DNA of 64,000 bases from Sulfurimonas sp. HSL-3221. Lineage in GTDB: Bacteria > Campylobacterota > Campylobacteria > Campylobacterales > Sulfurimonadaceae. Both the position numbers and the translations under genes were made by a program. Under the pieces are notes generated by a model, which saw only the letters and a program-made list of their open reading frames with translations, did no database searches and was not told the DNA's origin. The stretch covers positions 248,001 to 312,000 of the forward strand of contig NZ_CP087998.1 of NCBI RefSeq assembly GCF_021044585.1. The letters run 5' to 3'. Below are positions 1-64,000 of this stretch, piece after piece. Numbering within the stretch: the first letter of the stretch is position 1; the number at the start of each line of letters is the position of its first letter.

Positions 1-38
1 TAGCCGAGCGTCTGCTCAATACGCGCCATCTGGTCCAT
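1..38 (-). CDS. rnc: Ribonuclease III, N-terminal start only (partial)
   Basis: Only the first 12 codons are inside the window, reading MDQMARIEQTLG from an ATG at 38. The previous gene stops at 41 and ends with an AGAGGATAAGC stretch that supplies a ribosome binding site, so the start is well placed. The family call rests on this short N-terminus plus the familiar rnhA-rnc gene order in Campylobacterota, so it is an inference. If right, the enzyme cuts double-stranded RNA during rRNA processing. Confidence 0.5.
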   Translation of the reverse strand, partial: MDQMARIEQTLG

Positions 39-40
39 GC

Positions 41-466
41 TTATCCTCTTTTCATCTTTTCGGCGACGCCCCGGGCCAGGGTGTCGCAGCGTTCGTTTTC
101 CGGGTGGCCGTCATGGCCCCGGACCCAGGTCGCTTTGATACGGTGGGGGGCGCTGGCGACGATGTAGTCACGCCAGAGATCGGGGTTCTTCACCTTGGCG
201 AAATCGCGTTTGATCCAGTTCTGAAGCCACTCGTTGATCCCCTTGACGACGTAGGAGGAGTCCGAGACGATCTCCACGTCGCAGGGCTCTTTGAGGGCTT
301 TGAGACCTTCGATGACGCCGCGCAGTTCCATACGGTTGTTGGTCGTATGGGGTTCGCCGCCGCTGAGCTCGCGCTCTTTGTCGCCGAAGCGCAGGATCGT
401 CCCGTAGCCGCCGGGGCCGGGGTTGCCCAGGGCGGAACCGTCACTGAACAGGGTGATATGTTTCAT
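41..466 (-). CDS. rnhA: Ribonuclease HI
   Basis: This 141-aa cytoplasmic enzyme removes the RNA strand of RNA-DNA hybrids. The sequence carries the full RNase HI acidic set: D9 in LFSDGS, E47 in NNRMEL, D69 in VSDSSY and D128 near the end, plus the GHDGHPENERCD loop with the conserved histidine. Length is typical of bacterial RNase HI. A longer reading frame starts 49 codons upstream, but the start at 466 matches the family N-terminus and overlaps the stop of the TPR gene by ATGA, which points to translational coupling. Very secure. Confidence 0.97.
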   Translation of the reverse strand: MKHITLFSDGSALGNPGPGGYGTILRFGDKERELSGGEPHTTNNRMELRGVIEGLKALKEPCDVEIVSDSSYVVKGINEWLQNWIKRDFAKVKNPDLWRDYIVASAPHRIKATWVRGHDGHPENERCDTLARGVAEKMKRG

Positions 467-1527
467 ACTTCGTAAGCCCTTTCCGAGCGTTCCGACGGGG
501 CGAAATCCGCTACGGCTTTGCCCAGCAGCGGTTCGGTGACGACGGAATCGATCGTATGGCAGTTCGGGCAGCGGTGGAACGGGAAAGGGAAGATCTGCTT
601 GCAGTGGCCGCACAGGTATTCAAACTGCAGGGTTGCCCCGCTTTGGCCGCTTTGGCGAAGTTTGATCAAAACATCCAGTTCGAATTCGGAACTGTTCTGA
701 GCAAGATTCACGCTTCCTCTGGCGCTATACAGCTGCCGCAAATAGCCATCACCTGAAATTATATCCAAATTCAGGTGCTCCTCGGGTAAATACCACAGGA
801 TGTCCGCGATGATGCGGCTGGCGGAGAGCTCCAGGGCCGCCCAGGCCACTGCCGGGTCGTGGCGGAAAAGGTATTCGAAGGTGAGGTAGGTGAGGGTGTG
901 GTGTTCGCGGTACTCTTCGGCGAGCCGCCGGCATTTCGCCGCCGTATCGGTTCGGGCGTCCTGCAGCAGGCTGACGGTTTCGAGGTAGCGGCGGTCGCCG
1001 GCGATGTCGTTGCCGAGTTCGTCGAGGGGTTCGAGCACCTGCAGGGCCTTGTCAAAACTCCGGAGCCGTTCGTAGGTGAAAAGCAGCAGCTTCAGCGCCT
1101 GCGGCGTGCGGGGAAAACGGCCGAGGATCTTGAGCAGGATCGTCTCGCACCGCTCCAGGAAGCCGGCTTTAAAATAGGTCTGGGCGAGCAGCAGCAGCAG
1201 TTCGCGGCGACGGTGGGGCTCGTGCTGCATCTCCAGAAGGCTGCGGTAGATCGCGACGGCCTGTTCGAAATCGCCGTTTTGCACATAGGTCTGGGCGACG
1301 AGCAGCCATGACTTCTGCGAGACGGCGCTGCTGCCAATCTCGCGGTGGAGTTCGGTCTGGGAGGGGGGCTTGGTAAACGAGCGGAGGAAGCGTTCGAGGT
1401 AGCGGTGGTCCTCCTTGCTGCGCAGCCGTCCCCACCAGTAGCTCACGAACGCGATGATGAAGATCAGGGCGACGAAGACGATGATGCCGAATAGCGGGTC
1501 GCGGAATTCGATAAAGAGGCTGTTCAC
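463..1527 (-). CDS. LapB/YciM-like TPR protein with C-terminal zinc ribbon
   Basis: The 354-aa protein has one N-terminal membrane anchor (about residues 12-34), a series of TPR-like helical pairs (about 65-250) and a C-terminal metal-binding knuckle with C306-x2-C309 and C320-x2-C323. This layout (TM, TPRs, rubredoxin-like tail) is that of LapB/YciM, which in E. coli controls LpxC turnover and LPS amount at the inner membrane. Whether it does the same here is inference, since the repeats are too divergent to judge by eye. It starts at GTG with AGGAG six bases upstream and overlaps rnhA by ATGA. A TATAAT on the minus strand at 1572-1577 is a plausible promoter -10. Confidence 0.7.
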   Translation of the reverse strand: MNSLFIEFRDPLFGIIVFVALIFIIAFVSYWWGRLRSKEDHRYLERFLRSFTKPPSQTELHREIGSSAVSQKSWLLVAQTYVQNGDFEQAVAIYRSLLEMQHEPHRRRELLLLLAQTYFKAGFLERCETILLKILGRFPRTPQALKLLLFTYERLRSFDKALQVLEPLDELGNDIAGDRRYLETVSLLQDARTDTAAKCRRLAEEYREHHTLTYLTFEYLFRHDPAVAWAALELSASRIIADILWYLPEEHLNLDIISGDGYLRQLYSARGSVNLAQNSSEFELDVLIKLRQSGQSGATLQFEYLCGHCKQIFPFPFHRCPNCHTIDSVVTEPLLGKAVADFAPSERSERAYEV

Positions 1528-1638
1528 GTCGGCTCCTGTCGCACTGCCTTGGGGGGTCTTGGATTGCAGCCATTATAGCGCTTTTGAACTTTTCGGAGAA
1601 AATGAGATAAAAATGTGACGAAAAAAACTGATAAAACA

Positions 1639-1668
1639 TTGACATTACTTCGCCAAAAAGGGTAGAAT
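1639..1668 (+). promoter_or_regulatory. Sigma-70-type promoter for the recombinase-like gene and ccoG
   Basis: TTGACA at 1639-1644 and TAGAAT at 1663-1668 are separated by 18 bases. The predicted transcript begins just upstream of the gene at 1686. A consensus -35 is unusual in this window. Confidence 0.65.
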
Positions 1669-1685
1669 GACGTTGAAACTGGAGA

Positions 1686-2363
1686 ATGCGAAAGGTTTAT
1701 ACGTCAATGATATTCAGTTATATCCGTGCCGACAGCCACTTTCACGGTGTATACGAACAGCTGAAAGTGATCAGTGCCTATGCCAAGAAACATGATCTGG
1801 TGATCGAAGACGAGATGGTTGATCAGCTGTCGCAGAACAGCCGCCTCAGTGAACGTGACGAGGCTGTGCGTTATATGCGCCAGCCCGAACACATGGGCGG
1901 TACGCTGCTGATCTACGACCTGTGGGTGCTCAGCAGCAATATCGAGGATGTCGTGCAGATGTTTAGCTGTCTGCTGAAAAACGGCATCGAAACCCACTTG
2001 ATCAAACCTTCAATCGTCTTGAATGCGCAAAGTGATATTATCGTCGCGATGGGGTTGGTTGACCAGTTGCGGCAGACGATACAGTCGGTGGAGAAGAAGG
2101 TGATCGGCCGCCCGAAAGGGAGCCGTTCCTCTTCGAAGTTCGACCCTTATCTCGAGGTGATCATCGGTTCGCTTCGGGAGGGACAGAGTGTCAGCGAGAT
2201 CGCTAGAGTATTGGATGTGAGCCGGAGTTCCCTGAAAGACTACATCGAGTCGCGGGAGCTCAAAGAGGTGGCGATGGGAAGCAGTTTTTTGGAAAACGTG
2301 GACAATGCCGAAGCCAGCATTATCGAAACGATCGAATGTCCGCAAGTCAATGAAAAGGAGTAG
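1686..2363 (+). CDS. Degenerate serine-recombinase-like protein with C-terminal HTH
   Basis: The 225-aa protein resembles a resolvase/invertase: an N-terminal resolvase-type fold (about 8-130) and a C-terminal helix-turn-helix (about 150-190, GQSVSEIARVLDVSRSSLKDYI). The catalytic parts look lost. The usual YxRVS serine motif reads Y12-I-R-A-D16-S17, and the usual DRLGRS arginine motif reads DLWVLSS (78-84). It is therefore probably a DNA-binding regulator rather than a recombinase. It stops 4 bases before ccoG and the two are likely co-transcribed. The start could also be the in-frame ATG at 1707; the GGAG before 1686 is only one base away, so the start is uncertain. Confidence 0.7.
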   Translation: MRKVYTSMIFSYIRADSHFHGVYEQLKVISAYAKKHDLVIEDEMVDQLSQNSRLSERDEAVRYMRQPEHMGGTLLIYDLWVLSSNIEDVVQMFSCLLKNGIETHLIKPSIVLNAQSDIIVAMGLVDQLRQTIQSVEKKVIGRPKGSRSSSKFDPYLEVIIGSLREGQSVSEIARVLDVSRSSLKDYIESRELKEVAMGSSFLENVDNAEASIIETIECPQVNEKE

Positions 2364-2366
2364 ACA

Positions 2367-3839
2367 GTGAGTCAGGCAGAAGTCTCAGGCCAGGCCGGAC
2401 CGGCCAAGGTCAGTAAAAAAGAGTATTTAAAAGGGTGGGTTTCCTACCGCGTAAAACGCTACTGGTTTTTCGTGGGGATGACCATCGTGTCGCTGGTACT
2501 GCCGTGGATTACGATCAACGGCAACCATATTTTCCTGTTGAGCTTTGACAAGCTCAAACTGCACCTGGCGTTTGTCCAGTTCGACATGCAGGAGATGTAC
2601 CTTATGCCGTTCATTCTGATGATCCTCTTTATCGGGGTCTTCGGGATGACGGTACTGGGCGGCCGTGTTTTCTGCGGCTGGGTCTGTCCGCAGACGATCT
2701 TCCGCGTCATCTACCGCGACCTGATCGAAACGAAGATCCTGAAACTGCGCAAGCGGATCAAGAACAAGCAGAAAGAGCCTGACTGGAGCAAGCCGGAGAA
2801 CAAGGCCAAGCGTGTTGTCGCCATTGCGCTCTGGACGGCGCTCTCCCTGCTGGCAACGGCGAACTTCCTGTGGTTCTTCGTCCCGCCGGAGGATTTTTTC
2901 CCGTACCTGATGAACGCGGGTGACCACCTGATCCTCGTCGGGATCCTGCTGATCACGACGCTCTTCCTCGTGGTCGACGTCGTCTGGTTCAAAGAGAATT
3001 GGTGTGTCTACGTCTGTCCCTACTCCCGTATCCAGTCGGTCCTGTACGACGAAGATACGGTGATGGCGATCTACGATCCGCACCGCGGTGGCGAGATCTA
3101 CGACGAAGCGAAGCACAAGCAGTACACCAAACAGAAGGATCTGCAGGCGGTCGAGCCGAATGCGGAGTGTACGACCTGTGAAAGCTGTGTGACCGTCTGT
3201 CCGACCCACATCGATATCCGCCAGGGGCTGCAGCTCGAGTGTATCAACTGCCTCGAGTGTGTCGACGCCTGTACGGAAGTTATGGGTGCGCTCGGACGTC
3301 CGTCGCTGGTCCGCTGGTCGAGCGAAAAAGAGGTGCTGTTCCAGAAAGGCAAAACGCACTACCTGCGTCCGAAGATTATCGGTTATGCCGTCGTCCTGGT
3401 CATCATCATGGTCGTTCTCGGTATGATGGGAAGCAAGAAGGAGCATATGCTGCTTAACATCAACAAAGAGAACCGCCTCTATGCGATCGAGAAGACGCCG
3501 GAAGGCAAAACGCTGGTCGAGAACGATTACATCTTCCTTCTGCAGAATACGCAGGATAAAGACCATAAGTTCTATTTCGACATCGAGGCACCGAAGGGGA
3601 TGGAAGGCAAGATCAAAATTCTCAAGCCGACCAAACCCTTCACCGTCCATCCGGGCGTGAAGAAGAAGAAAATCGTCCGCCTCTATACGACGGAGGAGCT
3701 GGTCAAAGATGAGCGTAAGGATACGGTACTGCCGATCAAGATCCATGCCTATGCCATTGACGACAAAGAGAAGATCGCCGTCGACCGCGAATCAACCTTC
3801 ATCTTCCCGCGCTACGACAAATACGAGGCGGCGGAATAA
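2367..3839 (+). CDS. ccoG: CcoG, cytochrome cbb3 oxidase accessory polyferredoxin
   Basis: CcoG is an inner-membrane iron-sulfur protein needed for cbb3 oxidase assembly, known in other bacteria as a Cu(II) reductase that supplies Cu(I) for CcoN. The 490-aa sequence has N-terminal membrane segments with the FCGWVCPQ and CVYVCPY motifs, a double 4Fe-4S ferredoxin region (CTTCESCVTVCP and CINCLECVDAC, about 270-305), a further membrane segment (about 335-355) and a C-terminal periplasmic Ig-like domain (FixG_C). It starts at GTG with AAAGGAG six bases upstream. No ccoNOQP genes are in the window, so it is separated from the oxidase operon. Confidence 0.95.
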   Translation: MSQAEVSGQAGPAKVSKKEYLKGWVSYRVKRYWFFVGMTIVSLVLPWITINGNHIFLLSFDKLKLHLAFVQFDMQEMYLMPFILMILFIGVFGMTVLGGRVFCGWVCPQTIFRVIYRDLIETKILKLRKRIKNKQKEPDWSKPENKAKRVVAIALWTALSLLATANFLWFFVPPEDFFPYLMNAGDHLILVGILLITTLFLVVDVVWFKENWCVYVCPYSRIQSVLYDEDTVMAIYDPHRGGEIYDEAKHKQYTKQKDLQAVEPNAECTTCESCVTVCPTHIDIRQGLQLECINCLECVDACTEVMGALGRPSLVRWSSEKEVLFQKGKTHYLRPKIIGYAVVLVIIMVVLGMMGSKKEHMLLNINKENRLYAIEKTPEGKTLVENDYIFLLQNTQDKDHKFYFDIEAPKGMEGKIKILKPTKPFTVHPGVKKKKIVRLYTTEELVKDERKDTVLPIKIHAYAIDDKEKIAVDRESTFIFPRYDKYEAAE

Positions 3840-3931
3840 CCTTCCGCTCAACCTTTCCGTGCGGTGCTCGGCGCCGCGCGCTTTAACGGATTCGTTCCGT
3901 TTCCTCCCTTTAACGGCCGCCCGAACTGCTG

Positions 3932-3955
3932 AACCCCGGGCGGGTTCCGTTTTCT
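3932..3955 (+). terminator. Rho-independent terminator after ccoG
   Basis: GAACCC (3932-3937) pairs with GGGTTC (3943-3948) around a five-base loop and is followed by CGTTTTCTT. It lies about 90 bases after the ccoG stop. The U tract is short, so efficiency is uncertain. Confidence 0.5.
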
Positions 3956-4156
3956 TATCCATATGTTTCGAAACATCCGATCGGCTTCACGTATCCAAAA
4001 CAGATGTATGCCGAGGCATGGTGTTGGTTTTCATAGGCTTCGCCGAAAGGCAATATCGTTATGTGTCGATGCAGGTCTGCTAGAGGTGTGGCGGGAGAGG
4101 ATACAAGGCCCCCGGGCGGGGTGCTCTGCTTTTCAAGAGAAGTTGTCTGAAACGGT
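3956..4156. other. Gene-free spacer between ccoG and purM
   Basis: I see no convincing gene here. It contains a perfect 14-base palindrome, ATGTTTCGAAACAT (3963-3976), and a short hairpin ATGCC-GA-GGCAT (4008-4019). Both neighbouring genes point inward, so these lie downstream of each and could be transcript 3' ends, but neither is followed by a clear U tract. Confidence 0.4.
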
Positions 4157-5152
4157 TTAGACGATCCGGGCCTCTTTGTCGCCCGGTTCGATCTCGCCGA
4201 TCAGGTAGCCGTCGGTCGCGTCGAGGACGGCGTTGACATCGTCGGGACGGACGACGAGGACCATGCCGACACCCATATTGAAGGCGCGGAACATCTCGTC
4301 GCGGGCAACGTGTTCGCTCATCAGTTCAAAGATCGGCAGGACGCGGACGTCGTCGCCTTTGATAACGGCGCGCAGCCCTTCGGGGAGCACGCGTGGCAGG
4401 TTCTCGACAAGGCCGCCGCCGGTGATGTGCGCCATCGCCTGGATCTTCGGTTTGAGCTGCTTGAAGGTCTTGACGTAGATGCGCGTCGGCGCGAGCAGGG
4501 CGTCGATGAGCGGCGTGCCGTTGAAGTCGTCGTCGAATTTCATCCCCATCTTCTCAAACAGAACCTTGCGCGCCAGGGAGAAGCCGTTGGAGTGGAGGCC
4601 GGAGCTCGGCAGGGCGATCAGCTTGTCGCCCGCGCGGACGTTGGCGGGAGTATCGAGCTCGCTCTTCTCCGCGACGCCGACGGCGAAGCCGGCGAGGTCG
4701 TAGTCATCTTTGGAGTACATGCCCGGCATCTCCGCTGTTTCACCGCCGATCAGGGCGCATTCGGCCTGGCGGCATCCTTCGGCGATTCCGCTGACGACGG
4801 CGGTCGCGACATCGACCTCGAGTTTGCCCGTGGCATAGTAGTCGAGGAAGAAGGTCGGGGTGCCGAAGTTACAGATGAGGTCGTTGACGCACATGGCGAC
4901 GAGGTCGATGCCGACCGTGTCGTGTTTGCCGGAGTCGATGGCCAGTTTCAGCTTGGTGCCGACCCCGTCGGTCGCGGCGAGGAGCACGGGTTCTTTGTAG
5001 CCTGCCGGCATCTCGAAGGCGCCGGCGAAAGAGCCGATCCCGCCCAGGACACCGGGGATGCGGGTCGACTTGACCAGGGGCTTGATGTTCTCGACGAAAC
5101 TGTTCCCGGCGTCGATATCGACACCGGCGTCTTTGTAGCTGATTTGACTCAT
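4157..5152 (-). CDS. purM: Phosphoribosylformylglycinamidine cyclo-ligase (AIR synthetase)
   Basis: PurM uses ATP to close FGAM into aminoimidazole ribonucleotide, the fifth step of de novo purine synthesis. The 331-aa protein has the family N-terminus [13 protein letters not shown], the ATP-site segment [36 protein letters not shown] and [14 protein letters not shown]. Length is normal. A GGAG lies upstream of the ATG at 5152. It is monocistronic here, with spacers on both sides, and purA is elsewhere in the window at 15666. Confidence 0.97.
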
Positions 5153-5348
5153 AGATCGCTCCAGATGATTATTAATGGAAGTATAGCGAAGGTGGGGTTA
5201 GGATAGGGTTTGGCAGGGGCTTTCAGCGCAGATGCGTTATGCTTCGCCTACATGTTCGGCGCGTCCAAAGCTTGGCCGGTGAGAAGTTGGGATTTTCTTC
5301 ATTCCGGTTTAAATGTAAGATGCTAAAATCGCGCCACTTTCGGCCCAA

Positions 5349-5617
5349 GGGCACCTCTGAATTACCCTACGTGAATCTCAGAGGACATGTGAAGCATGAG
5401 ATTTTTTTTGTTTGCTGCGCGGGCTTAGCTTTGGCTAAGTCAAGTGGGAAACGGAGAAAAGATCGTGCTTCAGATGCCCTCCCGAAGGGCAGTGCAGAAA
5501 AAGCCATATTCGGCGTTGCCACTTTTCGCCCTAGCTTTGGCTAGGCCTCCAAAGTAGCGCCTTGACTATGACATTTTCTGCACTGCTGAGCTCACGTAGG
5601 GTAATTCAGAGGTGCCC
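5349..5617. repeat. 269-bp element with perfect 26-bp terminal inverted repeats
   Basis: The left end (5349-5374, beginning GGGCACCTCTGAATTACC) is the exact reverse complement of the right end (5592-5617). Nested inside are AATCTCA/TGAGATT (5374-5380 with 5397-5403) followed by eight T; CTTAGC-TTTG-GCTAAG (5424-5439); GCCCT-CCCGA-AGGGC (5476-5490); AGTGCAGAAAA/TTTTCTGCACT (5491-5501 with 5574-5584); and CCTAGC-TTTG-GCTAGG (5530-5545). The sequence TAGCTTTGGCTA therefore occurs twice. There is no transposase inside. It resembles a MITE or other non-coding palindromic repeat, and it ends 23 bases before the SpeE-like start. The 488-bp spacer it sits in (5153-5640) has no credible gene. Confidence 0.8.
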
Positions 5618-5640
5618 AAAGCCCCCAAGGAATTGAGAAA

Positions 5641-6186
5641 ATGAGAGAGTTTGTCTACCCTGAAATGATGGTACACGTCCCGATGTGTACCCACAAGGCG
5701 CCCCAGAATGTTCTGGTGATCAGCAATGCGCCCGAACGCCTTCAGACGGAAGTGGCGCGCCATGAGGGCGTCGTTGTCGTCCATGCCCCGGCCAGCCTTG
5801 ACGCGCTGCGCGAAGTCGCCGACGGCAGTGTCGACGTCGTTCTCTGCGAAGCGGATGTCGATGCGGCGGTGGCCGGGCACATCAGCCGCGTTCTCAGCGA
5901 AGAGGGGGTCGTTTCCATGCGCCACGCTTCGCTCGAGGAAGTCCAGGCCAATACGGTGCTGCTCGGTGTGCTGGGCAACTATTTCAAGGTGATCATGCCT
6001 TACCGCCTAGCCAATGAGGAGACCCTCCTGCTGGCCAGCAAGGGCAACCACCCGACGGCGGACATCAACCTCCACCGTGCGGACATGCTCGACGGGCTGG
6101 AGTATTACAACACCGATATCCACCCGGCCGCGTTCGCGATGCCGAACTACATCCGTAAAACCTACCTCGGGATCATCCGCAACTAA
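5641..6186 (+). CDS. SpeE-like (spermidine synthase family) short protein
   Basis: The 181-aa protein corresponds to the C-terminal Rossmann part of the divergent SpeE proteins of Helicobacter and relatives (YPEMMVHVPMCTHKAPQNVLVISN at the start; EYYNTDIHPAAFAMP near the end). It lacks the N-terminal beta domain and the GGGDGG nucleotide-binding loop, which reads ISNAPERL here. True spermidine synthase activity is therefore doubtful. An AAGGAA lies upstream of the ATG, and the gene leads into coaE and dapF, the same neighbourhood as in Helicobacter. The family call is fairly sure; the function is open. Confidence 0.7.
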   Translation: MREFVYPEMMVHVPMCTHKAPQNVLVISNAPERLQTEVARHEGVVVVHAPASLDALREVADGSVDVVLCEADVDAAVAGHISRVLSEEGVVSMRHASLEEVQANTVLLGVLGNYFKVIMPYRLANEETLLLASKGNHPTADINLHRADMLDGLEYYNTDIHPAAFAMPNYIRKTYLGIIRN

Positions 6187-6201
6187 ATGGCTTCCATTAT
6201 G

Positions 6202-6243
6202 AGTACGCCGAAGGAGCAAAGCCCCTCCGACTACGCTGACGCT
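6202..6243 (+). repeat. 42-nt structured repeat, copy 1
   Basis: It begins AGTACGCCGAAGGAGCAAAG, 15 bases after the SpeE-like stop. A second copy in the same orientation relative to its gene follows rpsT (9191-9232, minus strand). Both form a hairpin around GAGCAAAGC. Three stem positions differ between the copies, but pairing is kept on both sides. Confidence 0.7.
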
Positions 6244-6356
6244 GTGTCCGCGTTGTCCTCGGGCTTACGCCCTGTGAAATTCCGCAAAGCTACATCAGCA
6301 GCGGGCGCCCTGGAAGAAGTGCTCTTGGAGCGCCCACGCCTTCCCAGGGGGCTGTG

Positions 6357-6953
6357 ATGGCGTTTGAATACGCGATCGCACTGACCGGGGGGATCGCGAC
6401 GGGCAAAAGTACCGTCGCCTCCCTGCTGGCCCTGCACGGCCTGCGGGTCATCGACGCCGATGCGATCGCGCACAGGCTGCTGGACGAGCACAGCGGATGG
6501 GTCGCCGAGACCTTCGGCGCACACTATGTCGAAAACGGCAAGGTCCTGCGCAGCGAACTGGGGAAGGTGATCTTCTCCGACCCCACGGCCAAAGCGACGC
6601 TCGAAGCTTACCTGCACCCCAAGATCCGTCAGGCGATCGAGGAGGAGAGCGAACGCCAGGACGCTTTCAAATTCCCCTACTTGATCGACATCCCGCTCTA
6701 CTTCGAGACGCAGGCCTATCCCATCGCGGACTCCGTTGTCGTTTACACTCCCAAAGCGACGCAGCTGCAGCGGTTTATGAAACGCAACGGCTTCGACGAG
6801 GCCGAGGCGCTGCGCCGCATCGAGTCCCAGATGGACATCGAGGAGAAGAAGAAGCGCGCGACCTGGGTCATCGACAACAGCGGCAACCTCAAACAACTTC
6901 AGGCTGAGTGCGAGGCCTTTGTTGAGATGATCAAAGCCAAATATAAAGCCTAA
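6357..6953 (+). CDS. coaE: Dephospho-CoA kinase
   Basis: CoaE phosphorylates dephospho-CoA at the 3' hydroxyl, the last step of CoA synthesis. The 198-aa sequence has the P-loop LTGGIATGKST near the N-terminus, DADAIAHRLL after it, and the core segment LIDIPLYFE. Length is typical. I chose the ATG at 6357 over the adjacent GTG at 6354 because AGGGGG (6346-6351) is five bases from the ATG. It lies between the SpeE-like gene and dapF on the same strand, probably in one operon. Confidence 0.95.
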   Translation: MAFEYAIALTGGIATGKSTVASLLALHGLRVIDADAIAHRLLDEHSGWVAETFGAHYVENGKVLRSELGKVIFSDPTAKATLEAYLHPKIRQAIEEESERQDAFKFPYLIDIPLYFETQAYPIADSVVVYTPKATQLQRFMKRNGFDEAEALRRIESQMDIEEKKKRATWVIDNSGNLKQLQAECEAFVEMIKAKYKA

Positions 6954-7015
6954 ATAACCTTTCAACCAATACCCACTACACTTCCATTACTGATATTACT
7001 CAAAAGGCATAAACG

Positions 7016-7765
7016 ATGATGATCGCCAAATACAGCGCGAGCGGTAACGACTTTGTCCTCTTTCACAGCTTTATCGCAAGAGACCGCTCCGAACTGGCAC
7101 GCACCCTCTGTGATCGCCAAAGCGGTGTCGGGGCTGACGGCCTGATCGTCCTTGTGCCGCATGTCGAGTACGATTTCGAGTGGCAGTTCTACAACAGCGA
7201 CGGCTCGACGGCGGAGATGTGCGGCAACGGCAGCCGTGCCTGCGCGCACTACGCCTACAGCAACGGCCTGGCACCGGCGAACATGACCTTCCTGACGGAA
7301 GCGGGCGTCATCGGTGCGGAAGTGGAGGGGGAGATGGTACAGAGCGATCTGACCCCGCCGAAGATCCTGCGTGATGACATCGTTGCGGGCGGGAAAAAGT
7401 GGTGGCTGCTCGATACGGGCGTGCCCCACCTTGTCACCTTTGATGCCGACATGGATAACTTCGACCCCGAAGAGGCGCGTGCCCTGCGCTTCGAGCACAA
7501 CGCCAACGTCAACATTGCCAGCGTCGACAGTGACGGCTCCATCCGGGTGCGGACCTATGAACGCGGAGTCGAGGACGAGACGCTCGCCTGCGGGACGGGG
7601 ATGGCGGCCTGTTTCTACCGCGCCAACCGTGAAGAACTTGTCGGCGACAAAGCGAATGTCTACCCCAAAAGTGGAGAGACGCTCTATCTCGGGCTGGAAG
7701 AGGGGACGATTACCTTCAAAGGGCTCGTAGAGAAAACGTTTGAGACGGTTTTAGACGTTAAATAG
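7016..7765 (+). CDS. dapF: Diaminopimelate epimerase
   Basis: DapF converts LL- to meso-diaminopimelate for lysine and peptidoglycan. The 249-aa protein has both catalytic cysteines in their usual frames: EMCGNGSRACAHY and LACGTGMAAC. The N-terminal YSASGNDF motif is present. It begins with two consecutive ATG codons (7016, 7019) behind AAAGG; either could be used. It follows coaE by 62 bases. Confidence 0.96.
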   Translation: MMIAKYSASGNDFVLFHSFIARDRSELARTLCDRQSGVGADGLIVLVPHVEYDFEWQFYNSDGSTAEMCGNGSRACAHYAYSNGLAPANMTFLTEAGVIGAEVEGEMVQSDLTPPKILRDDIVAGGKKWWLLDTGVPHLVTFDADMDNFDPEEARALRFEHNANVNIASVDSDGSIRVRTYERGVEDETLACGTGMAACFYRANREELVGDKANVYPKSGETLYLGLEEGTITFKGLVEKTFETVLDVK

Positions 7766-7778
7766 TTTTTTTGTTCCC

Positions 7779-7806
7779 TTTCTTCTTTGCTCGCACAAAG
7801 AAGAAA
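7779..7806. other. Perfect 11-bp inverted repeat after dapF
   Basis: TTTCTTCTTTG (7779-7789) pairs perfectly with CAAAGAAGAAA (7796-7806) around a six-base loop, 13 bases after the dapF stop. It lacks a U tract on the 3' side of either strand, so it is not a standard Rho-independent terminator. The rest of the spacer up to prfA holds only the heptamer repeat at 7931. Confidence 0.5.
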
Positions 7807-7930
7807 CCGAACCCGAAAGAAGAAAATGCGAAAGGCTGCCGCTTTCGGGATATTCCATTCCTTGGTGATCCGCCCGACCCGCTAATTACCGTTTCGGACT
7901 TGTACAGAAGAAGCGGAACCCGACATCCTT

Positions 7931-7965
7931 CACTTAGCACTTAGCACTTAGCACTTAGCACTTAA
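7931..7965. repeat. Five-copy heptanucleotide tandem repeat
   Basis: CACTTAG is repeated four times, followed by a fifth copy ending in A (CACTTAA). It lies in the convergent spacer between dapF and prfA, so copy changes would not shift either reading frame. Confidence 0.9.
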
Positions 7966-8017
7966 CAGTCGCTCCGGAGGAAGTCCTCTCGGAGGATAGC
8001 ACGGGCAGCGATGCCGC

Positions 8018-9085
8018 TTAGAGGCCTGCGGCCTCCATGCTTTTTGCCTGGGCGTCGGCGATGAGGGGATCGATAATCTCGTCGAAGAGGCCGCCGGTCA
8101 TGATCTCGTTGAGGCGGTAGAGCGTCAGGTTGATGCGGTGGTCGGAGATGCGGTTCTGCGGGTAGTTGTAGGTACGGATGCGGCCGCTGCGGTCGCCGGT
8201 CCCGACCTGCTCCTTGCGCGCGGCACCCTCCGCCTCCTGGGCTTTCTGCTGCTCGATCTCGAAGAGGCGCGCCTGCAGGACCTTCATTGCTTTCTCTTTA
8301 TTCTTGTGCTGCGATTTCTGGTCCTGGTTGGTGACGACGATGCCGGTAGGCAGGTGGGTGATGCGCACCGCGGAGTCGGTCGTATTGACGGACTGCCCGC
8401 CGCAGCCGCTGGAACGCATGACGTCGATCTTGAGATCGTTCGGGTCGATTTTGACGTCGACGTCGTCCGCTTCGGGCATGACGGCCACGGTGATCGCCGA
8501 GGTGTGGACGCGTCCCTGGGACTCCGTCGCCGGGACCCGCTGCACACGGTGGGTCCCCCCTTCGAATTTCAGACGGCTGTAGACTTTGTCGCCCTTGATC
8601 AGGGCCGTGATCTCTTTGTAGCCGCCCATGTCGGAGGGGCTGGAGCTGATCAGTTCGATCTTCCATCCTTTGACTTCCGCGTAGCGGGTATAGGCGGTAA
8701 AGAGGTCGCCGACAAAGATTGCGGCTTCGTCCCCGCCGGTGCCCGCGCGCATCTCCAGAATGATGTTGCGCTCGTCGTTGGGGTCCGTCGGCAGTAGGAG
8801 GACCTTGATCTCCTCCTCCATCACGGGGACCTGCGGTTCGAGGGTTTTGAGCTCCTCTTTGGCCAGTTCTCCCAGTTCGTCGTCGTACACGAGGGACTTG
8901 TTCTCTTCGATGTCCACGAGCAGCTGTTTGTAGGCCTTGGCCGTATCGACGATGTCCTGCAGAGAGGATTGCTCTTTGGAGAGCGCGGTCATCCGTTTGA
9001 CGTCGTTGGCGATGTCGGGACTGCTGAGCAGTTCGCTGAGCTCGTTGTAACGGTCGATAAAAGGGGTCAGTTTGTCAGAAAGCAT
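8018..9085 (-). CDS. prfA: Peptide chain release factor 1
   Basis: RF1 reads UAA and UAG and triggers peptide release at the ribosome. The 355-aa protein has the PxT codon-recognition motif in [23 protein letters not shown] (PAT, as in RF1 and not the SPF of RF2) and the catalytic GGQ in [18 protein letters not shown] longer frame starts at 9103, but GGGAG lies five bases before the ATG at 9085, which gives MLSDKLTPF, the usual family start. It is downstream of rpsT on the same strand with a repeat between them. Confidence 0.97.
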
Positions 9086-9190
9086 GTCTACTCCCATTTG
9101 CAATAGCGAATAATGATACTATTTTGAAAAGATAGTTGGGGAGGGAAAGCGCGGTTTAACTGCGCGCAGGCTCGCCGCCAAGGCGAACTT

Positions 9191-9232
9191 AGCGTTAGCG
9201 TAGTCAACGGGGCTTTGCTCCGTTGGCGTACT
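9191..9232 (-). repeat. 42-nt structured repeat, copy 2
   Basis: Read on the minus strand it begins AGTACGCCAACGGAGCAAAG, three bases after the rpsT stop. It matches copy 1 at 6202-6243 except at a few positions. The stem AACGG/CCGTT here replaces the pairing of GGA with TTC in copy 1, as expected if the structure is what is conserved. Confidence 0.7.
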
Positions 9233-9234
9233 AA

Positions 9235-9495
9235 TTAAAGGCCGTTTACGGCCTTCTGGAGGCGGCTGACTTTGCGGGAAGCTGTCTCTTTTTTCAGGAT
9301 CCCTTTGCTGACGAACTTGTGGATCTGCTGGTTAGCGACAGTCATAGCGGCAGATGCTGCTTCTTTGTTGCCTTCATCGATGGCTGCGCGGACAGCTTTG
9401 ACGATGTTTTTCAGGCGCGTGCGGTAAAATCTGTTACGTTCCGTACGTTTTTCAGTCTGACGGATACGTTTCATTGATGACTTATGGTTTGCCAT
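9235..9495 (-). CDS. rpsT: 30S ribosomal protein S20
   Basis: S20 binds 16S rRNA early in small-subunit assembly. The 86-aa, very basic protein begins [18 protein letters not shown] and continues [10 protein letters not shown], both characteristic of S20. It starts after an AAGGAT-like site and is followed by the 42-nt structured repeat and then prfA on the same strand, a pairing common in Campylobacterota. The AT-rich spacer upstream (9496-9607) separates it from the divergent glmM and must hold promoters for both. Confidence 0.97.
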
Positions 9496-9607
9496 AGCCT
9501 TTATCCTTCTGGAAAAAAATTTAGGGTAGAATACTACCTTAAAAATAATTAAATTTAAGTTAAACTTTAGTGTATCCCCCGCTTTCAGGGCGATGAGAAG
9601 GGTAGAA

Positions 9608-10948
9608 ATGAAATTATTCGGGACCGACGGCGTACGTGGTGAAGCGGGAACATTTTTAACGGCGGAGCTGGCGATGCGTACGGCAATGGCAGCGGGGATC
9701 TACTTCAAAAAGAGCTCAAAAACGAAGAAGATTCTGCTGGGCAAAGATACGCGGCGCAGCGGCTATATGATCGAAAACGCCATTGTCAGCGGCTTGACGG
9801 CGGTGGGGTATGACGTCGTACAGATCGGCCCGATGCCGACGCCGGCCATTGCCTTCCTGACCGAGAACATGCGCTGCGATGCGGGCATTATGATCTCGGC
9901 GAGCCACAACTCCTTTGAAGATAACGGTATCAAGCTCTTCGACGCCCACGGCAACAAATTCTCCGAAGAGGTCGAAGCGCAGATCGAAGCGATTTACCGG
10001 GATGACGCACAGATCGCCAAGGCGCAGGTGACGGGGCGCGCCATCGGTTCGGCGAAGCGGATCGACGACGTCATCGGCCGCTATATCGTCCAGCTCAAGA
10101 ACTCATTTCCCGATGTGCTCAGTCTGCAGGGGATGCGCATCGTCCTCGATACCGCCAACGGCGCGGGCTACAAGGTCGGTCCGACGGTCCTTGAAGAGCT
10201 GGGGGCGGAAGTGATCGTACTGCACAACGCTCCTGACGGTTTTAATATCAACGAGGGGTGCGGCGCGCTGCACCCCAAAGACGTCCAAAAAGCGGTGAAG
10301 CAGTACCGTGCCGACATCGGTTTCGCCCTCGACGGCGATGCGGACCGGCTGGTCGTGGTGGATGAAAAGGGCGAGGTGGTCGACGGGGATCAGCTGCTCG
10401 GTGCGCTGGGGCTTTTCATGCACAAGTACGGCCTGCTCAAGGGCGACGGGATCGTGGCGACGGTGATGAGCAACCAGGCCCTTGAAGACGCGATGGCCGC
10501 CGCCGGGCTCACACTCCACCGCTGCGGCGTCGGGGACAAGTACGTGCTGGAGGCGATGCGCGAACACGGCATCAACTTCGGCGGCGAGCAGAGCGGGCAC
10601 GTCATCATGCACGATTTCGCCAAGACCGGAGACGGCCTGGTGACAGCACTGCAGGTGCTGGCGATGGTGCTGATGAACAATACGAAGGCATCCGCCGCGC
10701 TGCACCCGTTCGAACTCTATCCGCAAATGCTCGTCAACCTCAATGTCAAAACGAAAAAACCGCTGGACGCCATCGACGGGCTTGCCGACGTGCTGCAGGG
10801 GATCGAGGCCGCCGGCATGCGCCATCTTATCCGCTACAGCGGGACGGAGAACAAACTGCGCCTCCTGCTCGAAGGGCGGGACCGCGAAGCGATGACCGCG
10901 GAGATGGAGCGCCTCAGCGGCTTCTTCAGGCATGCCCTCAATGACTAG
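9608..10948 (+). CDS. glmM: Phosphoglucosamine mutase
   Basis: GlmM interconverts glucosamine 6- and 1-phosphate for UDP-GlcNAc, the precursor of peptidoglycan and LPS. The 446-aa sequence has the N-terminal LFGTDGVRG, the active-site phosphoserine at S99 in [14 protein letters not shown], the metal-binding ALDGDADR and the phosphate-binding [10 protein letters not shown] near the C-terminus. The ATG at 9608 is preceded by AAGGG at five bases; the longer frame from 9593 is less likely. It overlaps lspA by eight bases. Confidence 0.97.
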
Positions 10949-11390
10949 GGGCGTGCTCGCACTCTTCCTGGCCCTGGCCGGGATCTTCATCATCGACCAG
11001 AACATCAAGGCGCTTTTCCTGGGCGGCTACCGTTTCTACAGCGACTGTATCGATCTGACCCTCGTCTATAACAAAGGGGTCGCTTTCTCGATGTTCGCTT
11101 TCCTGGAATCATGGCTCAAGTGGCTGCAACTGCTGCTGATCGCGGGGGTACTTGTGTACGTTATGCGGCTGAAAAAAACCTGCTACATGCTCCCGGTCGG
11201 TATCTTGGTGGGTGCGGGCCTCTCCAACGTCTATGACCGTTTTGTGCACCCGGGAGTGGTGGATTACGTCTACTGGCACTGCGGCTTCGATTTTGCCGTC
11301 TTCAATTTTGCCGACGTGATGATCGACGTGGCGGTGCTCTGGCTGCTGCTGCTCAACCTCAAATCCCATTGGTGCAAAACCGGAAGCTGA
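10941..11390 (+). CDS. lspA: Lipoprotein signal peptidase (signal peptidase II)
   Basis: LspA is an inner-membrane aspartyl protease that cleaves lipoprotein signal peptides after diacylglyceryl transfer. The 149-aa protein has four predicted membrane segments and both catalytic regions: SNVYDRF with the first aspartate, and VVDYV followed by FNFADVMID with the second. The loop is cysteine-containing ([15 protein letters not shown]), somewhat unlike E. coli. The ATG at 10941 fits an AGG ten bases upstream better than the ATG at 10932. It overlaps glmM. The window carries at least six lipoproteins that would be substrates. Confidence 0.93.
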
Positions 11391-11393
11391 GAG

Positions 11394-11422
11394 TTGCATT
11401 CCGGGGCGTGATGCGGTATAAT
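11394..11422 (+). promoter_or_regulatory. Promoter for the SRP RNA
   Basis: TTGCAT (11394-11399) and TATAAT (11417-11422) are 17 bases apart, an almost ideal sigma-70 promoter placed just before the SRP RNA. Confidence 0.8.
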
Positions 11423-11449
11423 TACACCAGCGCTCAGGACAGTTCGCTG

Positions 11450-11566
11450 TTTTGAACGCTCTCCTTTAGACCTGTGCAATGCGTAGGCGAGGCACTGGGT
11501 CAGGATGGGAACATAGCAGCCCACCTTTTCTGTGCATGTGCCGCAGGTATCTGGAGGAGAGTTCCT
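11450..11566 (+). ncRNA. ffs: Signal recognition particle RNA (4.5S type)
   Basis: The RNA folds as one long hairpin. GAACGCTCTCC (from 11454) and AGACCTG on the 5' side pair with CAGGTATCT and GGAGAGTTC (to 11564) on the 3' side. The apical region carries the universal Ffh-binding domain: GTCAGGATGGGAACATAGCA around 11501-11520, with a GGAA tetraloop flanked by the CAGG and AGCAGCC internal-loop strands. A T-rich stretch (11571-11580) follows. The exact 5' end is uncertain; the promoter predicts a start near 11429 and the helix begins at 11454. There is no sign of an Alu domain. Confidence 0.88.
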
Positions 11567-11639
11567 CATTACTTCTTTTTATATAAACCCCACAAAAAAC
11601 TGTTTATGAAACGTTATTGATGCTGTGCGATCATACTCG

Positions 11640-11669
11640 TTGATGGTATTGAGCCCTTCCCGCTACAAT
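11640..11669 (+). promoter_or_regulatory. Promoter for the HvfA-like gene
   Basis: TTGATG (11640-11645) and TACAAT (11664-11669) lie 18 bases apart, about 34 bases before the start codon at 11703. Confidence 0.55.
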
Positions 11670-11702
11670 GCTTTCAGACAGATCGAACACAAGGAGTGTA
11701 GG

Positions 11703-11957
11703 ATGAAAACGTACAAGTTGGCGGCCATGCTGCTCGGAGCGGCCCTGATGACGGGGATCGGAGCGACGTCGGCCTTTGCGAAATGCAACGGTGAGAAAAT
11801 GGAAACACCGGCAACCAAATGCAGTGGTGAGAAAAAAGCGAACATGAATACCAAGTGCAACGGCGAGCAAAAAGCGAACATGAACGCCAAATGCAACGGT
11901 GAGAAAAAAGAAGAGAAGCCCAAAGGCAAATGCGGCCAGGGCAAATGCGGCGGGTGA
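11703..11957 (+). CDS. HvfA-like exported cysteine-repeat peptide
   Basis: The 84-aa precursor has a signal peptide (1-26, cleavage after SAFA) and then a cysteine ladder: C28, C40, C52, C64, C77 and C82. Four units of about 12 residues begin KCNGE or KCSGE and are lysine-rich, ending in GKCGQGKCGG. The repeated KCG/KCNGE pattern and the DoxX gene behind it resemble HvfA of the Hvf/bufferin group, whose EGKCG cysteines are modified by a DUF692 (MNIO) enzyme and HvfC and bind copper. Neither enzyme is in the window, so modification is unproven. AAGGAG lies six bases before the ATG. It could instead be an unmodified metal-binding peptide. Confidence 0.65.
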   Translation: MKTYKLAAMLLGAALMTGIGATSAFAKCNGEKMETPATKCSGEKKANMNTKCNGEQKANMNAKCNGEKKEEKPKGKCGQGKCGG

Positions 11958-11995
11958 CCCCGCAGCAGTGAGTTTCGCGCAGGAAAGGAGCCGCC

Positions 11996-12445
11996 ATGCA
12001 ATGCCAGCTTTCCAACCTATGTAAAATCGTCGAACCGGCCGTGGAAAAGCTCCAGAGTGTCGCACTGCTTTTCGTACGGCTGATCCTCGCCTACGGTTTT
12101 TATGAACCGGCGAAGATGAAGTGGAACGATATCGGCTCCGTGGCCGAATGGTTCGCTTCTATGGGCCTCCCAATGCCCACGCTGCAAGCATACCTGGCGG
12201 CAACGACGGAAGCGTCGGGTGTCGTGCTCTTGACACTGGGGCTATTTACGCGGCTGATCTCCATTCCGTTGATGGTCGTCATGCTCGTTGCCATTACCCT
12301 TGTGCACCTGCCCAACGGCTTCCAGTCGGGCAACAACGGGTTCGAAATCCCGCTGTATTATTTGATTATGCTTTTCGTCCTGCTGACGCACGGCGCCGGT
12401 AACCTCTCCTTCGACCGGCTGCTGTTCAAAAGCAAAGAGGCCTGA
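11996..12445 (+). CDS. DoxX family membrane protein (HvfX-like)
   Basis: The 149-aa protein has four predicted membrane helices and the DoxX pattern: LLFVRLILAYGFYEPAKMKW, GLFTRLISIPLMVVMLVAI and a C-terminal GNLSFDRLL. AAAGGAG precedes the ATG, and the gene starts 38 bases after the HvfA-like peptide on the same strand. DoxX members include thiosulfate:quinone oxidoreductase subunits and HvfX of metal-stress operons. The pairing with a cysteine-repeat peptide favours the HvfX type. The reaction it catalyses is not known from sequence. Confidence 0.75.
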   Translation: MQCQLSNLCKIVEPAVEKLQSVALLFVRLILAYGFYEPAKMKWNDIGSVAEWFASMGLPMPTLQAYLAATTEASGVVLLTLGLFTRLISIPLMVVMLVAITLVHLPNGFQSGNNGFEIPLYYLIMLFVLLTHGAGNLSFDRLLFKSKEA

Positions 12446-12460
12446 CCCCTACGGGGCCTC
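12435..12460. terminator. Hairpin at the DoxX gene end
   Basis: AGAGGCC (12435-12441) pairs with GGCCTCT (12454-12460) and overlaps the stop codon. The convergent gene ends at 12478, so it could act both ways, but there is no adjacent U tract. Confidence 0.35.
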
Positions 12461-12477
12461 TGCCCCATCCCCATATT

Positions 12478-12705
12478 TTAATCTTCCCGGTATTTTGAAA
12501 TCCCGCACGGCTGGTTCGGTGAGGGCGGATGCGCTTCGAGGTATTCGAGATCCTCGAGGGTCTGTTTGAGGACCTTCTGCTGCTGCAGCAGCGGCAGCAT
12601 CGCGTTATCTTTCTGGGTCAGGTTGAGCTTCATATCCATCAGGATCGCCTGCACCTCTTTGTCGAGGTCGGACAGGGCGTTTCTTACGTGTTCGATCGGT
12701 TTCAT
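12478..12705 (-). CDS. Small coiled-coil protein of unknown function
   Basis: I do not recognise this 75-aa protein. It is almost entirely helical, with a heptad-like leucine/isoleucine spacing over residues 5-55 (VRNALSDLDKEVQAILMDMK and LLQQQKVLKQTLEDLEYLE), then a proline-rich tail. A cytoplasmic coiled coil is likely. There is no ribosome binding site; instead TATAAT on the minus strand ends exactly six bases before the ATG, predicting a leaderless message. Confidence 0.65.
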   Translation of the reverse strand: MKPIEHVRNALSDLDKEVQAILMDMKLNLTQKDNAMLPLLQQQKVLKQTLEDLEYLEAHPPSPNQPCGISKYRED

Positions 12706-12711
12706 GCCGCG

Positions 12712-12717
12712 ATTATA
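12712..12717 (-). promoter_or_regulatory. Promoter -10 predicting a leaderless mRNA
   Basis: Reading the minus strand, TTTGGCTATAAT is followed by six bases and the ATG at 12705. Transcription would start at the A of the start codon. Confidence 0.6.
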
Positions 12718-12767
12718 GCCAAAGGGCGTTGGACGGAAGCCTCGGGTTTTTGGCTAATGCAGCTGTT

Positions 12768-13544
12768 TCAGTGGACGAGTTCGACGCCGAAGAGCCCGTA
12801 CAGCAGACCGCTGGCAATGAGGTAGACGCCGAAGGGTTTGAAACTGTAGCGCGAGACGACGGCGAGGAAGGTTTTGACGGCAACCCAGCCGACGACAAAG
12901 GAGACGACGAAGCCGATGGCCAGTGCGCCGAAATGCTCGAAGGAGAGGGACGAGTACTCCTTGAGCAGCGTATAGCCCGAGGCGGCGCCCATCGTCGGGA
13001 TGGCCAGCAGGAACGAGAATGCCATGGCCGTGTCCCGCGACAGCCCGCCGAGCATCCCGCCGAGGATCGTCATCCCCGAGCGCGAGACCCCCGGCACCAG
13101 GGCGAAGACCTGGAAGACACCGACGGTGAGGGCCTGTTTCATACTGACCCCCTCGAGGTCTTTGACGGCGTGCGCCTTGGGTTTGTACGCGAACTCGACG
13201 GCGAGGAAAGCGATCCCGGTGAGGATCATCAGGGCGACGGTGGAGTTGGCGGCGAACATCGCCTCGATCTGTTTGTGAAAGAGCAGACCGACGATGCCCG
13301 TCGGGATGAACGCGGCGATGAGCTTGATCCAGAGCGCTGTGCTCTGCATGAGCCGTTCGCGGTAGATCAGCATGACCGAGAAGATCGGGGCGATCTGGAT
13401 AATGATTTCGAAGGCGGTCAGGAAGGTGTCCTGCTTGAGACCGAGCATCTGTCCGGCGAGGTAGAGGTGGGCGGTGGAAGAGACGGGGAGATATTCGGTA
13501 ATTCCCTCGACGATGCCGAGGATGAGAGCGTCAAAAAGCGTCAT
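12768..13544 (-). CDS. uppP: Undecaprenyl-diphosphate phosphatase
   Basis: UppP removes a phosphate from undecaprenyl diphosphate to recycle the lipid carrier for peptidoglycan and LPS, and it confers bacitracin tolerance. The 258-aa membrane protein has the family motifs GIVEGITEYLPVSSTAHL near the N-terminus and PGVSRSGMTILGGMLGGLSRDTAMAFSFL in the middle (catalytic E, S and R residues). I chose the ATG at 13544 over an upstream TTG at 13565 because it matches the family N-terminus, although the ribosome binding site is weak. Confidence 0.94.
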   Translation of the reverse strand: MTLFDALILGIVEGITEYLPVSSTAHLYLAGQMLGLKQDTFLTAFEIIIQIAPIFSVMLIYRERLMQSTALWIKLIAAFIPTGIVGLLFHKQIEAMFAANSTVALMILTGIAFLAVEFAYKPKAHAVKDLEGVSMKQALTVGVFQVFALVPGVSRSGMTILGGMLGGLSRDTAMAFSFLLAIPTMGAASGYTLLKEYSSLSFEHFGALAIGFVVSFVVGWVAVKTFLAVVSRYSFKPFGVYLIASGLLYGLFGVELVH

Positions 13545-13629
13545 AAAAATGGGTCCGGATGTCAAGATGCATCATTGTACCTTTTCGGCCCGAAAACCAA
13601 CCTTGAGAGACCCTTAAATGAACATAGAG

Positions 13630-13635
13630 TATAAT
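13630..13635 (+). promoter_or_regulatory. Promoter -10 and leader hairpin for the aminotransferase operon
   Basis: TATAAT at 13630-13635 has no good -35. The predicted leader contains a hairpin, AAGGCGG (13649-13655) with CCGCCTT (13663-13669), before the ribosome binding site. The hairpin is not followed by a U tract, so attenuation is not indicated. Confidence 0.5.
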
Positions 13636-13702
13636 ACGCGGCTTGAAAAAGGCGGTGCAAACCCGCCTTGCCGCATATGCATATCACTTAAGGAAAAAAA
13701 GC

Positions 13703-14808
13703 ATGCTGCTCTTTACCCCCGGTCCTACCCCTGTTCCGGAATCCGTCCGCAAAGCGATGGCGGAGGAGACGATCCATCACCGCACGCCGGAGTTTGAAGC
13801 GATCTTCGAACGGGCGCGCAAAGCGCTCTTCGGCCTGATGAAAACCGATGAGGTCGTGATGCTGGCCTCGACGGGTACCGGCGCGATGGAAGCGGCCATC
13901 ACCAACCTCTGCCGCGATACCCTGCTGAACATCAATGCGGGAAAATTCGGCGAGCGTTTCGGCAAAATCGCCCAGGCGCACGGGCTGCAGAACGTTGAAC
14001 TGGCCTATGAATGGGATACGCCCTCAACGCCCGAGGATGTCCTCGCCGCACTGCAGGAGAACCCGCGCATCGATGCCATCGCCGTTCAGATCAGCGAAAG
14101 CGCCGGCGGCCTGCGCCACCCGGTCGAAGCGATTGCCGCGGCCGTCAAGGCGGTACGCCCCGACATTATGATCATCGCGGACGGCATTACGGCCGTCGGC
14201 GTCGAAGCGATTGACGTCACCCACATCGATGCCCTGCTGGCGGGAAGCCAGAAGGCGCTGATGCTGCCGCCGGGCCTCGCCGTGATCGGTCTGAGCAATG
14301 CGGCGGTCGAGAAGATCGGTGCAGGGAAGGGGTACTACTTCAACCTCGCCACCGAGATCAAGAAACAGCGTACCAATACGACGGCCTGGACGGCGGCGAC
14401 GACGCTCGTAATCGGCCTGGAGGCCGTCCTGGCGGAGATCGAGGCCAAGGGCCTCGAGACGCTTTACGACGAAACGGCCCGCCGCGGTGCCGCGACGCGG
14501 GCTGCCTTCGAGGCGCTGGGACTGCATATTTACCCGAAAGTGCCTGCGGCGTCCATGACAACGATTGATGATGCGAACGCCAATGAGATCCGTGCCCTGC
14601 TGAAAAAAGAGTTCGACGTCAATATGGCCGGCGGCCAGGACCACCTCAAAGGGAAGATCTTCCGTGTCAACCACATGGGGCTGATCAAGCCGTTCGAGGC
14701 CGCCTGGGTCGTCAACGCCGTCGAGGTCGCCCTCGACAAGCTCGGCCGCCGCAGCTACGACGGCACGGCGGGCCGCGTCTTCAACGAAATCTATTTCGGG
14801 CTGACGGC

Positions 14809-14812
<4 letters not shown>
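13703..14812 (+). CDS. Class V PLP-dependent aminotransferase
   Basis: The 369-aa protein begins MLLFTPGPTPVPESVR, the typical opening of the alanine-glyoxylate/serine-pyruvate aminotransferase group. The PLP-binding lysine is in AGSQKALMLPPGLA, and the preceding ADGITAVG holds the ring-stacking aspartate. The frame extends upstream to 13643, but AAGG ten bases before 13703 and the family N-terminus favour 13703. It overlaps hisZ by ATGA. The substrate cannot be read from sequence; a role in serine or glycine metabolism is a guess from the family. Confidence 0.85.
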
Positions 14813-16916
<2,104 letters not shown>

Positions 16917-16951
16917 GAGAAGCAACGCTAACGGAGTCGGTCACTTTTCGA

Positions 16952-16957
16952 TATAAT
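16952..16957 (+). promoter_or_regulatory. Promoter -10 close to the GGDEF-EAL start codon
   Basis: TATAAT ends eight bases before the ATG at 16966. Transcription would start about two bases before the start codon. There is no ribosome binding site between them and no clear -35. Confidence 0.55.
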
Positions 16958-16965
16958 CTATCACA

Positions 16966-19368
16966 ATGAAGTTGACTATCTGGAACTCCTTGGCATCGAA
17001 ACTGTTGTTCTCCCTGGCGTTTTTCAGCCTGCTGCTTGTCTTCGGGCTGGCGTACGTCAATACGAAAATCGTCATCAGCGGCTACAAAAAACAGCTTCAG
17101 GAACTGGTGGAACAGAAGATCGACTTTATGCTTCCGCAGCTCTCCGATGCCCTGCACAACGACAAACAGCTTCTTGTCGAAGAGCAGCTCATCCGCCTCA
17201 GCTCGGCGCAGGTGATCAACGGCGTGCGTCTGCTGAGAAACCACGGGCGTCCCCTGGTCGTCGGCAACTTCGGCTCTTCGCACCGGCTCTTTACCCTGGC
17301 GCTTCCCGTGACCAATATCAACGGCGAGATCATCGCCTCGATGGATGTTGCCGTCTCCGACCGGAATTTCCGGTCGATGATGGAACAGTATTTCCAGTTC
17401 CTCGCCGCGATCATCGCCGGGTACGTCCTGCTCGTCCTGCTGCTGCTGAGGCTGCTGTACCGCTCTTTCCTCCCGCTGCGCGAGCTGACCCGGAAACTGG
17501 AAGCCTTCGACCCGAGCCACCCCGTGCCCATTGAGCTGCGGGACACCAGCGCGAACGAGATCGGTATGATCGCCGAAGCGGCGAACAAAATGAGCGACAA
17601 CATCATCCACCACGCCGACTTTATGAACGAGCTGCACAAAGAGATCGAAGAGGGGCGCCAACACCTCAAAGAGGCGCAGCAGATCGCGCGGATGGGAAGC
17701 TGGCGGATCGATACGCAGACGCACGACTGCAGTTTCAGTGATCAGATGTACGTGCTGCTGGGCCTGCCGATGGACGGCATGCCGCTGACCTGGGAAGCAC
17801 TGCTCAACGTCATCGAGCCGTCGCAGCGCCAGGCGTTTATCCGCGCCCTCGAGAACACGGCCCAGACCCATACCCCGTTCCGCCTGATGCACAAGCTTGT
17901 CAATGCCCACGGGGAGGCGATGCACGTCTTGACCGAGGGGAAACTGAGCCTCCGGCGTGACGGGAAGGCATTTATTTCGGGGATTACGATGGACGTCAGC
18001 GAGCAGGCGGAGAGCCAACAGATGATCGAAAAGCTCGCCTTCTACGACCCGCTTACCAATCTGCCAAACCGGGTGCTCATGCAGGACCGTCTGCAAAAAG
18101 CGATCAAGGACGCCAACCGCCGGGGCGAGAAGCTGGGGGTGCTCTTCCTCGACCTCGACGGCTTCAAAAACGTCAACGACACCCTGGGGCATACCCTGGG
18201 GGACCGCCTGCTCAAAGAGGTGGCGGAGCGCCTCAAGCGCACCCTGCGGGACTCCGACACGATCTCGCGGATCGGCGGGGACGAGTTCATCGTTCTGCTG
18301 CCGCTGATCAATTCGGAAAAAGACATCACGATCGTCGCCAAGAAGATGATCGACGCTCTGCAGGAGCGCTGGGAGTTCGGGGACAAGGCGATCTTCACGA
18401 CGACGAGTATCGGGGTGGCAATTTACCCGGACCATTCCGACGACGCCGATACCCTGATCAAGTTCGCGGATACGGCCATGTACAAGGCGAAAGAGGACGG
18501 GCGCAACCGCTACCGTTTCTACGATACGACGATGGGAGAGACGATCCGCAAAAAGCTCCAGGTCGAGCACGAGATGCGCGAAGCGATCGAAACGATGGAG
18601 CAGTTCGAACTCTACTACCAGCCGAAGATCTCTCTGCGCACGGGGGCCATCACCGGCGCCGAGGCGCTGATCCGCTGGAACCACCCGAAGATCGGGACGG
18701 TCTACCCGGACGACTTCATCCCTGTCGCCGAGCACACGGGGATGATCATCAAGATCGGCGAGTGGGTTATGCACGAGGCGGCCCGCCGCATCGAGCAGTG
18801 GCGCGCCTCTGGGATCGTACCGCTGAAGCTGGCCGTCAACCTCTCCGGGCGCCAGTTCGGCAGCCCGTTGCTGCTACACCAGATCCGGACCGTGCTGCAG
18901 CGCTATGACATCAAGCCGGAGTATCTGGAGTTCGAGGTCACCGAAAGCGTCTCCATGATCAGTCTGACCGAAAGTCTGAAAGTTCTGCACCAGCTGCGTG
19001 ACCTGGGCGTCGGCGTCAACATTGACGACTTCGGGACGGGCTACTCCTCCCTGGCCTACCTCAAACAGTTCCCGGTCGATACCCTCAAGATCGACAAAGC
19101 GTTCATCATGAACATGCTCGATGACCAGGATGACCGCACCATCGTCGAATCGATCGTGTCACTGAGCAAGGCGATGGGACTGAAAATCGTCGCAGAGGGT
19201 GTTGAAAGCATCGAACACGTCCGTCTTCTCAAAAAGCTCGGCGTCGACTACGGACAGGGGTATTTCTTCAGCAAGCCGGTGCCGTTCGGCCAGCTAGACC
19301 GTATGTACCGGAACAACCTCGTGAAAATGAAGACGCTCCGCGAATCGGAACGCCGGGAAGCGGTCTAG
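16966..19368 (+). CDS. Membrane GGDEF-EAL protein with HAMP and PAS domains
   Basis: The 800-aa protein is built as: TM helix (about 12-32), periplasmic region, second TM helix (about 142-165), HAMP-like linker, PAS domain (about 240-345), GGDEF domain (GGDEF at 437-441) and EAL domain (EAL at 566-568; DFGTGYSSLAYL later). Both motifs are intact, so it could make and break cyclic di-GMP in response to a periplasmic or PAS-sensed signal. It lacks a ribosome binding site and has TATAAT only eight bases upstream. The neighbouring minus-strand genes are unrelated in orientation. Confidence 0.9.
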   Translation: MKLTIWNSLASKLLFSLAFFSLLLVFGLAYVNTKIVISGYKKQLQELVEQKIDFMLPQLSDALHNDKQLLVEEQLIRLSSAQVINGVRLLRNHGRPLVVGNFGSSHRLFTLALPVTNINGEIIASMDVAVSDRNFRSMMEQYFQFLAAIIAGYVLLVLLLLRLLYRSFLPLRELTRKLEAFDPSHPVPIELRDTSANEIGMIAEAANKMSDNIIHHADFMNELHKEIEEGRQHLKEAQQIARMGSWRIDTQTHDCSFSDQMYVLLGLPMDGMPLTWEALLNVIEPSQRQAFIRALENTAQTHTPFRLMHKLVNAHGEAMHVLTEGKLSLRRDGKAFISGITMDVSEQAESQQMIEKLAFYDPLTNLPNRVLMQDRLQKAIKDANRRGEKLGVLFLDLDGFKNVNDTLGHTLGDRLLKEVAERLKRTLRDSDTISRIGGDEFIVLLPLINSEKDITIVAKKMIDALQERWEFGDKAIFTTTSIGVAIYPDHSDDADTLIKFADTAMYKAKEDGRNRYRFYDTTMGETIRKKLQVEHEMREAIETMEQFELYYQPKISLRTGAITGAEALIRWNHPKIGTVYPDDFIPVAEHTGMIIKIGEWVMHEAARRIEQWRASGIVPLKLAVNLSGRQFGSPLLLHQIRTVLQRYDIKPEYLEFEVTESVSMISLTESLKVLHQLRDLGVGVNIDDFGTGYSSLAYLKQFPVDTLKIDKAFIMNMLDDQDDRTIVESIVSLSKAMGLKIVAEGVESIEHVRLLKKLGVDYGQGYFFSKPVPFGQLDRMYRNNLVKMKTLRESERREAV

Positions 19369-19373
19369 CCTTC

Positions 19374-20552
19374 CTAGAGCCCCGGCAGGCGCGGAACCTT
19401 ACCCAGTTTGCTGTTGCGGCAGTACCATCCCCACCCTTTTTTCATCCAGTGTCCCAGGATGGGCATCGGCATCATGAAAGCTTTCTTGTCGTCGCGGAAG
19501 ACAAAGCCAGCACCACTGCCGGTATCCATAACGCAGAGGATGTTGAGGTGCTCCTGGTACCCTTTGCGTTCCGCCTTCCCGGCGTCGCGCGCGGCGATGT
19601 TGAAGGCGATGTTTTTGGACATGACTTCAGCCACATGCCCCTGTTTTGCCCGCCATTCCGGTCCTTCCAGCGCCGCGACGTCCCCGGCGGCGTAGACGTT
19701 GCTGACCTCGCCGTCGATCACGACCTCGCTGTAATCGTTGATGGCGACGAAACCGGCCTCGTTCGTCGGGAGGTCTGACGCCTTGATGACACCGTGACCG
19801 TCCCCGGCGGGAATGAACATCGTGAAGTCCGAGTCAAGCTTGCTGTCATCCTCGAAGACGACGCCGTCCTCTTCGAAACGTTTGATCTTTTTGCCGAAGT
19901 GTTTGTTCAGATCGGCCCGTTCGAACATCGTGTCCATCATGCTAAGCGCCTGGTCGCCCATGCGTGCGCCCGGCTTGGGCATCGGGGCGAAAAAGGTCAG
20001 TTCGAAACGGTCGCGGATCCCCTTTTTCTTCAGGAGTTCATGGAGGTTGAAAAAGAGTTCGAAACCGGGACCGCCCCGTACGGCGGAGGTGTCTTTTGGG
20101 TTGCCGCCGAAGCCGAAGGCGACCTTGCCGCTCCCCTTGGCGACCAGGGCGTCGATCCGCTCCTTGATCCGCAACGATTCGCGCGGATCGCCGCAGATGG
20201 AGAGGGTATGCTCGATGCCGGGGTGCTTCATCTTGTGCGCTCCGAGGGCGACGACGAGGTAATCGTAGTCGTCGATCACCTTCCCGGAGGCAAGGGTGAC
20301 CCGGTTCGCCTTCGCCTCGATCGTTTCGACTCCGTCGACCAGGAGGGTGAAGCCGTGGGCATCCCGCAGCTCCTCCAGCGAGACCTTGACGTCGTCAAAG
20401 GAGGCTTCGCCCGTCGGGACCCAGATGGAAGTAGGATAGATATAAAAATAGTCCCGGTCGCTGACGAGCGTCACGTCATAACCTCTTTTGCGCAGATGCG
20501 TCGCCGCATCGACTCCTGCAAACCCTCCGCCAAGCACCAACACCTTTTTCAT
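19374..20552 (-). CDS. FAD-dependent oxidoreductase of the SQR/FCSD group
   Basis: The 392-aa protein has the N-terminal FAD site VLGGGFAGVDAATHLRKRG, a second dinucleotide motif around VAFGFGGNP, and the FAD-binding NVYAAGDVA near 286-293. It resembles sulfide:quinone oxidoreductases and flavocytochrome c sulfide dehydrogenase flavoproteins. Only C120, C340 and C378 are present. C120 and C340 fit two of the three redox cysteines of SQR, but no cysteine is seen at the middle position (around 150-165). The C-terminal amphipathic region could bind the membrane. Sulfide or quinone activity is therefore plausible but unproven; NDH-2 is an alternative. AGGGG precedes the ATG. Confidence 0.7.
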   Translation of the reverse strand: MKKVLVLGGGFAGVDAATHLRKRGYDVTLVSDRDYFYIYPTSIWVPTGEASFDDVKVSLEELRDAHGFTLLVDGVETIEAKANRVTLASGKVIDDYDYLVVALGAHKMKHPGIEHTLSICGDPRESLRIKERIDALVAKGSGKVAFGFGGNPKDTSAVRGGPGFELFFNLHELLKKKGIRDRFELTFFAPMPKPGARMGDQALSMMDTMFERADLNKHFGKKIKRFEEDGVVFEDDSKLDSDFTMFIPAGDGHGVIKASDLPTNEAGFVAINDYSEVVIDGEVSNVYAAGDVAALEGPEWRAKQGHVAEVMSKNIAFNIAARDAGKAERKGYQEHLNILCVMDTGSGAGFVFRDDKKAFMMPMPILGHWMKKGWGWYCRNSKLGKVPRLPGL

Positions 20553-20621
20553 CGCTACCCCTATAATTTGGATTGATAATAATCATAATACAATGACGAT
20601 AAAATCAAAATTAAACGGCAG

Positions 20622-23396
20622 TTATTTCGTCAAATTCTTCCGGTGGCGATGGAGGTTAAGGGTGAGCTCCCGGGTCATTGCTTCGGCGTGCTTCGGCAGG
20701 TAGAAGTGATTACCCTGGACTTTGTCGCAGCGATACTTTTTCAGCGCATCGGCCTGTTCGGGAAGTTCGACGCCTTCGGCAACAACCTGGTATCCGAGCT
20801 CATGGGCCATGGCGATGATGGAGCGGATCAGGGCCTGGTTCTGGCTGCTTTCGTATTCCTGGACAAAGCTTTTGTCGATCTTGACCGTGTCGATGGTAAG
20901 GCGGCTGAGGTAGCTGAGCGAGGAGTACCCGGTGCCGAAATCGTCGATGCTGATATGGATGCCGAGGTCGCTGAAGGCGCCGAGCACGCTCTTGGCTGCT
21001 TCCGTATCCAGGTCGATCAGCTGCCCCTCGGTGATCTCGATGCCGATAAATACCGGATCGATATTGTACGTTTCGAGCAATTCGGTGACATAGGTGAGGA
21101 TCTCTTTGTTCGCCAGCTGTTCTGCGGGGACGTTGACGTCAATCCGGATCAGCGCCAGGCGCAGACGCCGCCACTGGTCAAGCAGCCGGACGGCGTGTTC
21201 GAAGGCCCTTTGCGTCAGGGTCTGCATCAGGTGCGCCTTCTCGACGATGGGCAGGAACGTTATCGGCGGGATGTAGGCGCTGTTCTCTTCGTCGTACCAG
21301 CGTACCAGGGCCTCGCAGCTCACGATGACACCGGTATAGAGGTCGACCTGCGGCTGGTAGAAAAAGGTGATCTTGTCATCTTGAAACGTCTGTCGAAGGG
21401 CATTCTCCATTGTCAGTTGGCGCTCGATCTCTTCGGTCATCTCCGCCGTGAAGTAGGTGAACTGGTTTTTGCCGCCGCGTTTCGCTTTGTACATGGCGGC
21501 ATCGGCCTGTTTGAGCAGGACGTCGAGTGCGCTGCTGTTCTCCGGGAAGAGCGTAATCCCGATGCTGGCACCGACGTAGAGCTCCTGCTCTTTGATGTTG
21601 AAGCCCTCTTGCAAAACGCTGATCATTTTCTGGGCGATATGGGAGGTGACAAAATGGTCCTCGCCGTACTCCACCGTGACGATAAACTCGTCGCCGCCGA
21701 AACGGGCGATGTAGTCGGATTCGCGCAGGACATGCTGCAGACGCCGCGCGGCTTGGACCAGTAGTTTGTCGCCGTAGTTATGGCCGAACGTGTCATTGAT
21801 GTACTTGAAGTTATCCAGGTCAATGAAGAAGATGGCAAACTGTTTTTCAGCCCGTTGCGCACTCGTGATCAGGGACTGGAGATGGTAGTTGAGGTGATGG
21901 CGGTTCGGCAGCATCGTCAATGCGTCGTAGTCGGCGAGCTGTTTGAGCTTTGATTCAGCGGCTTTTTGAAGACTCAGATCGATGTCGATGGCGTAGAACT
22001 GCGGGTTTTCCGTGGCCCGGTCGAGAAGGATACGCGCGCTTTGCACCGGGATGGAGATGCCGCTTCTGGCCAGGACCGAATGCTCTTCGGCCGCCATCGC
22101 ATCGTTATGGTTCAACCACGCCGCGATCCCCGCGGCAAAATGTTTTTGTTGGGATTGGGGAAGGATCAATTCGTCAATCTTCCGCCCCAGGGCCTCTTCG
22201 GCGCTGTAGCCGTACAGCGCTTCGCTTTGACGGTTCCAGTAGTTGATGCGCCGCTGTTCGTCGAAGCCCTGGATCGCGACGGTCGGCATCTGATCCAGCA
22301 GCGAACGGAAACGCTGTTCCGTCGTTTCATGATAGTTCTGGGCGCGGTACTGGAAGGTGTAATCGATATAGGCGGTGACGACGCCGACGATGCGGCCGTC
22401 GGGATCGCTCAGCGGGGCGCGGCTGCTGAGCCGCCACATCTCTCCTTGCTTTTCAATCCGGTTGAGCAGTTCGGTCCCGTGCTCCAGTACCTTCCGATCT
22501 GACATTTCGAAGAGCTGTGCCTCCTCCGCCCCGAAAAGGTCATGGTCGGTTTTCCCTTTGAGCGCATTGCTGTTGCCCAACCGGACATCCTTGGCAAAAG
22601 AGAGATTGCCTCCGAGGTAGACAAGATTACTGTTTTTCCAGCAGATGCGTATCGGCGTGGCGTCGATGAGCTGCTCATAGAAACGGCTGGTCGAGTGGAC
22701 CGTATTGTATTGGGCCAGGACCCGGTGGTAAAGCGCGTTCTGATGGGAAAAGACCATGAAACGGTTCAGCAGGTTCGTCAGGTACGTCAGTATATCGTTG
22801 TCCATGCAGGCGGTATCGGTGTAGAGGGTGACGATGCCCTCCGGACGGGTCCGGTCGGGGGAGAAGAGCGGGACCGAGAGGACGGAGACCAGCGGGGCGT
22901 AGCGCAACCGTCTCTGCCATGCCGTGTCCATCGGGGCTTCAAGCGCATTGCTGAAGAGATGGGGCTGGGCGGAAACAAAGGCGTATTCGGTCGGGTTTTG
23001 TGCCTCGTCGACCGCCACGGCGGGGCGGACACCGTAGTCCTCTGTCAAAAAACCCGGTTCGGTTTCGTCATAGATGTAAAAGGGGTCGATAGCGCCCTCT
23101 TTGTTCGTGAAGCCGGCCCAGAGGGTCACGACGGGGGCAAAACTGCTTAAGAGCTCGAAAAGCTGCTGTTTCTGGCTTTCCGGCGAAAGTTCCAAGGTGC
23201 AGAGCCGATCGACGCGATCGCCGAGATCAAACCACATACGCTCCTGCAGACTTGGATCGGGCAGTTCATTCGGGGAGGCATCTATGGGACCTTCGGCGAC
23301 CGGCAGCGGCAGCGGCTTGATACGCCAGTAGAGAAACAGAGCGGAAGCGATGGCGAGCGGCCATAAGATGTGAAGGAAAAAATCCGCGGTCGTCAT
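20622..23396 (-). CDS. Large GGDEF-EAL protein with GAF-like and PAS domains
   Basis: The 924-aa protein has an N-terminal membrane helix (about 8-25), a long GAF-like region (about 55-230), two PAS-like regions (about 235-350 and 365-480), a GGDEF domain (GGDEF at 567-571) and an EAL domain (EAL at 695-697, with DFGTGYSSLSYLSRL later). Both catalytic motifs are intact. The C-terminal DKVQGNHFYLPKHAEAM deviates from the usual QGYLFSKP ending. It is transcribed away from msrA, with a very AT-rich spacer upstream (23397-23520) that probably holds its promoter. Together with the protein at 16966 it makes two bifunctional c-di-GMP enzymes within 7 kb. Confidence 0.9.
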   Translation of the reverse strand: MTTADFFLHILWPLAIASALFLYWRIKPLPLPVAEGPIDASPNELPDPSLQERMWFDLGDRVDRLCTLELSPESQKQQLFELLSSFAPVVTLWAGFTNKEGAIDPFYIYDETEPGFLTEDYGVRPAVAVDEAQNPTEYAFVSAQPHLFSNALEAPMDTAWQRRLRYAPLVSVLSVPLFSPDRTRPEGIVTLYTDTACMDNDILTYLTNLLNRFMVFSHQNALYHRVLAQYNTVHSTSRFYEQLIDATPIRICWKNSNLVYLGGNLSFAKDVRLGNSNALKGKTDHDLFGAEEAQLFEMSDRKVLEHGTELLNRIEKQGEMWRLSSRAPLSDPDGRIVGVVTAYIDYTFQYRAQNYHETTEQRFRSLLDQMPTVAIQGFDEQRRINYWNRQSEALYGYSAEEALGRKIDELILPQSQQKHFAAGIAAWLNHNDAMAAEEHSVLARSGISIPVQSARILLDRATENPQFYAIDIDLSLQKAAESKLKQLADYDALTMLPNRHHLNYHLQSLITSAQRAEKQFAIFFIDLDNFKYINDTFGHNYGDKLLVQAARRLQHVLRESDYIARFGGDEFIVTVEYGEDHFVTSHIAQKMISVLQEGFNIKEQELYVGASIGITLFPENSSALDVLLKQADAAMYKAKRGGKNQFTYFTAEMTEEIERQLTMENALRQTFQDDKITFFYQPQVDLYTGVIVSCEALVRWYDEENSAYIPPITFLPIVEKAHLMQTLTQRAFEHAVRLLDQWRRLRLALIRIDVNVPAEQLANKEILTYVTELLETYNIDPVFIGIEITEGQLIDLDTEAAKSVLGAFSDLGIHISIDDFGTGYSSLSYLSRLTIDTVKIDKSFVQEYESSQNQALIRSIIAMAHELGYQVVAEGVELPEQADALKKYRCDKVQGNHFYLPKHAEAMTRELTLNLHRHRKNLTK

Positions 23397-23584
23397 GATG
23401 GTCTACGTTCCCTTGCGCGAAGAATTTTTTAGAGTACTATATTTTATATTAATATTGTTTGTTGTAATTGAACAGAAATATAGCAATACTTATGTTCTGT
23501 AATTTTTGACGTCGCCGTTTAGATTGAAGCTATGGGGTGCCTTGAAGGTACGCTTTGGCATTATTGGGGCAAAAAAGGATGACG

Positions 23585-24115
23585 ATGGCTAAGGAAGTAG
23601 CGCTCCTCGGGGGCGGATGTTTTTGGTGCATCGAGGCAGTCTATCGCCGGGTCAAAGGGGTCAGCAGCGCCATCAGCGGTTACGCGGGCGGCGCAACGGA
23701 GCACCCCGATTACCGTGCGGTCTGCAGCGGAACGACGGGGCACGCCGAAGTGGTCGAGGTCACTTTCGATCCCGACGTTATCTCCTTCGGGGAGATTCTC
23801 GATATTTTCTGGGTCATTCACGATCCGACGACGCTGAACCGCCAGGGCGCGGACGTCGGGACCCAGTACCGCTCGGTCATCTACTATTATAACGATGTAC
23901 AGAAAGCAGAAGCGGAGGCCGCCATTGCCGCAGCACAGACCGGTTTTTCCGACCCGATCGTGACGGAACTCTCCCCGGCTCCGACGTTCTATCCGGCAGA
24001 AGCGTACCACCAGAACTATTTCGACCTCAATCCCCAGCAGGGATACTGCCAGGTCGTGATCGCGCCGAAGGTGCAGAAATTTATGCGGACGTTCCAGGAG
24101 AAGATTGATGTTTGA
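23585..24115 (+). CDS. msrA: Peptide-methionine (S)-S-oxide reductase
   Basis: MsrA repairs S-methionine sulfoxide in proteins using thioredoxin. The 176-aa protein has the active-site GGGCFWCIEA near the N-terminus and the conserved SGYAGG, HAEVVEVTFDP, YRSVIYYY and AEAYHQNYF segments. I chose the ATG at 23585 because AGGA sits five bases before it; in-frame TTG and ATG codons upstream (23555, 23579) are less well supported. It overlaps the DUF420 gene by eight bases. There is no fused MsrB domain. Confidence 0.95.
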   Translation: MAKEVALLGGGCFWCIEAVYRRVKGVSSAISGYAGGATEHPDYRAVCSGTTGHAEVVEVTFDPDVISFGEILDIFWVIHDPTTLNRQGADVGTQYRSVIYYYNDVQKAEAEAAIAAAQTGFSDPIVTELSPAPTFYPAEAYHQNYFDLNPQQGYCQVVIAPKVQKFMRTFQEKIDV

Positions 24116-24569
24116 GGCAGGTTTTCTGGGGACGCGCGCCCTCTGGTTTATGGACATCGTCACCCTGTGGTTTGCAGCGTTGCCGTTCTTGATGGGCGGG
24201 GCGATCCTTCTGATTAAAGGCGGGTATGAAAAGGGGCACAAACGTGCACAGACGCTGCTCTTCGCGGTCACGCTGGCGATGGTCGTGCTTTTCGAAGTCG
24301 GGGTGCGCTTTACCGGCGGCTTTGTCGCCTACGCGGAAGAGAGCGGCGTGGAGTTCTCCTCGCTGGCGGTGTTCCTGGCGGTGCATGTGCTGATCGCCGT
24401 CGCCGCCGTCGCCGGGTGGGCATGGCTGCTGATCGACGCCCTGCGAAGCTACAGTGGCAGTGAAACGGTGGCCGCCACGCACAAGCGCAACGGTGTGATC
24501 GTGTTCTCGGGGATGACTGTCACATCGCTGATGGGTGTGACGATCTACGGCATGCTTTTTATGACCTAG
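24108..24569 (+). CDS. DUF420 family membrane protein
   Basis: The 153-aa protein has four predicted membrane helices, with segments ALWFMDIVTLWFAALPFLMGG, AQTLLFAVTLAMVVLFEVGV and SLAVFLAVHVLIAVAAVAGW, matching DUF420 (YozB-like) proteins. This family often sits near haem-copper oxidase genes, but its reaction is unknown. AGGAG lies seven bases before the ATG at 24108, and it overlaps msrA by eight bases, so the two are translationally coupled. A small membrane protein gene follows 3 bases after its stop. Confidence 0.75.
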   Translation: MFEAGFLGTRALWFMDIVTLWFAALPFLMGGAILLIKGGYEKGHKRAQTLLFAVTLAMVVLFEVGVRFTGGFVAYAEESGVEFSSLAVFLAVHVLIAVAAVAGWAWLLIDALRSYSGSETVAATHKRNGVIVFSGMTVTSLMGVTIYGMLFMT

Positions 24570-24572
24570 CGG

Positions 24573-24746
24573 ATGTGTTTCGTCGTTTTTATCGTCGTCG
24601 GTGCCTTCGCCGTGTCACTGCTGACACACGGACAGCTGCTCTACGGGGTGGCCGCCGGGGCCGTCTCCCTCTTTTTCCTTTTCTTCTCGGTACGCAAGCT
24701 CATCAAGAACGGACCCTGTCTCTTCGGCAAACGCAGAGACTGCTAG
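24573..24746 (+). CDS. 57-aa two-helix membrane protein, unknown function
   Basis: This short frame begins MCFVVFIVVGAFAVSLL and has two hydrophobic segments (about 2-17 and 23-40) separated by THGQLLYG, followed by a basic tail with two cysteines (VRKLIKNGPCLFGKRRDC). It begins three bases after the DUF420 stop. The ribosome binding site is weak (GCGG), so translation probably depends on coupling. Hydrophobic composition, tight spacing and positive-inside ending support it as real. I do not recognise a family. Confidence 0.6.
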   Translation: MCFVVFIVVGAFAVSLLTHGQLLYGVAAGAVSLFFLFFSVRKLIKNGPCLFGKRRDC

Positions 24747-24749
24747 CGC

Positions 24750-24971
24750 TCAGAGCCGCCCCTGTTTGACAAGGGAGAGGACCATGGCCAGCGAATAGCC
24801 GTCGTTCTCATACCCGTCTTCGATGCAGGATTCGCATTTGTTGCCCAGTTCGCACTCGCTGTGGTTGAGCATCGCGTCGACGCTCTCCCAGCCATGTGAC
24901 TTGATGCATTCGGCAATCGCCTTCATATCCATCGAATTACAGACGCAGATCATGCGGTCGGTGTCGATCAT
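24750..24971 (-). CDS. Bfd-like [2Fe-2S]-binding protein
   Basis: The 73-aa protein has C9-x-C11 (ICVCNSMD) near the start and C46-x2-C49 (NKCESC) later, the cysteine layout of bacterioferritin-associated ferredoxin and related BFD-like [2Fe-2S] domains. The 34-residue gap is slightly longer than in Bfd, and there are additional cysteines (C22, C40). The start overlaps the hemD stop by ATGA, so the two are coupled; a link between haem synthesis and iron-sulfur or iron handling is a reasonable inference. The partner is unknown. Confidence 0.65.
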   Translation of the reverse strand: MIDTDRMICVCNSMDMKAIAECIKSHGWESVDAMLNHSECELGNKCESCIEDGYENDGYSLAMVLSLVKQGRL

Positions 24972-25621
24972 ACTTGCTCCTTTGCCAGCTCTTTTGCGAG
25001 GGTGATGCAGGCCGCGACGGTCGGTTCGGGGGCGATGTGGACCTTCTGGCCGGGAAGGCTCTTTTCCGTCGTGCTGCCGATGGCGACGACGGTCTGGGTC
25101 TGGGCCAGGACAAAGCGGCGCTGAAAGCACTGCAGTGCAGAAGGCGAGGTAAAGATCAGTATGCTGTCGTCGGGAATTGCAATGTCTATTTTATCGGCCC
25201 GACAGAGGGTCTCATAGACCACGGCCTCCTCCACGGCGACCCCCTCGTCGCGCAGCCGGGAGGCGAAGTCCGACGCGACGACCCGGGGGCGTGCATAGAG
25301 CCAGCGGAAACGGGGGAAACGCTCCCGGATAAGTGCGTACAGCATCTCGCCATACCCCTTCACCGTTCCGGCAACCGTGCCGCCGAGTGCCTCCACGCGC
25401 TGCTGCGTTCCCTTCCCGACGCAGAGCACAGGCACGCTTTTCCACTCCGGGGCGATCTTTTCCAGGGCATCGACGCCATTTTTCGAGGTAAAGATGATGC
25501 CGTCGATCCGTGAAAGATCGACTTCGGGCCGCAGCCATGCCGTTTCCAGGATCGGCAGATGGGTAATGTCGGGATCATCGGAGGGGGTCACAGAAAGAAG
25601 ATAGATGGGCCGTATTGTCAT
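24968..25621 (-). CDS. hemD: Uroporphyrinogen-III synthase
   Basis: HemD inverts ring D and closes hydroxymethylbilane to uroporphyrinogen III for haem and sirohaem. The 217-aa sequence is divergent, as usual for this family, but keeps the two-domain alternation with DGIIFTSKNGVDAL (about 37-50), LCVGKGTQQRVEALG and the later ILIFTSPSALQCF and VVAIGSTTEKSL. An open frame extends 93 codons upstream, but ATG 25621 matches the family start and has TATAAT exactly six bases upstream with no ribosome binding site, predicting a leaderless mRNA. It overlaps the Bfd-like gene. Confidence 0.85.
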   Translation of the reverse strand: MTIRPIYLLSVTPSDDPDITHLPILETAWLRPEVDLSRIDGIIFTSKNGVDALEKIAPEWKSVPVLCVGKGTQQRVEALGGTVAGTVKGYGEMLYALIRERFPRFRWLYARPRVVASDFASRLRDEGVAVEEAVVYETLCRADKIDIAIPDDSILIFTSPSALQCFQRRFVLAQTQTVVAIGSTTEKSLPGQKVHIAPEPTVAACITLAKELAKEQV

Positions 25622-25627
25622 AGATGG

Positions 25628-25633
25628 ATTATA
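25628..25633 (-). promoter_or_regulatory. Promoter -10 predicting a leaderless hemD mRNA
   Basis: On the minus strand GTTGGTTATAAT is followed by CCATCT and then the ATG at 25621. The six-base gap places the transcription start on the A of the start codon. Confidence 0.65.
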
Positions 25634-25715
25634 ACCAACTCCCGGTGGATGTCGGGAGAAGGAGACGCTTTGAATGAAGGTAGGGAAAGTATAGTAAAGA
25701 AAAGTTACTAAACTG

Positions 25716-26132
25716 TTAACGCTTTTTCTGGCACGCCGGGCAGATGCCCCGCAGCACGATATCGCTGCTCTGGATGCTGTAGCCGCTGACGGCTTCGGCG
25801 TGCGCTCTGATCTGCTCCGTATCGAAGGAAAAATCTTCGATCTTCCCGCATTCGCTGCAGTGCAGGTGCAGGTGCGGCTCTTTTCGGATCTCGAAAACAC
25901 TCTTGCTCTCGGGGACTTTCACCTCTTCGAGCAGTCCGTTTTCCGTCATTATGGCAATATTCTTGTACACCGTCGCCAGTGAAACGTTCGGATACGCTTC
26001 TTTTACCTCCTGGTAAAGCATATCGATGTTCAGGTGGCCGAAGGTGTTGAGGCTTTCGACGATCTTGAGCCGCTGCGGTGTCACTTTGAGATGGTGGTTC
26101 CGCAGGTTTGTGGCTATGAGTTCTTTATTCAT
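25716..26132 (-). CDS. Fur-family transcriptional regulator, PerR-like
   Basis: The 138-aa protein has the winged-helix N-terminal half (LKVTPQRLKIVESL, VSLATVYKNIAIMTENGLL) and the metal-binding C-terminal half with HLHLHCSECGKIEDF and GICPACQ: two CxxC pairs for structural zinc. Divergence from a cytochrome c peroxidase gene favours a peroxide-sensing PerR role over iron-sensing Fur, but this is inference. The ATG at 26132 gives the family N-terminus. There is no ribosome binding site, and a weaker -10 (TTTAAT) ends six bases upstream, so it may also be leaderless. Confidence 0.8.
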   Translation of the reverse strand: MNKELIATNLRNHHLKVTPQRLKIVESLNTFGHLNIDMLYQEVKEAYPNVSLATVYKNIAIMTENGLLEEVKVPESKSVFEIRKEPHLHLHCSECGKIEDFSFDTEQIRAHAEAVSGYSIQSSDIVLRGICPACQKKR

Positions 26133-26327
26133 AGTAGCATTAAAGCACCAAAAAGGTAAAAGTCGAAATAATAGTAGCAAGAAGGCGGCGTTTATTATTT
26201 TCCATTAAGTAAAAGTAGTTTGTTTATTTAAGGAAAAAAATTATCGTTTACAGGTAGAATTTCCCCATTACATGAATTTGGAACCTTCGCATTTCTGCCG
26301 GAGGATTGAATAATCAAGGAGAGAAAA

Positions 26328-27353
26328 ATGTTTAAAAAAATTGCGTTGACAGCATGTGTCCTGGCTTCTGCCGCATCCGCGGAGACACTGGCCGATCAGG
26401 CCAAGGCGATGGGTCTCGCCCCTATTCCGAAAAGCACGACCGAACTCTATAAGCTCATCGACAATCCGAAGAACCCGATGAATGCCCAGAAGGTTGAGCT
26501 CGGCAAACAGCTCTTCTTCGACCCTCGCCTTTCAAAGAGCGAAATCATCAGCTGTAACACCTGCCACAACCTCGCCACCGGCGGTGTGGACGGCGTGCCG
26601 GCGGCGATCGGCCACAACTGGGCACACAACCCGCACCACCTGAACTCTCCGTCGGTCTACAACGCCGTATTCGCTGAGAAACAGTTCTGGGACGGCCGCA
26701 GCCCGGACCTCGAAGACCAGGCGCAGGGACCGATGCAGGCGGCCCCGGAGATGGCGGCCAAACCCGAACACGTTGCCGCCGTCGTCAACGCCATCCCTGC
26801 ATACGTCGCGGCGTTCCGCCACGCCTACAATGACCAGAAGATGGTCCCGACCTTCAAGGACATCGCGGATGTGATCGCCTCCTTCGAGCGCACACTGGTC
26901 ACGCCGTCACGCTTCGACGAGTACCTGCGCGGCTGTGACAAAGCACTCTCCAAAGAGGAGAAGGCCGGTCTGCAGACCTTCATTGACAAAGGGTGCGTGA
27001 GCTGTCACACCGGCGTGGCTGTCGGCGGCGGTATGCAGCCGTTCCCGCTGATGGGCAAGTTCAAGTACATGGGCGTCGGCGATTTCAAAGGCGATGCGAA
27101 CGGGATGGTCAAGGTTCCGACGCTGCGCAACGTTGAAGAGACAGCGCCTTATTTCCACAACGGTACGGTCTGGAGCCTGAAAGAGGCGATCAAGATCATG
27201 GGCGAGACTCAGCTGGGTGTCAAACTGACCGACGCAGAGACGGAGAGCATCGAGACGTTCCTCAAATCGCTGACGGGCGAGAAGCCGGTCGTCGAGTACC
27301 CGGTCCTGCCGGCCCGCACGGCGACAACACCGTTGCCGGATTCCGGCAAATAA
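26328..27353 (+). CDS. Di-haem cytochrome c peroxidase
   Basis: This periplasmic enzyme reduces hydrogen peroxide with electrons from a c-type cytochrome. The 341-aa precursor has a signal peptide (about 1-18, ending ASA-E) and two haem c sites: SCNTCH (about 75-80) and GCVSCH (about 222-227), with LFFDPRLSKS and a late KVPTLRNVEETAPYFHNGTVWSLKEAI that are typical of the family. AAGGAG precedes the ATG. It is divergent from the PerR-like gene, whose shared 195-bp AT-rich spacer should contain the control site; I could not define a clear Per box. Confidence 0.94.
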   Translation: MFKKIALTACVLASAASAETLADQAKAMGLAPIPKSTTELYKLIDNPKNPMNAQKVELGKQLFFDPRLSKSEIISCNTCHNLATGGVDGVPAAIGHNWAHNPHHLNSPSVYNAVFAEKQFWDGRSPDLEDQAQGPMQAAPEMAAKPEHVAAVVNAIPAYVAAFRHAYNDQKMVPTFKDIADVIASFERTLVTPSRFDEYLRGCDKALSKEEKAGLQTFIDKGCVSCHTGVAVGGGMQPFPLMGKFKYMGVGDFKGDANGMVKVPTLRNVEETAPYFHNGTVWSLKEAIKIMGETQLGVKLTDAETESIETFLKSLTGEKPVVEYPVLPARTATTPLPDSGK

Positions 27354-27357
27354 CCCT

Positions 27358-27957
27358 CTAGCGGCCGGCCAGCGCCAGCCGCACCATCAACTCCCCCTTC
27401 TCCTCATAAACCTCAAGCTGTGCAGCGAGCGCGAGACGCCGTCTGCGTATGATCCCCTCCATGGTATGAAAGACATGAAAATACTCCGGCGTGAACGGTG
27501 TCTGGATATACCGCAGCCGTTTGGCGGCGACCAGGGTGACGAGGGCAGCGGCTGCGCTGTAGTAGAAGCTCTTGTTGACGGTGCGCTGCAGGCGGTAGTC
27601 ACGCATCAGCATCAGGTTGGTCCGCAGGACGGCGCGGGCTTCGGCGGAGAGCGAAAGCGCGCTCTGTACCCGCCGGAGCTCTTCGTCGAGTTCGGCCGCT
27701 TTGTCGCTCAGGCGCCTTTGCGCCTCGGTTTTCGCATTCTGGCAGTGCGCGGCGATGATCCGAAGCAGTTCTTCGTCGCTGTAATGCTTCCGGTCGGGCG
27801 TATAGGTATAGTTTTGCGACGAGGTGTAGTCGTGGTCGAGGGCCAGCAGCAGGGAGACGATGAAGGGAATATAACGGTACTTGTCCTCTTTTTTCCTGTC
27901 GAAGACGATGCCGCTGTGGGAGATGAGCGGCTTGGGGCCGGCGTAGGTTAATTTCAT
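27358..27957 (-). CDS. Hypothetical helical protein at the Bat operon end
   Basis: I do not recognise this 199-aa protein. It is largely alpha-helical and basic, with a charged stretch (about 65-110, NAKTEAQRRLSDKAAELDEE) that could form a coiled coil, a short hydrophobic segment (about 130-145, SFYYSAAAALVTLVAAK) and no signal peptide. AAGGAGAG precedes the ATG at 27957. It follows the thioredoxin-like gene by 66 bases on the same strand and may be the last gene of the Bat transcript. It ends only four bases from the convergent peroxidase gene. Confidence 0.7.
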   Translation of the reverse strand: MKLTYAGPKPLISHSGIVFDRKKEDKYRYIPFIVSLLLALDHDYTSSQNYTYTPDRKHYSDEELLRIIAAHCQNAKTEAQRRLSDKAAELDEELRRVQSALSLSAEARAVLRTNLMLMRDYRLQRTVNKSFYYSAAAALVTLVAAKRLRYIQTPFTPEYFHVFHTMEGIIRRRRLALAAQLEVYEEKGELMVRLALAGR

Positions 27958-28023
27958 CCTCTCTCCTTGGGGCGCGTTGGCAACAGTGTACCACCCTTTG
28001 GTAACGGCTCGCGCTGCGCGGCG

Positions 28024-28428
28024 CTACCGAAATTGGGGGTTGTCGTCGATGACGCTGTGCAGGGTCTCCAGGAAGTGGGAGGGCGGTTTCCCTCCGACGA
28101 CCTGCTCAATGATCTCGTCTTTCTCGGCGTCGAGGAAGGTAAAAACGGGACTGGCGGTGACCCGGTATTTTGGGGGCAGGCTCTCATGGTCGTTCCAGAT
28201 ATCGGCGGCGATGAAGTGGGCTTCGATGTATGCGGCGACCTCCGGGTCCGTGAAGACATCCTTTTGCATAAAGCTGCGGACTTTGCATCGGGGCCTTGTG
28301 AGGAAGAGCATCAGCGGTTTGTGGGCGAGTTTTGCGGCCCGTACCGCCTCAACGTACCCGGTGTACCAGACGATATTGGCGTGCAGGATGCCGTAAAACA
28401 GGAAAAGAGCCGGAAGTATCAGGCGCAT
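28024..28428 (-). CDS. Exported thioredoxin-like protein lacking CxxC
   Basis: The 134-aa protein has a signal sequence (about 1-17) and a thioredoxin fold like the SoxW/DUF255-type small thioredoxins: KPLMLFLTRPRCKVRSFM, then DVFTDPEVAAYIEAHFIAADIW, and a cis-proline in VTASPVFTFLD. The normal CxxC reads RPRC, so only the second cysteine remains. It cannot act as a standard disulfide reductase and may be a chaperone or bind a thiol partner. GGAGGAG precedes the ATG and TATAAT lies on the minus strand at 28452-28457, so it may have its own promoter after batD. Confidence 0.75.
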   Translation of the reverse strand: MRLILPALFLFYGILHANIVWYTGYVEAVRAAKLAHKPLMLFLTRPRCKVRSFMQKDVFTDPEVAAYIEAHFIAADIWNDHESLPPKYRVTASPVFTFLDAEKDEIIEQVVGGKPPSHFLETLHSVIDDNPQFR

Positions 28429-28492
28429 AAGGTCTCCTCCGAAAACACTCCATTATAGCAGAGCGCACGCCGGAAACCTGTACAAAATTGCG

Positions 28493-30055
28493 TCAGATTA
28501 AGGCGACATCCTCCCCGGTCTGACCGCCGAAATAGTCCGCCAGTGCTTTGCGGTCGACGGCATGGTCGGCGCCGCGGTAGAGGTTGGCCTCCAACTGGGC
28601 CAGGGCGTCGTCGATCGGTTTGGCGCTCCCCTTGAGCGGCAGCAGCAGTTCGAAGAGGGTGCGGTCGCTTTTGGCGGCTTTGACCCGTTTGACCATCGGG
28701 GGGAGTTCCCTCTTTTTCGGGAGACGGTCGCGGCCGCGCAGCAGCAGTAGCCAGAAGGACAGGACGCCCGCGGCCGCTCCGGCGGCGAAGATGCCCAGGG
28801 CTTCAAAGGGGCTGAAACGGCTGCCGTCCGGTACCGTAGGCGTCTGCACGGCCGCCGCTTTCGAGGGGGCGGCCGTTTCGACATGCGGGGCCGCCGCGGC
28901 TGCCGGTACCGGTGCCGCGCCCTTGACTTTGATAAAGAAAGGCGGGGTCTGCAGGGTCGCCGGTTGCGCGGTTTTGGCATCAAAATAGCGGAAGGATTGC
29001 GGCGTGACGGTGAGGTCGCGGTCCGGGATAATGGCGATGGTCTGGTCAAAGGTGCCGAAGTATTTGCCGTCTTGAAGCGTGCTGGTCGTTTTCGGGTCGT
29101 TGGCGTAGACGATGGCGTGGGCGAAGTGCGGGTCGAATTTGGGGATGTCCTCGACGTTGCCGTTGCCTTCGATATGGATGTGGAGGTTGACCGGCTTGTT
29201 GGCGTCCACGGACGCTTTATCAATGTCGGCGTGCATCGTGAAACGGCCGTAGACCTCCAGCCCCTGCGGCAAAGCGGTGACATGCAGGGTCTCCTGTTCG
29301 GAGTAGACTTTGCGGTACTGCATCCGCGCCGCGCCGAAGAAGGGGTCGTTGAAGAAGGGATCGCCGCTCATGCCGCCGCGGCCGGTGCTGACCTTGGTGC
29401 CGATCTGGGCGAAAATGGCGGGGATTTCGAGGTCCCCGCTCTGCTGCGGAAAGAGCAGGTAGCGGTAGGACTGGGTGATGTACCCTTCGCTGTCGGCGGA
29501 ACGTTCGGCCTGGGTGTTGATGCGTTTGATCCAGAAGTGCTCAAGGGTCGGTTCGCTGATGCGGATGTCGTCGATGCGCTCCCCGGGCAGGTATTTGAAG
29601 ACCAGGTCGAGTTCGACCGGCTCGCCGACATAGGCATCCTCTTTGGAGAGGTGCAACAGCATCTGCACGGGCGCTCCCTTCGCTGCTGCCTGGGGAGCGA
29701 CAACCTTGACATGCAGGGGGAGGGTGTGTTCGACCGTGCCGTCAACGGTGATGTCGAGGGCGGGGATGGCAGTGTCCTCCGTCGGGGTAAAGACGAGCCG
29801 CTGTTCGACGGCGCGCGTTGTTCGGCCGTTCACGATGGAGATGTTGCGGCTCGTGCCGCGGCTCTGGATGGGGTAGCCTGCGATCTCCGTCAGCGCCGGG
29901 AAGCGGATATCGTCGCCGGTGGCGCTGAGTGTCAGGGTGACCGGGTCGCCGCGGGTGACGGCGGGGTTGTCGACGGTGGCGGTCACCGCCGCGAAAAGCG
30001 GCAGCCCTACAAGCAACAGTGCCAGGATCTTACCAAGGGGTCGTTTCGTCATCAT
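28493..30055 (-). CDS. batD: BatD-like protein (BatD/BAM family)
   Basis: The 520-aa protein has a signal peptide (about 1-23), a large periplasmic beta-rich region typical of BatD (TATVDNPAVTRGDPVTLTLSA at the start; EPVELDLVFKYLPGERID in the middle), a proline/alanine-rich linker (about 375-410), one membrane helix (about 418-440) and a cytoplasmic tail. BatD proteins belong to Bat/MoxR operons linked to aerotolerance and envelope stress. AAAGGAG lies six bases before the ATG, and it overlaps the TPR gene by 26 bases. The molecular role is not established. Confidence 0.85.
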   Translation of the reverse strand: MMTKRPLGKILALLLVGLPLFAAVTATVDNPAVTRGDPVTLTLSATGDDIRFPALTEIAGYPIQSRGTSRNISIVNGRTTRAVEQRLVFTPTEDTAIPALDITVDGTVEHTLPLHVKVVAPQAAAKGAPVQMLLHLSKEDAYVGEPVELDLVFKYLPGERIDDIRISEPTLEHFWIKRINTQAERSADSEGYITQSYRYLLFPQQSGDLEIPAIFAQIGTKVSTGRGGMSGDPFFNDPFFGAARMQYRKVYSEQETLHVTALPQGLEVYGRFTMHADIDKASVDANKPVNLHIHIEGNGNVEDIPKFDPHFAHAIVYANDPKTTSTLQDGKYFGTFDQTIAIIPDRDLTVTPQSFRYFDAKTAQPATLQTPPFFIKVKGAAPVPAAAAAPHVETAAPSKAAAVQTPTVPDGSRFSPFEALGIFAAGAAAGVLSFWLLLLRGRDRLPKKRELPPMVKRVKAAKSDRTLFELLLPLKGSAKPIDDALAQLEANLYRGADHAVDRKALADYFGGQTGEDVALI

Positions 30056-30905
30056 GGGGTTCTCCTTTGCCCGATAGCGGGATCATCAGTGTTTTGATGC
30101 CGCGCTTGTCGAGCATCTGGTTGTATTTGCGCTCTTCCATATCGCTGATGGGGTCGGCCATGGCGGCCTGCTGTTTGTCTGTTTCGGGGCTTTCCGGTGC
30201 TTCTTCCGGCTGCCTGACAGCCTCTTGCTGTTGTTCGTCCTGCTGGCCGTTTTTCTGCTGTGCCTCTTGTTGTTGCTTCTCGCGTTCTCCGTCCGCTTGT
30301 TTCTCCTGCTCCTCCTGCTTCTGTTCGCCCTTCTCCTGTTGCCGGTCTTCTTTTTGCTGCTGATCTTCACCCTTTGAGGCGTCGTCCTGGCTCTTTTGGT
30401 CCTTGTTCTCTTGATCACCCTGTTGCTTCTGCTTGTTTTGCTGCTGATCATTCTGCTTGGATTGGTTCTGGTCGTTTGACTGGTTCTGTTTGTCCTCTTT
30501 TTGCTGCTCCTGCTCTTTCTGTTTTTTCAGGAGATCGAGGTTGTACTGCGTATCGTCGTCTTTGCCGAGTTTCAGCGCCTCCTCGTAGGCCTTGATCGCT
30601 TCATCGGTTTTGCCGAGGTTCGCGAGGCTGTTCCCGAGGTTGTGCAGCGCTTTTTGTTTGAGCTCTGGAGCATGGATCTGCGCGAAAACGCCGGCGGCCT
30701 CTTTGTAGTGCTGCTGCTTGTAAAGGGCGTCGCCGTAGTTGAAGCGCGCGGCATCGTTCTTCTCCTGCAGCGCGCCGTACCCCTGGGCGGCCGCGGCGTA
30801 ATCGCCTCCCTTGTAGGCCGATGCGGCGTTGGAGAGGGTATGGAAATCCGTCACCCCGGCATGGAGCACTCCCGCGGCAAGGCAGGGCAGAAGGTATCTA
30901 AGCAT
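30030..30905 (-). CDS. TPR protein with Gln/Lys/Glu-rich tail (BatC/BatE-like)
   Basis: The 291-aa protein has a signal peptide (about 1-15), about three TPR units (about 22-130; LGNSLANLGKTDEAIKAYEEALKLG is a clear one) and then a long low-complexity stretch (about 133-245) made almost only of Q, K, E, D and N, followed by a short folded-looking end. This layout matches the TPR component of Bat operons. The tail is probably disordered and may be prone to repeat-length change, though no exact tandem DNA repeat is seen. It overlaps batB by eight bases and batD by 26. Confidence 0.8.
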   Translation of the reverse strand: MLRYLLPCLAAGVLHAGVTDFHTLSNAASAYKGGDYAAAAQGYGALQEKNDAARFNYGDALYKQQHYKEAAGVFAQIHAPELKQKALHNLGNSLANLGKTDEAIKAYEEALKLGKDDDTQYNLDLLKKQKEQEQQKEDKQNQSNDQNQSKQNDQQQNKQKQQGDQENKDQKSQDDASKGEDQQQKEDRQQEKGEQKQEEQEKQADGEREKQQQEAQQKNGQQDEQQQEAVRQPEEAPESPETDKQQAAMADPISDMEERKYNQMLDKRGIKTLMIPLSGKGEPHDDETTPW

Positions 30906-31869
30906 GGCGTCTCCTTCGCTGCGGCAGGGAGTAGAGGGCCATCAGCAGCAGGAGAACGCCGCCGCCTAGCGGCCAGACGAAGAGTTCCTGAAGATCGCGG
31001 ATGACGTCGTTCTTTTCCCTGCGCGGTGTGAAGCGGGACTTCAGCGCATCGGCAAGGGCTTTGATGTCGTTGTGTTTGAGGGAGTAGGGCAAATAGGCGC
31101 CGCCGCTTTGCAGGGCGAGGGCTTTGACGTCGTCGTTGCGGCGGACGACGACGATGTCGCCGTGCTTGTCCGTCATGGCCCCCTGGCCGGTCGGGATGAC
31201 CCCGCCCTTCTCCGTGCCGATATTGTAGAGGAAGACGACGATGTTGTGGGCTTTGGCGTATGCGATCTCTTTGTCGAAATCGCTGCCGTCTCCGCCGTCG
31301 GTAAAGAGCAGCAGCGCTTTTTTGTTGCTCCCCTCCAGGAGGGTGTCGGTCTGCTGCAGGGCCTGGAGCAGGTCGGTGCCGCGCAGGCTGATGGAGTCGG
31401 TATTCATGTTCGATACGAGGTAGCGCAGGGTCGCAAAATCCTCGGTCAGCGGCGAGACCATGAAGGCCCGGGCGCTGAACCCGATCACCCCGATACGGGT
31501 GCCGTTGACATCCCCGAGCAGGGCATCGAATTTCCGCTTCGCCAGGGCGAGACGGCTGGGGTAGACGTCGTTGGCGAACATGGAGCGGGAGAGGTCGAAC
31601 CCGACGATGAGGTCGATCGTACTGCTCTGGACCTTGATCTCGCCGTTGTCAATGACCGGCCGGGCGAGGGCGACGATAAAGAGGGCTGCCGCGGCGAGCA
31701 GCAGGGCGCTGCGCAGCCACTGCGGCACGATGGAGGTGCGCTGCAGCAGCAGTTTCAGCACCTCCGGGGCAAAGGTGTTCCGGGCCGCTTTGCGCGGTGC
31801 AAACAGCAGCAGCGCGAGCGGGACGAGGACGATCAGCAAGAAAAGCAGGTGCGGCTGTTCAAAGTGCAT
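30898..31869 (-). CDS. batB: BatB-like VWA-domain membrane protein
   Basis: The 323-aa protein has N-terminal membrane helices (about 7-24 and 55-75), a von Willebrand factor A domain with an intact metal-binding MIDAS motif (GFDLSRSMFAND; later RGTDLLQAL and LLLFTDGGDG), and a C-terminal membrane helix (about 290-310). VWA proteins of this operon work with MoxR ATPases, probably as an inner-membrane complex. The ATG at 31869 has GGAGAGG just upstream; the longer frame to 32028 overlaps batA in the wrong frame and is rejected. Confidence 0.88.
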   Translation of the reverse strand: MHFEQPHLLFLLIVLVPLALLLFAPRKAARNTFAPEVLKLLLQRTSIVPQWLRSALLLAAAALFIVALARPVIDNGEIKVQSSTIDLIVGFDLSRSMFANDVYPSRLALAKRKFDALLGDVNGTRIGVIGFSARAFMVSPLTEDFATLRYLVSNMNTDSISLRGTDLLQALQQTDTLLEGSNKKALLLFTDGGDGSDFDKEIAYAKAHNIVVFLYNIGTEKGGVIPTGQGAMTDKHGDIVVVRRNDDVKALALQSGGAYLPYSLKHNDIKALADALKSRFTPRREKNDVIRDLQELFVWPLGGGVLLLLMALYSLPQRRRRHA

Positions 31870-32755
31870 GGCCTCTCCTTCGCATGACGGCATAAAGCAC
31901 GAGCAGCAGCAGCGCCGCGCCGAGGGGGTACTGGAAGTAGTAGTGTTTCTTGACGTACTTGTCCGCCTTGATCTCGCTCTTCTCCAGGGTGTCGATCTCG
32001 TCGTAGATCCGCTTGAGCCGCTCGACACTGCCCGCCTCGTAGAATTTCCCGCCCGTCTCCCGGGCGATCTTTCGGAGTACCTCCGGATTGTAGTCCCCGC
32101 GGCCGCCGACGCCGATGACGTAGACTTTGATGCCGTGCTTGACGGCGCTCTGGATGGCGACGTCGAGGGGGACCTGGGAGGTGTTGTCGATCCCGTCGGT
32201 GAGCAAAATGGCGATCTTCTCCTTGGCGTCGGAGGATTTAAAGAGTTGGGTGCTCATAAAGAGCGCCTCGTAGAGCGCCGTGCGCTGCATGCCGGCGATG
32301 CCGACGTCGACCTTGGAGAGCAGCTGCCCCAGGCTCTGCTTGTCATAGGTCAGCGGCATGGCGACGTAGGCGAAGTCGGCGAAGAGGGTCAGGGCGAGCT
32401 TGTCATGGGCGCGCTTGTCGATGAAGTCGAGGACGATCTTTTTGACGATGCCGAATTTGTCCATCTGCCGCATGGAGCCGCTGGCGTCGAGGACGAGGGA
32501 GAGCTCGTACCCCTCGTCGTTGTTGACGACGACTTCATTCTGGCGGATCGGCGAGGCGAGGGCGAGGGCAAGCAGGGCGAAAACGAGGAGTTTGATCCCC
32601 CGGGTGAGCCAGCCGCTCCGGGCGGAGAGGGTGCGCAGCAGCGCCGTGTCGGGGAAGAGCATCTGCTGCGTTTTGGCCCGGCAGAGGGCCTCGCAGAGGA
32701 AAAAGAGGGCGATCAGTCCCAGCGCCCAGGGGTACTCCAGCGTCCACTCACCCAC
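31859..32755 (-). CDS. batA: BatA-like VWA-domain membrane protein
   Basis: The 298-aa protein has two N-terminal membrane helices, a VWA domain with an intact MIDAS motif (LVLDASGSMRQ; later MQRTALYEAL and ILLTDGIDNTS) and a C-terminal membrane helix (about 268-288), the usual BatA layout. It begins at GTG 32755, with GGAGG about seven bases upstream, and its start lies within the end of the DUF4381-like gene (eight-base overlap). It overlaps batB by 11 bases. The longer frame from 32842 has no support. Confidence 0.87.
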   Translation of the reverse strand: MGEWTLEYPWALGLIALFFLCEALCRAKTQQMLFPDTALLRTLSARSGWLTRGIKLLVFALLALALASPIRQNEVVVNNDEGYELSLVLDASGSMRQMDKFGIVKKIVLDFIDKRAHDKLALTLFADFAYVAMPLTYDKQSLGQLLSKVDVGIAGMQRTALYEALFMSTQLFKSSDAKEKIAILLTDGIDNTSQVPLDVAIQSAVKHGIKVYVIGVGGRGDYNPEVLRKIARETGGKFYEAGSVERLKRIYDEIDTLEKSEIKADKYVKKHYYFQYPLGAALLLLVLYAVMRRRGHAL

Positions 32756-33140
32756 GGCGCGCCTCCTTGATGAAATCGTGCAGCTTCGTCTCGAGCGCGG
32801 CGTCCAGGGGGGGAACGCTTTTTTGGTACTTGTAGGGTTCAAGCTCCGAGAGCAGCGCCCGGAAGGTCGGCATCGTCTCCGGTGTCGCCACGAAGTGCCC
32901 CAGCAGGCTGAAGTCGTAGACGGCGCTTTTCGTGTCGCTGAAATCCAGCGCCTGCAGCCGTTTCAGCGCCTCGGAACGTTTGGGGTCTCCTCCTTTGCGG
33001 CGCTGTTTGAGCAGCCAGAAGAGCAGGAGAGCCGTCAGGAGGATGCCGGCCGCGACAAGGGCAGTGAGCAGCCAGAGCGAGTGGTCGGGGACGGCGACAA
33101 TGGGCTTGATGTCTTTGAGCGGGAGGGTCTGTCCTGGCAT
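32748..33140 (-). CDS. DUF4381-like single-pass membrane protein
   Basis: The 130-aa protein has a short periplasmic N-terminus (LPLKDIKPIVAVPDHSLWLL), one membrane helix (about 22-44) and a helical cytoplasmic part (about 50-130), the layout of DUF4381 proteins, which occur between the DUF58 and VWA genes of MoxR operons. Its position here, with 3 bases to the DUF58 gene and an overlap with batA, agrees. It may tether the DUF58 and VWA proteins to the membrane; that is inference. Confidence 0.7.
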   Translation of the reverse strand: MPGQTLPLKDIKPIVAVPDHSLWLLTALVAAGILLTALLLFWLLKQRRKGGDPKRSEALKRLQALDFSDTKSAVYDFSLLGHFVATPETMPTFRALLSELEPYKYQKSVPPLDAALETKLHDFIKEARRG

Positions 33141-33143
33141 CGC

Positions 33144-33983
33144 CTACCTCCTGAACAGCGCGGAGAGCTTCACGAAGGGCTCTTCGTCGGTGTAGAGTTT
33201 CGTTGCGGTGATGCGGTGGGAGGCGAGGTGCTCGACGAGGGCCTTGTCCCGCGCCTCCAGGGCATCACGGTAGCGTGCGGCGAGGGCGGGGGAGAGTTCC
33301 AGGGTCGTGCCCGCCATGCTCTGGGCGTCGAGCAGGCCGATCTCGCCGGAGAGCGCGGGGTTCTCCTCGAAGCGATCGCGAACGATGATGGCGTAGACCT
33401 CGTGGCGGGCGAGCAGTGAGAGGTCGATGTCGTCGCCGTAGAAGTCGCCGATCAGGAAGATGAGCGAACGCTGGCGGACGCGGCCGTTGAGGTGGTCGAC
33501 GAGCGCGGCAAAATCGACGCGCTTGCCCAGCGGGTCGCGGCCCAGTACCTCGGGGACGGTGACATGCAGGGAGCCCAGGGCGCGGGTCGGCGGCAGGAAG
33601 AACTCCTCTTTGTCGCTGAAGACAAGGGTGGAGACGCGGTCGTCGTTTTTCAGCGCGGAGTAGGAGATGAGTGAGAGGGCTTCGGCCATCACCTCCTGCT
33701 TGAAACGCTGCGAGCCGAAAAAGATGCTGCCGCTCTCCAAGAAGACGCAGACGATGTTGAGTTCGCGCTCCTCGTTGAAGACGTTGACGAAGGGGCGCTG
33801 CTCCCTTGCCGTCACCTTCCAGTTGAGGGTCCGCACGTCATCGCCGATGGTGTACTCTTTAAGTTCGGCGAAGTCCAGCCCGTTGCCCGCGAAGATGCTG
33901 GGGTTGCCCCCGGCGTTGCTGCCGAAGATGTTGCGGCGGGTACGGATCAGGATCTCTTCGCTCTTGTGCGCCAGCACTCTCAC
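33144..33983 (-). CDS. DUF58 protein of the MoxR/Bat operon
   Basis: The 279-aa protein has the DUF58 signature GGNPSIFAGNGLDFAELKEY and DDVRTLNWKVTARE (about 28-65), followed by a VWA-like fold (NIVCVFLESGSIFF, LIFLIGDFYGD) without a complete MIDAS set. The family accompanies MoxR ATPases almost everywhere but has no fixed biochemical role. Two GTG starts are possible (33983 and 33977). AAGG is seven bases before the second and only one before the first, so the true start may be two codons inside. It lies 3 bases from the moxR stop. Confidence 0.85.
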   Translation of the reverse strand: MRVLAHKSEEILIRTRRNIFGSNAGGNPSIFAGNGLDFAELKEYTIGDDVRTLNWKVTAREQRPFVNVFNEERELNIVCVFLESGSIFFGSQRFKQEVMAEALSLISYSALKNDDRVSTLVFSDKEEFFLPPTRALGSLHVTVPEVLGRDPLGKRVDFAALVDHLNGRVRQRSLIFLIGDFYGDDIDLSLLARHEVYAIIVRDRFEENPALSGEIGLLDAQSMAGTTLELSPALAARYRDALEARDKALVEHLASHRITATKLYTDEEPFVKLSALFRR

Positions 33984-33986
33984 GCC

Positions 33987-34934
33987 TTAGGGGAGCTTGA
34001 TCGTCTGCATGATCGTGCCGATGAGGTCGTCGGCGGTGACACCGGCGGCTTCGGCCCGGTAGTTCAGCACCATGCGGTGGCGCAGGACGCCCCGCACCGT
34101 GTCGGCGACATCAAGGGGGGTGACGAAGTCGTTACCGCGCAGGTAGGCGCGGGCCTTGGCGGCCTTGTAGAGGTTGATGGAGGCCCGGGGGCTCGCACCG
34201 TATTCGAGGTATTGCGCGATCTCGCCGACCCCGTACTTCTCCGGCTCGCGGGTGGCGAAGATGATCTTCATCATATAGCGGGTGACGGCCTCGTCGACAT
34301 GAACGTTTTGCACTTCGTCGCGCATGGCGAGGATGTCGTCGGCACCGGCGACCTGCAATATAGCCCCGACGCTGCGGTTAGCGATGCGATCGACGATCTG
34401 CATCTCCTCCTCGAAGCTGTTGTAGTCGACGAGGACCTTGAGCATGAAACGGTCGAGCTGTGCCTCGGGGAGGCGGTAGGTCCCCTCCTGTTCGACGGGG
34501 TTCTGGGTCGCGAGGACGAGGAAGGGATCGCTCAGTTTGAAGGTCTCGTCGCCGATGGTGATCTGGTGCTCCTGCATCACCTCCAGCAGGGCCGACTGCA
34601 CCTTCGCCGGGGCGCGGTTGATCTCGTCGGCGAGGAGCAGGTGGGTAAAGGCGGGACCCATCTTGACCTTGAACGCGCCGTTGCGCTGGTCGTACATTTC
34701 GGTCCCGACGATGTCGCTGGGGAGCAGGTCGGGGGTGAACTGTACCCGTTTGAAATCCAGTCCCAGCGCCTTGGCCAGGGAGTTGATGGCCGTCGTCTTC
34801 GCCAGCCCCGGCACCCCCTCGACGAGAATGTGGCCGTCGGTGATGAGGCCGATCAGCAGCGCGTCGATGAGCGCCTCCTGTCCGACCATCACCTTGGCGA
34901 TTTCGGTCTTGATGGCGTGGATTTTCTCGTTCAT
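33987..34934 (-). CDS. MoxR-family AAA+ ATPase
   Basis: The 315-aa cytoplasmic ATPase has Walker A (VEGVPGLAKTT), Walker B (HLLLADEINRAPAKVQSALLEVMQE) and the sensor/arginine segments LATQNPVEQEGTYRLPEAQLDRF and YGASPRAS. MoxR proteins act as chaperone-like partners of VWA proteins, and this gene heads the operon moxR-DUF58-DUF4381-batA-batB-TPR-batD. The ATG at 34934 gives the family N-terminus; the frame to 34970 is less likely. The spacer upstream (34935-35063) probably holds the operon promoter, which I could not define. Confidence 0.93.
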   Translation of the reverse strand: MNEKIHAIKTEIAKVMVGQEALIDALLIGLITDGHILVEGVPGLAKTTAINSLAKALGLDFKRVQFTPDLLPSDIVGTEMYDQRNGAFKVKMGPAFTHLLLADEINRAPAKVQSALLEVMQEHQITIGDETFKLSDPFLVLATQNPVEQEGTYRLPEAQLDRFMLKVLVDYNSFEEEMQIVDRIANRSVGAILQVAGADDILAMRDEVQNVHVDEAVTRYMMKIIFATREPEKYGVGEIAQYLEYGASPRASINLYKAAKARAYLRGNDFVTPLDVADTVRGVLRHRMVLNYRAEAAGVTADDLIGTIMQTIKLP

Positions 34935-35063
34935 GTTTTCCCATCCTCGGATCGTGTGATACGCAATCATATTCGGACGGGGTAAATCGGGTGTAAATCC
35001 ATATATAACAATTGGTAAATCGTGGCAGCGGTGTTGCGCGGCGTAGCGCCCCTCCGCTGTTCG

Positions 35064-37358
35064 TCAGGCGATGAGGCTGCGTTTGCCGCTGTCGGCGAGA
35101 CTCAGCCAGGCGGGGAGCATCAGCAGATCGATGACGACGGCGATCACGAGGGCAGACGCCGTGACGATCCCGAAGTTGACGTTGGGGACGAAGTCGCTCA
35201 GCGCGAAGATCATAAAGGCCGCGCTGAGGATGAGGGTGGTAAAGACGATCGCTTTGCCCGCATAGTGGTAGACGTAGGCAAGCGCCGCTTCGAAGCTTTC
35301 GCCCTCACGCCGCGCTTCGCGGTATTTGACGAGGAAGTGGATGGTGTCGTCCACCGCGACGCCGATAATGATGGCTCCGGAGACCGCCACGCCGAGGTCG
35401 ATGGTGATCCCCAGCCACCCCATGACCCCGACGACGAGGGCGATGGGCAGCACGTTGGGGATGATAAAGAGGGGGATCATGCGGAGGTTCCTGAAGATCA
35501 GCATCATCATCAGGGAGACTGCCGCGATGGCGAGCAGGATTGATTCGACAAGGGTGTCCGTAACGTCGTGCTGCATATGCGCGAACATCTCCGTCTGACC
35601 GTTGACCTGGGCGCGGTAGGGGGTCTGCGCCCACCAATCCTCGACCCACTGCATCATCTCCAGGTCGAGGGAGGTGTCAACGATGTCCACGGACGCGGTA
35701 ACCCGCAGCTGCCGTTCGTCGACGTCCATGCGGTCGTTTATTTCCATTCCCTGGGGCAGGGAAAGGGAGTAGAGCAGCAGATACTGGGCGATCAGGTTGC
35801 GCCCGTCCGGTACGGTCGGGCTGCCGGTCATGACGTCGTTGAACTTTTCGACGACGTCGACGAGGGAGGTGGTGTGGCGCACCGCCGGATACTGCGCTTT
35901 GAACGCCTCGGTAAAGCGGGCGACGGTCCGCATGAATTCGGGCGATTTGATGCCGTCCTTCTCCCCCGAATCCACGACGATCTCGTAGGCCATCGGTCCG
36001 GTGAGGTTGCGCTGCACGAAGGTCACCGTCTCCCGGAAGGGGACGTGCTCTTTGAAGTAGCGCACCGTGTTCGAGTCGACCTTTACCCAGGCGATCCCGA
36101 TGCCGATCAGCGTAAAGAGCAGCAGGCTGCCAAGGAGGATACGACGGTCATGGCGTATGATGAAACGGGCGCTCCGCAGCGAGAGCGCGTCATGGCTTTC
36201 GGACTCCTCCTCTTCGCTCCGCGCCACTTTAGGGTTGAGGATCGCCAGCATGGCCGGGACGAAAAGGATCGTCAGCACAAAGGCGAGCAGCGCGGCGGTT
36301 GCCGTCGCGATGCCCAGAGTCTTGACGGGAATGACCTGGGAAACGGCCAGGGAAGCGAACCCGACGGCGGTTGTCAGCGAGGTCAGCAGGGTCGGCAGAA
36401 AGTTCTTCCGTACGCTGAAACGGATCGCGTCATGGTTGCCCATGCCCCGCCGCCGGCCGACGAGGTAGATCCAGAAGAGGTGCATCGCGTCGGCGATCCC
36501 GATGGCGACGACGAAGACGGGGAGATTGGCGGTGAAGTTGTTGAGCCGGTAGCCCAGCAGTACCTGCACCGCCAGGACGATGAGGAAGGTGAAGATGACG
36601 ACGGAGAGACTCAGCAGCATCCCCGAGGGGCGGCGGAAAATAAACCACAACAGGACCATCGCGATCAGCAGCACGAAGGGGGTGAAGGTCTTGACGTCGT
36701 GTTCGCCGAGGGTGATGAAGGCCATGTTGAGAATCGGGCCGCCGCCCAGGTGGAAGGTGTAGCCGCTGGCCGCCTCTTTGGCCACGATCGCTTCGCCCGC
36801 CGCCTTGAGCCGCGCCGAGACTTCGGGGTCGTCCCCGGCTTTGGGGGTGAGGCGCGCGGCGATCATCGTCGTTTTCATGTCGGCGCTGACGATCCGCCCC
36901 ACGATCATCTCCTCGCCCGCGGCGATGCGCGCCTTATCGGCCAGCTGTTCGGGGGATAGGGCGGCGGGGTCGTCGATGAAGTCCTCCACGATGACGTCGT
37001 CGGGATACGCCGGGTCGCTGTGTACGTACTGGTAATTGGTCAGCGAATCGACCCGGGCAATGTCCGTCGTCTGCCAGAGCGCCTCGGTGATCCGCTTGAC
37101 GACGCCCAGCGCTTTGGGGTTGAAAACGCCCTCATCGTCGCGGAACATGATAAGGAGGGCATCGTCGTTGCCGAAGACGGAACGGAAGGTGTCGTACTGC
37201 TTGAGGATCGGCGAGTCCTCGCCGAACCAGATGCGATAGCTTCCCTCGAACTGCAGGTAGCGCAGCTGCGAGGCCAGGGCCAGGGTGATGAGCGGGATCA
37301 GCAGCGCGGCCCACCAGCGGAAACGGATGATGCCGTCAACGAATCGGTCGATACTCAT
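35064..37358 (-). CDS. MMPL/HAE3-type RND permease
   Basis: The 764-aa inner-membrane protein has the RND layout in two halves: TM1, a large periplasmic loop (about 35-215), five clustered TMs (about 218-390), TM7, a second loop (about 430-590) and five more TMs (about 598-755). The GIADAMHLFWIY and GVAVDDTIHFLVKY segments are typical of MMPL/HpnN-type exporters. Members move lipids or hydrophobic compounds. Here it follows a beta-barrel gene and a LolA-like gene, so lipid export to the outer membrane is the best guess. AAGGA precedes the ATG. Confidence 0.85.
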   Translation of the reverse strand: MSIDRFVDGIIRFRWWAALLIPLITLALASQLRYLQFEGSYRIWFGEDSPILKQYDTFRSVFGNDDALLIMFRDDEGVFNPKALGVVKRITEALWQTTDIARVDSLTNYQYVHSDPAYPDDVIVEDFIDDPAALSPEQLADKARIAAGEEMIVGRIVSADMKTTMIAARLTPKAGDDPEVSARLKAAGEAIVAKEAASGYTFHLGGGPILNMAFITLGEHDVKTFTPFVLLIAMVLLWFIFRRPSGMLLSLSVVIFTFLIVLAVQVLLGYRLNNFTANLPVFVVAIGIADAMHLFWIYLVGRRRGMGNHDAIRFSVRKNFLPTLLTSLTTAVGFASLAVSQVIPVKTLGIATATAALLAFVLTILFVPAMLAILNPKVARSEEEESESHDALSLRSARFIIRHDRRILLGSLLLFTLIGIGIAWVKVDSNTVRYFKEHVPFRETVTFVQRNLTGPMAYEIVVDSGEKDGIKSPEFMRTVARFTEAFKAQYPAVRHTTSLVDVVEKFNDVMTGSPTVPDGRNLIAQYLLLYSLSLPQGMEINDRMDVDERQLRVTASVDIVDTSLDLEMMQWVEDWWAQTPYRAQVNGQTEMFAHMQHDVTDTLVESILLAIAAVSLMMMLIFRNLRMIPLFIIPNVLPIALVVGVMGWLGITIDLGVAVSGAIIIGVAVDDTIHFLVKYREARREGESFEAALAYVYHYAGKAIVFTTLILSAAFMIFALSDFVPNVNFGIVTASALVIAVVIDLLMLPAWLSLADSGKRSLIA

Positions 37359-37459
37359 AGAGCGTCCTTATGTCAGTTTACGAAAATGCCGAAAGCATTT
37401 TTGTGCTTTAGTGCCATAGCGGCAAGCGTAGATGGATGGGACTTTGTTCCAGACATCGT

Positions 37460-38713
37460 TCAAAAGTAATACCCAAATTTGGCGGTGATGCTTTGAAAAC
37501 GGCCGAGCATATGGAACGCCGTCATCGTGTTTTTCGAGGGTTCGATATAGCGGTAGTCGATATTGAGTTTGAAACTGTCGAAAAGCCGGGTCTCGTACTC
37601 GGCATAGTAGCTCTGCTCGTCGTACTCCAGGTCCGCGACCACCCCGCCGACGAGCGAGGCGCTGTTGACGTCGTTCAGGCTGACGCGCAGACCGAGGAAA
37701 AGGTCGTTTTGGAAGACTTCGAAGAGGTCGAGGTCCGTATACTTGCCCTTTTCCGTCGTCTCATAGCGGTAGTACTCCGCCAGCAGGCCGAGGTCCGCTT
37801 CACCGTACACCTGCACGATGGTGTGTTCCACCCCGGCGGCAATGTGATAGTAGTCGGAGATATGGTCATCGTCAATGACGTCGGTATACAGGGCCTCAAG
37901 TTTGAAGAGGGTGTCGCCGACGACGAGGGTATCGTAGGTCATCACCTTGTTGACGCGGTAGGCGTACTCGGCCAGGGGGACCGTATAGGTATAGGTGATG
38001 AGGTCGATCGGCGTAATCACGGGATCGCCCGCCAGGAAATAGCGCTGCGAATCGTAGCCGCGCTGCACGATCACGGCATAATCGAGGGGGTATTCGGTTT
38101 CCGTCGAACCGCCCAGACGCAGGTAGTAGGTCGGGAGGGTGTTCGACTCGCTGGTCTGGAGCGTCGCGTCGTATTGCACCTCGGGCGGGAAGAAGTAGAA
38201 GGCATAAGGGGGCTTGGCCATTTTCTGATTCTCCTCGGCGAATTTGACGATCAGGGAAAGGGATCCGGTGTCGGTGTAGTGGGTCAGCGCCGCGTTCCAG
38301 ACGCCGATCTTGTCCTCTTCGAAGAGGCCGTTGCGCAGGTCCACGGGGTTAAAGCCGTCGACGATATTGCGTACCTCGAGTGCCCCCCAGAAGCGGAGGC
38401 TCCGCCCCGCCATCAGCTGGTTGTTGCCCAGGTCCAACGTGCCGTAGAGCTCGTCGACGCGAAGGAAGCTCCGGCCCGTCTGCTCCTCTTTTGCCAGCAG
38501 GTCATAGTAGTCCTGCTGGGCGTTGAGCCGTGTCACCGCGCGGAAATCCTCATAGGTGTATTCGGCCTCAAAGGAACCCAGCAGGGTGGTGCCGGTGTCA
38601 TGCTTGCCGCTTTGGCGGAGAAGAAAGGCATCGCCCTGCAGGCTGACATTGCCGCGGATGTCGACATCCGCCGCCAGCGGCAGGGTGATGAGCAGGGGCA
38701 GCAGCCGTCTCAC
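37460..38713 (-). CDS. Outer-membrane beta-barrel protein (DUF1302-like)
   Basis: The 417-aa protein has a short signal peptide (about 3-14, ending PLAA) and then regular alternating aromatic strands through to a C-terminal phenylalanine (AKFGYYF), the signature recognised by the Bam machinery. The pattern resembles DUF1302 or alginate-porin-like barrels. It starts at GTG 38713 as GTGA, overlapping the LolA-like stop. The location between a LolA-like protein and an RND permease suggests it is the outer-membrane part of the same transport system. No family name is certain. Confidence 0.65.
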   Translation of the reverse strand: MRRLLPLLITLPLAADVDIRGNVSLQGDAFLLRQSGKHDTGTTLLGSFEAEYTYEDFRAVTRLNAQQDYYDLLAKEEQTGRSFLRVDELYGTLDLGNNQLMAGRSLRFWGALEVRNIVDGFNPVDLRNGLFEEDKIGVWNAALTHYTDTGSLSLIVKFAEENQKMAKPPYAFYFFPPEVQYDATLQTSESNTLPTYYLRLGGSTETEYPLDYAVIVQRGYDSQRYFLAGDPVITPIDLITYTYTVPLAEYAYRVNKVMTYDTLVVGDTLFKLEALYTDVIDDDHISDYYHIAAGVEHTIVQVYGEADLGLLAEYYRYETTEKGKYTDLDLFEVFQNDLFLGLRVSLNDVNSASLVGGVVADLEYDEQSYYAEYETRLFDSFKLNIDYRYIEPSKNTMTAFHMLGRFQSITAKFGYYF

Positions 38714-39462
38714 TGCTTGAGGACCCGTTTGTGGAAATCTTTGTCCGTCAGGCCCGTATCGATCTTTTCGTGTTTCCAGACGAGGATCGTCTCTTTGTCG
38801 TTTTGGTGGTTGGTCATAACGATCTTGCCGATACGCCACACTCCTCCCTCGTTGCGGTAGTCACTGAAGCGGGCTGTCTTCAGCAGCGCCTTTTTGCGGT
38901 CGTAGTAGTCCACCCGCACGATCACGTAGGTTTCCGGATTGATCCAGCTCACCTGTTTGGTATAGCCGGAGTCTTTCTCTTTGGGGAAGCGGACGGTCTT
39001 GTAGTAGGATTTTCCCTCGAGCTCCACCGTCTCCGCATCGCCCCCGTAGGTGTACTTTTCGATATTGAACGCGCTGAGGTCCTCGTAGCTGAATTCGCTG
39101 CCCATGAAGGAGCCGGACTTGTTCCGCGAGGCGATCCGCTTGACCCGTTTGAGGGCGGGGAGGTAGAGCCACTGGTCGTCGTCGCGGTCGAAATGTTCGT
39201 AGTTGAGGAACTTGGTCCCCTTGACGTCCGCCGGGGTGAGGAACTCCATCAGTGATTTGTCCCCCTCTTTGCCTTCGAGTACCTTCATCAGCATCGTGCG
39301 TTCGCGGGTCTGGCCGTTGGCGTTGATGAGCGTCATCTGCATTTCGCTGACGGCATCGTGGAAGCCGCTGAGTGCGGCATCGGTTTTTTTCGCCAGGTCG
39401 TAGTCGCTGATCGCCCAGGTGTTCAGGGTAATAAGCAGGAGTAGCGGTAAGCATTTTTGCAT
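38710..39462 (-). CDS. LolA-like outer-membrane lipoprotein-sorting family protein
   Basis: The 250-aa precursor has a signal peptide (about 1-17, ending TWA) and a LolA/LolB-like half-barrel with the segment LMEFLTPADVKGTKFLNYEH, DQWLYLPALKRVKRI and SGSFMGSEFSYEDL, which mark the sorting-protein-like family that accompanies RND permeases. It is not LolA itself. GGAGGAATT precedes the ATG at 39462, and the long upstream frame is rejected. As the first gene of the three, it lies behind the TetR operator, so the trio is probably TetR-controlled. Confidence 0.8.
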   Translation of the reverse strand: MQKCLPLLLLITLNTWAISDYDLAKKTDAALSGFHDAVSEMQMTLINANGQTRERTMLMKVLEGKEGDKSLMEFLTPADVKGTKFLNYEHFDRDDDQWLYLPALKRVKRIASRNKSGSFMGSEFSYEDLSAFNIEKYTYGGDAETVELEGKSYYKTVRFPKEKDSGYTKQVSWINPETYVIVRVDYYDRKKALLKTARFSDYRNEGGVWRIGKIVMTNHQNDKETILVWKHEKIDTGLTDKDFHKRVLKQ

Positions 39463-39487
39463 GGGAATTCCTCCGTTTTCGGTTGAT

Positions 39488-39525
39488 GTTGACAATGTTA
39501 ACATAGTAATGTGACCGTTGTCAAC
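39488..39525. promoter_or_regulatory. Probable operator of the divergent TetR gene
   Basis: GTTGACAA (39488-39495) and TTGTCAAC (39518-39525) are an inverted repeat, with a palindrome TGTTAACA (39496-39503) inside. It lies midway between the LolA-like gene and tetR, where a TetR protein would control both. Confidence 0.6.
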
Positions 39526-39542
39526 ACCAAGGGGGATTTTGT

Positions 39543-39548
39543 TATACT
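39543..39548 (+). promoter_or_regulatory. Promoter -10 predicting a leaderless tetR mRNA
   Basis: TTGTTATACT carries an extended -10 (TG-n-TATACT). It ends six bases before the ATG at 39555, and there is no ribosome binding site in between. Confidence 0.6.
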
Positions 39549-39554
39549 TTTGAA

Positions 39555-40172
39555 ATGAACCAGGATGAAAAGCGGCCGTACCACCACGGCAATGTGAAAG
39601 AATCGGCGATCGAAACGGCCTTGGAGATGCTGGAGAGCGAGGGGCTCGAAGCCATAACGCTGCGGGAACTCTCGGCGCGCATCGGGGCATCGCGAACGGC
39701 GATCTACCGGCACTTCGAGAACAAGGAGGCGCTGATCCGGGAGGTGATCCTGGCCGGCTTCGAACGCTTTGACGCCTTCTTTGTCGATATCTTTTCCAAG
39801 GGTGACGTGGACGTGCTGACCCGTTTTACGATGATGGGGCGCGCCTACCTCGCCTTTGCCGTCAACAATCCGCAGCTCTACCGCGTGCTTTTCGGACCGA
39901 CGGTGCGCCAGGAACGCGAAGAGGTCTGCGATCTTGAAGACGCTGAAAGGGCGTCTGGGTTTCATGCGCTGGTACATCTCATCGAGGTGGGGCAGCGGGA
40001 AGGGATCTTCAAAAAAGGGGATGCTTTTTTGCTCGCGGCGACGGTCTGGTCGACGGTGCATGGGCTCGCTTCGCTGATTATCGACGGGCACCTGGTGATC
40101 AGCGACAACATCGATGCGATCTTCGAGGCGGGGAACCGCACGCTGCTCGAGGGGCTGAAAGCGGAAGGCTAG
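39555..40172 (+). CDS. TetR-family repressor of the lipid-transport genes
   Basis: The 205-aa protein has an N-terminal TetR helix-turn-helix (about 14-58, ITLRELSARIGASRTAIYRHFENKEALI) and a helical ligand-binding region (about 65-200) with a WHG-type C-terminus (ATVWSTVHGLASLIIDGHL). It is divergent from the LolA/barrel/RND trio, the usual layout for local repression. The start at 39555 has TATACT six bases upstream and no ribosome binding site. The inducer is unknown; a lipid or hydrophobic compound would fit the target genes. Confidence 0.88.
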   Translation: MNQDEKRPYHHGNVKESAIETALEMLESEGLEAITLRELSARIGASRTAIYRHFENKEALIREVILAGFERFDAFFVDIFSKGDVDVLTRFTMMGRAYLAFAVNNPQLYRVLFGPTVRQEREEVCDLEDAERASGFHALVHLIEVGQREGIFKKGDAFLLAATVWSTVHGLASLIIDGHLVISDNIDAIFEAGNRTLLEGLKAEG

Positions 40173-40256
40173 GATGCATCGGGTGCATTTCGTGCTACAC
40201 TGTTGCTACGTTCGCGTTTTACAATGCATAGATAACGAAGCGGCAAAGGAGATACG

Positions 40257-40601
40257 ATGACGCTGATAGATATCTTTACGGACCATGTAGTCAACTGTAA
40301 AAGTCTCAAGGATTATGTCGAGATCCGCAAAACCATCCACGAACGGGGCGAATTCAATGACCAGACGCTGATTCAGGCCGAAGAAGACCTGCAGCGGCTG
40401 CGCAAGGAACACCCGGAGATCTACGCGGGGATGTATGAGGTCCTCTATGAGATCATGCGCCGCGACGAGGGGCACTATTACGAATACCCCATCAACTTCA
40501 TCCGCCAGATCCTGCGTATCTATCAAGACGGCATCCCGGCTGAGAAAGTCCTTGCCGCGTACCGCGGTGAACTCAACCACCACTACCGCGACGCCTGCTG
40601 A
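40257..40601 (+). CDS. Hypothetical helical protein, 114 aa
   Basis: I do not recognise a family. The protein is acidic and helical, with no signal peptide or membrane segment, and a tyrosine-rich segment (RDEGHYYEYPINFIRQIL, about 69-86). GGAG precedes the ATG at 40257 with good spacing, and TACAAT around 40220 is a plausible -10. It stands alone, 84 bases after the TetR gene. Codon use matches the neighbours, which supports it as a real gene. Confidence 0.7.
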   Translation: MTLIDIFTDHVVNCKSLKDYVEIRKTIHERGEFNDQTLIQAEEDLQRLRKEHPEIYAGMYEVLYEIMRRDEGHYYEYPINFIRQILRIYQDGIPAEKVLAAYRGELNHHYRDAC

Positions 40602-40650
40602 CGCGCGTCGGCCCTCCAAAAAAAACAACTCAAAAAATTATAGTGTTCGG

Positions 40651-40674
40651 AAAAACCGGCGGGGGACCCCGCCG
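40651..40674 (-). terminator. Rho-independent terminator of the 38-aa gene
   Basis: On the minus strand CGGCGGG (40674-40668) and CCCGCCG (40663-40657) form a strong stem with a four-base loop, followed by GTTTTT. It lies just beyond the stop codon at 40681. Confidence 0.8.
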
Positions 40675-40680
40675 TGCGAA

Positions 40681-40797
40681 TTAGCGCACTGAAGTGTAGC
40701 GTGTCGTACGTGCAGGAACGTTCTGTACTGTGGCGCCGATGGCGGTCGTTCCCCATCCCAGACCCAGGCTCGGCAGACGGTAGTAGAACATAGTCAT
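40681..40797 (-). CDS. 38-aa protein of unknown function
   Basis: The minus strand encodes MTMFYYRLPSLGLGWGTTAI followed by 18 more residues (GATVQNVPARTTRYTSVR) and TAA. AAAGGAG lies about six bases before the ATG, a strong terminator lies seven bases after the stop, and TACAAT at 40831-40826 is a possible -10. The protein is basic, with four tyrosines and a glycine-rich centre, no cysteines, and no clear signal peptide. No database family comes to mind. The complete transcription-unit layout is the main evidence that it is a gene. Confidence 0.65.
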   Translation of the reverse strand: MTMFYYRLPSLGLGWGTTAIGATVQNVPARTTRYTSVR

Positions 40798-41038
40798 GAT
40801 CACTCCTTTAAGTTGAACAAAACCAATTGTAAAAAGCAAACGTAGCACCGGCGTAGCAAAATGAAAAAAATGTACATTTTTTTTTCGGAGCAGGGTTCGG
40901 CGGCATCCGAGGCCGCTGAAACGGTGTGCAGAGAGGCAAAAGCGCCCCGGAAAGTATCACAAATGTATCACTTTCTTCATGCAATCTTCATTTTCGCGCG
41001 TCATAGTGGTTGTCACCATATCACCACAAGGATCCGAG

Positions 41039-41944
41039 ATGAAATCGACTTCTCTTGCACTTTCGGCGCTTATTGCCGGCCTAATCTTTGCCGCCTGCGG
41101 AAGCTCGGGGAGCAGCACCAACACGGCGATGGCGAGCATCACCGGGACCGTACCGGGAACCCTGATCGAAGCTTTCTGCGAGGACGGCAGCTATTACGCT
41201 GTCAACTCCACCGACAACGGTACGTCCCAGCACCCCTTCGAGATCGAAGTCCCCCAGAATGTCAGCTGCCGCCTGGTGATGACGACCAACGAGAATACGC
41301 CGGACGCTTCCGTCGTGACGCTGCTGACCCTTAACGGCAGTACCCTCTTCGAAGTGAACGCGTCCGCCATTGCACTGGGCTATATCGACCTGCCGATGGA
41401 TCGTACCGGTTACGACGATGATAACAACGGCGTCTCCGACGATCTCTTCAACGTCGTCACGCCCGAAGGCGCCGTTATCTCCGTCGAACTCACCGACGAC
41501 CCGATGGACAGCGACCACGACGGCGTTATCGACCTCTACGACGATGATGACGACAACGACGGTCTCAAGGATGATGTCGATCCGGATGACGACGGCGACG
41601 GTATTCCCGACAGCGAGGACGAGGATAGTATCAATGACTTCGACCATGACGGTATCAACAACGATGCCGACATTGACGACGACAACGACCAGAGCGTCGA
41701 CGCCGATGACAGCGACGACGACAACGACGGCATCGATGATGACGTGGACAGCGACGACGATAATGACGGAATCGACGACAGCAACGATCCCGACCAGCTC
41801 AACGACACCGATCATGACGGCCTGACCGATGAATACGACGATGATGACGATAACGACGGTATTCCTGACGATGAGGACCCGGATGATGATAACGACGGCG
41901 TTGACGACAACGAAAGCGACGGCCAGGAAGTCACCCTCGCCTAA
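41039..41944 (+). CDS. Asp-rich calcium-binding-repeat lipoprotein
   Basis: The 301-aa precursor is a lipoprotein (lipobox LIFAAC, cysteine near 20). After a beta-rich domain (about 35-140) it ends in about 150 residues of thrombospondin-type-3-like repeats: DSDHDGVIDLYDDDDDNDGL and many variants with D-x-D-x-D-G spacing. The repeats should bind calcium and form an elongated stalk on the cell surface or in the periplasm. AAGGA precedes the ATG at 41039; the frame from 40979 is less likely. A CGGCAGC/GCTGCCG hairpin follows within 40 bases but has no U tract. Confidence 0.8.
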   Translation: MKSTSLALSALIAGLIFAACGSSGSSTNTAMASITGTVPGTLIEAFCEDGSYYAVNSTDNGTSQHPFEIEVPQNVSCRLVMTTNENTPDASVVTLLTLNGSTLFEVNASAIALGYIDLPMDRTGYDDDNNGVSDDLFNVVTPEGAVISVELTDDPMDSDHDGVIDLYDDDDDNDGLKDDVDPDDDGDGIPDSEDEDSINDFDHDGINNDADIDDDNDQSVDADDSDDDNDGIDDDVDSDDDNDGIDDSNDPDQLNDTDHDGLTDEYDDDDDNDGIPDDEDPDDDNDGVDDNESDGQEVTLA

Positions 41945-42098
41945 CCCCTGAAGGCCCCTTGGCAAAGGCGGCATCGGCAGCACGGCTGCCGGCTTCTACA
42001 AGCACGCCACGCTTCTGAACCTCCCTTTTCTTTCAACCACAGATCATAGACATGTATGCAGTGACAACGCCCGACAGCACAAAACCGGCCGACTGTTC

Positions 42099-43217
42099 TT
42101 ACAGCAGGGAGCGTCTGAATTTTAGGATGCTCAGCCCGATGAAGAGCACGGCGAATCCGCCCAGCGCCGCGAAAGAGCGCCAGAGGTCGGCGATGAGGGT
42201 GTGTTTGATGAGCAATCCCCGGATGATTTCGACGAAGTAGGTAAAGGGGATGGCGTAGCAGAGCGGCCGGATGTAGTCGGGGACGGCTTCAAGGGGGAAG
42301 ATGAGGCCGCTGAGCATCACGGAAGGGATAATGATGAAGATCGCGAGGAACATCGCCTGCTGCTGGGTCTGCGACACGAGCGAGATCAGCACTCCAAGCG
42401 CGATCATGACGGCGACATAGATGACGGCGAGCAGGGCGAGATAGAGGTGGGACGTCGCCTCTGGCAGGTCGAAGAGCAGCCACCCCAGCTCCAGGATGAG
42501 GTAGAAGTCGATCAGGGCGATGATGACGTAGGGGATGATTTTGCCGAAGACGAAGGCGCTTTTGCTGATGGGGGTGGCGAGGAGCTGCTCCAGGGTCTGT
42601 TTCTCCCGCTCGCGCACGACGGTGATCCCCGTGAGAATGAGCGCGATCTGCATGATGAGCACCCCGATGATGCCGGGGAGGAAGAACCAGGTCTCTTTCT
42701 CGTCGGGATTGAAAAGCACGACGGTATCCATGATGAAGGGCTCCGGGGCAATGACGGTCGGCGGCGCGTTCTCGTCGAGGAAATACATGTCGTTCGTCAC
42801 CCCTTCGTCTGTGGCGGCGGAGGAGTTGTACTTCATCGCCGTCGTCAGGGAGGGCATCGTGCCGTCGACGTAGAAGGTGATGTGGGGCTGGCGGTTCTCG
42901 CTGAGGTCGGCGGAGAAGTTGCCGTCGATCAAGAGGCCCGCCTCGGCCCGCCCGGAACGGATCTCCTCGATGATCGCCGCTTTGTCCGCAACCGGGTAGA
43001 GCTTGAAGTAGCCGTCGCTCCAGAGTCCCGTTTTGATGAGGTTGCTGAAAAAGGAGCGGTCGTTGTCGACGTAGGCCATCGCGACGTTTTTGGGCTCGAG
43101 TTTGAGGGCGAGGCCGAACAGCACGAGGAAGATGACGGGCATGACGACAATCAGGGCGATCAGCCTCGGGTCGCGGCGTAGCTGGGTCAGCTCCTTCTTG
43201 ATCATCGCCCCAACCAT
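42099..43217 (-). CDS. ABC-2 type exporter permease
   Basis: The 372-aa protein has the YhhJ/YbhS-type layout: TM1 (about 22-40), a large extracytoplasmic loop (about 45-175) and five C-terminal TMs (about 180-370). The VREREKQTLEQLLATPISKSAFVFGKIIPY segment is the family hallmark. It works with the ATPase gene just upstream, whose stop overlaps its ATG (TAATG). Only one permease gene is present, so a homodimer is likely. The substrate is unknown. Confidence 0.88.
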   Translation of the reverse strand: MVGAMIKKELTQLRRDPRLIALIVVMPVIFLVLFGLALKLEPKNVAMAYVDNDRSFFSNLIKTGLWSDGYFKLYPVADKAAIIEEIRSGRAEAGLLIDGNFSADLSENRQPHITFYVDGTMPSLTTAMKYNSSAATDEGVTNDMYFLDENAPPTVIAPEPFIMDTVVLFNPDEKETWFFLPGIIGVLIMQIALILTGITVVREREKQTLEQLLATPISKSAFVFGKIIPYVIIALIDFYLILELGWLLFDLPEATSHLYLALLAVIYVAVMIALGVLISLVSQTQQQAMFLAIFIIIPSVMLSGLIFPLEAVPDYIRPLCYAIPFTYFVEIIRGLLIKHTLIADLWRSFAALGGFAVLFIGLSILKFRRSLL

Positions 43218-44107
43218 TACCGTCGCTCCTGGGTGAGGGCCATAAAGACATCCTCGAGGTTTGGTTCGGTTTCATAGACGGCGGCATCGGGCGCGAAGGG
43301 CGCGATGAGCGCATCGATGGCCTCCCGGCCCATTTCCGGCATCGTCATAAGGCGCAGTTCACCGCCGAACTGGTTGACGAGACGGATCCCCGGATGCCTT
43401 TCGGCGGCGGCGACCAGGGCGGGGTCGTAGTCGACGCGCACGGCAAAGACGCGGACATCCCCCAGTTCGGATTTGATGGCAGAGGGTGCGCCTTCGGCGA
43501 TCATCCGCCCGTGGTCGAGAATGGCGATGCGGCGGCAGCGCTGTGCCTCTTCCATGTAGTGGGTCGTGACAAAGAGGGTTTTCCCCGCGGCCGCCAGCGT
43601 GTAGAAGTCGTCCCAGAGCTGCTTGCGGGTGACGGGGTCGATGCCGGCCGTCGGTTCGTCGAGGAAGAGGACGTCGGGGTCGTGGGCGAGGGCGCAGGCG
43701 AGGGCAAGGCGCCGTTTCATCCCGCCCGAGAGGGTTCCGGCACGTTTGTTCCGGTACGTGCTCAAAGCGTAGCGTTCGAGCAGCGCATCGAGCCGTTCTG
43801 CGTCATGTACATCATACATGCTTGCGTAGAAACGGAGGTTCTCGATGACACTGAGCTCTTCGTACTGTCCGAACGACTGGGCAACATAGCCGAAGCGGCG
43901 TTTGGCCTTTTGCACGGGCTTCCCGTCGATGCGCACGGTGCCGTCGTCGGGGGTGATCAGGCCGCAGAGCATCCGCATCGTCGTCGTTTTGCCCGCGGCG
44001 TTGGGCCCCAGCAGTCCGAAGATCTCGCCGCGGGGGATATGAAATCCGACATCATCGACGGCCATGGTGCTGTTGAAACGTTTGCGCAGATGTTCGGCCT
44101 CGATCAC
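43217..44107 (-). CDS. ABC transporter ATP-binding protein
   Basis: The 296-aa ATPase has Walker A (GLLGPNAAGKTTTMRML; the usual glycine is alanine), Q-loop (YVAQSFGQYEEL), signature (LSGGMKRRLALA), Walker B (VLFLDEPTAGIDP) and the switch histidine (TTHYMEEAQ). A C-terminal region (about 215-296) resembles the YbhF/drug-type extension. It starts at GTG 44107, behind AGGA. The divergent neighbour is a TetR operon; both may share the regulator. Confidence 0.92.
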   Translation of the reverse strand: MIEAEHLRKRFNSTMAVDDVGFHIPRGEIFGLLGPNAAGKTTTMRMLCGLITPDDGTVRIDGKPVQKAKRRFGYVAQSFGQYEELSVIENLRFYASMYDVHDAERLDALLERYALSTYRNKRAGTLSGGMKRRLALACALAHDPDVLFLDEPTAGIDPVTRKQLWDDFYTLAAAGKTLFVTTHYMEEAQRCRRIAILDHGRMIAEGAPSAIKSELGDVRVFAVRVDYDPALVAAAERHPGIRLVNQFGGELRLMTMPEMGREAIDALIAPFAPDAAVYETEPNLEDVFMALTQERR

Positions 44108-44166
44108 AGTCCTGCTCCTTCGGGGGTCCTATCCGGTAGTATACATCACATTCGGTGTATAGAGAT

Positions 44167-44200
44167 TTGAACTAAGTTCATTTTTAGAAATATAGTTCTA
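44167..44200 (+). promoter_or_regulatory. Promoter with palindromic operator sites for the TetR-RND operon
   Basis: TTGAAC (44167-44172) and TATAGT (44191-44196) are 18 bases apart. The -35 lies in the 13-base palindrome TGAACTAAGTTCA (44168-44180), and the -10 is in an inverted repeat TAGAAATATAGTTCTA (44185-44200). A regulator bound there would block the promoter. Confidence 0.65.
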
Positions 44201-44244
44201 GTATTCAAATATGATTTCGATAAAAAGGGACGGAAGGGTCAACC

Positions 44245-44823
44245 ATGATCAAAGCAAAACTGCAGGATGTCAAGCGCTCCCTGATCCTTGAAGCGGCGGC
44301 GGAAGCCTTCGAGTCGGCGGGGTATGAAGCGCTCAAGGTCTCGGAGCTGGCCAAAAGCGTCGGGGTCTCCGTGGGGACGATCTACGGGCTGTTCGAGTCC
44401 AAAGAGGGGCTCTATATGGCCTATGTCAAAGCGCAGATCGGCGGCTATATCGAGGAGCTCCAAGTGCGTTGCAAGACGGTGACAGAGCCCGAAGCGCAGC
44501 TGGAAGCGGCCTTTTTGCTCAAGTTCAGCCATTTCGCCTCCAAACGCAAGGCCGTCGAGGAGTGCGCGAAGAACAACCCGCTCTTTTTCAGCAATATCCG
44601 CCACAGCGAACCGGAGATCCTTGAACAGGTGTACAAGGTGATCGCCGGGATCGTCCGGCGGATCAATCCGGCACTGGACGAGGCAGGGGCCCTGGCGATG
44701 TCCTATCACCTTGCCGGCCTCAGCGACGGCTATATTAACTACTGGCTGGTCCATGACGGTGATCTTCTCTCACAGTTGCCGGCACTGCAGGCCCAAATGT
44801 TGACCATGATCAAAGGATGCTAA
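44245..44823 (+). CDS. TetR-family regulator of the RND efflux operon
   Basis: The 192-aa protein has a TetR HTH (about 14-58, LKVSELAKSVGVSVGTIYGLFESKEGLY) and a helical C-terminal part. GGAAGGG lies before the ATG. The start of the TolC gene overlaps its stop codon by one base, so it is the first gene of a TetR-TolC-HlyD-RND operon and probably represses itself through the palindromes at 44168-44200. The ABC-2 exporter genes diverge from the same region. Confidence 0.88.
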   Translation: MIKAKLQDVKRSLILEAAAEAFESAGYEALKVSELAKSVGVSVGTIYGLFESKEGLYMAYVKAQIGGYIEELQVRCKTVTEPEAQLEAAFLLKFSHFASKRKAVEECAKNNPLFFSNIRHSEPEILEQVYKVIAGIVRRINPALDEAGALAMSYHLAGLSDGYINYWLVHDGDLLSQLPALQAQMLTMIKGC

Positions 44824-46055
44824 TGCGACAGATTTTCTCTTTACTTTTTGCGGGGACGGCCCTGTTCGGGTTTGATCTGCCGACGCTGATCACCCAGGCG
44901 CAGCAGAATGAACAGGTGCAGGCCTATGCCAAACGCGCGGAAGCGGCGGCGCACGCACACGACGCGGTGATCGCATCGTACCTTCCGCGCATCGACGCGG
45001 GGGCGAGCGCCTCGTACATCGACGAGCGGGGCAGCATCGACGTACCCGAAACCTACAAGGCCTACGCCGAGGCGAACTTCGTCATCCTCGACGGTTTTAA
45101 ACGAAAGAATCTGATTGACGAGAAAAGCATGGACGCGAAAGCGGGGCAGTTTGACCTGGAAGGGTTCAAAAAAGCGGTCTCACTGCAGGTGATCCAGCGC
45201 TATGCCGAACTGCAGAACGTTGCGTCCGACATTGACGCCCTGCAGAAGAACCGCGAGCAGCTTGCCGAACAGCTGGAACGCTTCAAGCTCTTCAAGAGTG
45301 CGGGCATTGCGACCGAGGAGGATGTCGAGCGTCTCAATGCCGCCGTGGCCGATGCGGATTACCAGATCACGGCACGGCAGTACGAGAGCGACCGCCTGCG
45401 CAGCCAGCTGGAACTGCTCAGCGGCGCGCCGCTGGAGGGGGAGCTGACACCGGGGGCTGTCGTTCTGCCGGAGAAGACTGAAGCGAAACGCCTCGACAGC
45501 CTCGAAGCGATGGCCTACAGGGTTCGTGCCCTTGGCTATGCGGCAGAACAGGCCGACAGCGTCTACTACCCGACTATCGCCCTCAATGACACCTATACCT
45601 GGTACGACTACAAGAATTTCAACCCGAGTTTCCCGGTCAATTTCGTCGACAAGCAGAACCGTCTGACCCTGCAGCTCACCATGAATCTGATCGACTTCGG
45701 CGCCGCGCGGCAGCAGAAACAGGTGATCCGGCTGCAGCAGGAGGCGCAGGCGCTTGAACTGCGCTACGCCGAGAAGTCGGCGGAGGCAGACCGGGCCCTG
45801 GCCCTCAAAGCGATCCAGCGCGCCGAAAGCCTGCTGGACGCGGCGAAAAAGTCGGAAACGGCCTCGGACTGCACCTTTGCCGTCGTCAAGAAGAAGTACG
45901 AGGCGCGGGTCGTTGATTACATCCGCTACCTTGACGCGCTGAGCAAAGCGACGGAGTCGAGAGCGCAGTACAACCGCGCACTGAGCGGGCTTAACAGCGC
46001 CAACGCAACCTACATTTATAACCTGGGGATGGACCCGAAGGAGTATGTCAAATGA
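44823..46055 (+). CDS. TolC-family outer-membrane efflux protein
   Basis: The 410-aa precursor has a signal peptide (about 1-15, ALFG-F) and the paired long coiled-coil helices of the TolC family (about 95-185 and 300-395), with strand regions for the barrel (GAGASYIDERG-like and LNDTYTWYDYKNF segments). AAAGGA lies five bases before the ATG at 44823, which overlaps the TetR stop by one base (TAATG). It should form the outer-membrane exit for the HlyD/RND pump encoded next. Confidence 0.88.
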   Translation: MRQIFSLLFAGTALFGFDLPTLITQAQQNEQVQAYAKRAEAAAHAHDAVIASYLPRIDAGASASYIDERGSIDVPETYKAYAEANFVILDGFKRKNLIDEKSMDAKAGQFDLEGFKKAVSLQVIQRYAELQNVASDIDALQKNREQLAEQLERFKLFKSAGIATEEDVERLNAAVADADYQITARQYESDRLRSQLELLSGAPLEGELTPGAVVLPEKTEAKRLDSLEAMAYRVRALGYAAEQADSVYYPTIALNDTYTWYDYKNFNPSFPVNFVDKQNRLTLQLTMNLIDFGAARQQKQVIRLQQEAQALELRYAEKSAEADRALALKAIQRAESLLDAAKKSETASDCTFAVVKKKYEARVVDYIRYLDALSKATESRAQYNRALSGLNSANATYIYNLGMDPKEYVK

Positions 46056-46795
46056 AAAAGATCTTAGTGACGGCAGTCCTCATGTTTGCGGCACTGCATG
46101 CGGAGAACATCTATGCAACGTTCGATGTTGAGGCGGAAAAGGCCGCCGAACTCTCGCTGACCTCCAGCGGCACCATCGAAGGGATCAATATCGACGTCGG
46201 TTCCCGGGTCAAAAAGGGGGAGATCCTGCTTTGGCTCGATAACCATGATATGAAAGAGGCGGTGGAGCTGGCCAAGGCGCAGCTGGAGCTGGCCCGTGTC
46301 GACGCCAAGTTCGCCCAGCGCAATTTCGAACGCTACGAGAAGGTCAAGAACGTCATCGACGCGGGCGAGTACGACCGCTACGCATCGGCGTATGAGACGG
46401 CGAAAAGCCGTTTGCACGAAGCGGAAGTCAACGTTCGCTACAAGCAGGCCCTGCTGGAGAAGACGATCCTGCGGGCCCCCTTTGACGGGGTCGTTTCCGA
46501 CAAGCCCGTCGAGGTGGGGGACGTCGTCAGCGGCGCCATGATCAAGGTGCTGCTGCGGCTGCAGAGCGCGAAGGCGAACACCCTTAAGCTCAAAGTCGAC
46601 CAGAAGTACTGGACGAAACTCAAAGCGGGCCAGACTTTCCGCTACCGCGTCGACGGCGATACGGCACCGCGCGAAGGGAAGGTGAGCATCGTCTACCCGA
46701 CGGCCAACAACGCCAACCGAAAGATCATCGTCGAGGTCCCGGCGAAGGGGATCGTCCCGGGGCTGTTCGGCGAGGGTGAGATCGAGGTCGACTGA
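46052..46795 (+). CDS. HlyD/RND periplasmic adaptor protein
   Basis: The 247-aa precursor has a signal peptide (about 1-17), a split biotinyl-lipoyl domain (LTSSGTIEGINIDVGSRVKKG and LRAPFDGVVSDKPVEVGDVV), a helical hairpin (about 62-125) and a short beta-barrel. It is shorter than AcrA because it has a small barrel and no membrane-proximal domain. It overlaps TolC by four bases and its stop overlaps the RND start by one base. It links the pump to TolC across the periplasm. Confidence 0.88.
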   Translation: MKKILVTAVLMFAALHAENIYATFDVEAEKAAELSLTSSGTIEGINIDVGSRVKKGEILLWLDNHDMKEAVELAKAQLELARVDAKFAQRNFERYEKVKNVIDAGEYDRYASAYETAKSRLHEAEVNVRYKQALLEKTILRAPFDGVVSDKPVEVGDVVSGAMIKVLLRLQSAKANTLKLKVDQKYWTKLKAGQTFRYRVDGDTAPREGKVSIVYPTANNANRKIIVEVPAKGIVPGLFGEGEIEVD

Positions 46796-49700
46796 TGTAC
46801 AAATTCGCCATTAACCGACCTATCACGACGCTGATGTATGTGCTGACGCTCGTCGTCTTCGGACTGATGAGTTTCAAAGCCATGCCCGCGGCGCTCTTCC
46901 CCAACGTCGACTTCCCCATCGTCACCGTGAAAACGGTCTACCCTGGGGCGGAACCGACCAGCGTCGAGTCCCAGATCACCGACAAGATCGAAGAAGCGGT
47001 CTCGGGGATCAACGGGATCGACACGATCACCTCCACCAGCAGCGACGGCGTCAGCGTCGTCATGGTGAAGTTCCTGCTCGAACGCAAGATCGACGAGGCA
47101 GCCAACGACGTGCGCGACAAGGTCTCCGCCGTCAAGCTGCCGGTGCAGGCGGAGAAACCGCTGGTAAGCAAGCTCGACATCGGTGCCGCCCCGGTCATCA
47201 ACGTCTTCCTGGCGGCCAAAGAGGCGACGCCGACGGCGCTGATGCTCTTTGCCGACGAGAAGGCCAAGCCGGCGATCCAGCGCCTCAGCGGGGTCGGGGC
47301 CATCAATATCATCGGCTACCGCGACCGCGAGATCCGCATCTACCCAGACCCCTACGCCCTGAACAAGTACGGCATTACCGTGGGCGAGCTCAATGACATC
47401 ATCGCCAAAGAGAACGTCAAGATCGGCGGCGGGAAGCTGGAGAAGGGTCCGAACGAGCTGATCATCAAGACCGAGGCCGACGCGGTAAGTATGGAAGACC
47501 TGCTCGCAATCAAGATCAAAGACGAGCTTCGCCTGGGGGATCTTGCCAGGGTCGAGGACGCCCTGGCCGATGCGAAGAGCTTCTCCTCCTATGACGGCAA
47601 GGCCGGCGTCATGCTGGAGGTCCAGAAGATCTCGGGCACCAATACCCTCGACGTGATCAAGCTGGTCAAGGAGGCCGTGCCGGGGCTGCAGAAGCTCGCG
47701 GGCGACAAGATCGAGGTGAAAACGCTCAACGACACCTCGCCCTTCATCATCCACTCCCTCGAGGACGTCGAGTTCGACCTCGTTTACGGGGCGCTGCTGG
47801 CGGCACTGATCATCTTCGTCTTCCTGCGCAACGTCACGATCACCCTCGTCGCCTTCCTGGCGATCCCGACGTCCATTATCGGCACCTTCGCCCTGATGGA
47901 CTATATGGGCTTCGACCTGAACAAGCTGACGCTGATCGGGCTGACGCTGGCGATCGGTATCCTCATCGACGACGCCATTGTCGTCATCGAGAACATCTAT
48001 AAAAAGATGGAAGCGGGGATGGGCAAGTTCGATGCGGCCGTCGAGGGGACCAAGGAGATGGCCTTCGCCATCCTCGCGATCTCCTCGATGCTGCTGGCGG
48101 TCTTTATTCCCGTCTCCATGATGAGCGGGATCGTCGGGAAGTTCTTCAACTCCTTCGCGATGACCGTCGCCTTTGCCATCGTCATCTCCTATACGATCGC
48201 GATGACCTTCATCCCATCGCTCAGTGCGCGGGTGCTGCATAAAGGCGAGAGCCGTTTTTACGACAAGACGGAGTTCATCTTCGTCTGGCTCGACCGCGCC
48301 TACGCGGCGACCCTGCGCTTTGCCCTGCGGTTCAAGGTGCTCAATATGGTCGCCGTCCTCGTCATCTTCATCGGTTCGCTCTCCCTCTTCCCGAAGATCG
48401 GGATGGACTTTGTCCCCAAGGAGGACAAGGCGGAGTTCGAGGTGAAAATCGAGGCGAAGCCGGGGATCTCCCTGGAGGAGATGCTCGTCAAATCCCGCAA
48501 GGTCGAGGCGCTGGTCAACAGCGTCGACCAGGTGGAGTATACGACGCTGGGCATCGGCTATAACAGCGCCCAGGAGATCAACAAGGCGCTGCTCTACGTC
48601 AAGCTGACGGACAAAACGACACGGAGCGAGAACCAGGAGGAGATCATCCAGGCGCTGCGCGGCAAACTCAAGGGGTTCGATCCGGATCTCTTCATCACCG
48701 CGGCGGCCATCCCGAACATCAAGGGCGCCGGGGTCTCCGTGCCGTACCAGATCGTCCTCAAGGGCGACAGCTTCGAATCCCTCACCAAGGCGTCGGACGC
48801 GCTCACGGCCTACCTGGCGCAGAAGCAGGGCTTCGTCGACATCGACACGAACCTCGAGGCGGGCAAGCCGGAGCTGCAGATCTCCATTCTGCGCGAGAAC
48901 GCCAACCGCCTCGGCGTCCGTGCCGAGGATATCGCCAACGCCCTGGCAACGGCCTTCTCCAGCGACCTGCCGATTTCCCAGTATGAGGAGAACGGCAAGC
49001 TCTACGACATCACCCTGCGTTTCGACGACGCCCACCGCGAGGACGTGGAGCAGATCAAAAAGATGGAGCTGCGGACCCCGGCGGGCGACCTCGTTTCCCT
49101 CGACGGGCTCGTCACCTTTGAGAACGGCAGCGCGATGGCGGCGGTCAACCGTTTCGACCGCGAACGCCAGGTGACGGTCTTCGCCGACCTCTTCGGCCTC
49201 GACCTCGGCGGGGCTGTCGGCTACACGATGGCCAAGATCGACGAGCTGATGCCCGAGGGCGTCAACTACCGCTTTACCGGCTTCGCCGAAGAGATGGCCA
49301 AGACCGGCAAAGCCTTCGTCACGGCAATAGGGCTGACGATCATCATGATCTATATCATCCTGGCGATCCTCTACGAGTCGCTGATCCAGCCCGTCATTAT
49401 CATGATGGCGCTGCCGCTCTCCATTACGGGGGTTTTGATCGCCCTCTTCTTGAGCGGGCAGCAGTTCAGCCTCTTCGTCATGATCGGCTTCTTCCTGCTG
49501 ATGGGAATGGTCGGCAAGAACGCTGTCTTGCTTGTCGACTTCGCCAACGTCGCCGTCGAGAAGGGGCGGGAGGTCAACGAGGCGCTGCTCGAGGCGGGCG
49601 AAAAACGTCTGCGACCGATCCTGATGACGACCTTCGCGATGGTCTTCGCGATGCTGCCGCTGGCATTCGGCAGCGGTTTCGGGAGCGAGACGAAGTCGCC

Positions 49701-49839
49701 GATGGCCATCGCCGTCATCGGCGGGCTGATCAGTTCGATGATCCTGACCCTCGTCGTCGTGCCCATCATCTACCGCCTCCTCTACCCGCTGGACCGCTGG
49801 CTGCGTTCGCACTACGAACGCCGTATCGGGGAGGCGTAA
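46795..49839 (+). CDS. RND efflux pump of the AcrB/HAE1 type
   Basis: The 1014-aa protein has the full HAE1 layout: TM1 (about 9-28), two large periplasmic loops, and two blocks of TMs (about 325-540 and 850-1000). Family segments such as FKAMPAALFPNVDFPIV, GIDTITSTSSDGVSVV, GILIDDAIVVIEN, LAIPTSIIGTFALMDYMGFDLNKLTLIGL and MVGKNAVLLVDFAN are present. The paired TM4 acidic residues (IDDAI region) indicate proton coupling. It probably exports drugs, bile-like compounds or metabolites with the adaptor and TolC upstream. Its own promoter is not seen. Confidence 0.94.
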   Translation: MYKFAINRPITTLMYVLTLVVFGLMSFKAMPAALFPNVDFPIVTVKTVYPGAEPTSVESQITDKIEEAVSGINGIDTITSTSSDGVSVVMVKFLLERKIDEAANDVRDKVSAVKLPVQAEKPLVSKLDIGAAPVINVFLAAKEATPTALMLFADEKAKPAIQRLSGVGAINIIGYRDREIRIYPDPYALNKYGITVGELNDIIAKENVKIGGGKLEKGPNELIIKTEADAVSMEDLLAIKIKDELRLGDLARVEDALADAKSFSSYDGKAGVMLEVQKISGTNTLDVIKLVKEAVPGLQKLAGDKIEVKTLNDTSPFIIHSLEDVEFDLVYGALLAALIIFVFLRNVTITLVAFLAIPTSIIGTFALMDYMGFDLNKLTLIGLTLAIGILIDDAIVVIENIYKKMEAGMGKFDAAVEGTKEMAFAILAISSMLLAVFIPVSMMSGIVGKFFNSFAMTVAFAIVISYTIAMTFIPSLSARVLHKGESRFYDKTEFIFVWLDRAYAATLRFALRFKVLNMVAVLVIFIGSLSLFPKIGMDFVPKEDKAEFEVKIEAKPGISLEEMLVKSRKVEALVNSVDQVEYTTLGIGYNSAQEINKALLYVKLTDKTTRSENQEEIIQALRGKLKGFDPDLFITAAAIPNIKGAGVSVPYQIVLKGDSFESLTKASDALTAYLAQKQGFVDIDTNLEAGKPELQISILRENANRLGVRAEDIANALATAFSSDLPISQYEENGKLYDITLRFDDAHREDVEQIKKMELRTPAGDLVSLDGLVTFENGSAMAAVNRFDRERQVTVFADLFGLDLGGAVGYTMAKIDELMPEGVNYRFTGFAEEMAKTGKAFVTAIGLTIIMIYIILAILYESLIQPVIIMMALPLSITGVLIALFLSGQQFSLFVMIGFFLLMGMVGKNAVLLVDFANVAVEKGREVNEALLEAGEKRLRPILMTTFAMVFAMLPLAFGSGFGSETKSPMAIAVIGGLISSMILTLVVVPIIYRLLYPLDRWLRSHYERRIGEA

Positions 49840-50020
49840 GCCCCTCCGTCAACCCTTTTCCCGAATGAGTCTGGTGTGTTTTTTTGTTTAATGCGCCAGA
49901 GTATGTTGTTTTTCTCAATTAATCCCTTCTGTGTCAGCGTTATCATGTGTAAAATAGGTGTGATGCAAAAAGGACGCGGTGTTTGGTGTGAGCACCCTAC
50001 CGTCCGTCAGAGGAGGAGAC

Positions 50021-50884
50021 ATGAGAATCGCAATCAGCGGCGCAGGCGGGTTTATCGGAAGTCACCTGGTACGCATGTTCGAAGCGGAAGGGTGGGACGT
50101 TATCCCGCTCCACACAAAGGACTTTTTGCTCGATGACGCTGTTTTCGTCGAGAAACTTTCCGGGGCGGACGTCATTGCCCACCTGGCCGGTGCATCGATC
50201 AACAGGCGCTGGACGGAAGTGTATAAAAAAGAGCTCTACGAGAGCCGAGTGAAAACGGCAGAGAAGCTCGTGCGCGCCATGGCGATGATGGCAGAAAAGC
50301 CCAAACTTTTCATCTGTACGTCGGCAGTAGGCATCTATGAATCGACGGGCAAATATGATGAAGATAACGCCGTCTATGCCAACGATTTTCTGGGACGGCT
50401 GGCGCAGAACTGGGAGGCGGCGGCCATGCAGGCCAAAGCCGTTGGCATCAGAACGATCATCTTCCGCTACGGCATTGTACTCGGCCATGGCGGCGGCATT
50501 CTCAAAGAGATGCTTCTGCCGTTCAGGCTCGGTCTCGGCGGGACGATCGGCGATGGGACACAGTCTTTTACATGGGTGCATATCGAGGACCTGATGCGGG
50601 GCTACCTTTTTGCTACCCGGCATCAGGATATGGAAGGGGTTTACAATCTTATGGCGCCCGTGCCGACGACCAATTACGGTCTGACCAAGGCGCTCGGCAG
50701 GGTGCTGCACCGCCCGACTTTTATGGCCGTACCCCGTTTACTCCTGAAGCTGCGTTTCGGCTCCGAAGGCGGCGAGGCGCTTGCCGGCGGTCAGTATGCC
50801 CTGCCCAAACGGCTGCTGGAGGCCGGATTTACGTTTAAATTCAAAACCGTCGATGCGGCGCTGGAGGACCTATTTGGTTCCTGA
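50021..50884 (+). CDS. NAD-dependent epimerase/dehydratase, TIGR01777 type
   Basis: The 287-aa SDR protein begins RIAISGAGGFIGSHLVRMF, the NAD(P)-binding GxxGxxG, and has the TIGR01777 (YfcH/SulA-like) segments HLAGASINRRWT, LFICTSAVGIYE and RYGIVLGHGGGILKEMLLPFRLGLGG, with a C-terminal DUF1731 region. The catalytic YxxxK of SDRs is not obvious, as is common for this subgroup. GAGGAGGAG lies directly before the ATG; the frame from 49979 is rejected. TAAAAT at 49950-49955 is a possible -10. The substrate is unknown. Confidence 0.87.
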   Translation: MRIAISGAGGFIGSHLVRMFEAEGWDVIPLHTKDFLLDDAVFVEKLSGADVIAHLAGASINRRWTEVYKKELYESRVKTAEKLVRAMAMMAEKPKLFICTSAVGIYESTGKYDEDNAVYANDFLGRLAQNWEAAAMQAKAVGIRTIIFRYGIVLGHGGGILKEMLLPFRLGLGGTIGDGTQSFTWVHIEDLMRGYLFATRHQDMEGVYNLMAPVPTTNYGLTKALGRVLHRPTFMAVPRLLLKLRFGSEGGEALAGGQYALPKRLLEAGFTFKFKTVDAALEDLFGS

Positions 50885-51094
50885 TACCCCGAGGGGGATA
50901 CGCAAGGGCACCGAGAGAGCCAAAAAACGCAGTGACGCTTTTCCCACGACTGCAGCGGCGTTTACATTGGTTTACGCCGCGTTGGCTGCCGATATACACC
51001 TTTTTTCTACAATCGTTTCCAAAGAGATATGAACGGTGCCGGAAGTTCCCTGCCGTTCCCGAGTCACCGAACAACTATCTGCAAGGAGCGTATA

Positions 51095-51583
51095 ATGAAA
51101 CCGTTGATCAAAGAGAGTGCGACCTCGTTAACGGCGCTGGTATTTATTGTCGTCGGCGTGAGCGGCATCCTGCTCTATTTCCACCTCTTCGATGTCCAGG
51201 TCAAGGCACTGCACGAGACGCTGGGATTGCTCTTCGTCGCCGCAGCGCTCCTGCACGTCTACTTTAACTGGAAGGGAATGAAACGGTACTTCCCCAAAAA
51301 GCTTTTCATGGGATCCGCTGCCGTGCTCACCGCCATCTCTATTGCATTTATCGCGTCTGCGCAGAGCGGCCCGAACCCGAAGGTGACCCTGATTGAGCGC
51401 GCCCTGAACGCACCGCTGGCCGTGTCGCTCCCGCTGCTGGAGACGGACCTGGAAGCGGCCGAAACGCTGCTGGGCGACAGGGGGATCGCCCTTGGCAGTG
51501 CGGATTCGCTCGCTGCGATCGCCCGCGTCAACAGCGTCTCACCCTTCGAACTGGTCATGATGATCACCGCGGTGAAACAGTAA
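51095..51583 (+). CDS. DUF4405-like membrane protein
   Basis: The 162-aa protein has three predicted membrane helices at the N-terminus (about 12-30, 38-58 and 70-90), with histidines H29, H38 and H51 that could bind haem as in cytochrome b561-like DUF4405 proteins. The C-terminal part (about 95-160) is a helical domain with acidic character. AAGGAG lies six bases before the ATG at 51095, so the longer frame from 51029 is not used. The gene is monocistronic, and the role is unknown. Confidence 0.7.
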   Translation: MKPLIKESATSLTALVFIVVGVSGILLYFHLFDVQVKALHETLGLLFVAAALLHVYFNWKGMKRYFPKKLFMGSAAVLTAISIAFIASAQSGPNPKVTLIERALNAPLAVSLPLLETDLEAAETLLGDRGIALGSADSLAAIARVNSVSPFELVMMITAVKQ

Positions 51584-51633
51584 TGCGGCGTCCCTGTTTA
51601 ACGGGAGTTGTCCCTAAAGGGGCAGGCTTGTTC

Positions 51634-51639
51634 TATAAT
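51634..51639 (+). promoter_or_regulatory. Promoter -10 for the TolC-MacA-MacB operon
   Basis: TATAAT at 51634-51639 lies 33 bases before the GTG start at 51673. A TTGTCC at 51608 is too far upstream to be a normal -35. Confidence 0.5.
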
Positions 51640-51672
51640 GGCAAGTGACACACTCAGAAGGATATCGGTAAA

Positions 51673-52884
51673 GTGAAAGAATGCACGTTACGTCTACGCC
51701 GGCTCTGGCCCCTGCCGTTTCTGCTCGCCGCATGCCTCGGCGCCGAAACACTGCCGCTTTCGGAACAGAAGCAGGAACTGCTGATGCTCAAGCGCGAACA
51801 GGTGATGGAACAGACCGGGACCGGCAAGACAAGCTGGGTTTCTCCGTTAATGTTGTCGCTCTCCTATACGCGCTCCAGGGATGCCGCGGGCAGTGAGGGC
51901 GGATTGGCAAGCGCCGGGGTGTCGTGGGACCAGGATGTTTTCCGCAGCGGCGGGATCTACTATACCGTCGAACAGGCGGAAGCCTCCGGCAAAGCGAACC
52001 TGCTTGCCGTCGACCTGGAGGAGGCTGCCTACCTCAAGCAGGCCTATACCCTCAAAGCGCAGGTTGAGCGGGACCGCTTTCAGTTGCAGCAGAGTGAATT
52101 GACGCTGGCCAATCGCGACATTGACCTGATGATCACCCGGGCGAAGTACAAGGCCGGCAGTGCGGACATCAGTGAGCTCAACCGTGTGACCATCGACCGC
52201 GACAGTGCACGCAGCGACGTGATCGTCGTGCGCAACACCCTGCGCAGCGAAGTATTCGAACTCCAGAAGCTGCTCGGGTCGCGCAGCGTCGACACGGTGT
52301 CGCTGCCGGCATTCCCCCTTGTCCCCCGCGACGTCTACCTGCAAAACAGCCTTGAACTGCTGCAATACACGGCCCAGAGCCGTGCGGACACGGCGGCGTG
52401 GAAGGTGACGCGTTCGGCCTACCTGCCGACGCTCTCGGTCAACGCAGGGTACGGCTATAACGACTACCGCGGCGACAGCCTCGATTATCACGGGGACCGC
52501 TACAGCTATGGCGCCGTGCTGAGCATGCCGCTCGATATCAACAGCAGGGGGACGGTCGAGGCGAGCCGACTGCAATCCTTGCAGACGCAGACGGCGCAGA
52601 TCGACCGCAAGATGGAGCTGGAGGAGGAGTACGATATGCGTGCGGCGACCATTGGCGACTATGAAGAGAAGATCGGCGTGGCCGAAGAGATGATCGCCAT
52701 GTACGACGACCTCTACACCTTTACGCAGAGCCAGGTCAAAGCGGGCTATACCTCCTCCTACGACCTCGAGTCGCTGGGCAATTCTGTGCAGATCCAGAAA
52801 CTCGAAAAGCAGATCCAGCACTACAACATCCAGATTGAGCGTATAGCGCTCTACTTTGACACCCGGACATACAAGGAGCAGTAA
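51673..52884 (+). CDS. TolC-family outer-membrane protein of the MacAB operon
   Basis: The 403-aa precursor has a signal peptide (about 8-23) and the TolC helical pairs (about 90-205 and 285-390) with beta strands (LSLSYTRSR, LSVNAGYGYNDYRG). It starts at GTG 51673; AAGGA lies 12 bases before it, so the start is only fairly sure. Its TAA overlaps the MacA-like ATG by one base. It is only distantly related to the TolC at 44823, so each pump has its own outer-membrane partner. Confidence 0.83.
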   Translation: MKECTLRLRRLWPLPFLLAACLGAETLPLSEQKQELLMLKREQVMEQTGTGKTSWVSPLMLSLSYTRSRDAAGSEGGLASAGVSWDQDVFRSGGIYYTVEQAEASGKANLLAVDLEEAAYLKQAYTLKAQVERDRFQLQQSELTLANRDIDLMITRAKYKAGSADISELNRVTIDRDSARSDVIVVRNTLRSEVFELQKLLGSRSVDTVSLPAFPLVPRDVYLQNSLELLQYTAQSRADTAAWKVTRSAYLPTLSVNAGYGYNDYRGDSLDYHGDRYSYGAVLSMPLDINSRGTVEASRLQSLQTQTAQIDRKMELEEEYDMRAATIGDYEEKIGVAEEMIAMYDDLYTFTQSQVKAGYTSSYDLESLGNSVQIQKLEKQIQHYNIQIERIALYFDTRTYKEQ

Positions 52885-54091
52885 TGGAAGCGATGGAAAA
52901 GGTCACGGCGTATAAAAGCCCCCGATGGAAATGGATCGTATTGGGCGTTGTCGTGCTGATCGCGGTGGCCGTCGGCGGTTACTTCTTCCTGCAACCGGCC
53001 AAAAACGGCCAGGCCTACCGTTTCGTGACCCAGAACGCGGAACGGGGGGAACTCAACATCACCGTTTCGGCGTCGGGGTACCTGCAGCCGCTGGAAAGCG
53101 TTGACGTCGGTACGGAGGTCTCGGGCACGATCGAGAAGGTGCTTGTCGATTACAACGACCTTGTGAAGAAGGGGGAGTTGATGGCGCAGATGGATAAGAC
53201 GAAGTACCAAAGCGCCGTCGACAAGGCAAATGCGGCGCTGATGTCGGCCAAGGCGACGCTGGAGAACGCGAATGCGGAACTCTACCGCAGCAAGGCGACG
53301 CTCAAGCGCGACGAAACGCTGCGCGAAGAGACGAAAGGGGCCCTGCCTTCGCAAAGCGATTGGGATACGGACTATGCCGACTATCTGGCGTCCAAGGCGC
53401 AGGTCGATAACGCCAAGGCGCAGGTGGAACAGGCGAAGCACAGCCTCGTCTCTTCGCAGTACGACCTGGAGCGCACGGCGATCTATTCACCCGTCGACGG
53501 CACCGTGCTCACCCGGGAGATCGACCCCGGCCAGACGGTGGCAGCCTCCTACCAGACCCCGACACTCTTCACGATCGCCAAGGACCTGCGCAAGATGGAG
53601 CTGCAGGTCAGCGTAGACGAGGCGGATATCGCCAAGGTGAAGGCGGGGGACACGGCAACGTTTACGGTCGACGCCTATCCCGACAGCGTGTTTTCGGGGA
53701 CCATCCGCATGGTGCGGGTCAATTCGGAGATCGAGGACGGGGTCGTCACCTACATCGCCGTGCTGGACGTCAACAACAGCGATCTGAAGCTGCGCCCGGG
53801 GATGAGCGCCGACGCGGATATCACCGTCCAGACCTTCCGCGATGCGCTGATCGTCCCCCGCGCCGCGCTGCTTTATCTTCCCGTCGTAACGTCCAAGGAG
53901 ACGAAACTGTTCGCGTTTCATGATGATGACGAGAGCGCCTTTGATGACAAACCGCACGTCTGGCGGCTGAACGGGCAGACCCCGGAGAAGCTCTACGTCG
54001 AGGTGCTCGGCACGAACGGCACCCAGAGCGTCATCGCCGGGGAGGTGCTCACAGCTGGGGACAGTCTCATCGTCGCCCAGGAGAAGCAGCC

Positions 54092-54095
<4 letters not shown>
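52884..54095 (+). CDS. MacA-like HlyD-family adaptor
   Basis: The 403-aa protein has one N-terminal membrane anchor (about 17-37), a lipoyl half-motif (LNITVSASGYLQPLESVDVGTEVSGTIEKVLVDYNDLVKKGELMAQMD), a long helical hairpin (about 105-190) and a beta-barrel domain (ELQVSVDEADIAKVKAGDTATFTV), with a C-terminal membrane-proximal part (about 310-400). This is the MacA layout. It overlaps its neighbours on both sides. With the MacB-type ATPase and permease it should form a tripartite ABC exporter. Confidence 0.9.
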
Positions 54096-54761
<666 letters not shown>

Positions 54762-54772
<11 letters not shown>

Positions 54773-55973
54773 CGCTTTCCTGCAGGCCATCCGTGAAATC
54801 AGGCGCAACCTGATGCGCTCCCTGCTGACGGCGATCGGGATCGTCATCGGGATCGCCTCGGTGATCGCGATGGTCAACATCGGGCAGGGGGCGAGCGAGT
54901 CGATCACCGCGAGCGTGGGCAGCCTCGGCAGTAACACCCTGCACATCATGCCCGGGCAGGAGAAGGGGCCTCCGGGGATGTCGGGAACAAGCATCCCCTT
55001 CGAAATGAAGGACGTCCGTATCCTGCAAAAGTCGATCTTTACGCTCGAAGCGGTCTCCCCGATGGCCAGCAGTACCGTGAACGTGCTCTACCGCGACCGC
55101 AGTTACCAGACCAGCGTGCGCGGCGTCGAGAACGGCTATTTTGATGTCCAGAACTGGAACCTGGCGGAGGGGGAGCGCTTCGGCGAGAGCGAGCTGCGCG
55201 CGGGGCAGAGCGTCTGTATCCTCGGGCAGACGGTGATCGACGAGCTTTTCCCCGGGGGGGAAGACCCCCTGGGGAAGAAGATCCGCCTCAAGAGCTTTTC
55301 GTGCCGGGTGATCGGGACGCTCGAGGAGAAGGGGGCGAACACCTTCGGGATGGACCAGGATGACCTGATCCTCGTCCCCATCAAGATGTTCCAGCGCCGG
55401 ATCGGCGGGAACCAGAACATCCCCTCCATCCTGGTGTCGGTCAAGGAGAACTATCCCCTCGACACCGTCAAACAGCAGATCCGCCAGGTGCTGCGCGAAA
55501 GCCGGAACATCAAACCGGGCAAAGAGGACAACTTCGCCGTCCGGAGCATGACGGCGCTGCTCGATACCCTGTCGCAGATCACCTCCATGCTGACGGTGAT
55601 GCTGGGGGCGGTGGCCGCCATCTCCCTCGTCGTCGGCGGCATCGGGATCATGAACATCATGCTCGTATCGGTGACGGAACGCACCCGCGAGATCGGTATC
55701 CGTATGGCCATCGGGGCCATGAGCCAGGATATCCTGATCCAGTTTCTGATCGAAGCGGTCGTCCTCTCGGGCCTCGGCGGCATCTTCGGCGTGCTCACAG
55801 GCATCGGGATCACCGTGGGGGTCGCGCAGGCGATGGACCTGACCCTGGTCATCAACCCGGCCGTGACGACCGTCGCCCTGCTCTTCTCCATGCTGATCGG
55901 CATCGTGTTTGGGATCATCCCGGCGCGCAAGGCGGCAAACATGAACCCGATCGACGCGCTGCGGTATGAGTAA
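54762..55973 (+). CDS. MacB-type ABC permease
   Basis: The 403-aa protein has the MacB_PCD/FtsX layout: TM1 (about 20-40), a large periplasmic domain (about 45-275) and three C-terminal TMs (about 280-395), with the FtsX hallmark VGGIGIMNIMLVSVTERTREIGIRMAIGA. The ATG at 54762 gives the normal N-terminus; the frame from 54708 lies inside the ATPase gene. Export of peptides, siderophores or macrolide-like compounds is possible, but the substrate cannot be read from sequence. Confidence 0.92.
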
Positions 55974-56145
55974 ATAACCTGCACCGGCGCGGCCGGCTGC
56001 CGGACATCCGCCCGTTTTTTAACCGCACATCTCCGTTTTCTTCCCTTCTGCCATCCCCCATCCGAATGCCGGGGAGCGTTTGCAGCCCTCTAGATTAAGC
56101 ATGACTTGGCATAATATAAAACATATACTGTTATCGGAGACTACA

Positions 56146-57129
56146 ATGAAGTATAGGTATTTACTTGTTCCGGTCGCCGCAGCCCTCTGTATCACGGGGT
56201 GTGCGACTATGGAGAAGCAGGAAGTGCATGAAACGCCGACGGCGGCCCCCGCCGTCAGCAAAACGGTGCAGGCCGCCAAGGCGCTCAAAGAGGAGCCTTC
56301 GGGTCTGAAGCGCAAAGTCGCCATCGGCCGCTTTACCAACGAGACCCGCTACGGCCAGAGTTTCTTTATCGACGAGAACAGCGATCGGATCGGGAAGCAG
56401 GCGATGGATATCCTCTCCTCAAAGCTTTTCGAGACGGGCAAGTTCATCATGCTTGAGCGTGCGGACCTCGAGAAGATCCAGAAAGAGCTGGCGATGGGCG
56501 ATGCGCCCGCGCTGAAAAACAGCGCGGACTACCTCATTCTCGGTTCCATTACGGAGTTCGGCCGCAACGAGGTAAGCGACGTCGGCTGGTTTAGCCGCGT
56601 TAAGAAACAGGAGGCCTTCGCGAAGGTCCATATCCGCATCGTCGACGTCAGTACGGGGCAGATCATCTACTCCGAAGAGGGGAAAGGCACGGCGTACAGC
56701 GAAGCCGGTACAGTCATGGGCGTCGGGGACAAGAGCGCGTATGACTCCCAGCTCAACGACAAGGCGATCGACGCGGCGATCTCGGACCTCGCATCGAACG
56801 TCATCGAGAACATGATGGACAAACCGTGGCGCGGCTACCTGCTGGGCTACGAGCAGGGGATGCTGATCACCTCCGGCGGCAAGAGCCAGAACATCAAGGT
56901 GGGGGACAAGTTTGACGTCATGGCGTCGGGCAAGAAGGTCAAGAACCCTCAGACCAACAGTATCATCACGCTCCCGGGCAAAAAGCTGGCAACGATCGAG
57001 ATCGTCTCGACGGCGGGTGACACCCCGGAGAACGAAGTCTCCTTCGCGTCGATCACGAGCGGAGACCTTGGCGCGCGCCTGAAAACGAAAAATTTCTCGG
57101 ACCTGTATATCCAGGTCCACAAGGATTAA
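56146..57129 (+). CDS. CsgG-family lipoprotein
   Basis: The 327-aa lipoprotein (lipobox CITGC, cysteine near 19) has the CsgG/HfaB-type domain: RKVAIGRFTNETRYGQ, a FETGKFIMLERADLEKI segment and VKVHIRIVDVSTGQIIYSEEGKG. CsgG forms an outer-membrane secretion pore for curli in E. coli, but many CsgG-like proteins have other partners. GGAG precedes the ATG at 56146. It heads a four-lipoprotein operon with PEGA-like, DUF4810 and DUF799 genes. No curli genes are present. Confidence 0.85.
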   Translation: MKYRYLLVPVAAALCITGCATMEKQEVHETPTAAPAVSKTVQAAKALKEEPSGLKRKVAIGRFTNETRYGQSFFIDENSDRIGKQAMDILSSKLFETGKFIMLERADLEKIQKELAMGDAPALKNSADYLILGSITEFGRNEVSDVGWFSRVKKQEAFAKVHIRIVDVSTGQIIYSEEGKGTAYSEAGTVMGVGDKSAYDSQLNDKAIDAAISDLASNVIENMMDKPWRGYLLGYEQGMLITSGGKSQNIKVGDKFDVMASGKKVKNPQTNSIITLPGKKLATIEIVSTAGDTPENEVSFASITSGDLGARLKTKNFSDLYIQVHKD

Positions 57130-57132
57130 AGC

Positions 57133-57432
57133 ATGAAAGCATTGACAGCACTGTTGATGGCCGCCGCCCTCTTCATGGCCGGATGCGGCTACAAGTCGGG
57201 CGTCGCCACGGGTGAGCGGGCATCCTACCTCTACTTTACGGGTGACGTTGCGGGGGCAGCCGTCTCCGTCGACGACGGACAGCCCTTCACCGTCGAAGCC
57301 GGGCGCGACCACCAGTACCGGGTCGCTCCGGGCAAGCATACGGTCAAGGTTTACAAGGGGGATGCCCTTGTCGTTGAACGCAGTATCTACGTCGGCGACG
57401 GCATCGCCAAAGAGATCGGAGTCGGCCAGTGA
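57133..57432 (+). CDS. Small PEGA-like lipoprotein
   Basis: The 99-aa precursor has a lipobox (LFMAGC, cysteine near 18) and a compact beta-sheet region (about 30-95; FTGDVAGAAVSVDDGQPF and YRVAPGKHTVKVYKG) like PEGA domains, which are small surface-exposed beta units. It starts 3 bases after the CsgG-like stop, behind AAGGA, and its end overlaps the next gene. Neisseria-type versions of this operon have only three genes, so this one may be an addition. Confidence 0.68.
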   Translation: MKALTALLMAAALFMAGCGYKSGVATGERASYLYFTGDVAGAAVSVDDGQPFTVEAGRDHQYRVAPGKHTVKVYKGDALVVERSIYVGDGIAKEIGVGQ

Positions 57433-57440
57433 GGATGGGC

Positions 57441-57818
57441 ATGCTGATGAAAGCGGCCTGGCCGCTGGCAGCAATTGCGCTTTTGAGCGGGTGTGCTACG
57501 AAACCGCAGGCACTTTATAACTACGGCACCTACAGCGAAAGCTACTATGCGTACAAACAGGATGCCAGTGCGGAGAACCTCCTGGCGATGCAGCAGGCGA
57601 TCCTGACGGCCATCGAAAACGCCAACGATAGTGTTTCCAAGCGCGTGGCACCGGGAATGTACGCAAACCTGGGCTACATCTACTTCAAGCAGGGGGACAC
57701 CAAGCAGGCCGTGCACTATTTCGAGATGGAAAAAGGGCTCTACCCGGAGTCGGCGCACTTTATGGACCGCGTCATTGAGAAGGTGCGCAAAGCCGAAGCG
57801 AAGGGGGCGAAATCATGA
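57441..57818 (+). CDS. DUF4810 lipoprotein
   Basis: The protein is about 125 aa with a lipobox (LLSGC) and the DUF4810 segments LYNYGTYSESYYAYKQ and YANLGYIYFKQGDTKQAVHYFEMEKGLYPESA, which look TPR-like. Several start codons are possible (GTG 57429, ATG 57435, 57441, 57447); GAGG lies six bases before 57441. It overlaps the preceding gene if the earliest start is used and the DUF799 gene by four bases. DUF4810 usually travels with CsgG and DUF799 proteins. Confidence 0.82.
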   Translation: MLMKAAWPLAAIALLSGCATKPQALYNYGTYSESYYAYKQDASAENLLAMQQAILTAIENANDSVSKRVAPGMYANLGYIYFKQGDTKQAVHYFEMEKGLYPESAHFMDRVIEKVRKAEAKGAKS

Positions 57819-58498
57819 AGTACGGAAAAATAGCTGCAGTGGCAGCCTCGGTTTTCGCCGCGATGATCATGACGGGGTGTGCCGCCCATAACGCAGGCAT
57901 CACCAAAGGTGAAGCGTTCCCCCAGATGTATGAAGAGGATCCGCGTTCCATCCTGGTGCTGCCGGCGATGAACGAAAGCAGCGACGCCGAGGCGAAAGCC
58001 TACTACGCCACGACGATCGAGATGCCCATAGCGCAGACGGGCTACTATGTCTTCCCGATGGAGATGGTCAGCGACGTCCTCAAGCAGGAGGGTGTCTATG
58101 ACACCGAATTGCTTTACAGCATGTCCGCGGACAAGTTCTACGACTACTTCGGCGCGGACGTCGTCATGTTCACGCGTATCAAGAAGTGGGACGTCTCCTA
58201 CATGGTCCTGGCTTCTTCCCTGACGGTCACGATTGAGTCGGAAGCGTACTCGACCAAGACGAACGAGAAGTTGTGGGATTACGACGGTAGCGTCACCGTT
58301 GACCTCACCAGCAACAGCGGCGGCGGAGGACTGGCCGGACTGTTGGTCCAGGCGATCGGTACGGCGATCAATACCGCCGCGGCCGATTATGTCGAATACG
58401 CCCATGTCGCGAACGCCCGGCTCTTCTTTGCACTGCCGGCGGGGCCGTATCACCCGGCCCACCAGACGGACCAGGGGGTCGTTATCCGCAAACGCTAG
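57815..58498 (+). CDS. DUF799 (GNA1162-like) lipoprotein
   Basis: The 227-aa lipoprotein (lipobox MIMTGC) has the GNA1162/DUF799 features: SILVLPAMNESSDAEAKAYY, a DVVMFTRIKKWDVSYMVL middle part and a C-terminal LFFALPAGPYH. GNA1162 is a surface-accessible lipoprotein of Neisseria with a TolB/CsgG-like fold. The ATG overlaps the DUF4810 stop by ATGA. It closes the four-gene operon. Confidence 0.85.
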   Translation: MKYGKIAAVAASVFAAMIMTGCAAHNAGITKGEAFPQMYEEDPRSILVLPAMNESSDAEAKAYYATTIEMPIAQTGYYVFPMEMVSDVLKQEGVYDTELLYSMSADKFYDYFGADVVMFTRIKKWDVSYMVLASSLTVTIESEAYSTKTNEKLWDYDGSVTVDLTSNSGGGGLAGLLVQAIGTAINTAAADYVEYAHVANARLFFALPAGPYHPAHQTDQGVVIRKR

Positions 58499-58517
58499 CC
58501 CTTTTTCTTTGGGCACA

Positions 58518-58538
58518 AAGAGAGCATGATGCTCTCTT
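58518..58538. other. Hairpin after the lipoprotein operon
   Basis: AAGAGAGC (58518-58525) pairs with GCTCTCTT (58531-58538) around ATGAT. It is 20 bases after the DUF799 stop and is followed by CCCCTTCC, so it is a possible but weak terminator. TATAAT at 58597-58602 beyond it is a plausible -10 for the patatin gene. Confidence 0.45.
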
Positions 58539-58632
58539 CCCCTTCCATTACCCTCTCGAGTGACACAAGTTGATCTCCCCGCAGCTCCGAATGCCCTATA
58601 ATTAGAAATAGTTCTGAACACAAAGGGAATCG

Positions 58633-59481
58633 ATGAAGAAAGTATCGTTGGTATTGGGAAGCGGCGGGGCGCGTGGCTACGTTCATATCGGCGTCATCGA
58701 GGCGCTGGAGGCGAAGGGGTATGAGATCGTCTCTGTCAGCGGCTGCTCCATGGGGGCGCTGGTCGGCGGACTTTACGCCTGCGGCAGGCTTGCCGAGTAC
58801 AAGGAGTGGGTGCAGGGGCTAGACCCCCTCGACGTCGCCGCGCTCCTGGACCTCGCCTGGGACAAGCGGGGCATTATGAGCGGTACAAAGGTTTTCGAGC
58901 GTCTGGACGATCTTATCGGTACGCAGGCGATCGAGGAGCTGCCCATCCGTTTTACGGCCGTCGCGTCGGACCTGAACCGTGGCAAAGAGGTGTGGTTTCA
59001 AAGCGGCGACCTGCTAAGCGCGATCCGTGCGTCGATCGCCATCCCCTCCGTCTTCACTCCAGTGGAGCTCGACGGGATGCTCCTGGTCGACGGCGGGGTC
59101 CTCAACCCCCTGCCCGTGGCACCGACGATGCGCGACCGCAGCGACCTGACCATCGCCGTCAACCTCTACGGCCCCGACGCGGAGCAGGAGGAAGCTGCCG
59201 TGGCCGAGCGTTACGACTCCTTTGCCGAACGTCTGGCATCCAAGGCCAAAAATGCCATCAAAGAGCGCCTCCGCCGCCGGGAGCAGGCGCACATTTTCTC
59301 CATTCTCGATCAGAGTTTCGATACGATGCAGCGCAGCCTGACCCAGTACCGTATCGGCGGCTACCCGCCCGATATCATGATTACCCTCCCCAAGAATATC
59401 TGCAGTACGTTTGACTTCCATAAAGCCGCGCCGCTGATCGAAGCGGGGCGCAGGGCGGTAGAGGGGCACCCGGCGCTATAG
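58633..59481 (+). CDS. Patatin-like phospholipase
   Basis: The 282-aa protein has the patatin features: the oxyanion loop LGSGGARGYVHIGVIEAL near the N-terminus, the nucleophile GCSMGALVGGLYA (GxSxG) and the catalytic aspartate in VDGGVLNPLP. It is a cytoplasmic or membrane-associated lipid acyl hydrolase without a signal peptide, similar to RssA/YchK-type proteins. AAAGGG precedes the ATG. It is probably monocistronic. Confidence 0.92.
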   Translation: MKKVSLVLGSGGARGYVHIGVIEALEAKGYEIVSVSGCSMGALVGGLYACGRLAEYKEWVQGLDPLDVAALLDLAWDKRGIMSGTKVFERLDDLIGTQAIEELPIRFTAVASDLNRGKEVWFQSGDLLSAIRASIAIPSVFTPVELDGMLLVDGGVLNPLPVAPTMRDRSDLTIAVNLYGPDAEQEEAAVAERYDSFAERLASKAKNAIKERLRRREQAHIFSILDQSFDTMQRSLTQYRIGGYPPDIMITLPKNICSTFDFHKAAPLIEAGRRAVEGHPAL

Positions 59482-59524
59482 TTACATTTTTTTAAAAAAA
59501 CGTTATTTTTTGTACAGTTCTCTA

Positions 59525-59533
59525 TGGTATACT
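59525..59533 (+). promoter_or_regulatory. Extended -10 promoter for the OmpA-family gene
   Basis: TGGTATACT has the TG-n extension and lies about 30 bases before the start at 59563, with no -35 needed. Confidence 0.6.
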
Positions 59534-59562
59534 TCCGTGAATTTCGCTCAGGAGTATAAGGA

Positions 59563-60687
59563 ATGATGAAGCGTGCATGGATGACGAGTGCGCTGCTGGC
59601 GGCACAGATCGCGGCAGCATCACAATACAATATCGAGGTTTCACCGGTGGCGGGGATCGGGATTCCGGAAGGCAATATTCTGCTTGAAAACGAGATGATC
59701 ATCGGGGGTGAGATCCAGATCAACAACCTCTTTTCTTTCCCGATCAAACCGGAACTCTCCGCCTACTATGCGACGGATACGGATTACTCCTATGAGCCGC
59801 CGGCACCGACGCCGCCCCTTTTCCTCAGCCCTGCGGATATGTCTGCGTCCACGAATATCTGGCGTGTCGGCATGGGGGCCGTCTACGACTACACGGAGGA
59901 AGGCAGCGTCCGCCCGTTCGCCAAGATCGGCGCCGGTTACGAGAATATGAGCAATCCGCTCTACGGCAATAAAAACAGCGCCTACGGCGATGCCGGTGCG
60001 GGGGTGAAAATCCCCTTCACCGACCAGGTGGCGCTGAAACTCGAAGCGATCTACATGCTCAAGAACAACGGCAACCGCTATGACAGCAACCTGCTGGCGC
60101 TCGCCGGTCTCTCTTTTGCCTTCGGTGCCCACGGAACGTCGGGCGCGGCGGTAGCTTCATCTGGGTACAAAACCTACGACAGTGACGGCGACGGCGTCAT
60201 CGACGACAATGACCAGTGCCCGAATACACCGCGCGGCGCCGAAGTCGACGCCTACGGGTGCGTGCCCGATGACGACCGCGACGGCGTTGCGAACCTTTAT
60301 GACAACTGCCCGGAGACCCCATCAGGCTTCAAGGTCGATAAAGTAGGGTGTGCCGCGACCTTCCCGTTCAGCGTCGAGTTCGCCACCGACTCCGCCGTGG
60401 TGACGAGTGCCCATATGGACGAGATCGATGCCTTTGCGGATTATATGAAATCCAACCCCTACAAAGCCGAGATCGTCGGCCGTGCCGACGACCGCGGGAC
60501 GAATGCATATAATGACGTGCTCTCGAAGAAACGTGCCGAGGTCGTTGTCGGCCTGCTGGTGGGTAAGGGAATCGCGTCCAACCGCCTGAGCGCCGTCGGA
60601 AAAGGGGAGACCGATCCGGTCGCCACCAACGCCACAGCCGAAGGGCGTGCGCAGAACCGCTCCGTCCGCGCGGAACTGATCCGCTGA
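59563..60687 (+). CDS. OmpA-family outer-membrane protein with calcium-binding linker
   Basis: The 374-aa precursor has a signal peptide (about 1-20), an eight-strand-like beta-barrel region (about 22-185), a linker with two thrombospondin-type-3 units (DSDGDGVIDDNDQCPNTPRG and DDDRDGVANLYDNCPETPSG) and a C-terminal OmpA peptidoglycan-binding domain (about 265-374, GRADDRGTNAYNDVLSKKRAEVV). It anchors the outer membrane to the wall. It starts at ATG 59563, with a second ATG at 59566. A terminator follows. Confidence 0.92.
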   Translation: MMKRAWMTSALLAAQIAAASQYNIEVSPVAGIGIPEGNILLENEMIIGGEIQINNLFSFPIKPELSAYYATDTDYSYEPPAPTPPLFLSPADMSASTNIWRVGMGAVYDYTEEGSVRPFAKIGAGYENMSNPLYGNKNSAYGDAGAGVKIPFTDQVALKLEAIYMLKNNGNRYDSNLLALAGLSFAFGAHGTSGAAVASSGYKTYDSDGDGVIDDNDQCPNTPRGAEVDAYGCVPDDDRDGVANLYDNCPETPSGFKVDKVGCAATFPFSVEFATDSAVVTSAHMDEIDAFADYMKSNPYKAEIVGRADDRGTNAYNDVLSKKRAEVVVGLLVGKGIASNRLSAVGKGETDPVATNATAEGRAQNRSVRAELIR

Positions 60688-60693
60688 TTTTCT

Positions 60694-60724
60694 AGGAGAG
60701 GGCGCCGCCTCTCCTCCCCGTTTT
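60694..60724 (+). terminator. Rho-independent terminator after the OmpA-family gene
   Basis: AGGAGAGG (60694-60701) and CCTCTCCT (60708-60715) form an eight-base-pair stem, followed by CCCCGTTTTC. Confidence 0.7.
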
Positions 60725-60744
60725 CTTATCCCGAATTTATCTTT

Positions 60745-61428
60745 TCACGACGTATGCATCGTCCGTGCCGCATGGACAAAGGCCGCGAAGATCTTCCGGC
60801 TGTGCCAGCTGTAGGGCATGAACTCCGGATGCCACTGCACTCCCAGCAGGAAGGGCAGCTCCGTGTGTTCGATCGCCTGGACGATTTTGTTGCCGTCCCG
60901 GGCGGCAATGCGCATCTTCTCGCCGGGCCGGTCGACGGCCTGATGGTGCAGTGCATTGACGCGCAGGGTGGTCTGCCCGACAATGTCGTGCAGGTTTGTC
61001 CCGTGTTCCAGCGTCACCGTTTTGAGCGGCAGGGGCGTATGGGGGTGAGCGACGTCGAGGTCGAAGTCGTGAATATGCGGATGCAGCGTCCCGCCGAAAT
61101 GGAGATTGAGCAGCTGCATGCCGCGGCAGATGCCCATGACGGGCACCCCCCGGCGGATTGCCGCCTCGAGGAGGTAGAGTTCCATGGCATCACGCGCGGG
61201 ATCGGTATGTTCGATGGCCGGGTGCGCCCGGGCACCGTAGGTCTGGGGATCGATATCGCTGCCGCCGGTGATCAGCAGGGCGTCGAAGGGGGCATCACGG
61301 TAAACGGTTTCGGGATGCAGGAAACTTCCTCCCGCCCCGTGGCCCCCCAGCAGGAAGCGGGAGAAGTACCAGGCGAGCCGGCTGCCGCGTTTGCCTCCCG
61401 TGACGGCTATTCGAACTTTTCTGCCCAT
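60745..61428 (-). CDS. Class I glutamine-amidotransferase-like protein (peptidase C26)
   Basis: The 227-aa protein has the triad of the gamma-glutamyl hydrolase group: nucleophile C101 in VMGICRGMQLLN and the histidine and glutamate in LGVQWHPE. DALLITGGSDIDPQTYG and LRVNALHHQAVD match PuuD-like hydrolases that cleave gamma-glutamyl bonds. Its start lies inside the end of the amidoligase gene (22-base overlap), so the two are coupled. It probably removes or transfers a gamma-glutamyl group from the amidoligase product or supplies ammonia; the choice is open. Confidence 0.85.
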   Translation of the reverse strand: MGRKVRIAVTGGKRGSRLAWYFSRFLLGGHGAGGSFLHPETVYRDAPFDALLITGGSDIDPQTYGARAHPAIEHTDPARDAMELYLLEAAIRRGVPVMGICRGMQLLNLHFGGTLHPHIHDFDLDVAHPHTPLPLKTVTLEHGTNLHDIVGQTTLRVNALHHQAVDRPGEKMRIAARDGNKIVQAIEHTELPFLLGVQWHPEFMPYSWHSRKIFAAFVHAARTMHTS

Positions 61429-62414
61429 TGGCGTATCCTTTTTATCCACTGTTTTTTGCGGAAACGGTAGAAGAATGAGTTCATCATGCGGTAGCGCGCA
61501 TAGGCGAGCGACAGCAGCGTCTCCGTATCTTCCGCCAGGCGTTCCACATGGAGCCAGCTGTTCCAGGCGTCGGCGGTGTGCCAACCCGCTTCGTCGACAC
61601 GGGAGTTGGGGAGACGGAAGTGAAAGGCGGGGCGGGGGGAGATCTTCTCTTTGGGCAGGGCCCGGCGGACACGCCCCAGGTCGTTCCAGGCCAGCAGCGG
61701 CAGCAGGTCGAGGGCCCGGTTGCGTGTCGGGTTGGCTTCCAGGTAATCGTCGGTAAAGCTCTCCATCGTCGGACGGTAGGCGGGGTGCAAAACCTTGCGG
61801 ATGTAATCGGAGGGGAAGGGGTCGATATAGAAAGAGAGGCGCCGGGTGAAGACGGGACGGATCTCCTCGGCCAGCAGGTCATAGAGCACGAGGTAGGCGC
61901 GGAGATAGGCCAGCAGGGTCGCCGCACTCAAGTCGGGGGCCTCGGGATTAATGTGGAAGCCGAAGACATAGAGGGGGTTGGCCGTCGTGCCGAGCGCCCC
62001 CGCATCGCGCAGGGCATCTTTAAGGGTCTCGACCAGGTCAAGGGCGTTCATCGGCAGCGGCGGCGTCGTCAGCTCAAAGGGGACAAGCGACGCGGAAAAG
62101 GAGCCGATAAAGTATTCGATGGCGTCGATTTCGTCCTGCTCCATCGCTTCGTCGAACCCGGCATTGTGCAGCCACTCCTGGAGGCCTGAGCGGATGAGGA
62201 ACTGGAAATCGAGCGTCAGGGAGAAGTCTCCCCAGGGCGTCGGGCCGATGGTGTAGTGCCAGGGGTTGATTTCGGTGATCTCGCCCCCGGTGATCTCCGC
62301 GACGATCCTGGCACATGCTTCCAGCTCCGGGCCGGAGTACTCCAGTTCAAATCCGACGCGACGCATCTCGCCGTCGCTGCAGCGCACCTTCGGCGGCAGA
62401 AGAAAGGGTGTCAT
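61407..62414 (-). CDS. Amidoligase-family enzyme (glutamine synthetase-like fold)
   Basis: The 335-aa protein has the amidoligase_2 signatures: VGFELEYSG (acidic metal ligands E23 and E25), FELTTPPLP (E114) and FGFHINPEA (H154). These predicted ATP-dependent ligases join amino groups to carboxylates, giving unusual peptide or gamma-glutamyl conjugates. It heads a two-gene unit with the C26 protein, an association predicted for this family from gene neighbourhoods. The ATG at 62414 has TATAAT six bases upstream and no ribosome binding site, suggesting a leaderless message. The product is unknown. Confidence 0.78.
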   Translation of the reverse strand: MTPFLLPPKVRCSDGEMRRVGFELEYSGPELEACARIVAEITGGEITEINPWHYTIGPTPWGDFSLTLDFQFLIRSGLQEWLHNAGFDEAMEQDEIDAIEYFIGSFSASLVPFELTTPPLPMNALDLVETLKDALRDAGALGTTANPLYVFGFHINPEAPDLSAATLLAYLRAYLVLYDLLAEEIRPVFTRRLSFYIDPFPSDYIRKVLHPAYRPTMESFTDDYLEANPTRNRALDLLPLLAWNDLGRVRRALPKEKISPRPAFHFRLPNSRVDEAGWHTADAWNSWLHVERLAEDTETLLSLAYARYRMMNSFFYRFRKKQWIKRIRQWAEKFE

Positions 62415-62420
62415 GCAATA

Positions 62421-62426
62421 ATTATA
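62421..62426 (-). promoter_or_regulatory. Promoter -10 predicting a leaderless amidoligase mRNA
   Basis: On the minus strand TGTGGCTATAAT is followed by TATTGC and the ATG at 62414. The six-base gap puts the transcription start at the A of the start codon. Confidence 0.65.
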
Positions 62427-62453
62427 GCCACACTTCCGGCGTTTCCGGCGGGC

Positions 62454-62482
62454 TTGACTTCGCCGTGGCATCGGGCTATTAT
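62454..62482 (+). promoter_or_regulatory. Promoter for the CDGSH gene
   Basis: TTGACT (62454-62459) and TATTAT (62477-62482) are 17 bases apart. The divergent amidoligase promoter lies just 30 bases away. Confidence 0.65.
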
Positions 62483-62529
62483 GAAAAAAACGGTGTGCGG
62501 GATCGTCCACTGCAAAACGGGGGTGCCAG

Positions 62530-62808
62530 ATGTGCAAGGATGCTGTTGTTTTTTTCAATAAACCGAAGGGGGTCGACCTGGAGGCGGGGAAGTCCTATAT
62601 GTACTGCATGTGCGGCCGCGCCAAAGAGGGGGTCTTCTGCGACGGCAGCCACAAGGGGAGCGGCTGCATGCCCCTGAAGTTCACGGTAGAGAAGAGCAAG
62701 GCCTACCTGCTGTGCCGCTGCAAATCCTCCAAGAATCTTCCCTTCTGCGACGGGACGCACAGCTTCTACGGCGACGATGAGGTCGGCGGCCCCGTGATGG
62801 GGGAGTGA
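62530..62808 (+). CDS. Double-CDGSH iron-sulfur protein
   Basis: The 92-aa protein has two CDGSH motifs: CMCGRAKEGVFCDGSH (about 26-41) and CRCKSSKNLPFCDGTH (about 62-77). Each binds a [2Fe-2S] cluster with three cysteines and one histidine. It lacks a membrane anchor and is probably cytoplasmic. CDGSH proteins sense redox state or transfer clusters, but no bacterial role is fixed. The start has a weak ribosome binding site. The next gene starts 7 bases after its stop. Confidence 0.92.
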   Translation: MCKDAVVFFNKPKGVDLEAGKSYMYCMCGRAKEGVFCDGSHKGSGCMPLKFTVEKSKAYLLCRCKSSKNLPFCDGTHSFYGDDEVGGPVMGE

Positions 62809-62815
62809 GGCGGCA

Positions 62816-63982
62816 ATGATCCTGGAACACAGCGAGCGCATCGAAAAGGCCGCGGCCCTGATGGAGGCCTATGATGCGCAAAACCCGATTGGAACGGGGA
62901 AGGGGCGTTATCTCTGGACGGATGCCTTCGCCGTCTGCAACTTCCTTTCACTGTACAAACGCACCGGGGAGAAGAGGTATCTTGAAAAGGCCCGGATTTT
63001 GATCGATACGGTCCACCGCGAACTGGGGGCATTCCGCGGCGACGACGCGCGCGAAGGGCCTTTGAGCGGCTTGGCAGCGGCTGATGCGGCCAGCTACCCG
63101 ACGGTAGCGGGACTGCGCATCGGCAAGCCGCAGCCGGAGCGCGGTGCCGATGCAGCGTATGATGAAGCCTCAGAGTGGGACCGCGACGGCCAATATTTCC
63201 ATTACCTCACCAAGTGGATGCATGCTCTCGACCGCATGGCGTCGGTGAGCGGGGAGGTGCGCTACAGCCGCTGGGCCGTCGAACTGGCCAAAAGCGCGCA
63301 CCGGGCCTTTACCTACGCGTTGCCGGACGGCTCAAAACGGATGTACTGGAAAATGAGTATCGACCTGCGCCGGCCGCTGGTCGCATCGATGGGGCAGCAT
63401 GATGCCCTGGAGGCGTATGTGACCTATCTGCAGCTCTCCATGACGGCGAGGGCGCTGGGCGACGATGCGGGTCTGGGCGGGGAGCTCGAAGCCGCCGGGA
63501 CGATGGCCGAAGCGATGCCGCTCGCCACGGAGGACCCTCTGGGGCTGGGCGGCATGCTGTTCGATGCGGCGCGGGTGACTCAGCTGATGGCGGGGCACGA
63601 CCTGCCGTTGCGCGGTCTGCTGCGCTCCCTGCTTGAAGCGGCGCGGGAGGGAACGTCGCGCTACGCGCAGAGTAACGCCCTGCGTCATCCCGCCGACGCG
63701 AGGCTCCCTTTCCGCGAACTGGGATTGGGCATCGGGCTGCACGGGGTCTCCTTGATGCAGGCGCTCAACGGCGCCGTCCTGCATAACGCGATCCTGGCCG
63801 AACAGCTTGAAGGGCTACAGGCCTTTGTGCCGATCGCCGAGGTGCTGGAGCTTTTCTGGCTGCGGGAGGCGCACCAGGCCGTCGGGACGTGGCAGGGGCA
63901 CGCGGGCATCAACAGTGTCATGCTGGCGACCTCGCTGCTGCCGGATGCGTTTTTGACCGTAGGAAGCGGCGATGATGCGTGA
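62816..63982 (+). CDS. Unknown alpha-helical protein, 388 aa
   Basis: I do not recognise this protein. It is almost wholly helical without membrane segments or signal peptide, with paired helices (for example GRYLWTDAFAVCNFLSLYKR and YLEKARILIDTVHRELG) and repeated aromatic-acidic pieces such as EASEWDRDGQYFHYLTKWMHALDRMA. This looks like an (alpha/alpha) toroid, as in six-hairpin glycosidases or prenyl-cyclases, but no catalytic motif can be assigned. It is tightly linked to the CDGSH gene and overlaps the next gene. Confidence 0.75.
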   Translation: MILEHSERIEKAAALMEAYDAQNPIGTGKGRYLWTDAFAVCNFLSLYKRTGEKRYLEKARILIDTVHRELGAFRGDDAREGPLSGLAAADAASYPTVAGLRIGKPQPERGADAAYDEASEWDRDGQYFHYLTKWMHALDRMASVSGEVRYSRWAVELAKSAHRAFTYALPDGSKRMYWKMSIDLRRPLVASMGQHDALEAYVTYLQLSMTARALGDDAGLGGELEAAGTMAEAMPLATEDPLGLGGMLFDAARVTQLMAGHDLPLRGLLRSLLEAAREGTSRYAQSNALRHPADARLPFRELGLGIGLHGVSLMQALNGAVLHNAILAEQLEGLQAFVPIAEVLELFWLREAHQAVGTWQGHAGINSVMLATSLLPDAFLTVGSGDDA

Positions 63983-64000
63983 CCGCGAAGCGACAGAGAG
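63972..64000 (+). CDS. Start of a further gene (partial)
   Basis: An ATG-ATG pair opens a frame reading MMRDREATE to the window end, overlapping the preceding stop by eleven bases. GGAAG lies just upstream. It is too short to name; the tight overlap suggests the same operon. Confidence 0.4.

Follow-up and report, generated by a model that had tools for sequence, protein, structure and literature searches.

A Lys-Cys repeat peptide beside an HvfX-family protein in a Sulfurimonas genome without MNIO: a candidate copper-handling unit

In the stretch of the Sulfurimonas sp. HSL-3221 genome analyzed here (64,000 nucleotides, the window), a gene for an exported cysteine-repeat peptide is followed by a gene for a DoxX membrane protein, and the locus contains no maturation genes. 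Peptides of this kind, familiar from copper-binding systems, are ordinarily modified by the iron enzyme HvfB (MNIO/DUF692) together with HvfC (DUF2063). An earlier description made from the letters alone (the sequence-only reading) had noted their absence from the locus, which we confirmed, and offered two options: that the maturation genes are encoded elsewhere, or that this is a minimal unmodified version. The features of the locus are as follows.

11463..11560, + strand: small SRP RNA gene (ffs), an upstream neighbour outside the unit (Rfam RF00169, 62.5 bits, gathering threshold 40)
11640..11669, + strand: promoter-like site TTGATG-18-TACAAT 5' of the peptide gene (consensus scan, 9/12)
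11703..11957, + strand: exported Lys-Cys repeat peptide gene (ORF; 84 aa, 6 Cys, C-terminal KGKCGQGKCGG)
11781..11910, + strand: 36-bp tandem repeat encoding 12-residue units of the peptide (TRF score 146, 3.6 copies, 77% matches)
11996..12445, + strand: HvfX-family DoxX membrane protein, 149 aa (NF050144, PF07681)
12478..12705, - strand: 75-aa ORF without a family, downstream of HvfX (ORF; Pfam scan)

The peptide had been described as HvfA-like and exported, with cysteines at residues 28, 40, 52 and 64 and a GKCGQGKCGG end. The translated ORF agrees with this and adds two cysteines, at 77 and 82. The 36-bp repeat was detected independently in the DNA, so the 12-residue cysteine period is a genuine tandem repeat. 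The four repeat units read KC[N/S]GE, and the canonical motif is found only in the last position (KCGQGKCGG). By eye, the N-terminus carries a Sec-like signal with cleavage between AFA and K. Pfam and NCBIfam scans matched the peptide to no family and no precursor model; the best matches, to PARP (E 0.07) and CopL (E 1.4), were far under cut-off and were rejected as memberships. The DUF2282 domain of type 1 bufferins had no match in the peptide at E<=10. One promoter-like site was found before the gene compared with 1.1 expected in shuffled sequences, i.e. at chance level; its -10 hexamer is invariant across 4 members of the genus.

The DoxX gene, which starts 38 bp past the stop codon of the peptide gene, encodes a member of the HvfX family. 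It scored 130.4 bits against the curated model NF050144 (matur_HvfX_fam; cut-off 80) and matched PF07681 with E 2.3e-18, which gives a family to the DoxX partner of the sequence-only reading. The AlphaFold2 model of HvfX is all-helical (mean pLDDT 86), and a Foldseek search against the PDB returned no match under E 0.1. One passage of a 2026 preprint terms HvfX 'yet uncharacterized' (PMC13419390). Upstream of the peptide gene lie lspA and the SRP RNA gene, and downstream, on the opposite strand, BacA/UppP is found besides the 75-aa ORF. Look-alikes of this ORF, judged by eye, adjoin HvfX in locus L338 and a KCG protein in L245. The window's genome (G000) also encodes a further HvfX that scores above the cut-off and has no accompanying peptide (G000:C1:2329541-2330008, - strand; L067:6542-7009). 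It is followed by a PF01645 glutamate-synthase-like protein, and such a PF01645 partner adjoins HvfX in 29 of the 104 loci clustered below.

We searched the whole of G000, a single contig of 2.52 Mb listed as 100% complete, for the maturation genes, as the sequence-only reading had proposed. MNIO/DUF692 (PF05114) and DUF2063 (PF09836) each had 0 matches, and an MNIO profile of the genome's own order, A2, built from eight MNIO proteins, had no match at E<=10. Positive controls for these searches matched in Caulobacter. The sole weak MNIO match in the genus, found with A2 in G006, covers 51 positions (E 0.04) and contains an internal stop. Elsewhere in the order the MNIO matches are strong (37 of the 38 genomes that have one reach E values under 1e-70), and a missed MNIO in G000 is therefore unlikely. 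Since neither PF05114 nor the own-order profile found anything in a complete genome, it is extremely improbable that a divergent MNIO encoded elsewhere modifies the peptide in trans. The first of the two options thus falls: MNIO in trans and DUF2063 elsewhere were both rejected because the genome-wide searches were empty. Of the three refuting observations listed with the sequence-only reading, one, the lack of a DUF692 homologue in the genome, is thereby borne out.

The arrangement was found to be widespread in the order and not peculiar to this genome. In a sample of 398 genomes of the order, drawn from a larger group and unevenly related, MNIO was present in 38 genomes, HvfX over the cut-off in 86, and the KCGxGKCG motif in 81; the last were found by a DNA pattern whose reversed form matched 6 times in all. 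HvfX and KCG co-occur, with 63 of the 398 genomes having both (odds ratio 45). MNIO is absent from 64 of the 81 KCGxGKCG genomes and from 62 of the 86 HvfX genomes. KC peptides directly adjoin HvfX in many genera of MNIO-less genomes, and the G000 locus, with a KC-repeat peptide adjoining HvfX in a genome without MNIO, fits this group. In the MNIO-less peptides, Lys precedes 327 of 348 cysteines, and the position after Cys is freer, being Gly in 227 of 348 cases versus 66 of 72 in peptides beside MNIO. A lipobox-like stretch was present in 9 of 59 KC peptides beside HvfX in MNIO-less genomes. In five loci of genus g57 (L105, L148 and others), HvfX and the KCG gene are followed by a small lipoprotein and a look-alike of the ferredoxin-thioredoxin reductase catalytic subunit (by eye). 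In a published survey, MNIO was missing from 67 of 2583 genomes with Buf_EGKCG, a state termed rare there (PMC12452194, Table 3); the figure was obtained with different profiles and a different sample from the 64 of 81 here. In one passage, its authors guess that such precursors need no post-translational modification or are no longer functional (PMC12452194).

Within the genus, both genes are under purifying selection. Peptide homologues were found in 6 of 8 genomes, all six cysteines are kept in the four genomes compared, and dN/dS among these four ranges from 0.11 to 0.21 in the peptide gene and from 0.01 to 0.13 in the HvfX gene. On a tree of HvfX, which has few columns and many open forks, the distribution of MNIO-linked and MNIO-less members needs at least 2 changes on well-supported branches and four on the best tree. 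The two kinds are interleaved, so MNIO has been repeatedly gained or lost. This could suggest that the peptide and HvfX are a relic of a lost MNIO system. However, dN/dS is well below 1 for both genes, on which ground the relic reading was rejected, and the presence of the peptide in most of the genus and of the MNIO-less state in many genera also makes a relic very unlikely.

A function is suggested by two further G000 proteins with KCGxGKCG, both in copper settings.

G000:C1:1875268-1875780 (L168:6269-6781), + strand: PCu(A)C chaperone with a KCGSGKCG tail (PF04314)
G000:C1:348901-349212 (L167:5902-6213), - strand: KCGAGKCG lipoprotein, 103 aa (motif pattern; no Pfam family)

The chaperone (PF04314, E 7.4e-41) has its KCGSGKCG at the C-terminus and is encoded upstream of a Sco1-like gene. 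A CusA-like RND gene overlaps the lipoprotein gene with its 3' end; relatives of the lipoprotein sit behind CusA or CopA in many MNIO-less genomes. In other MNIO-less genomes, KCGxGKCG was found on a DsbD_2 protein beside ccoN, on a cytochrome c and on YtkA-like proteins. In four loci of genus g5 (L176, L182, L241, L243), the DsbD_2 membrane protein encoded next to ccoN has a KCG tail at its C-terminus, possibly a copper delivery tail for the cbb3 oxidase. Among 88 distinct KCGxGKCG loci, 37 either belong to a list of copper genes themselves or have a gene of that list within 3 kb, compared with 41 of 1045 ORFs in other loci that near such a gene; this enrichment is partly circular because the list was drawn up after the neighbours had been seen. 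The count was deduplicated on the last 60 residues, took the first KCG protein of each locus only, and leaves out L251 (MNIO+) and L257-L264. In the same count, HvfX was the neighbour in 11 loci and GMC or Gdh3 (described below) in 16, with some loci counted twice, and 32 had none of these. HvfX loci are seldom close to copper genes, with a copper-list gene within 3 kb in 7 of 73 MNIO-less loci and 0 of 27 MNIO+ loci, so copper is argued here from the motif and not from the HvfX loci.

Our best explanation, in which we place middling confidence, is that the peptide and HvfX form a periplasmic copper-handling unit without MNIO chemistry. The genes, the absence of MNIO and DUF2063, the selection and the motif on copper proteins are observed; the functions of all components we infer. 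Sec would export the peptide, and processing would leave a disordered chain of some 58 residues that carries six Lys-Cys sites. Free thiolates on this chain would bind Cu(I), or another soft metal like it, and buffer that metal in the periplasm; binding without MNIO chemistry is suggested by the KCGxGKCG tails of copper proteins in this MNIO-free genome. HvfX, as its partner in the inner membrane, would act directly on the peptide and not solely on MNIO maturation, for example by keeping the peptide's thiols reduced or passing metal.

The second option of the sequence-only reading, a minimal unmodified version, is compatible with all of these findings. Its word 'unmodified', however, is unproven, since many MNIO-less genomes carry a pair of GMC oxidoreductase and Gluconate_2-dh3-like protein linked to the peptide or HvfX. 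Clustering of the neighbours in 104 HvfX loci, 27 of them in MNIO+ genomes, placed a GMC oxidoreductase beside HvfX in 35 loci from 8 genera and a Gluconate_2-dh3-like protein in 28, in both cases with 0 of the 27 in MNIO+ genomes. MNIO and DUF2063-like proteins were beside HvfX in 12 loci each by this clustering, all MNIO+; coordinates add G010, G179 and G210 to the MNIO-adjacent loci. The small type of PF13618 protein (Gdh3) occurs in 88 genomes of the order sample, a count that, like those that follow, excludes 11 genomes whose PF13618 protein is of a longer type with a strong score. It was found in 53 of 64 MNIO-less versus 0 of 17 MNIO+ KCG genomes, and in 52 of 62 MNIO-less versus 5 of 24 MNIO+ HvfX genomes. 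The contrast was retained when stratified by family (p 8e-5), a test that mends only partly the kinship ignored by Fisher values. In 41 of 66 genomes no more than 5 kb separates Gdh3 from an HvfX or KCG gene, where about 0.7 would be expected.

The two arrangements are exchanged between members of the same genus: KCG-MNIO-HvfC-HvfX in G249 corresponds to KCG-HvfX-Gdh3-GMC in G127, and a further exchange separates G246 from G199 and G085. In L177 and L184 the genes for Gdh3 and the peptide overlap or adjoin directly, and the same gene orders recur among 80 loci of named genomes. Outside the order, HvfX-sigma-antisigma-Gdh3-GMC follows a KCG gene that contains an in-frame stop in the Bacteroidota MAG L362, and another Bacteroidota MAG, L313, has KCG-HvfX-sigma-antisigma-Gdh3 on a short contig (sigma and anti-sigma names assigned by eye). 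PF05114 had no match in these two MAGs, whose completeness is unstated. Of nine other Bacteroidota genomes with HvfX, four have MNIO away from HvfX, two beside it and three none. G000 itself has the pair, with a PF13618 match (E 9.2e-8) at G000:C1:1292546 and an adjoining GMC gene, so modification by another enzyme is possible. This pair lies about 1.03 Mb from the peptide-HvfX locus and is also distant from the other two KCG genes, and the pair is unlinked throughout the window's genus.

The GMC protein is nearest to the FAD glucose dehydrogenase 6a2u, presumably the B. cepacia-type enzyme, and to fructose dehydrogenase. Among 72 aligned members, a Cys triplet (229, 235 and 240 in the G000 copy) is invariant, and the NHITGS of 6a2u reads NL.AGG. 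The His lost in this way is the catalytic His of GMC dehydrogenases. Gdh3 starts with RRxFL, which by eye is Tat-like; a Foldseek search with its model found no PDB match under E 0.1, and phmmer found no match in the PDB.

These observations allow a reading in which, in MNIO-less lineages, a periplasmic GMC flavoprotein with Gluconate_2-dh3 replaces MNIO-HvfC; it would oxidise the peptide, process it in some other manner, or employ it as a redox or metal partner, and in G000 the pair would act in trans. The enrichment of Gdh3 in MNIO-less KCG and HvfX genomes, including within families, its close linkage, the restriction of HvfX-adjacent GMC to MNIO-less genomes, the same-genus exchanges, the Gdh3-peptide gene overlaps and the two Bacteroidota MAGs all point this way. 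A related GMC oxidase is described as active on primary thiols in one part of a report (PMC7414962), which makes thiol chemistry on an exported peptide conceivable. On the other hand, the pair is unlinked in the window's own genus, 22 of the 88 genomes with small-type Gdh3 have neither HvfX nor KCG, and Gdh3 coexists with MNIO in five HvfX genomes that belong to a single family. In the GMC subfamily, the position matching the H of NHITGS in 6a2u, the nearest dehydrogenase of solved structure, also no longer carries a His, and, given the Tat-like start of Gdh3, the pair may be no more than a periplasmic dehydrogenase that answers to the same stress control. We therefore regard a replacement of MNIO-HvfC by this pair as possible but improbable. 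No publication in the open-access library searched joins a GMC oxidoreductase with DUF692, gluconate 2-dehydrogenase subunit 3 or Sulfurimonas, or MNIO with Campylobacterota.

Alternatively, the peptide and HvfX could serve as a periplasmic thiol redox or sulfane-sulfur buffer and not as a metal buffer. The named relatives include Sulfurimonas, which are sulfur oxidisers. As stated in parts of one article, the DoxX of M. tuberculosis belongs to a thiol oxidoreductase complex, and HOCl induces a DoxX-DUF692-DUF2063 operon of H. influenzae under RpoE2 (PMC7907618). However, the same genome has KCGxGKCG on a copper chaperone and at a copper pump locus, and we consider a thiol or sulfur buffer unlikely. 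The copper-handling unit described above remains our preferred reading.

Among known systems, the peptide and HvfX resemble oxazolin/HvfABCX of Haemophilus influenzae (the Buf_EGKCG class, or EGKCG captophorins) in the apparent Sec-type signal, Lys-Cys repeats and adjoining HvfX-family DoxX gene. They differ in that G000 has neither HvfB (MNIO) nor HvfC (DUF2063), and in that the first four of the peptide's six cysteines are in KC[N/S]G units spaced by 12 instead of paired EGKCG. The bufferins Buf1 (DUF2282) and Buf2 are likewise exported Cys peptides with DoxX and are tied to copper in the sections of the survey that treat them (PMC12452194); the present peptide has no DUF2282 match and is accompanied by neither MNIO nor a PME-type 1 partner. 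The searches for the enzyme and the partner that define oxazolin and bufferin RiPPs found neither of them, and for this reason we do not count the peptide among these RiPPs. The family name given by NCBI casts HvfX as a maturation protein. HvfX is kept with the peptide where MNIO is absent, which indicates a role of its own that MNIO-less strains allow to be studied apart from the enzyme. The KCGxGKCG tails of copper proteins in an MNIO-free genome also raise the question of whether copper binding requires MNIO chemistry.

The FAD glucose dehydrogenase (6a2u) and fructose dehydrogenase complexes share with the GMC/Gluconate_2-dh3 pair a GMC subunit, what we take to be a small partner subunit, and the aligned Cys triplet. 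Here, by contrast, GMC is linked to a KCG peptide and HvfX, the aligned His is lost, and no cytochrome subunit was recognized beside the GMC loci inspected by eye. On a bolder and less likely reading, Lys-Cys metallophore peptides would have a second machinery, for maturation or redox, that does not depend on MNIO: the exported, His-less GMC with Gluconate_2-dh3, exchanged with MNIO-HvfC behind the same peptide and HvfX several times in Campylobacterales and present also in Bacteroidota. If true, this would add a new class to the ribosomal peptide systems, one whose modifying enzyme is periplasmic. A close precedent is the set of MNIO-less Buf_EGKCG genomes, in which the precursor likewise occurs without MNIO in the genome (PMC12452194). 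There the state is called rare, and the part of the survey that lists these genomes gives no partner genes; here it prevails in one order (64 of 81), selection is seen in the window's genus, and the peptide occurs with HvfX and often with GMC/Gdh3, a specific alternative enzyme pair now named for MNIO-less loci.

Follow-up and report, generated by a model that had tools for sequence, protein, structure and literature searches.

In the stretch of Sulfurimonas sp. HSL-3221 DNA analysed here (64,000 nucleotides, hereafter the window, corresponding to positions 248001-312000 of a genome made of a single 2.52 Mb contig), several genes have a -10 box placed only six bases 5' of their ATG, which raises the question of whether they are transcribed from the very A of their start codon. 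These genes are very probably leaderless, each transcribed from an ordinary vegetative sigma-70 promoter, and their mRNA would start at the A of the ATG. The TATAAT-N6-ATG arrangement itself is real, not due to chance and evolutionarily kept. The class of leaderless genes proposed in the initial annotation is supported as a probable one, by the spacing peak, the restriction to ATG, the pyrimidine at -1, the missing leader and the conserved distance between -10 box and ATG in orthologues whose flanks have diverged.

The window contains three exact TATAAT-N6-ATG patterns, compared to a mean of 0.06 after shuffling, and three or more were reached in none of 100 shuffles. They precede the genes encoding cc75 (a protein of 75 aa), hemD and an amidoligase (Table 1), and all three share TGGYTATAAT. 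A fourth gene, tetR, had initially been credited with the same pattern; its spacing of six stands, but its hexamer reads TATACT, and the coordinates of the window sites are correct apart from this hexamer. The TTTAAT at spacing 6 of the fur-like gene and the TATAAT at spacing 8 of a GGDEF-EAL gene were both re-read as first described. The former is a weak -10 box, and the latter would be predicted to produce a leader of 1-2 nt.

Table 1. Probable or possible leaderless genes of the window and their -10 boxes, followed by the GGDEF-EAL gene of spacing 8 (window positions).
Feature	Positions	Strand	Details
cc75 gene, 75 aa, probable leaderless	12478..12705	-	ATG 12703-12705
cc75 -10 box TATAAT, 6 bases 5' of ATG	12712..12717	-	exact pattern spans 12703-12717
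hemD (uroporphyrinogen-III synthase), probable leaderless	24968..25621	-	Pfam HEM4 2e-27
hemD -10 box TATAAT, 6 bases 5' of ATG	25628..25633	-	exact pattern spans 25619-25633
amidoligase gene, probable leaderless	61407..62414	-	Pfam Amidoligase_2 5e-55
amidoligase -10 box TATAAT, 6 bases 5' of ATG	62421..62426	-	exact pattern spans 62412-62426
tetR-family regulator, probable leaderless	39555..40172	+	Pfam TetR_N 7e-13 and TetR_C_33
tetR -10 box TATACT, 6 bases 5' of ATG	39543..39548	+	
Fur-family regulator, possible leaderless	25716..26132	-	Pfam FUR 6e-27
fur-like gene, -10-like TTTAAT, 6 bases 5' of ATG	26139..26144	-	
GGDEF-EAL gene (ATG 16966), TATAAT 8 bases upstream	16952..16957	+	GGDEF and EAL domains

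To establish whether this spacing is favoured beyond the window, patterns were counted genome-wide and a spacing profile was drawn from 464 kb of sequence, sampled as twenty 20-kb stretches in addition to the window (GC content of 57.8%), in which an ATG was counted if its reading frame stayed open for 60 codons or more. The genome-wide count, which had been proposed in the initial annotation as a check, bears out the enrichment: TATAAT-N6-ATG is found 39 times, compared to 3 for the reversed pattern and 10 for TATAAT-N12-ATG (39 versus 10, P ~3e-12). TATAAT-N7-ATG is found 22 times (9 reversed), and TATAAT-N6-KTG, with GTG or TTG as start codon, only 8 times (13 reversed); GTG and TTG starts give no spacing peak, either in the 464-kb sample or in these genome-wide counts. 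Sites at spacings 4 to 8 number 0, 0, 8, 3 and 1 in the sample and stay low after that until a separate hump at 21-37, and promoters of control genes led by a Shine-Dalgarno (SD) site have spacings clustering near 30. The distribution is bimodal, with the start codon predicted to lie either at +1 or behind a leader of ~15-31 nt. Boxes with one mismatch are also most frequent at spacing 6 (15 versus 5.9 per spacing, P 0.001). When 30 spacing-6 sites were read, 25 of their ATGs began an ORF of 60 aa or more, and the remaining 5 sites look like chance or non-coding occurrences. The spacing-6 excess is also present in other genomes of the genus, and across 61 genomes of the family the total is 2938 at spacing 6 versus 1689 at spacing 12, the former exceeding the latter in 58 of them; the 6-to-12 ratio of the source genome is the third highest.

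The sequence immediately preceding the ATG was then considered. At the 39 spacing-6 sites, this base is C in 20 cases, T in 16, A in 3 and never G, so that a pyrimidine stands at -1 in 36/39 sites, as opposed to 161/354 SD-led starts (P 8e-9), of which 121 have a G. This fits initiation on a pyrimidine-purine step at the A of the ATG, as predicted. A second set, composed of 39 sites of spacing 6 or 7 whose ORF spans 60 aa or more, was compared to 41 leadered starts: SD-like 4-mers are present in 2/39 and 30/41 cases, respectively, a difference that is partly forced because TATAAT itself occupies most of the SD zone. In the same set, the second base before TATAAT is G at 31 sites. As this G is widespread and matches the published gnTAnaAT, the TGGYTATAAT shared by the three window genes is a variant of the box known in the phylum, and not a special one. 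TTGACA-like -35 boxes show no excess over random in the leaderless set.

We further looked at orthologues, only the diverged ones (genomes G044, G050 and G061, and genera g2 and g16) being taken as strong tests; those of the closest genomes are weak evidence because most of their flanking DNA is shared. All five window genes of spacing 6 have genus orthologues, diverged ones included, with a -10 box 5-7 bases 5' of the ATG. For cc75, whose protein is 68-100% identical across 8 genus genomes, the box stands at spacing 6 or 7 in 8/8 of them, and the G044 copy has kept TATAAT-N6-ATG even though its protein is only 68% identical and its flanks differ. The hemD box is present in 7/8 genus orthologues at spacings of 5-7, the spacing being extended to 7 by one inserted base in G027, and the box being TATACT-N5 in G050; an 81% identical relative of hemD also occurs in a Campylobacterales MAG. 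Spacing 6 is found in 6/6 amidoligase orthologues, TTTAAT-N6-ATG in the 7/7 genus orthologues found for the fur-like gene, and spacing 6 in 5/5 close tetR orthologues, the start being shifted in G050, where the box is TATAAT.

Could the ATGs be mis-assigned, TATAAT-N6-ATG being nothing but a promoter whose +1 position happens to fall on an ATG, and the true starts lying further 3', preceded by an SD site? A would indeed be common at this position, since a purine after a pyrimidine is favoured at +1 anyway, and the 5 of 30 sites devoid of a long ORF go in this direction. However, a chance A at +1 leaves the TG at +2 and +3 unexplained. The proposed ATGs also fit because domains begin at or near them: TetR_N, CutA1, adh_short and HEM4 start at or soon after the proposed codon, within a few residues of it for members other than cc75, and cc75 alignments across genera reach the proposed first residue. 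We therefore consider mis-assignment very unlikely indeed.

Most of these mRNAs might alternatively have leaders of 1-5 nt, with a start site wobbling around the ATG, rather than being truly leaderless. The excess at spacing 7 and the variation of orthologues among spacings 5, 6 and 7 would agree with such wobbling; yet the peak is at spacing 6, and the pyrimidine at -1 there points to the A itself, which makes predominantly short leaders very unlikely. As for the group of window sites being a chance or compositional artefact, the window is slightly over-represented, with its 3 exact sites compared to a genome average of ~1 per 64 kb, but the explanation is refuted by the genome-wide excess at spacing 6, by the other genus genomes and by the preference over spacing 12 in 58/61 family genomes, so that its probability is close to negligible.

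The leaderless reading would work as follows. A sigma-70 RNA polymerase would recognise a Campylobacterota-style extended -10 box (gnTATAAT), with little or no contribution of a -35 box, directly abutting the ORF. The usual -10 geometry would have transcription begin at the A of the ATG or, at spacing 7, one base before it. The resulting mRNA would begin with 5'-AUG and would be translated without an SD site, 70S ribosomes presumably binding the 5' AUG. The 5' end at the ATG and the 70S initiation, like any regulatory purpose, are what we infer here. Genes located, like hemD, behind a gene of the same strand may in addition be expressed as part of a longer transcript.

Several other elements were observed in the window. 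A hairpin, CTCCCG-N8-CGGGAG (25639-25658, - strand; fold z-score -2.9), lies in the interval separating the fur-like gene from hemD, immediately 5' of the hemD -10 box, and a similar hairpin is present in diverged orthologues; it possibly terminates transcription of the upstream gene. An imperfect inverted repeat of 22 nt, GTTGACAA...TTGTCAAC (39483-39530, 82% complementary), lies just 5' of the leaderless promoter of tetR and is present in genus orthologues; it looks like a putative operator for autoregulation. The sole match of an Rfam scan of the window is a bacterial small SRP RNA gene (11463-11560, + strand; RF00169, 62.5 bits), with a TATAAT at 11417. Finally, in the 5' region of an aminotransferase gene (13630-13690, + strand), a TATAAT 7 bases 5' of the TTG at 13643 is followed by a GGCGG-N7-CCGCC stem. 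As aminotransferase profiles align only from about residue 18, the true start of this gene may be a downstream ATG.

The leaderless mode is already published for the phylum, and our results are a well-supported further instance of it. In Campylobacter jejuni, dRNA-seq has shown that 12 of 19 short-leader transcription start sites coincide with the first nucleotide of the start codon; this codon is always ATG and follows a TAnAaT, and a search for gnTAnaAT-N5-9-ATG has covered 42 Epsilonproteobacteria (PMC3847290). For six such C. jejuni genes, Ribo-seq supports initiation at the transcription start site or close to it (PMC11955535). The distinct class described in the initial annotation is no novelty for the phylum (PMC3847290). 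Like the leaderless mRNAs of C. jejuni and Helicobacter pylori, the genes described here have gnTAnaAT directly before the ATG, no ribosome binding site and ATG only (PMC3847290). Conversion between leaderless and leadered orthologues is likewise common to both sets, as is MutY, leaderless in C. jejuni (PMC3847290) and preceded here by TATAAT-N7-ATG (L039). As for a SpoU methylase (L034), its gene neighbours lend no support to a link with C. jejuni cj0153c. The published set differs in consisting of measured start sites for few genes, with 19 short 5' UTRs in C. jejuni (PMC3847290), whereas perhaps ~100 candidates are inferred here from the sequence of a high-GC genome. In a survey of bacterial leaderless genes led by a TA-like signal (TANNNT) ~12 bp 5' of the start, a position similar to that of our boxes, such genes were detected in only 2/26 epsilon-proteobacterial genomes, where they made up 2.7-3.2% of genes (PMC3160421). 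The box of the high-GC groups of this survey is the degenerate TANNNT (PMC3160421), whereas the clearest peak is obtained here with the full TATAAT. A -10 box abutting the ORF also acts as a leaderless promoter, with a spacing requirement, in Deinococcus-Thermus (PMC12340547), in which leaderless genes are ~39% of genes on average (PMC3160421), compared to a small minority here.

Leaderless genes are perhaps ~100 in this genome, or ~4%. The first of these values is a rough extrapolation from ~40 exact boxes and an excess of ~9-13 one-mismatch boxes per 464 kb, and the second uses a total of ~2,500 genes, assumed from the genome size. Candidates include an NAD kinase, CutA1, MutY, a DEAD/helicase-C protein, a radical-SAM methylthiotransferase-like protein, PAP2 phosphatases and an ABC transporter. 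An enrichment in regulators and unknown genes, suggested earlier, finds no support when the 39 candidates of at least 60 aa are compared to leadered controls (30 of 37 genes found): proteins without a Pfam family are 11/39 versus 8/30, and regulators 3/39 (GGDEF, AraC and TetR) versus 1/30.

cc75 is a conserved Campylobacterales protein of ~75 aa, with homologues in 74/200 sampled genomes and 30/70 genera of the order. It has no Pfam or NCBIfam match, and its C-terminal CGISKYRE is invariant in the genus. In the window, its neighbours are a DoxX gene, in convergent orientation, and a BacA gene; no uvrC is next to it, and the window lends no support by neighbourhood to a possible link with the leaderless cj1247c/hp0820, located upstream of uvrC. 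Outside the genus, TATAAT or TATACT stands 6 or 7 bases before the ATG of homologues from genera g2 and g16, as well as from the family f7 members L120 and L133, whereas those of g4, g14 and f6 have leaders with AAGG-type sites. The gene is thus found in both forms, leaderless-like in three genera and leadered in others.

One possibility, to which we give slightly less than an even chance, is that this high-GC genus uses ATG-only leaderless initiation in a fixed set of ~100 genes, kept over genus-level divergence, beyond what has been reported for the phylum. If so, conversions between leaderless and leadered forms could be traced as natural experiments. cc75, leaderless-like in some genera and SD-led in others, is well suited to the question of why lineages change their mode of initiation. 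Our results yield a testable list, drawn up from sequence only, of genes that are probably leaderless in a Campylobacterales lineage not studied so far, and recognisable by their spacing of 6, their ATG start and their pyrimidine at -1. Such a list can correct the annotation of gene starts, in which those devoid of a ribosome binding site can be overlooked.
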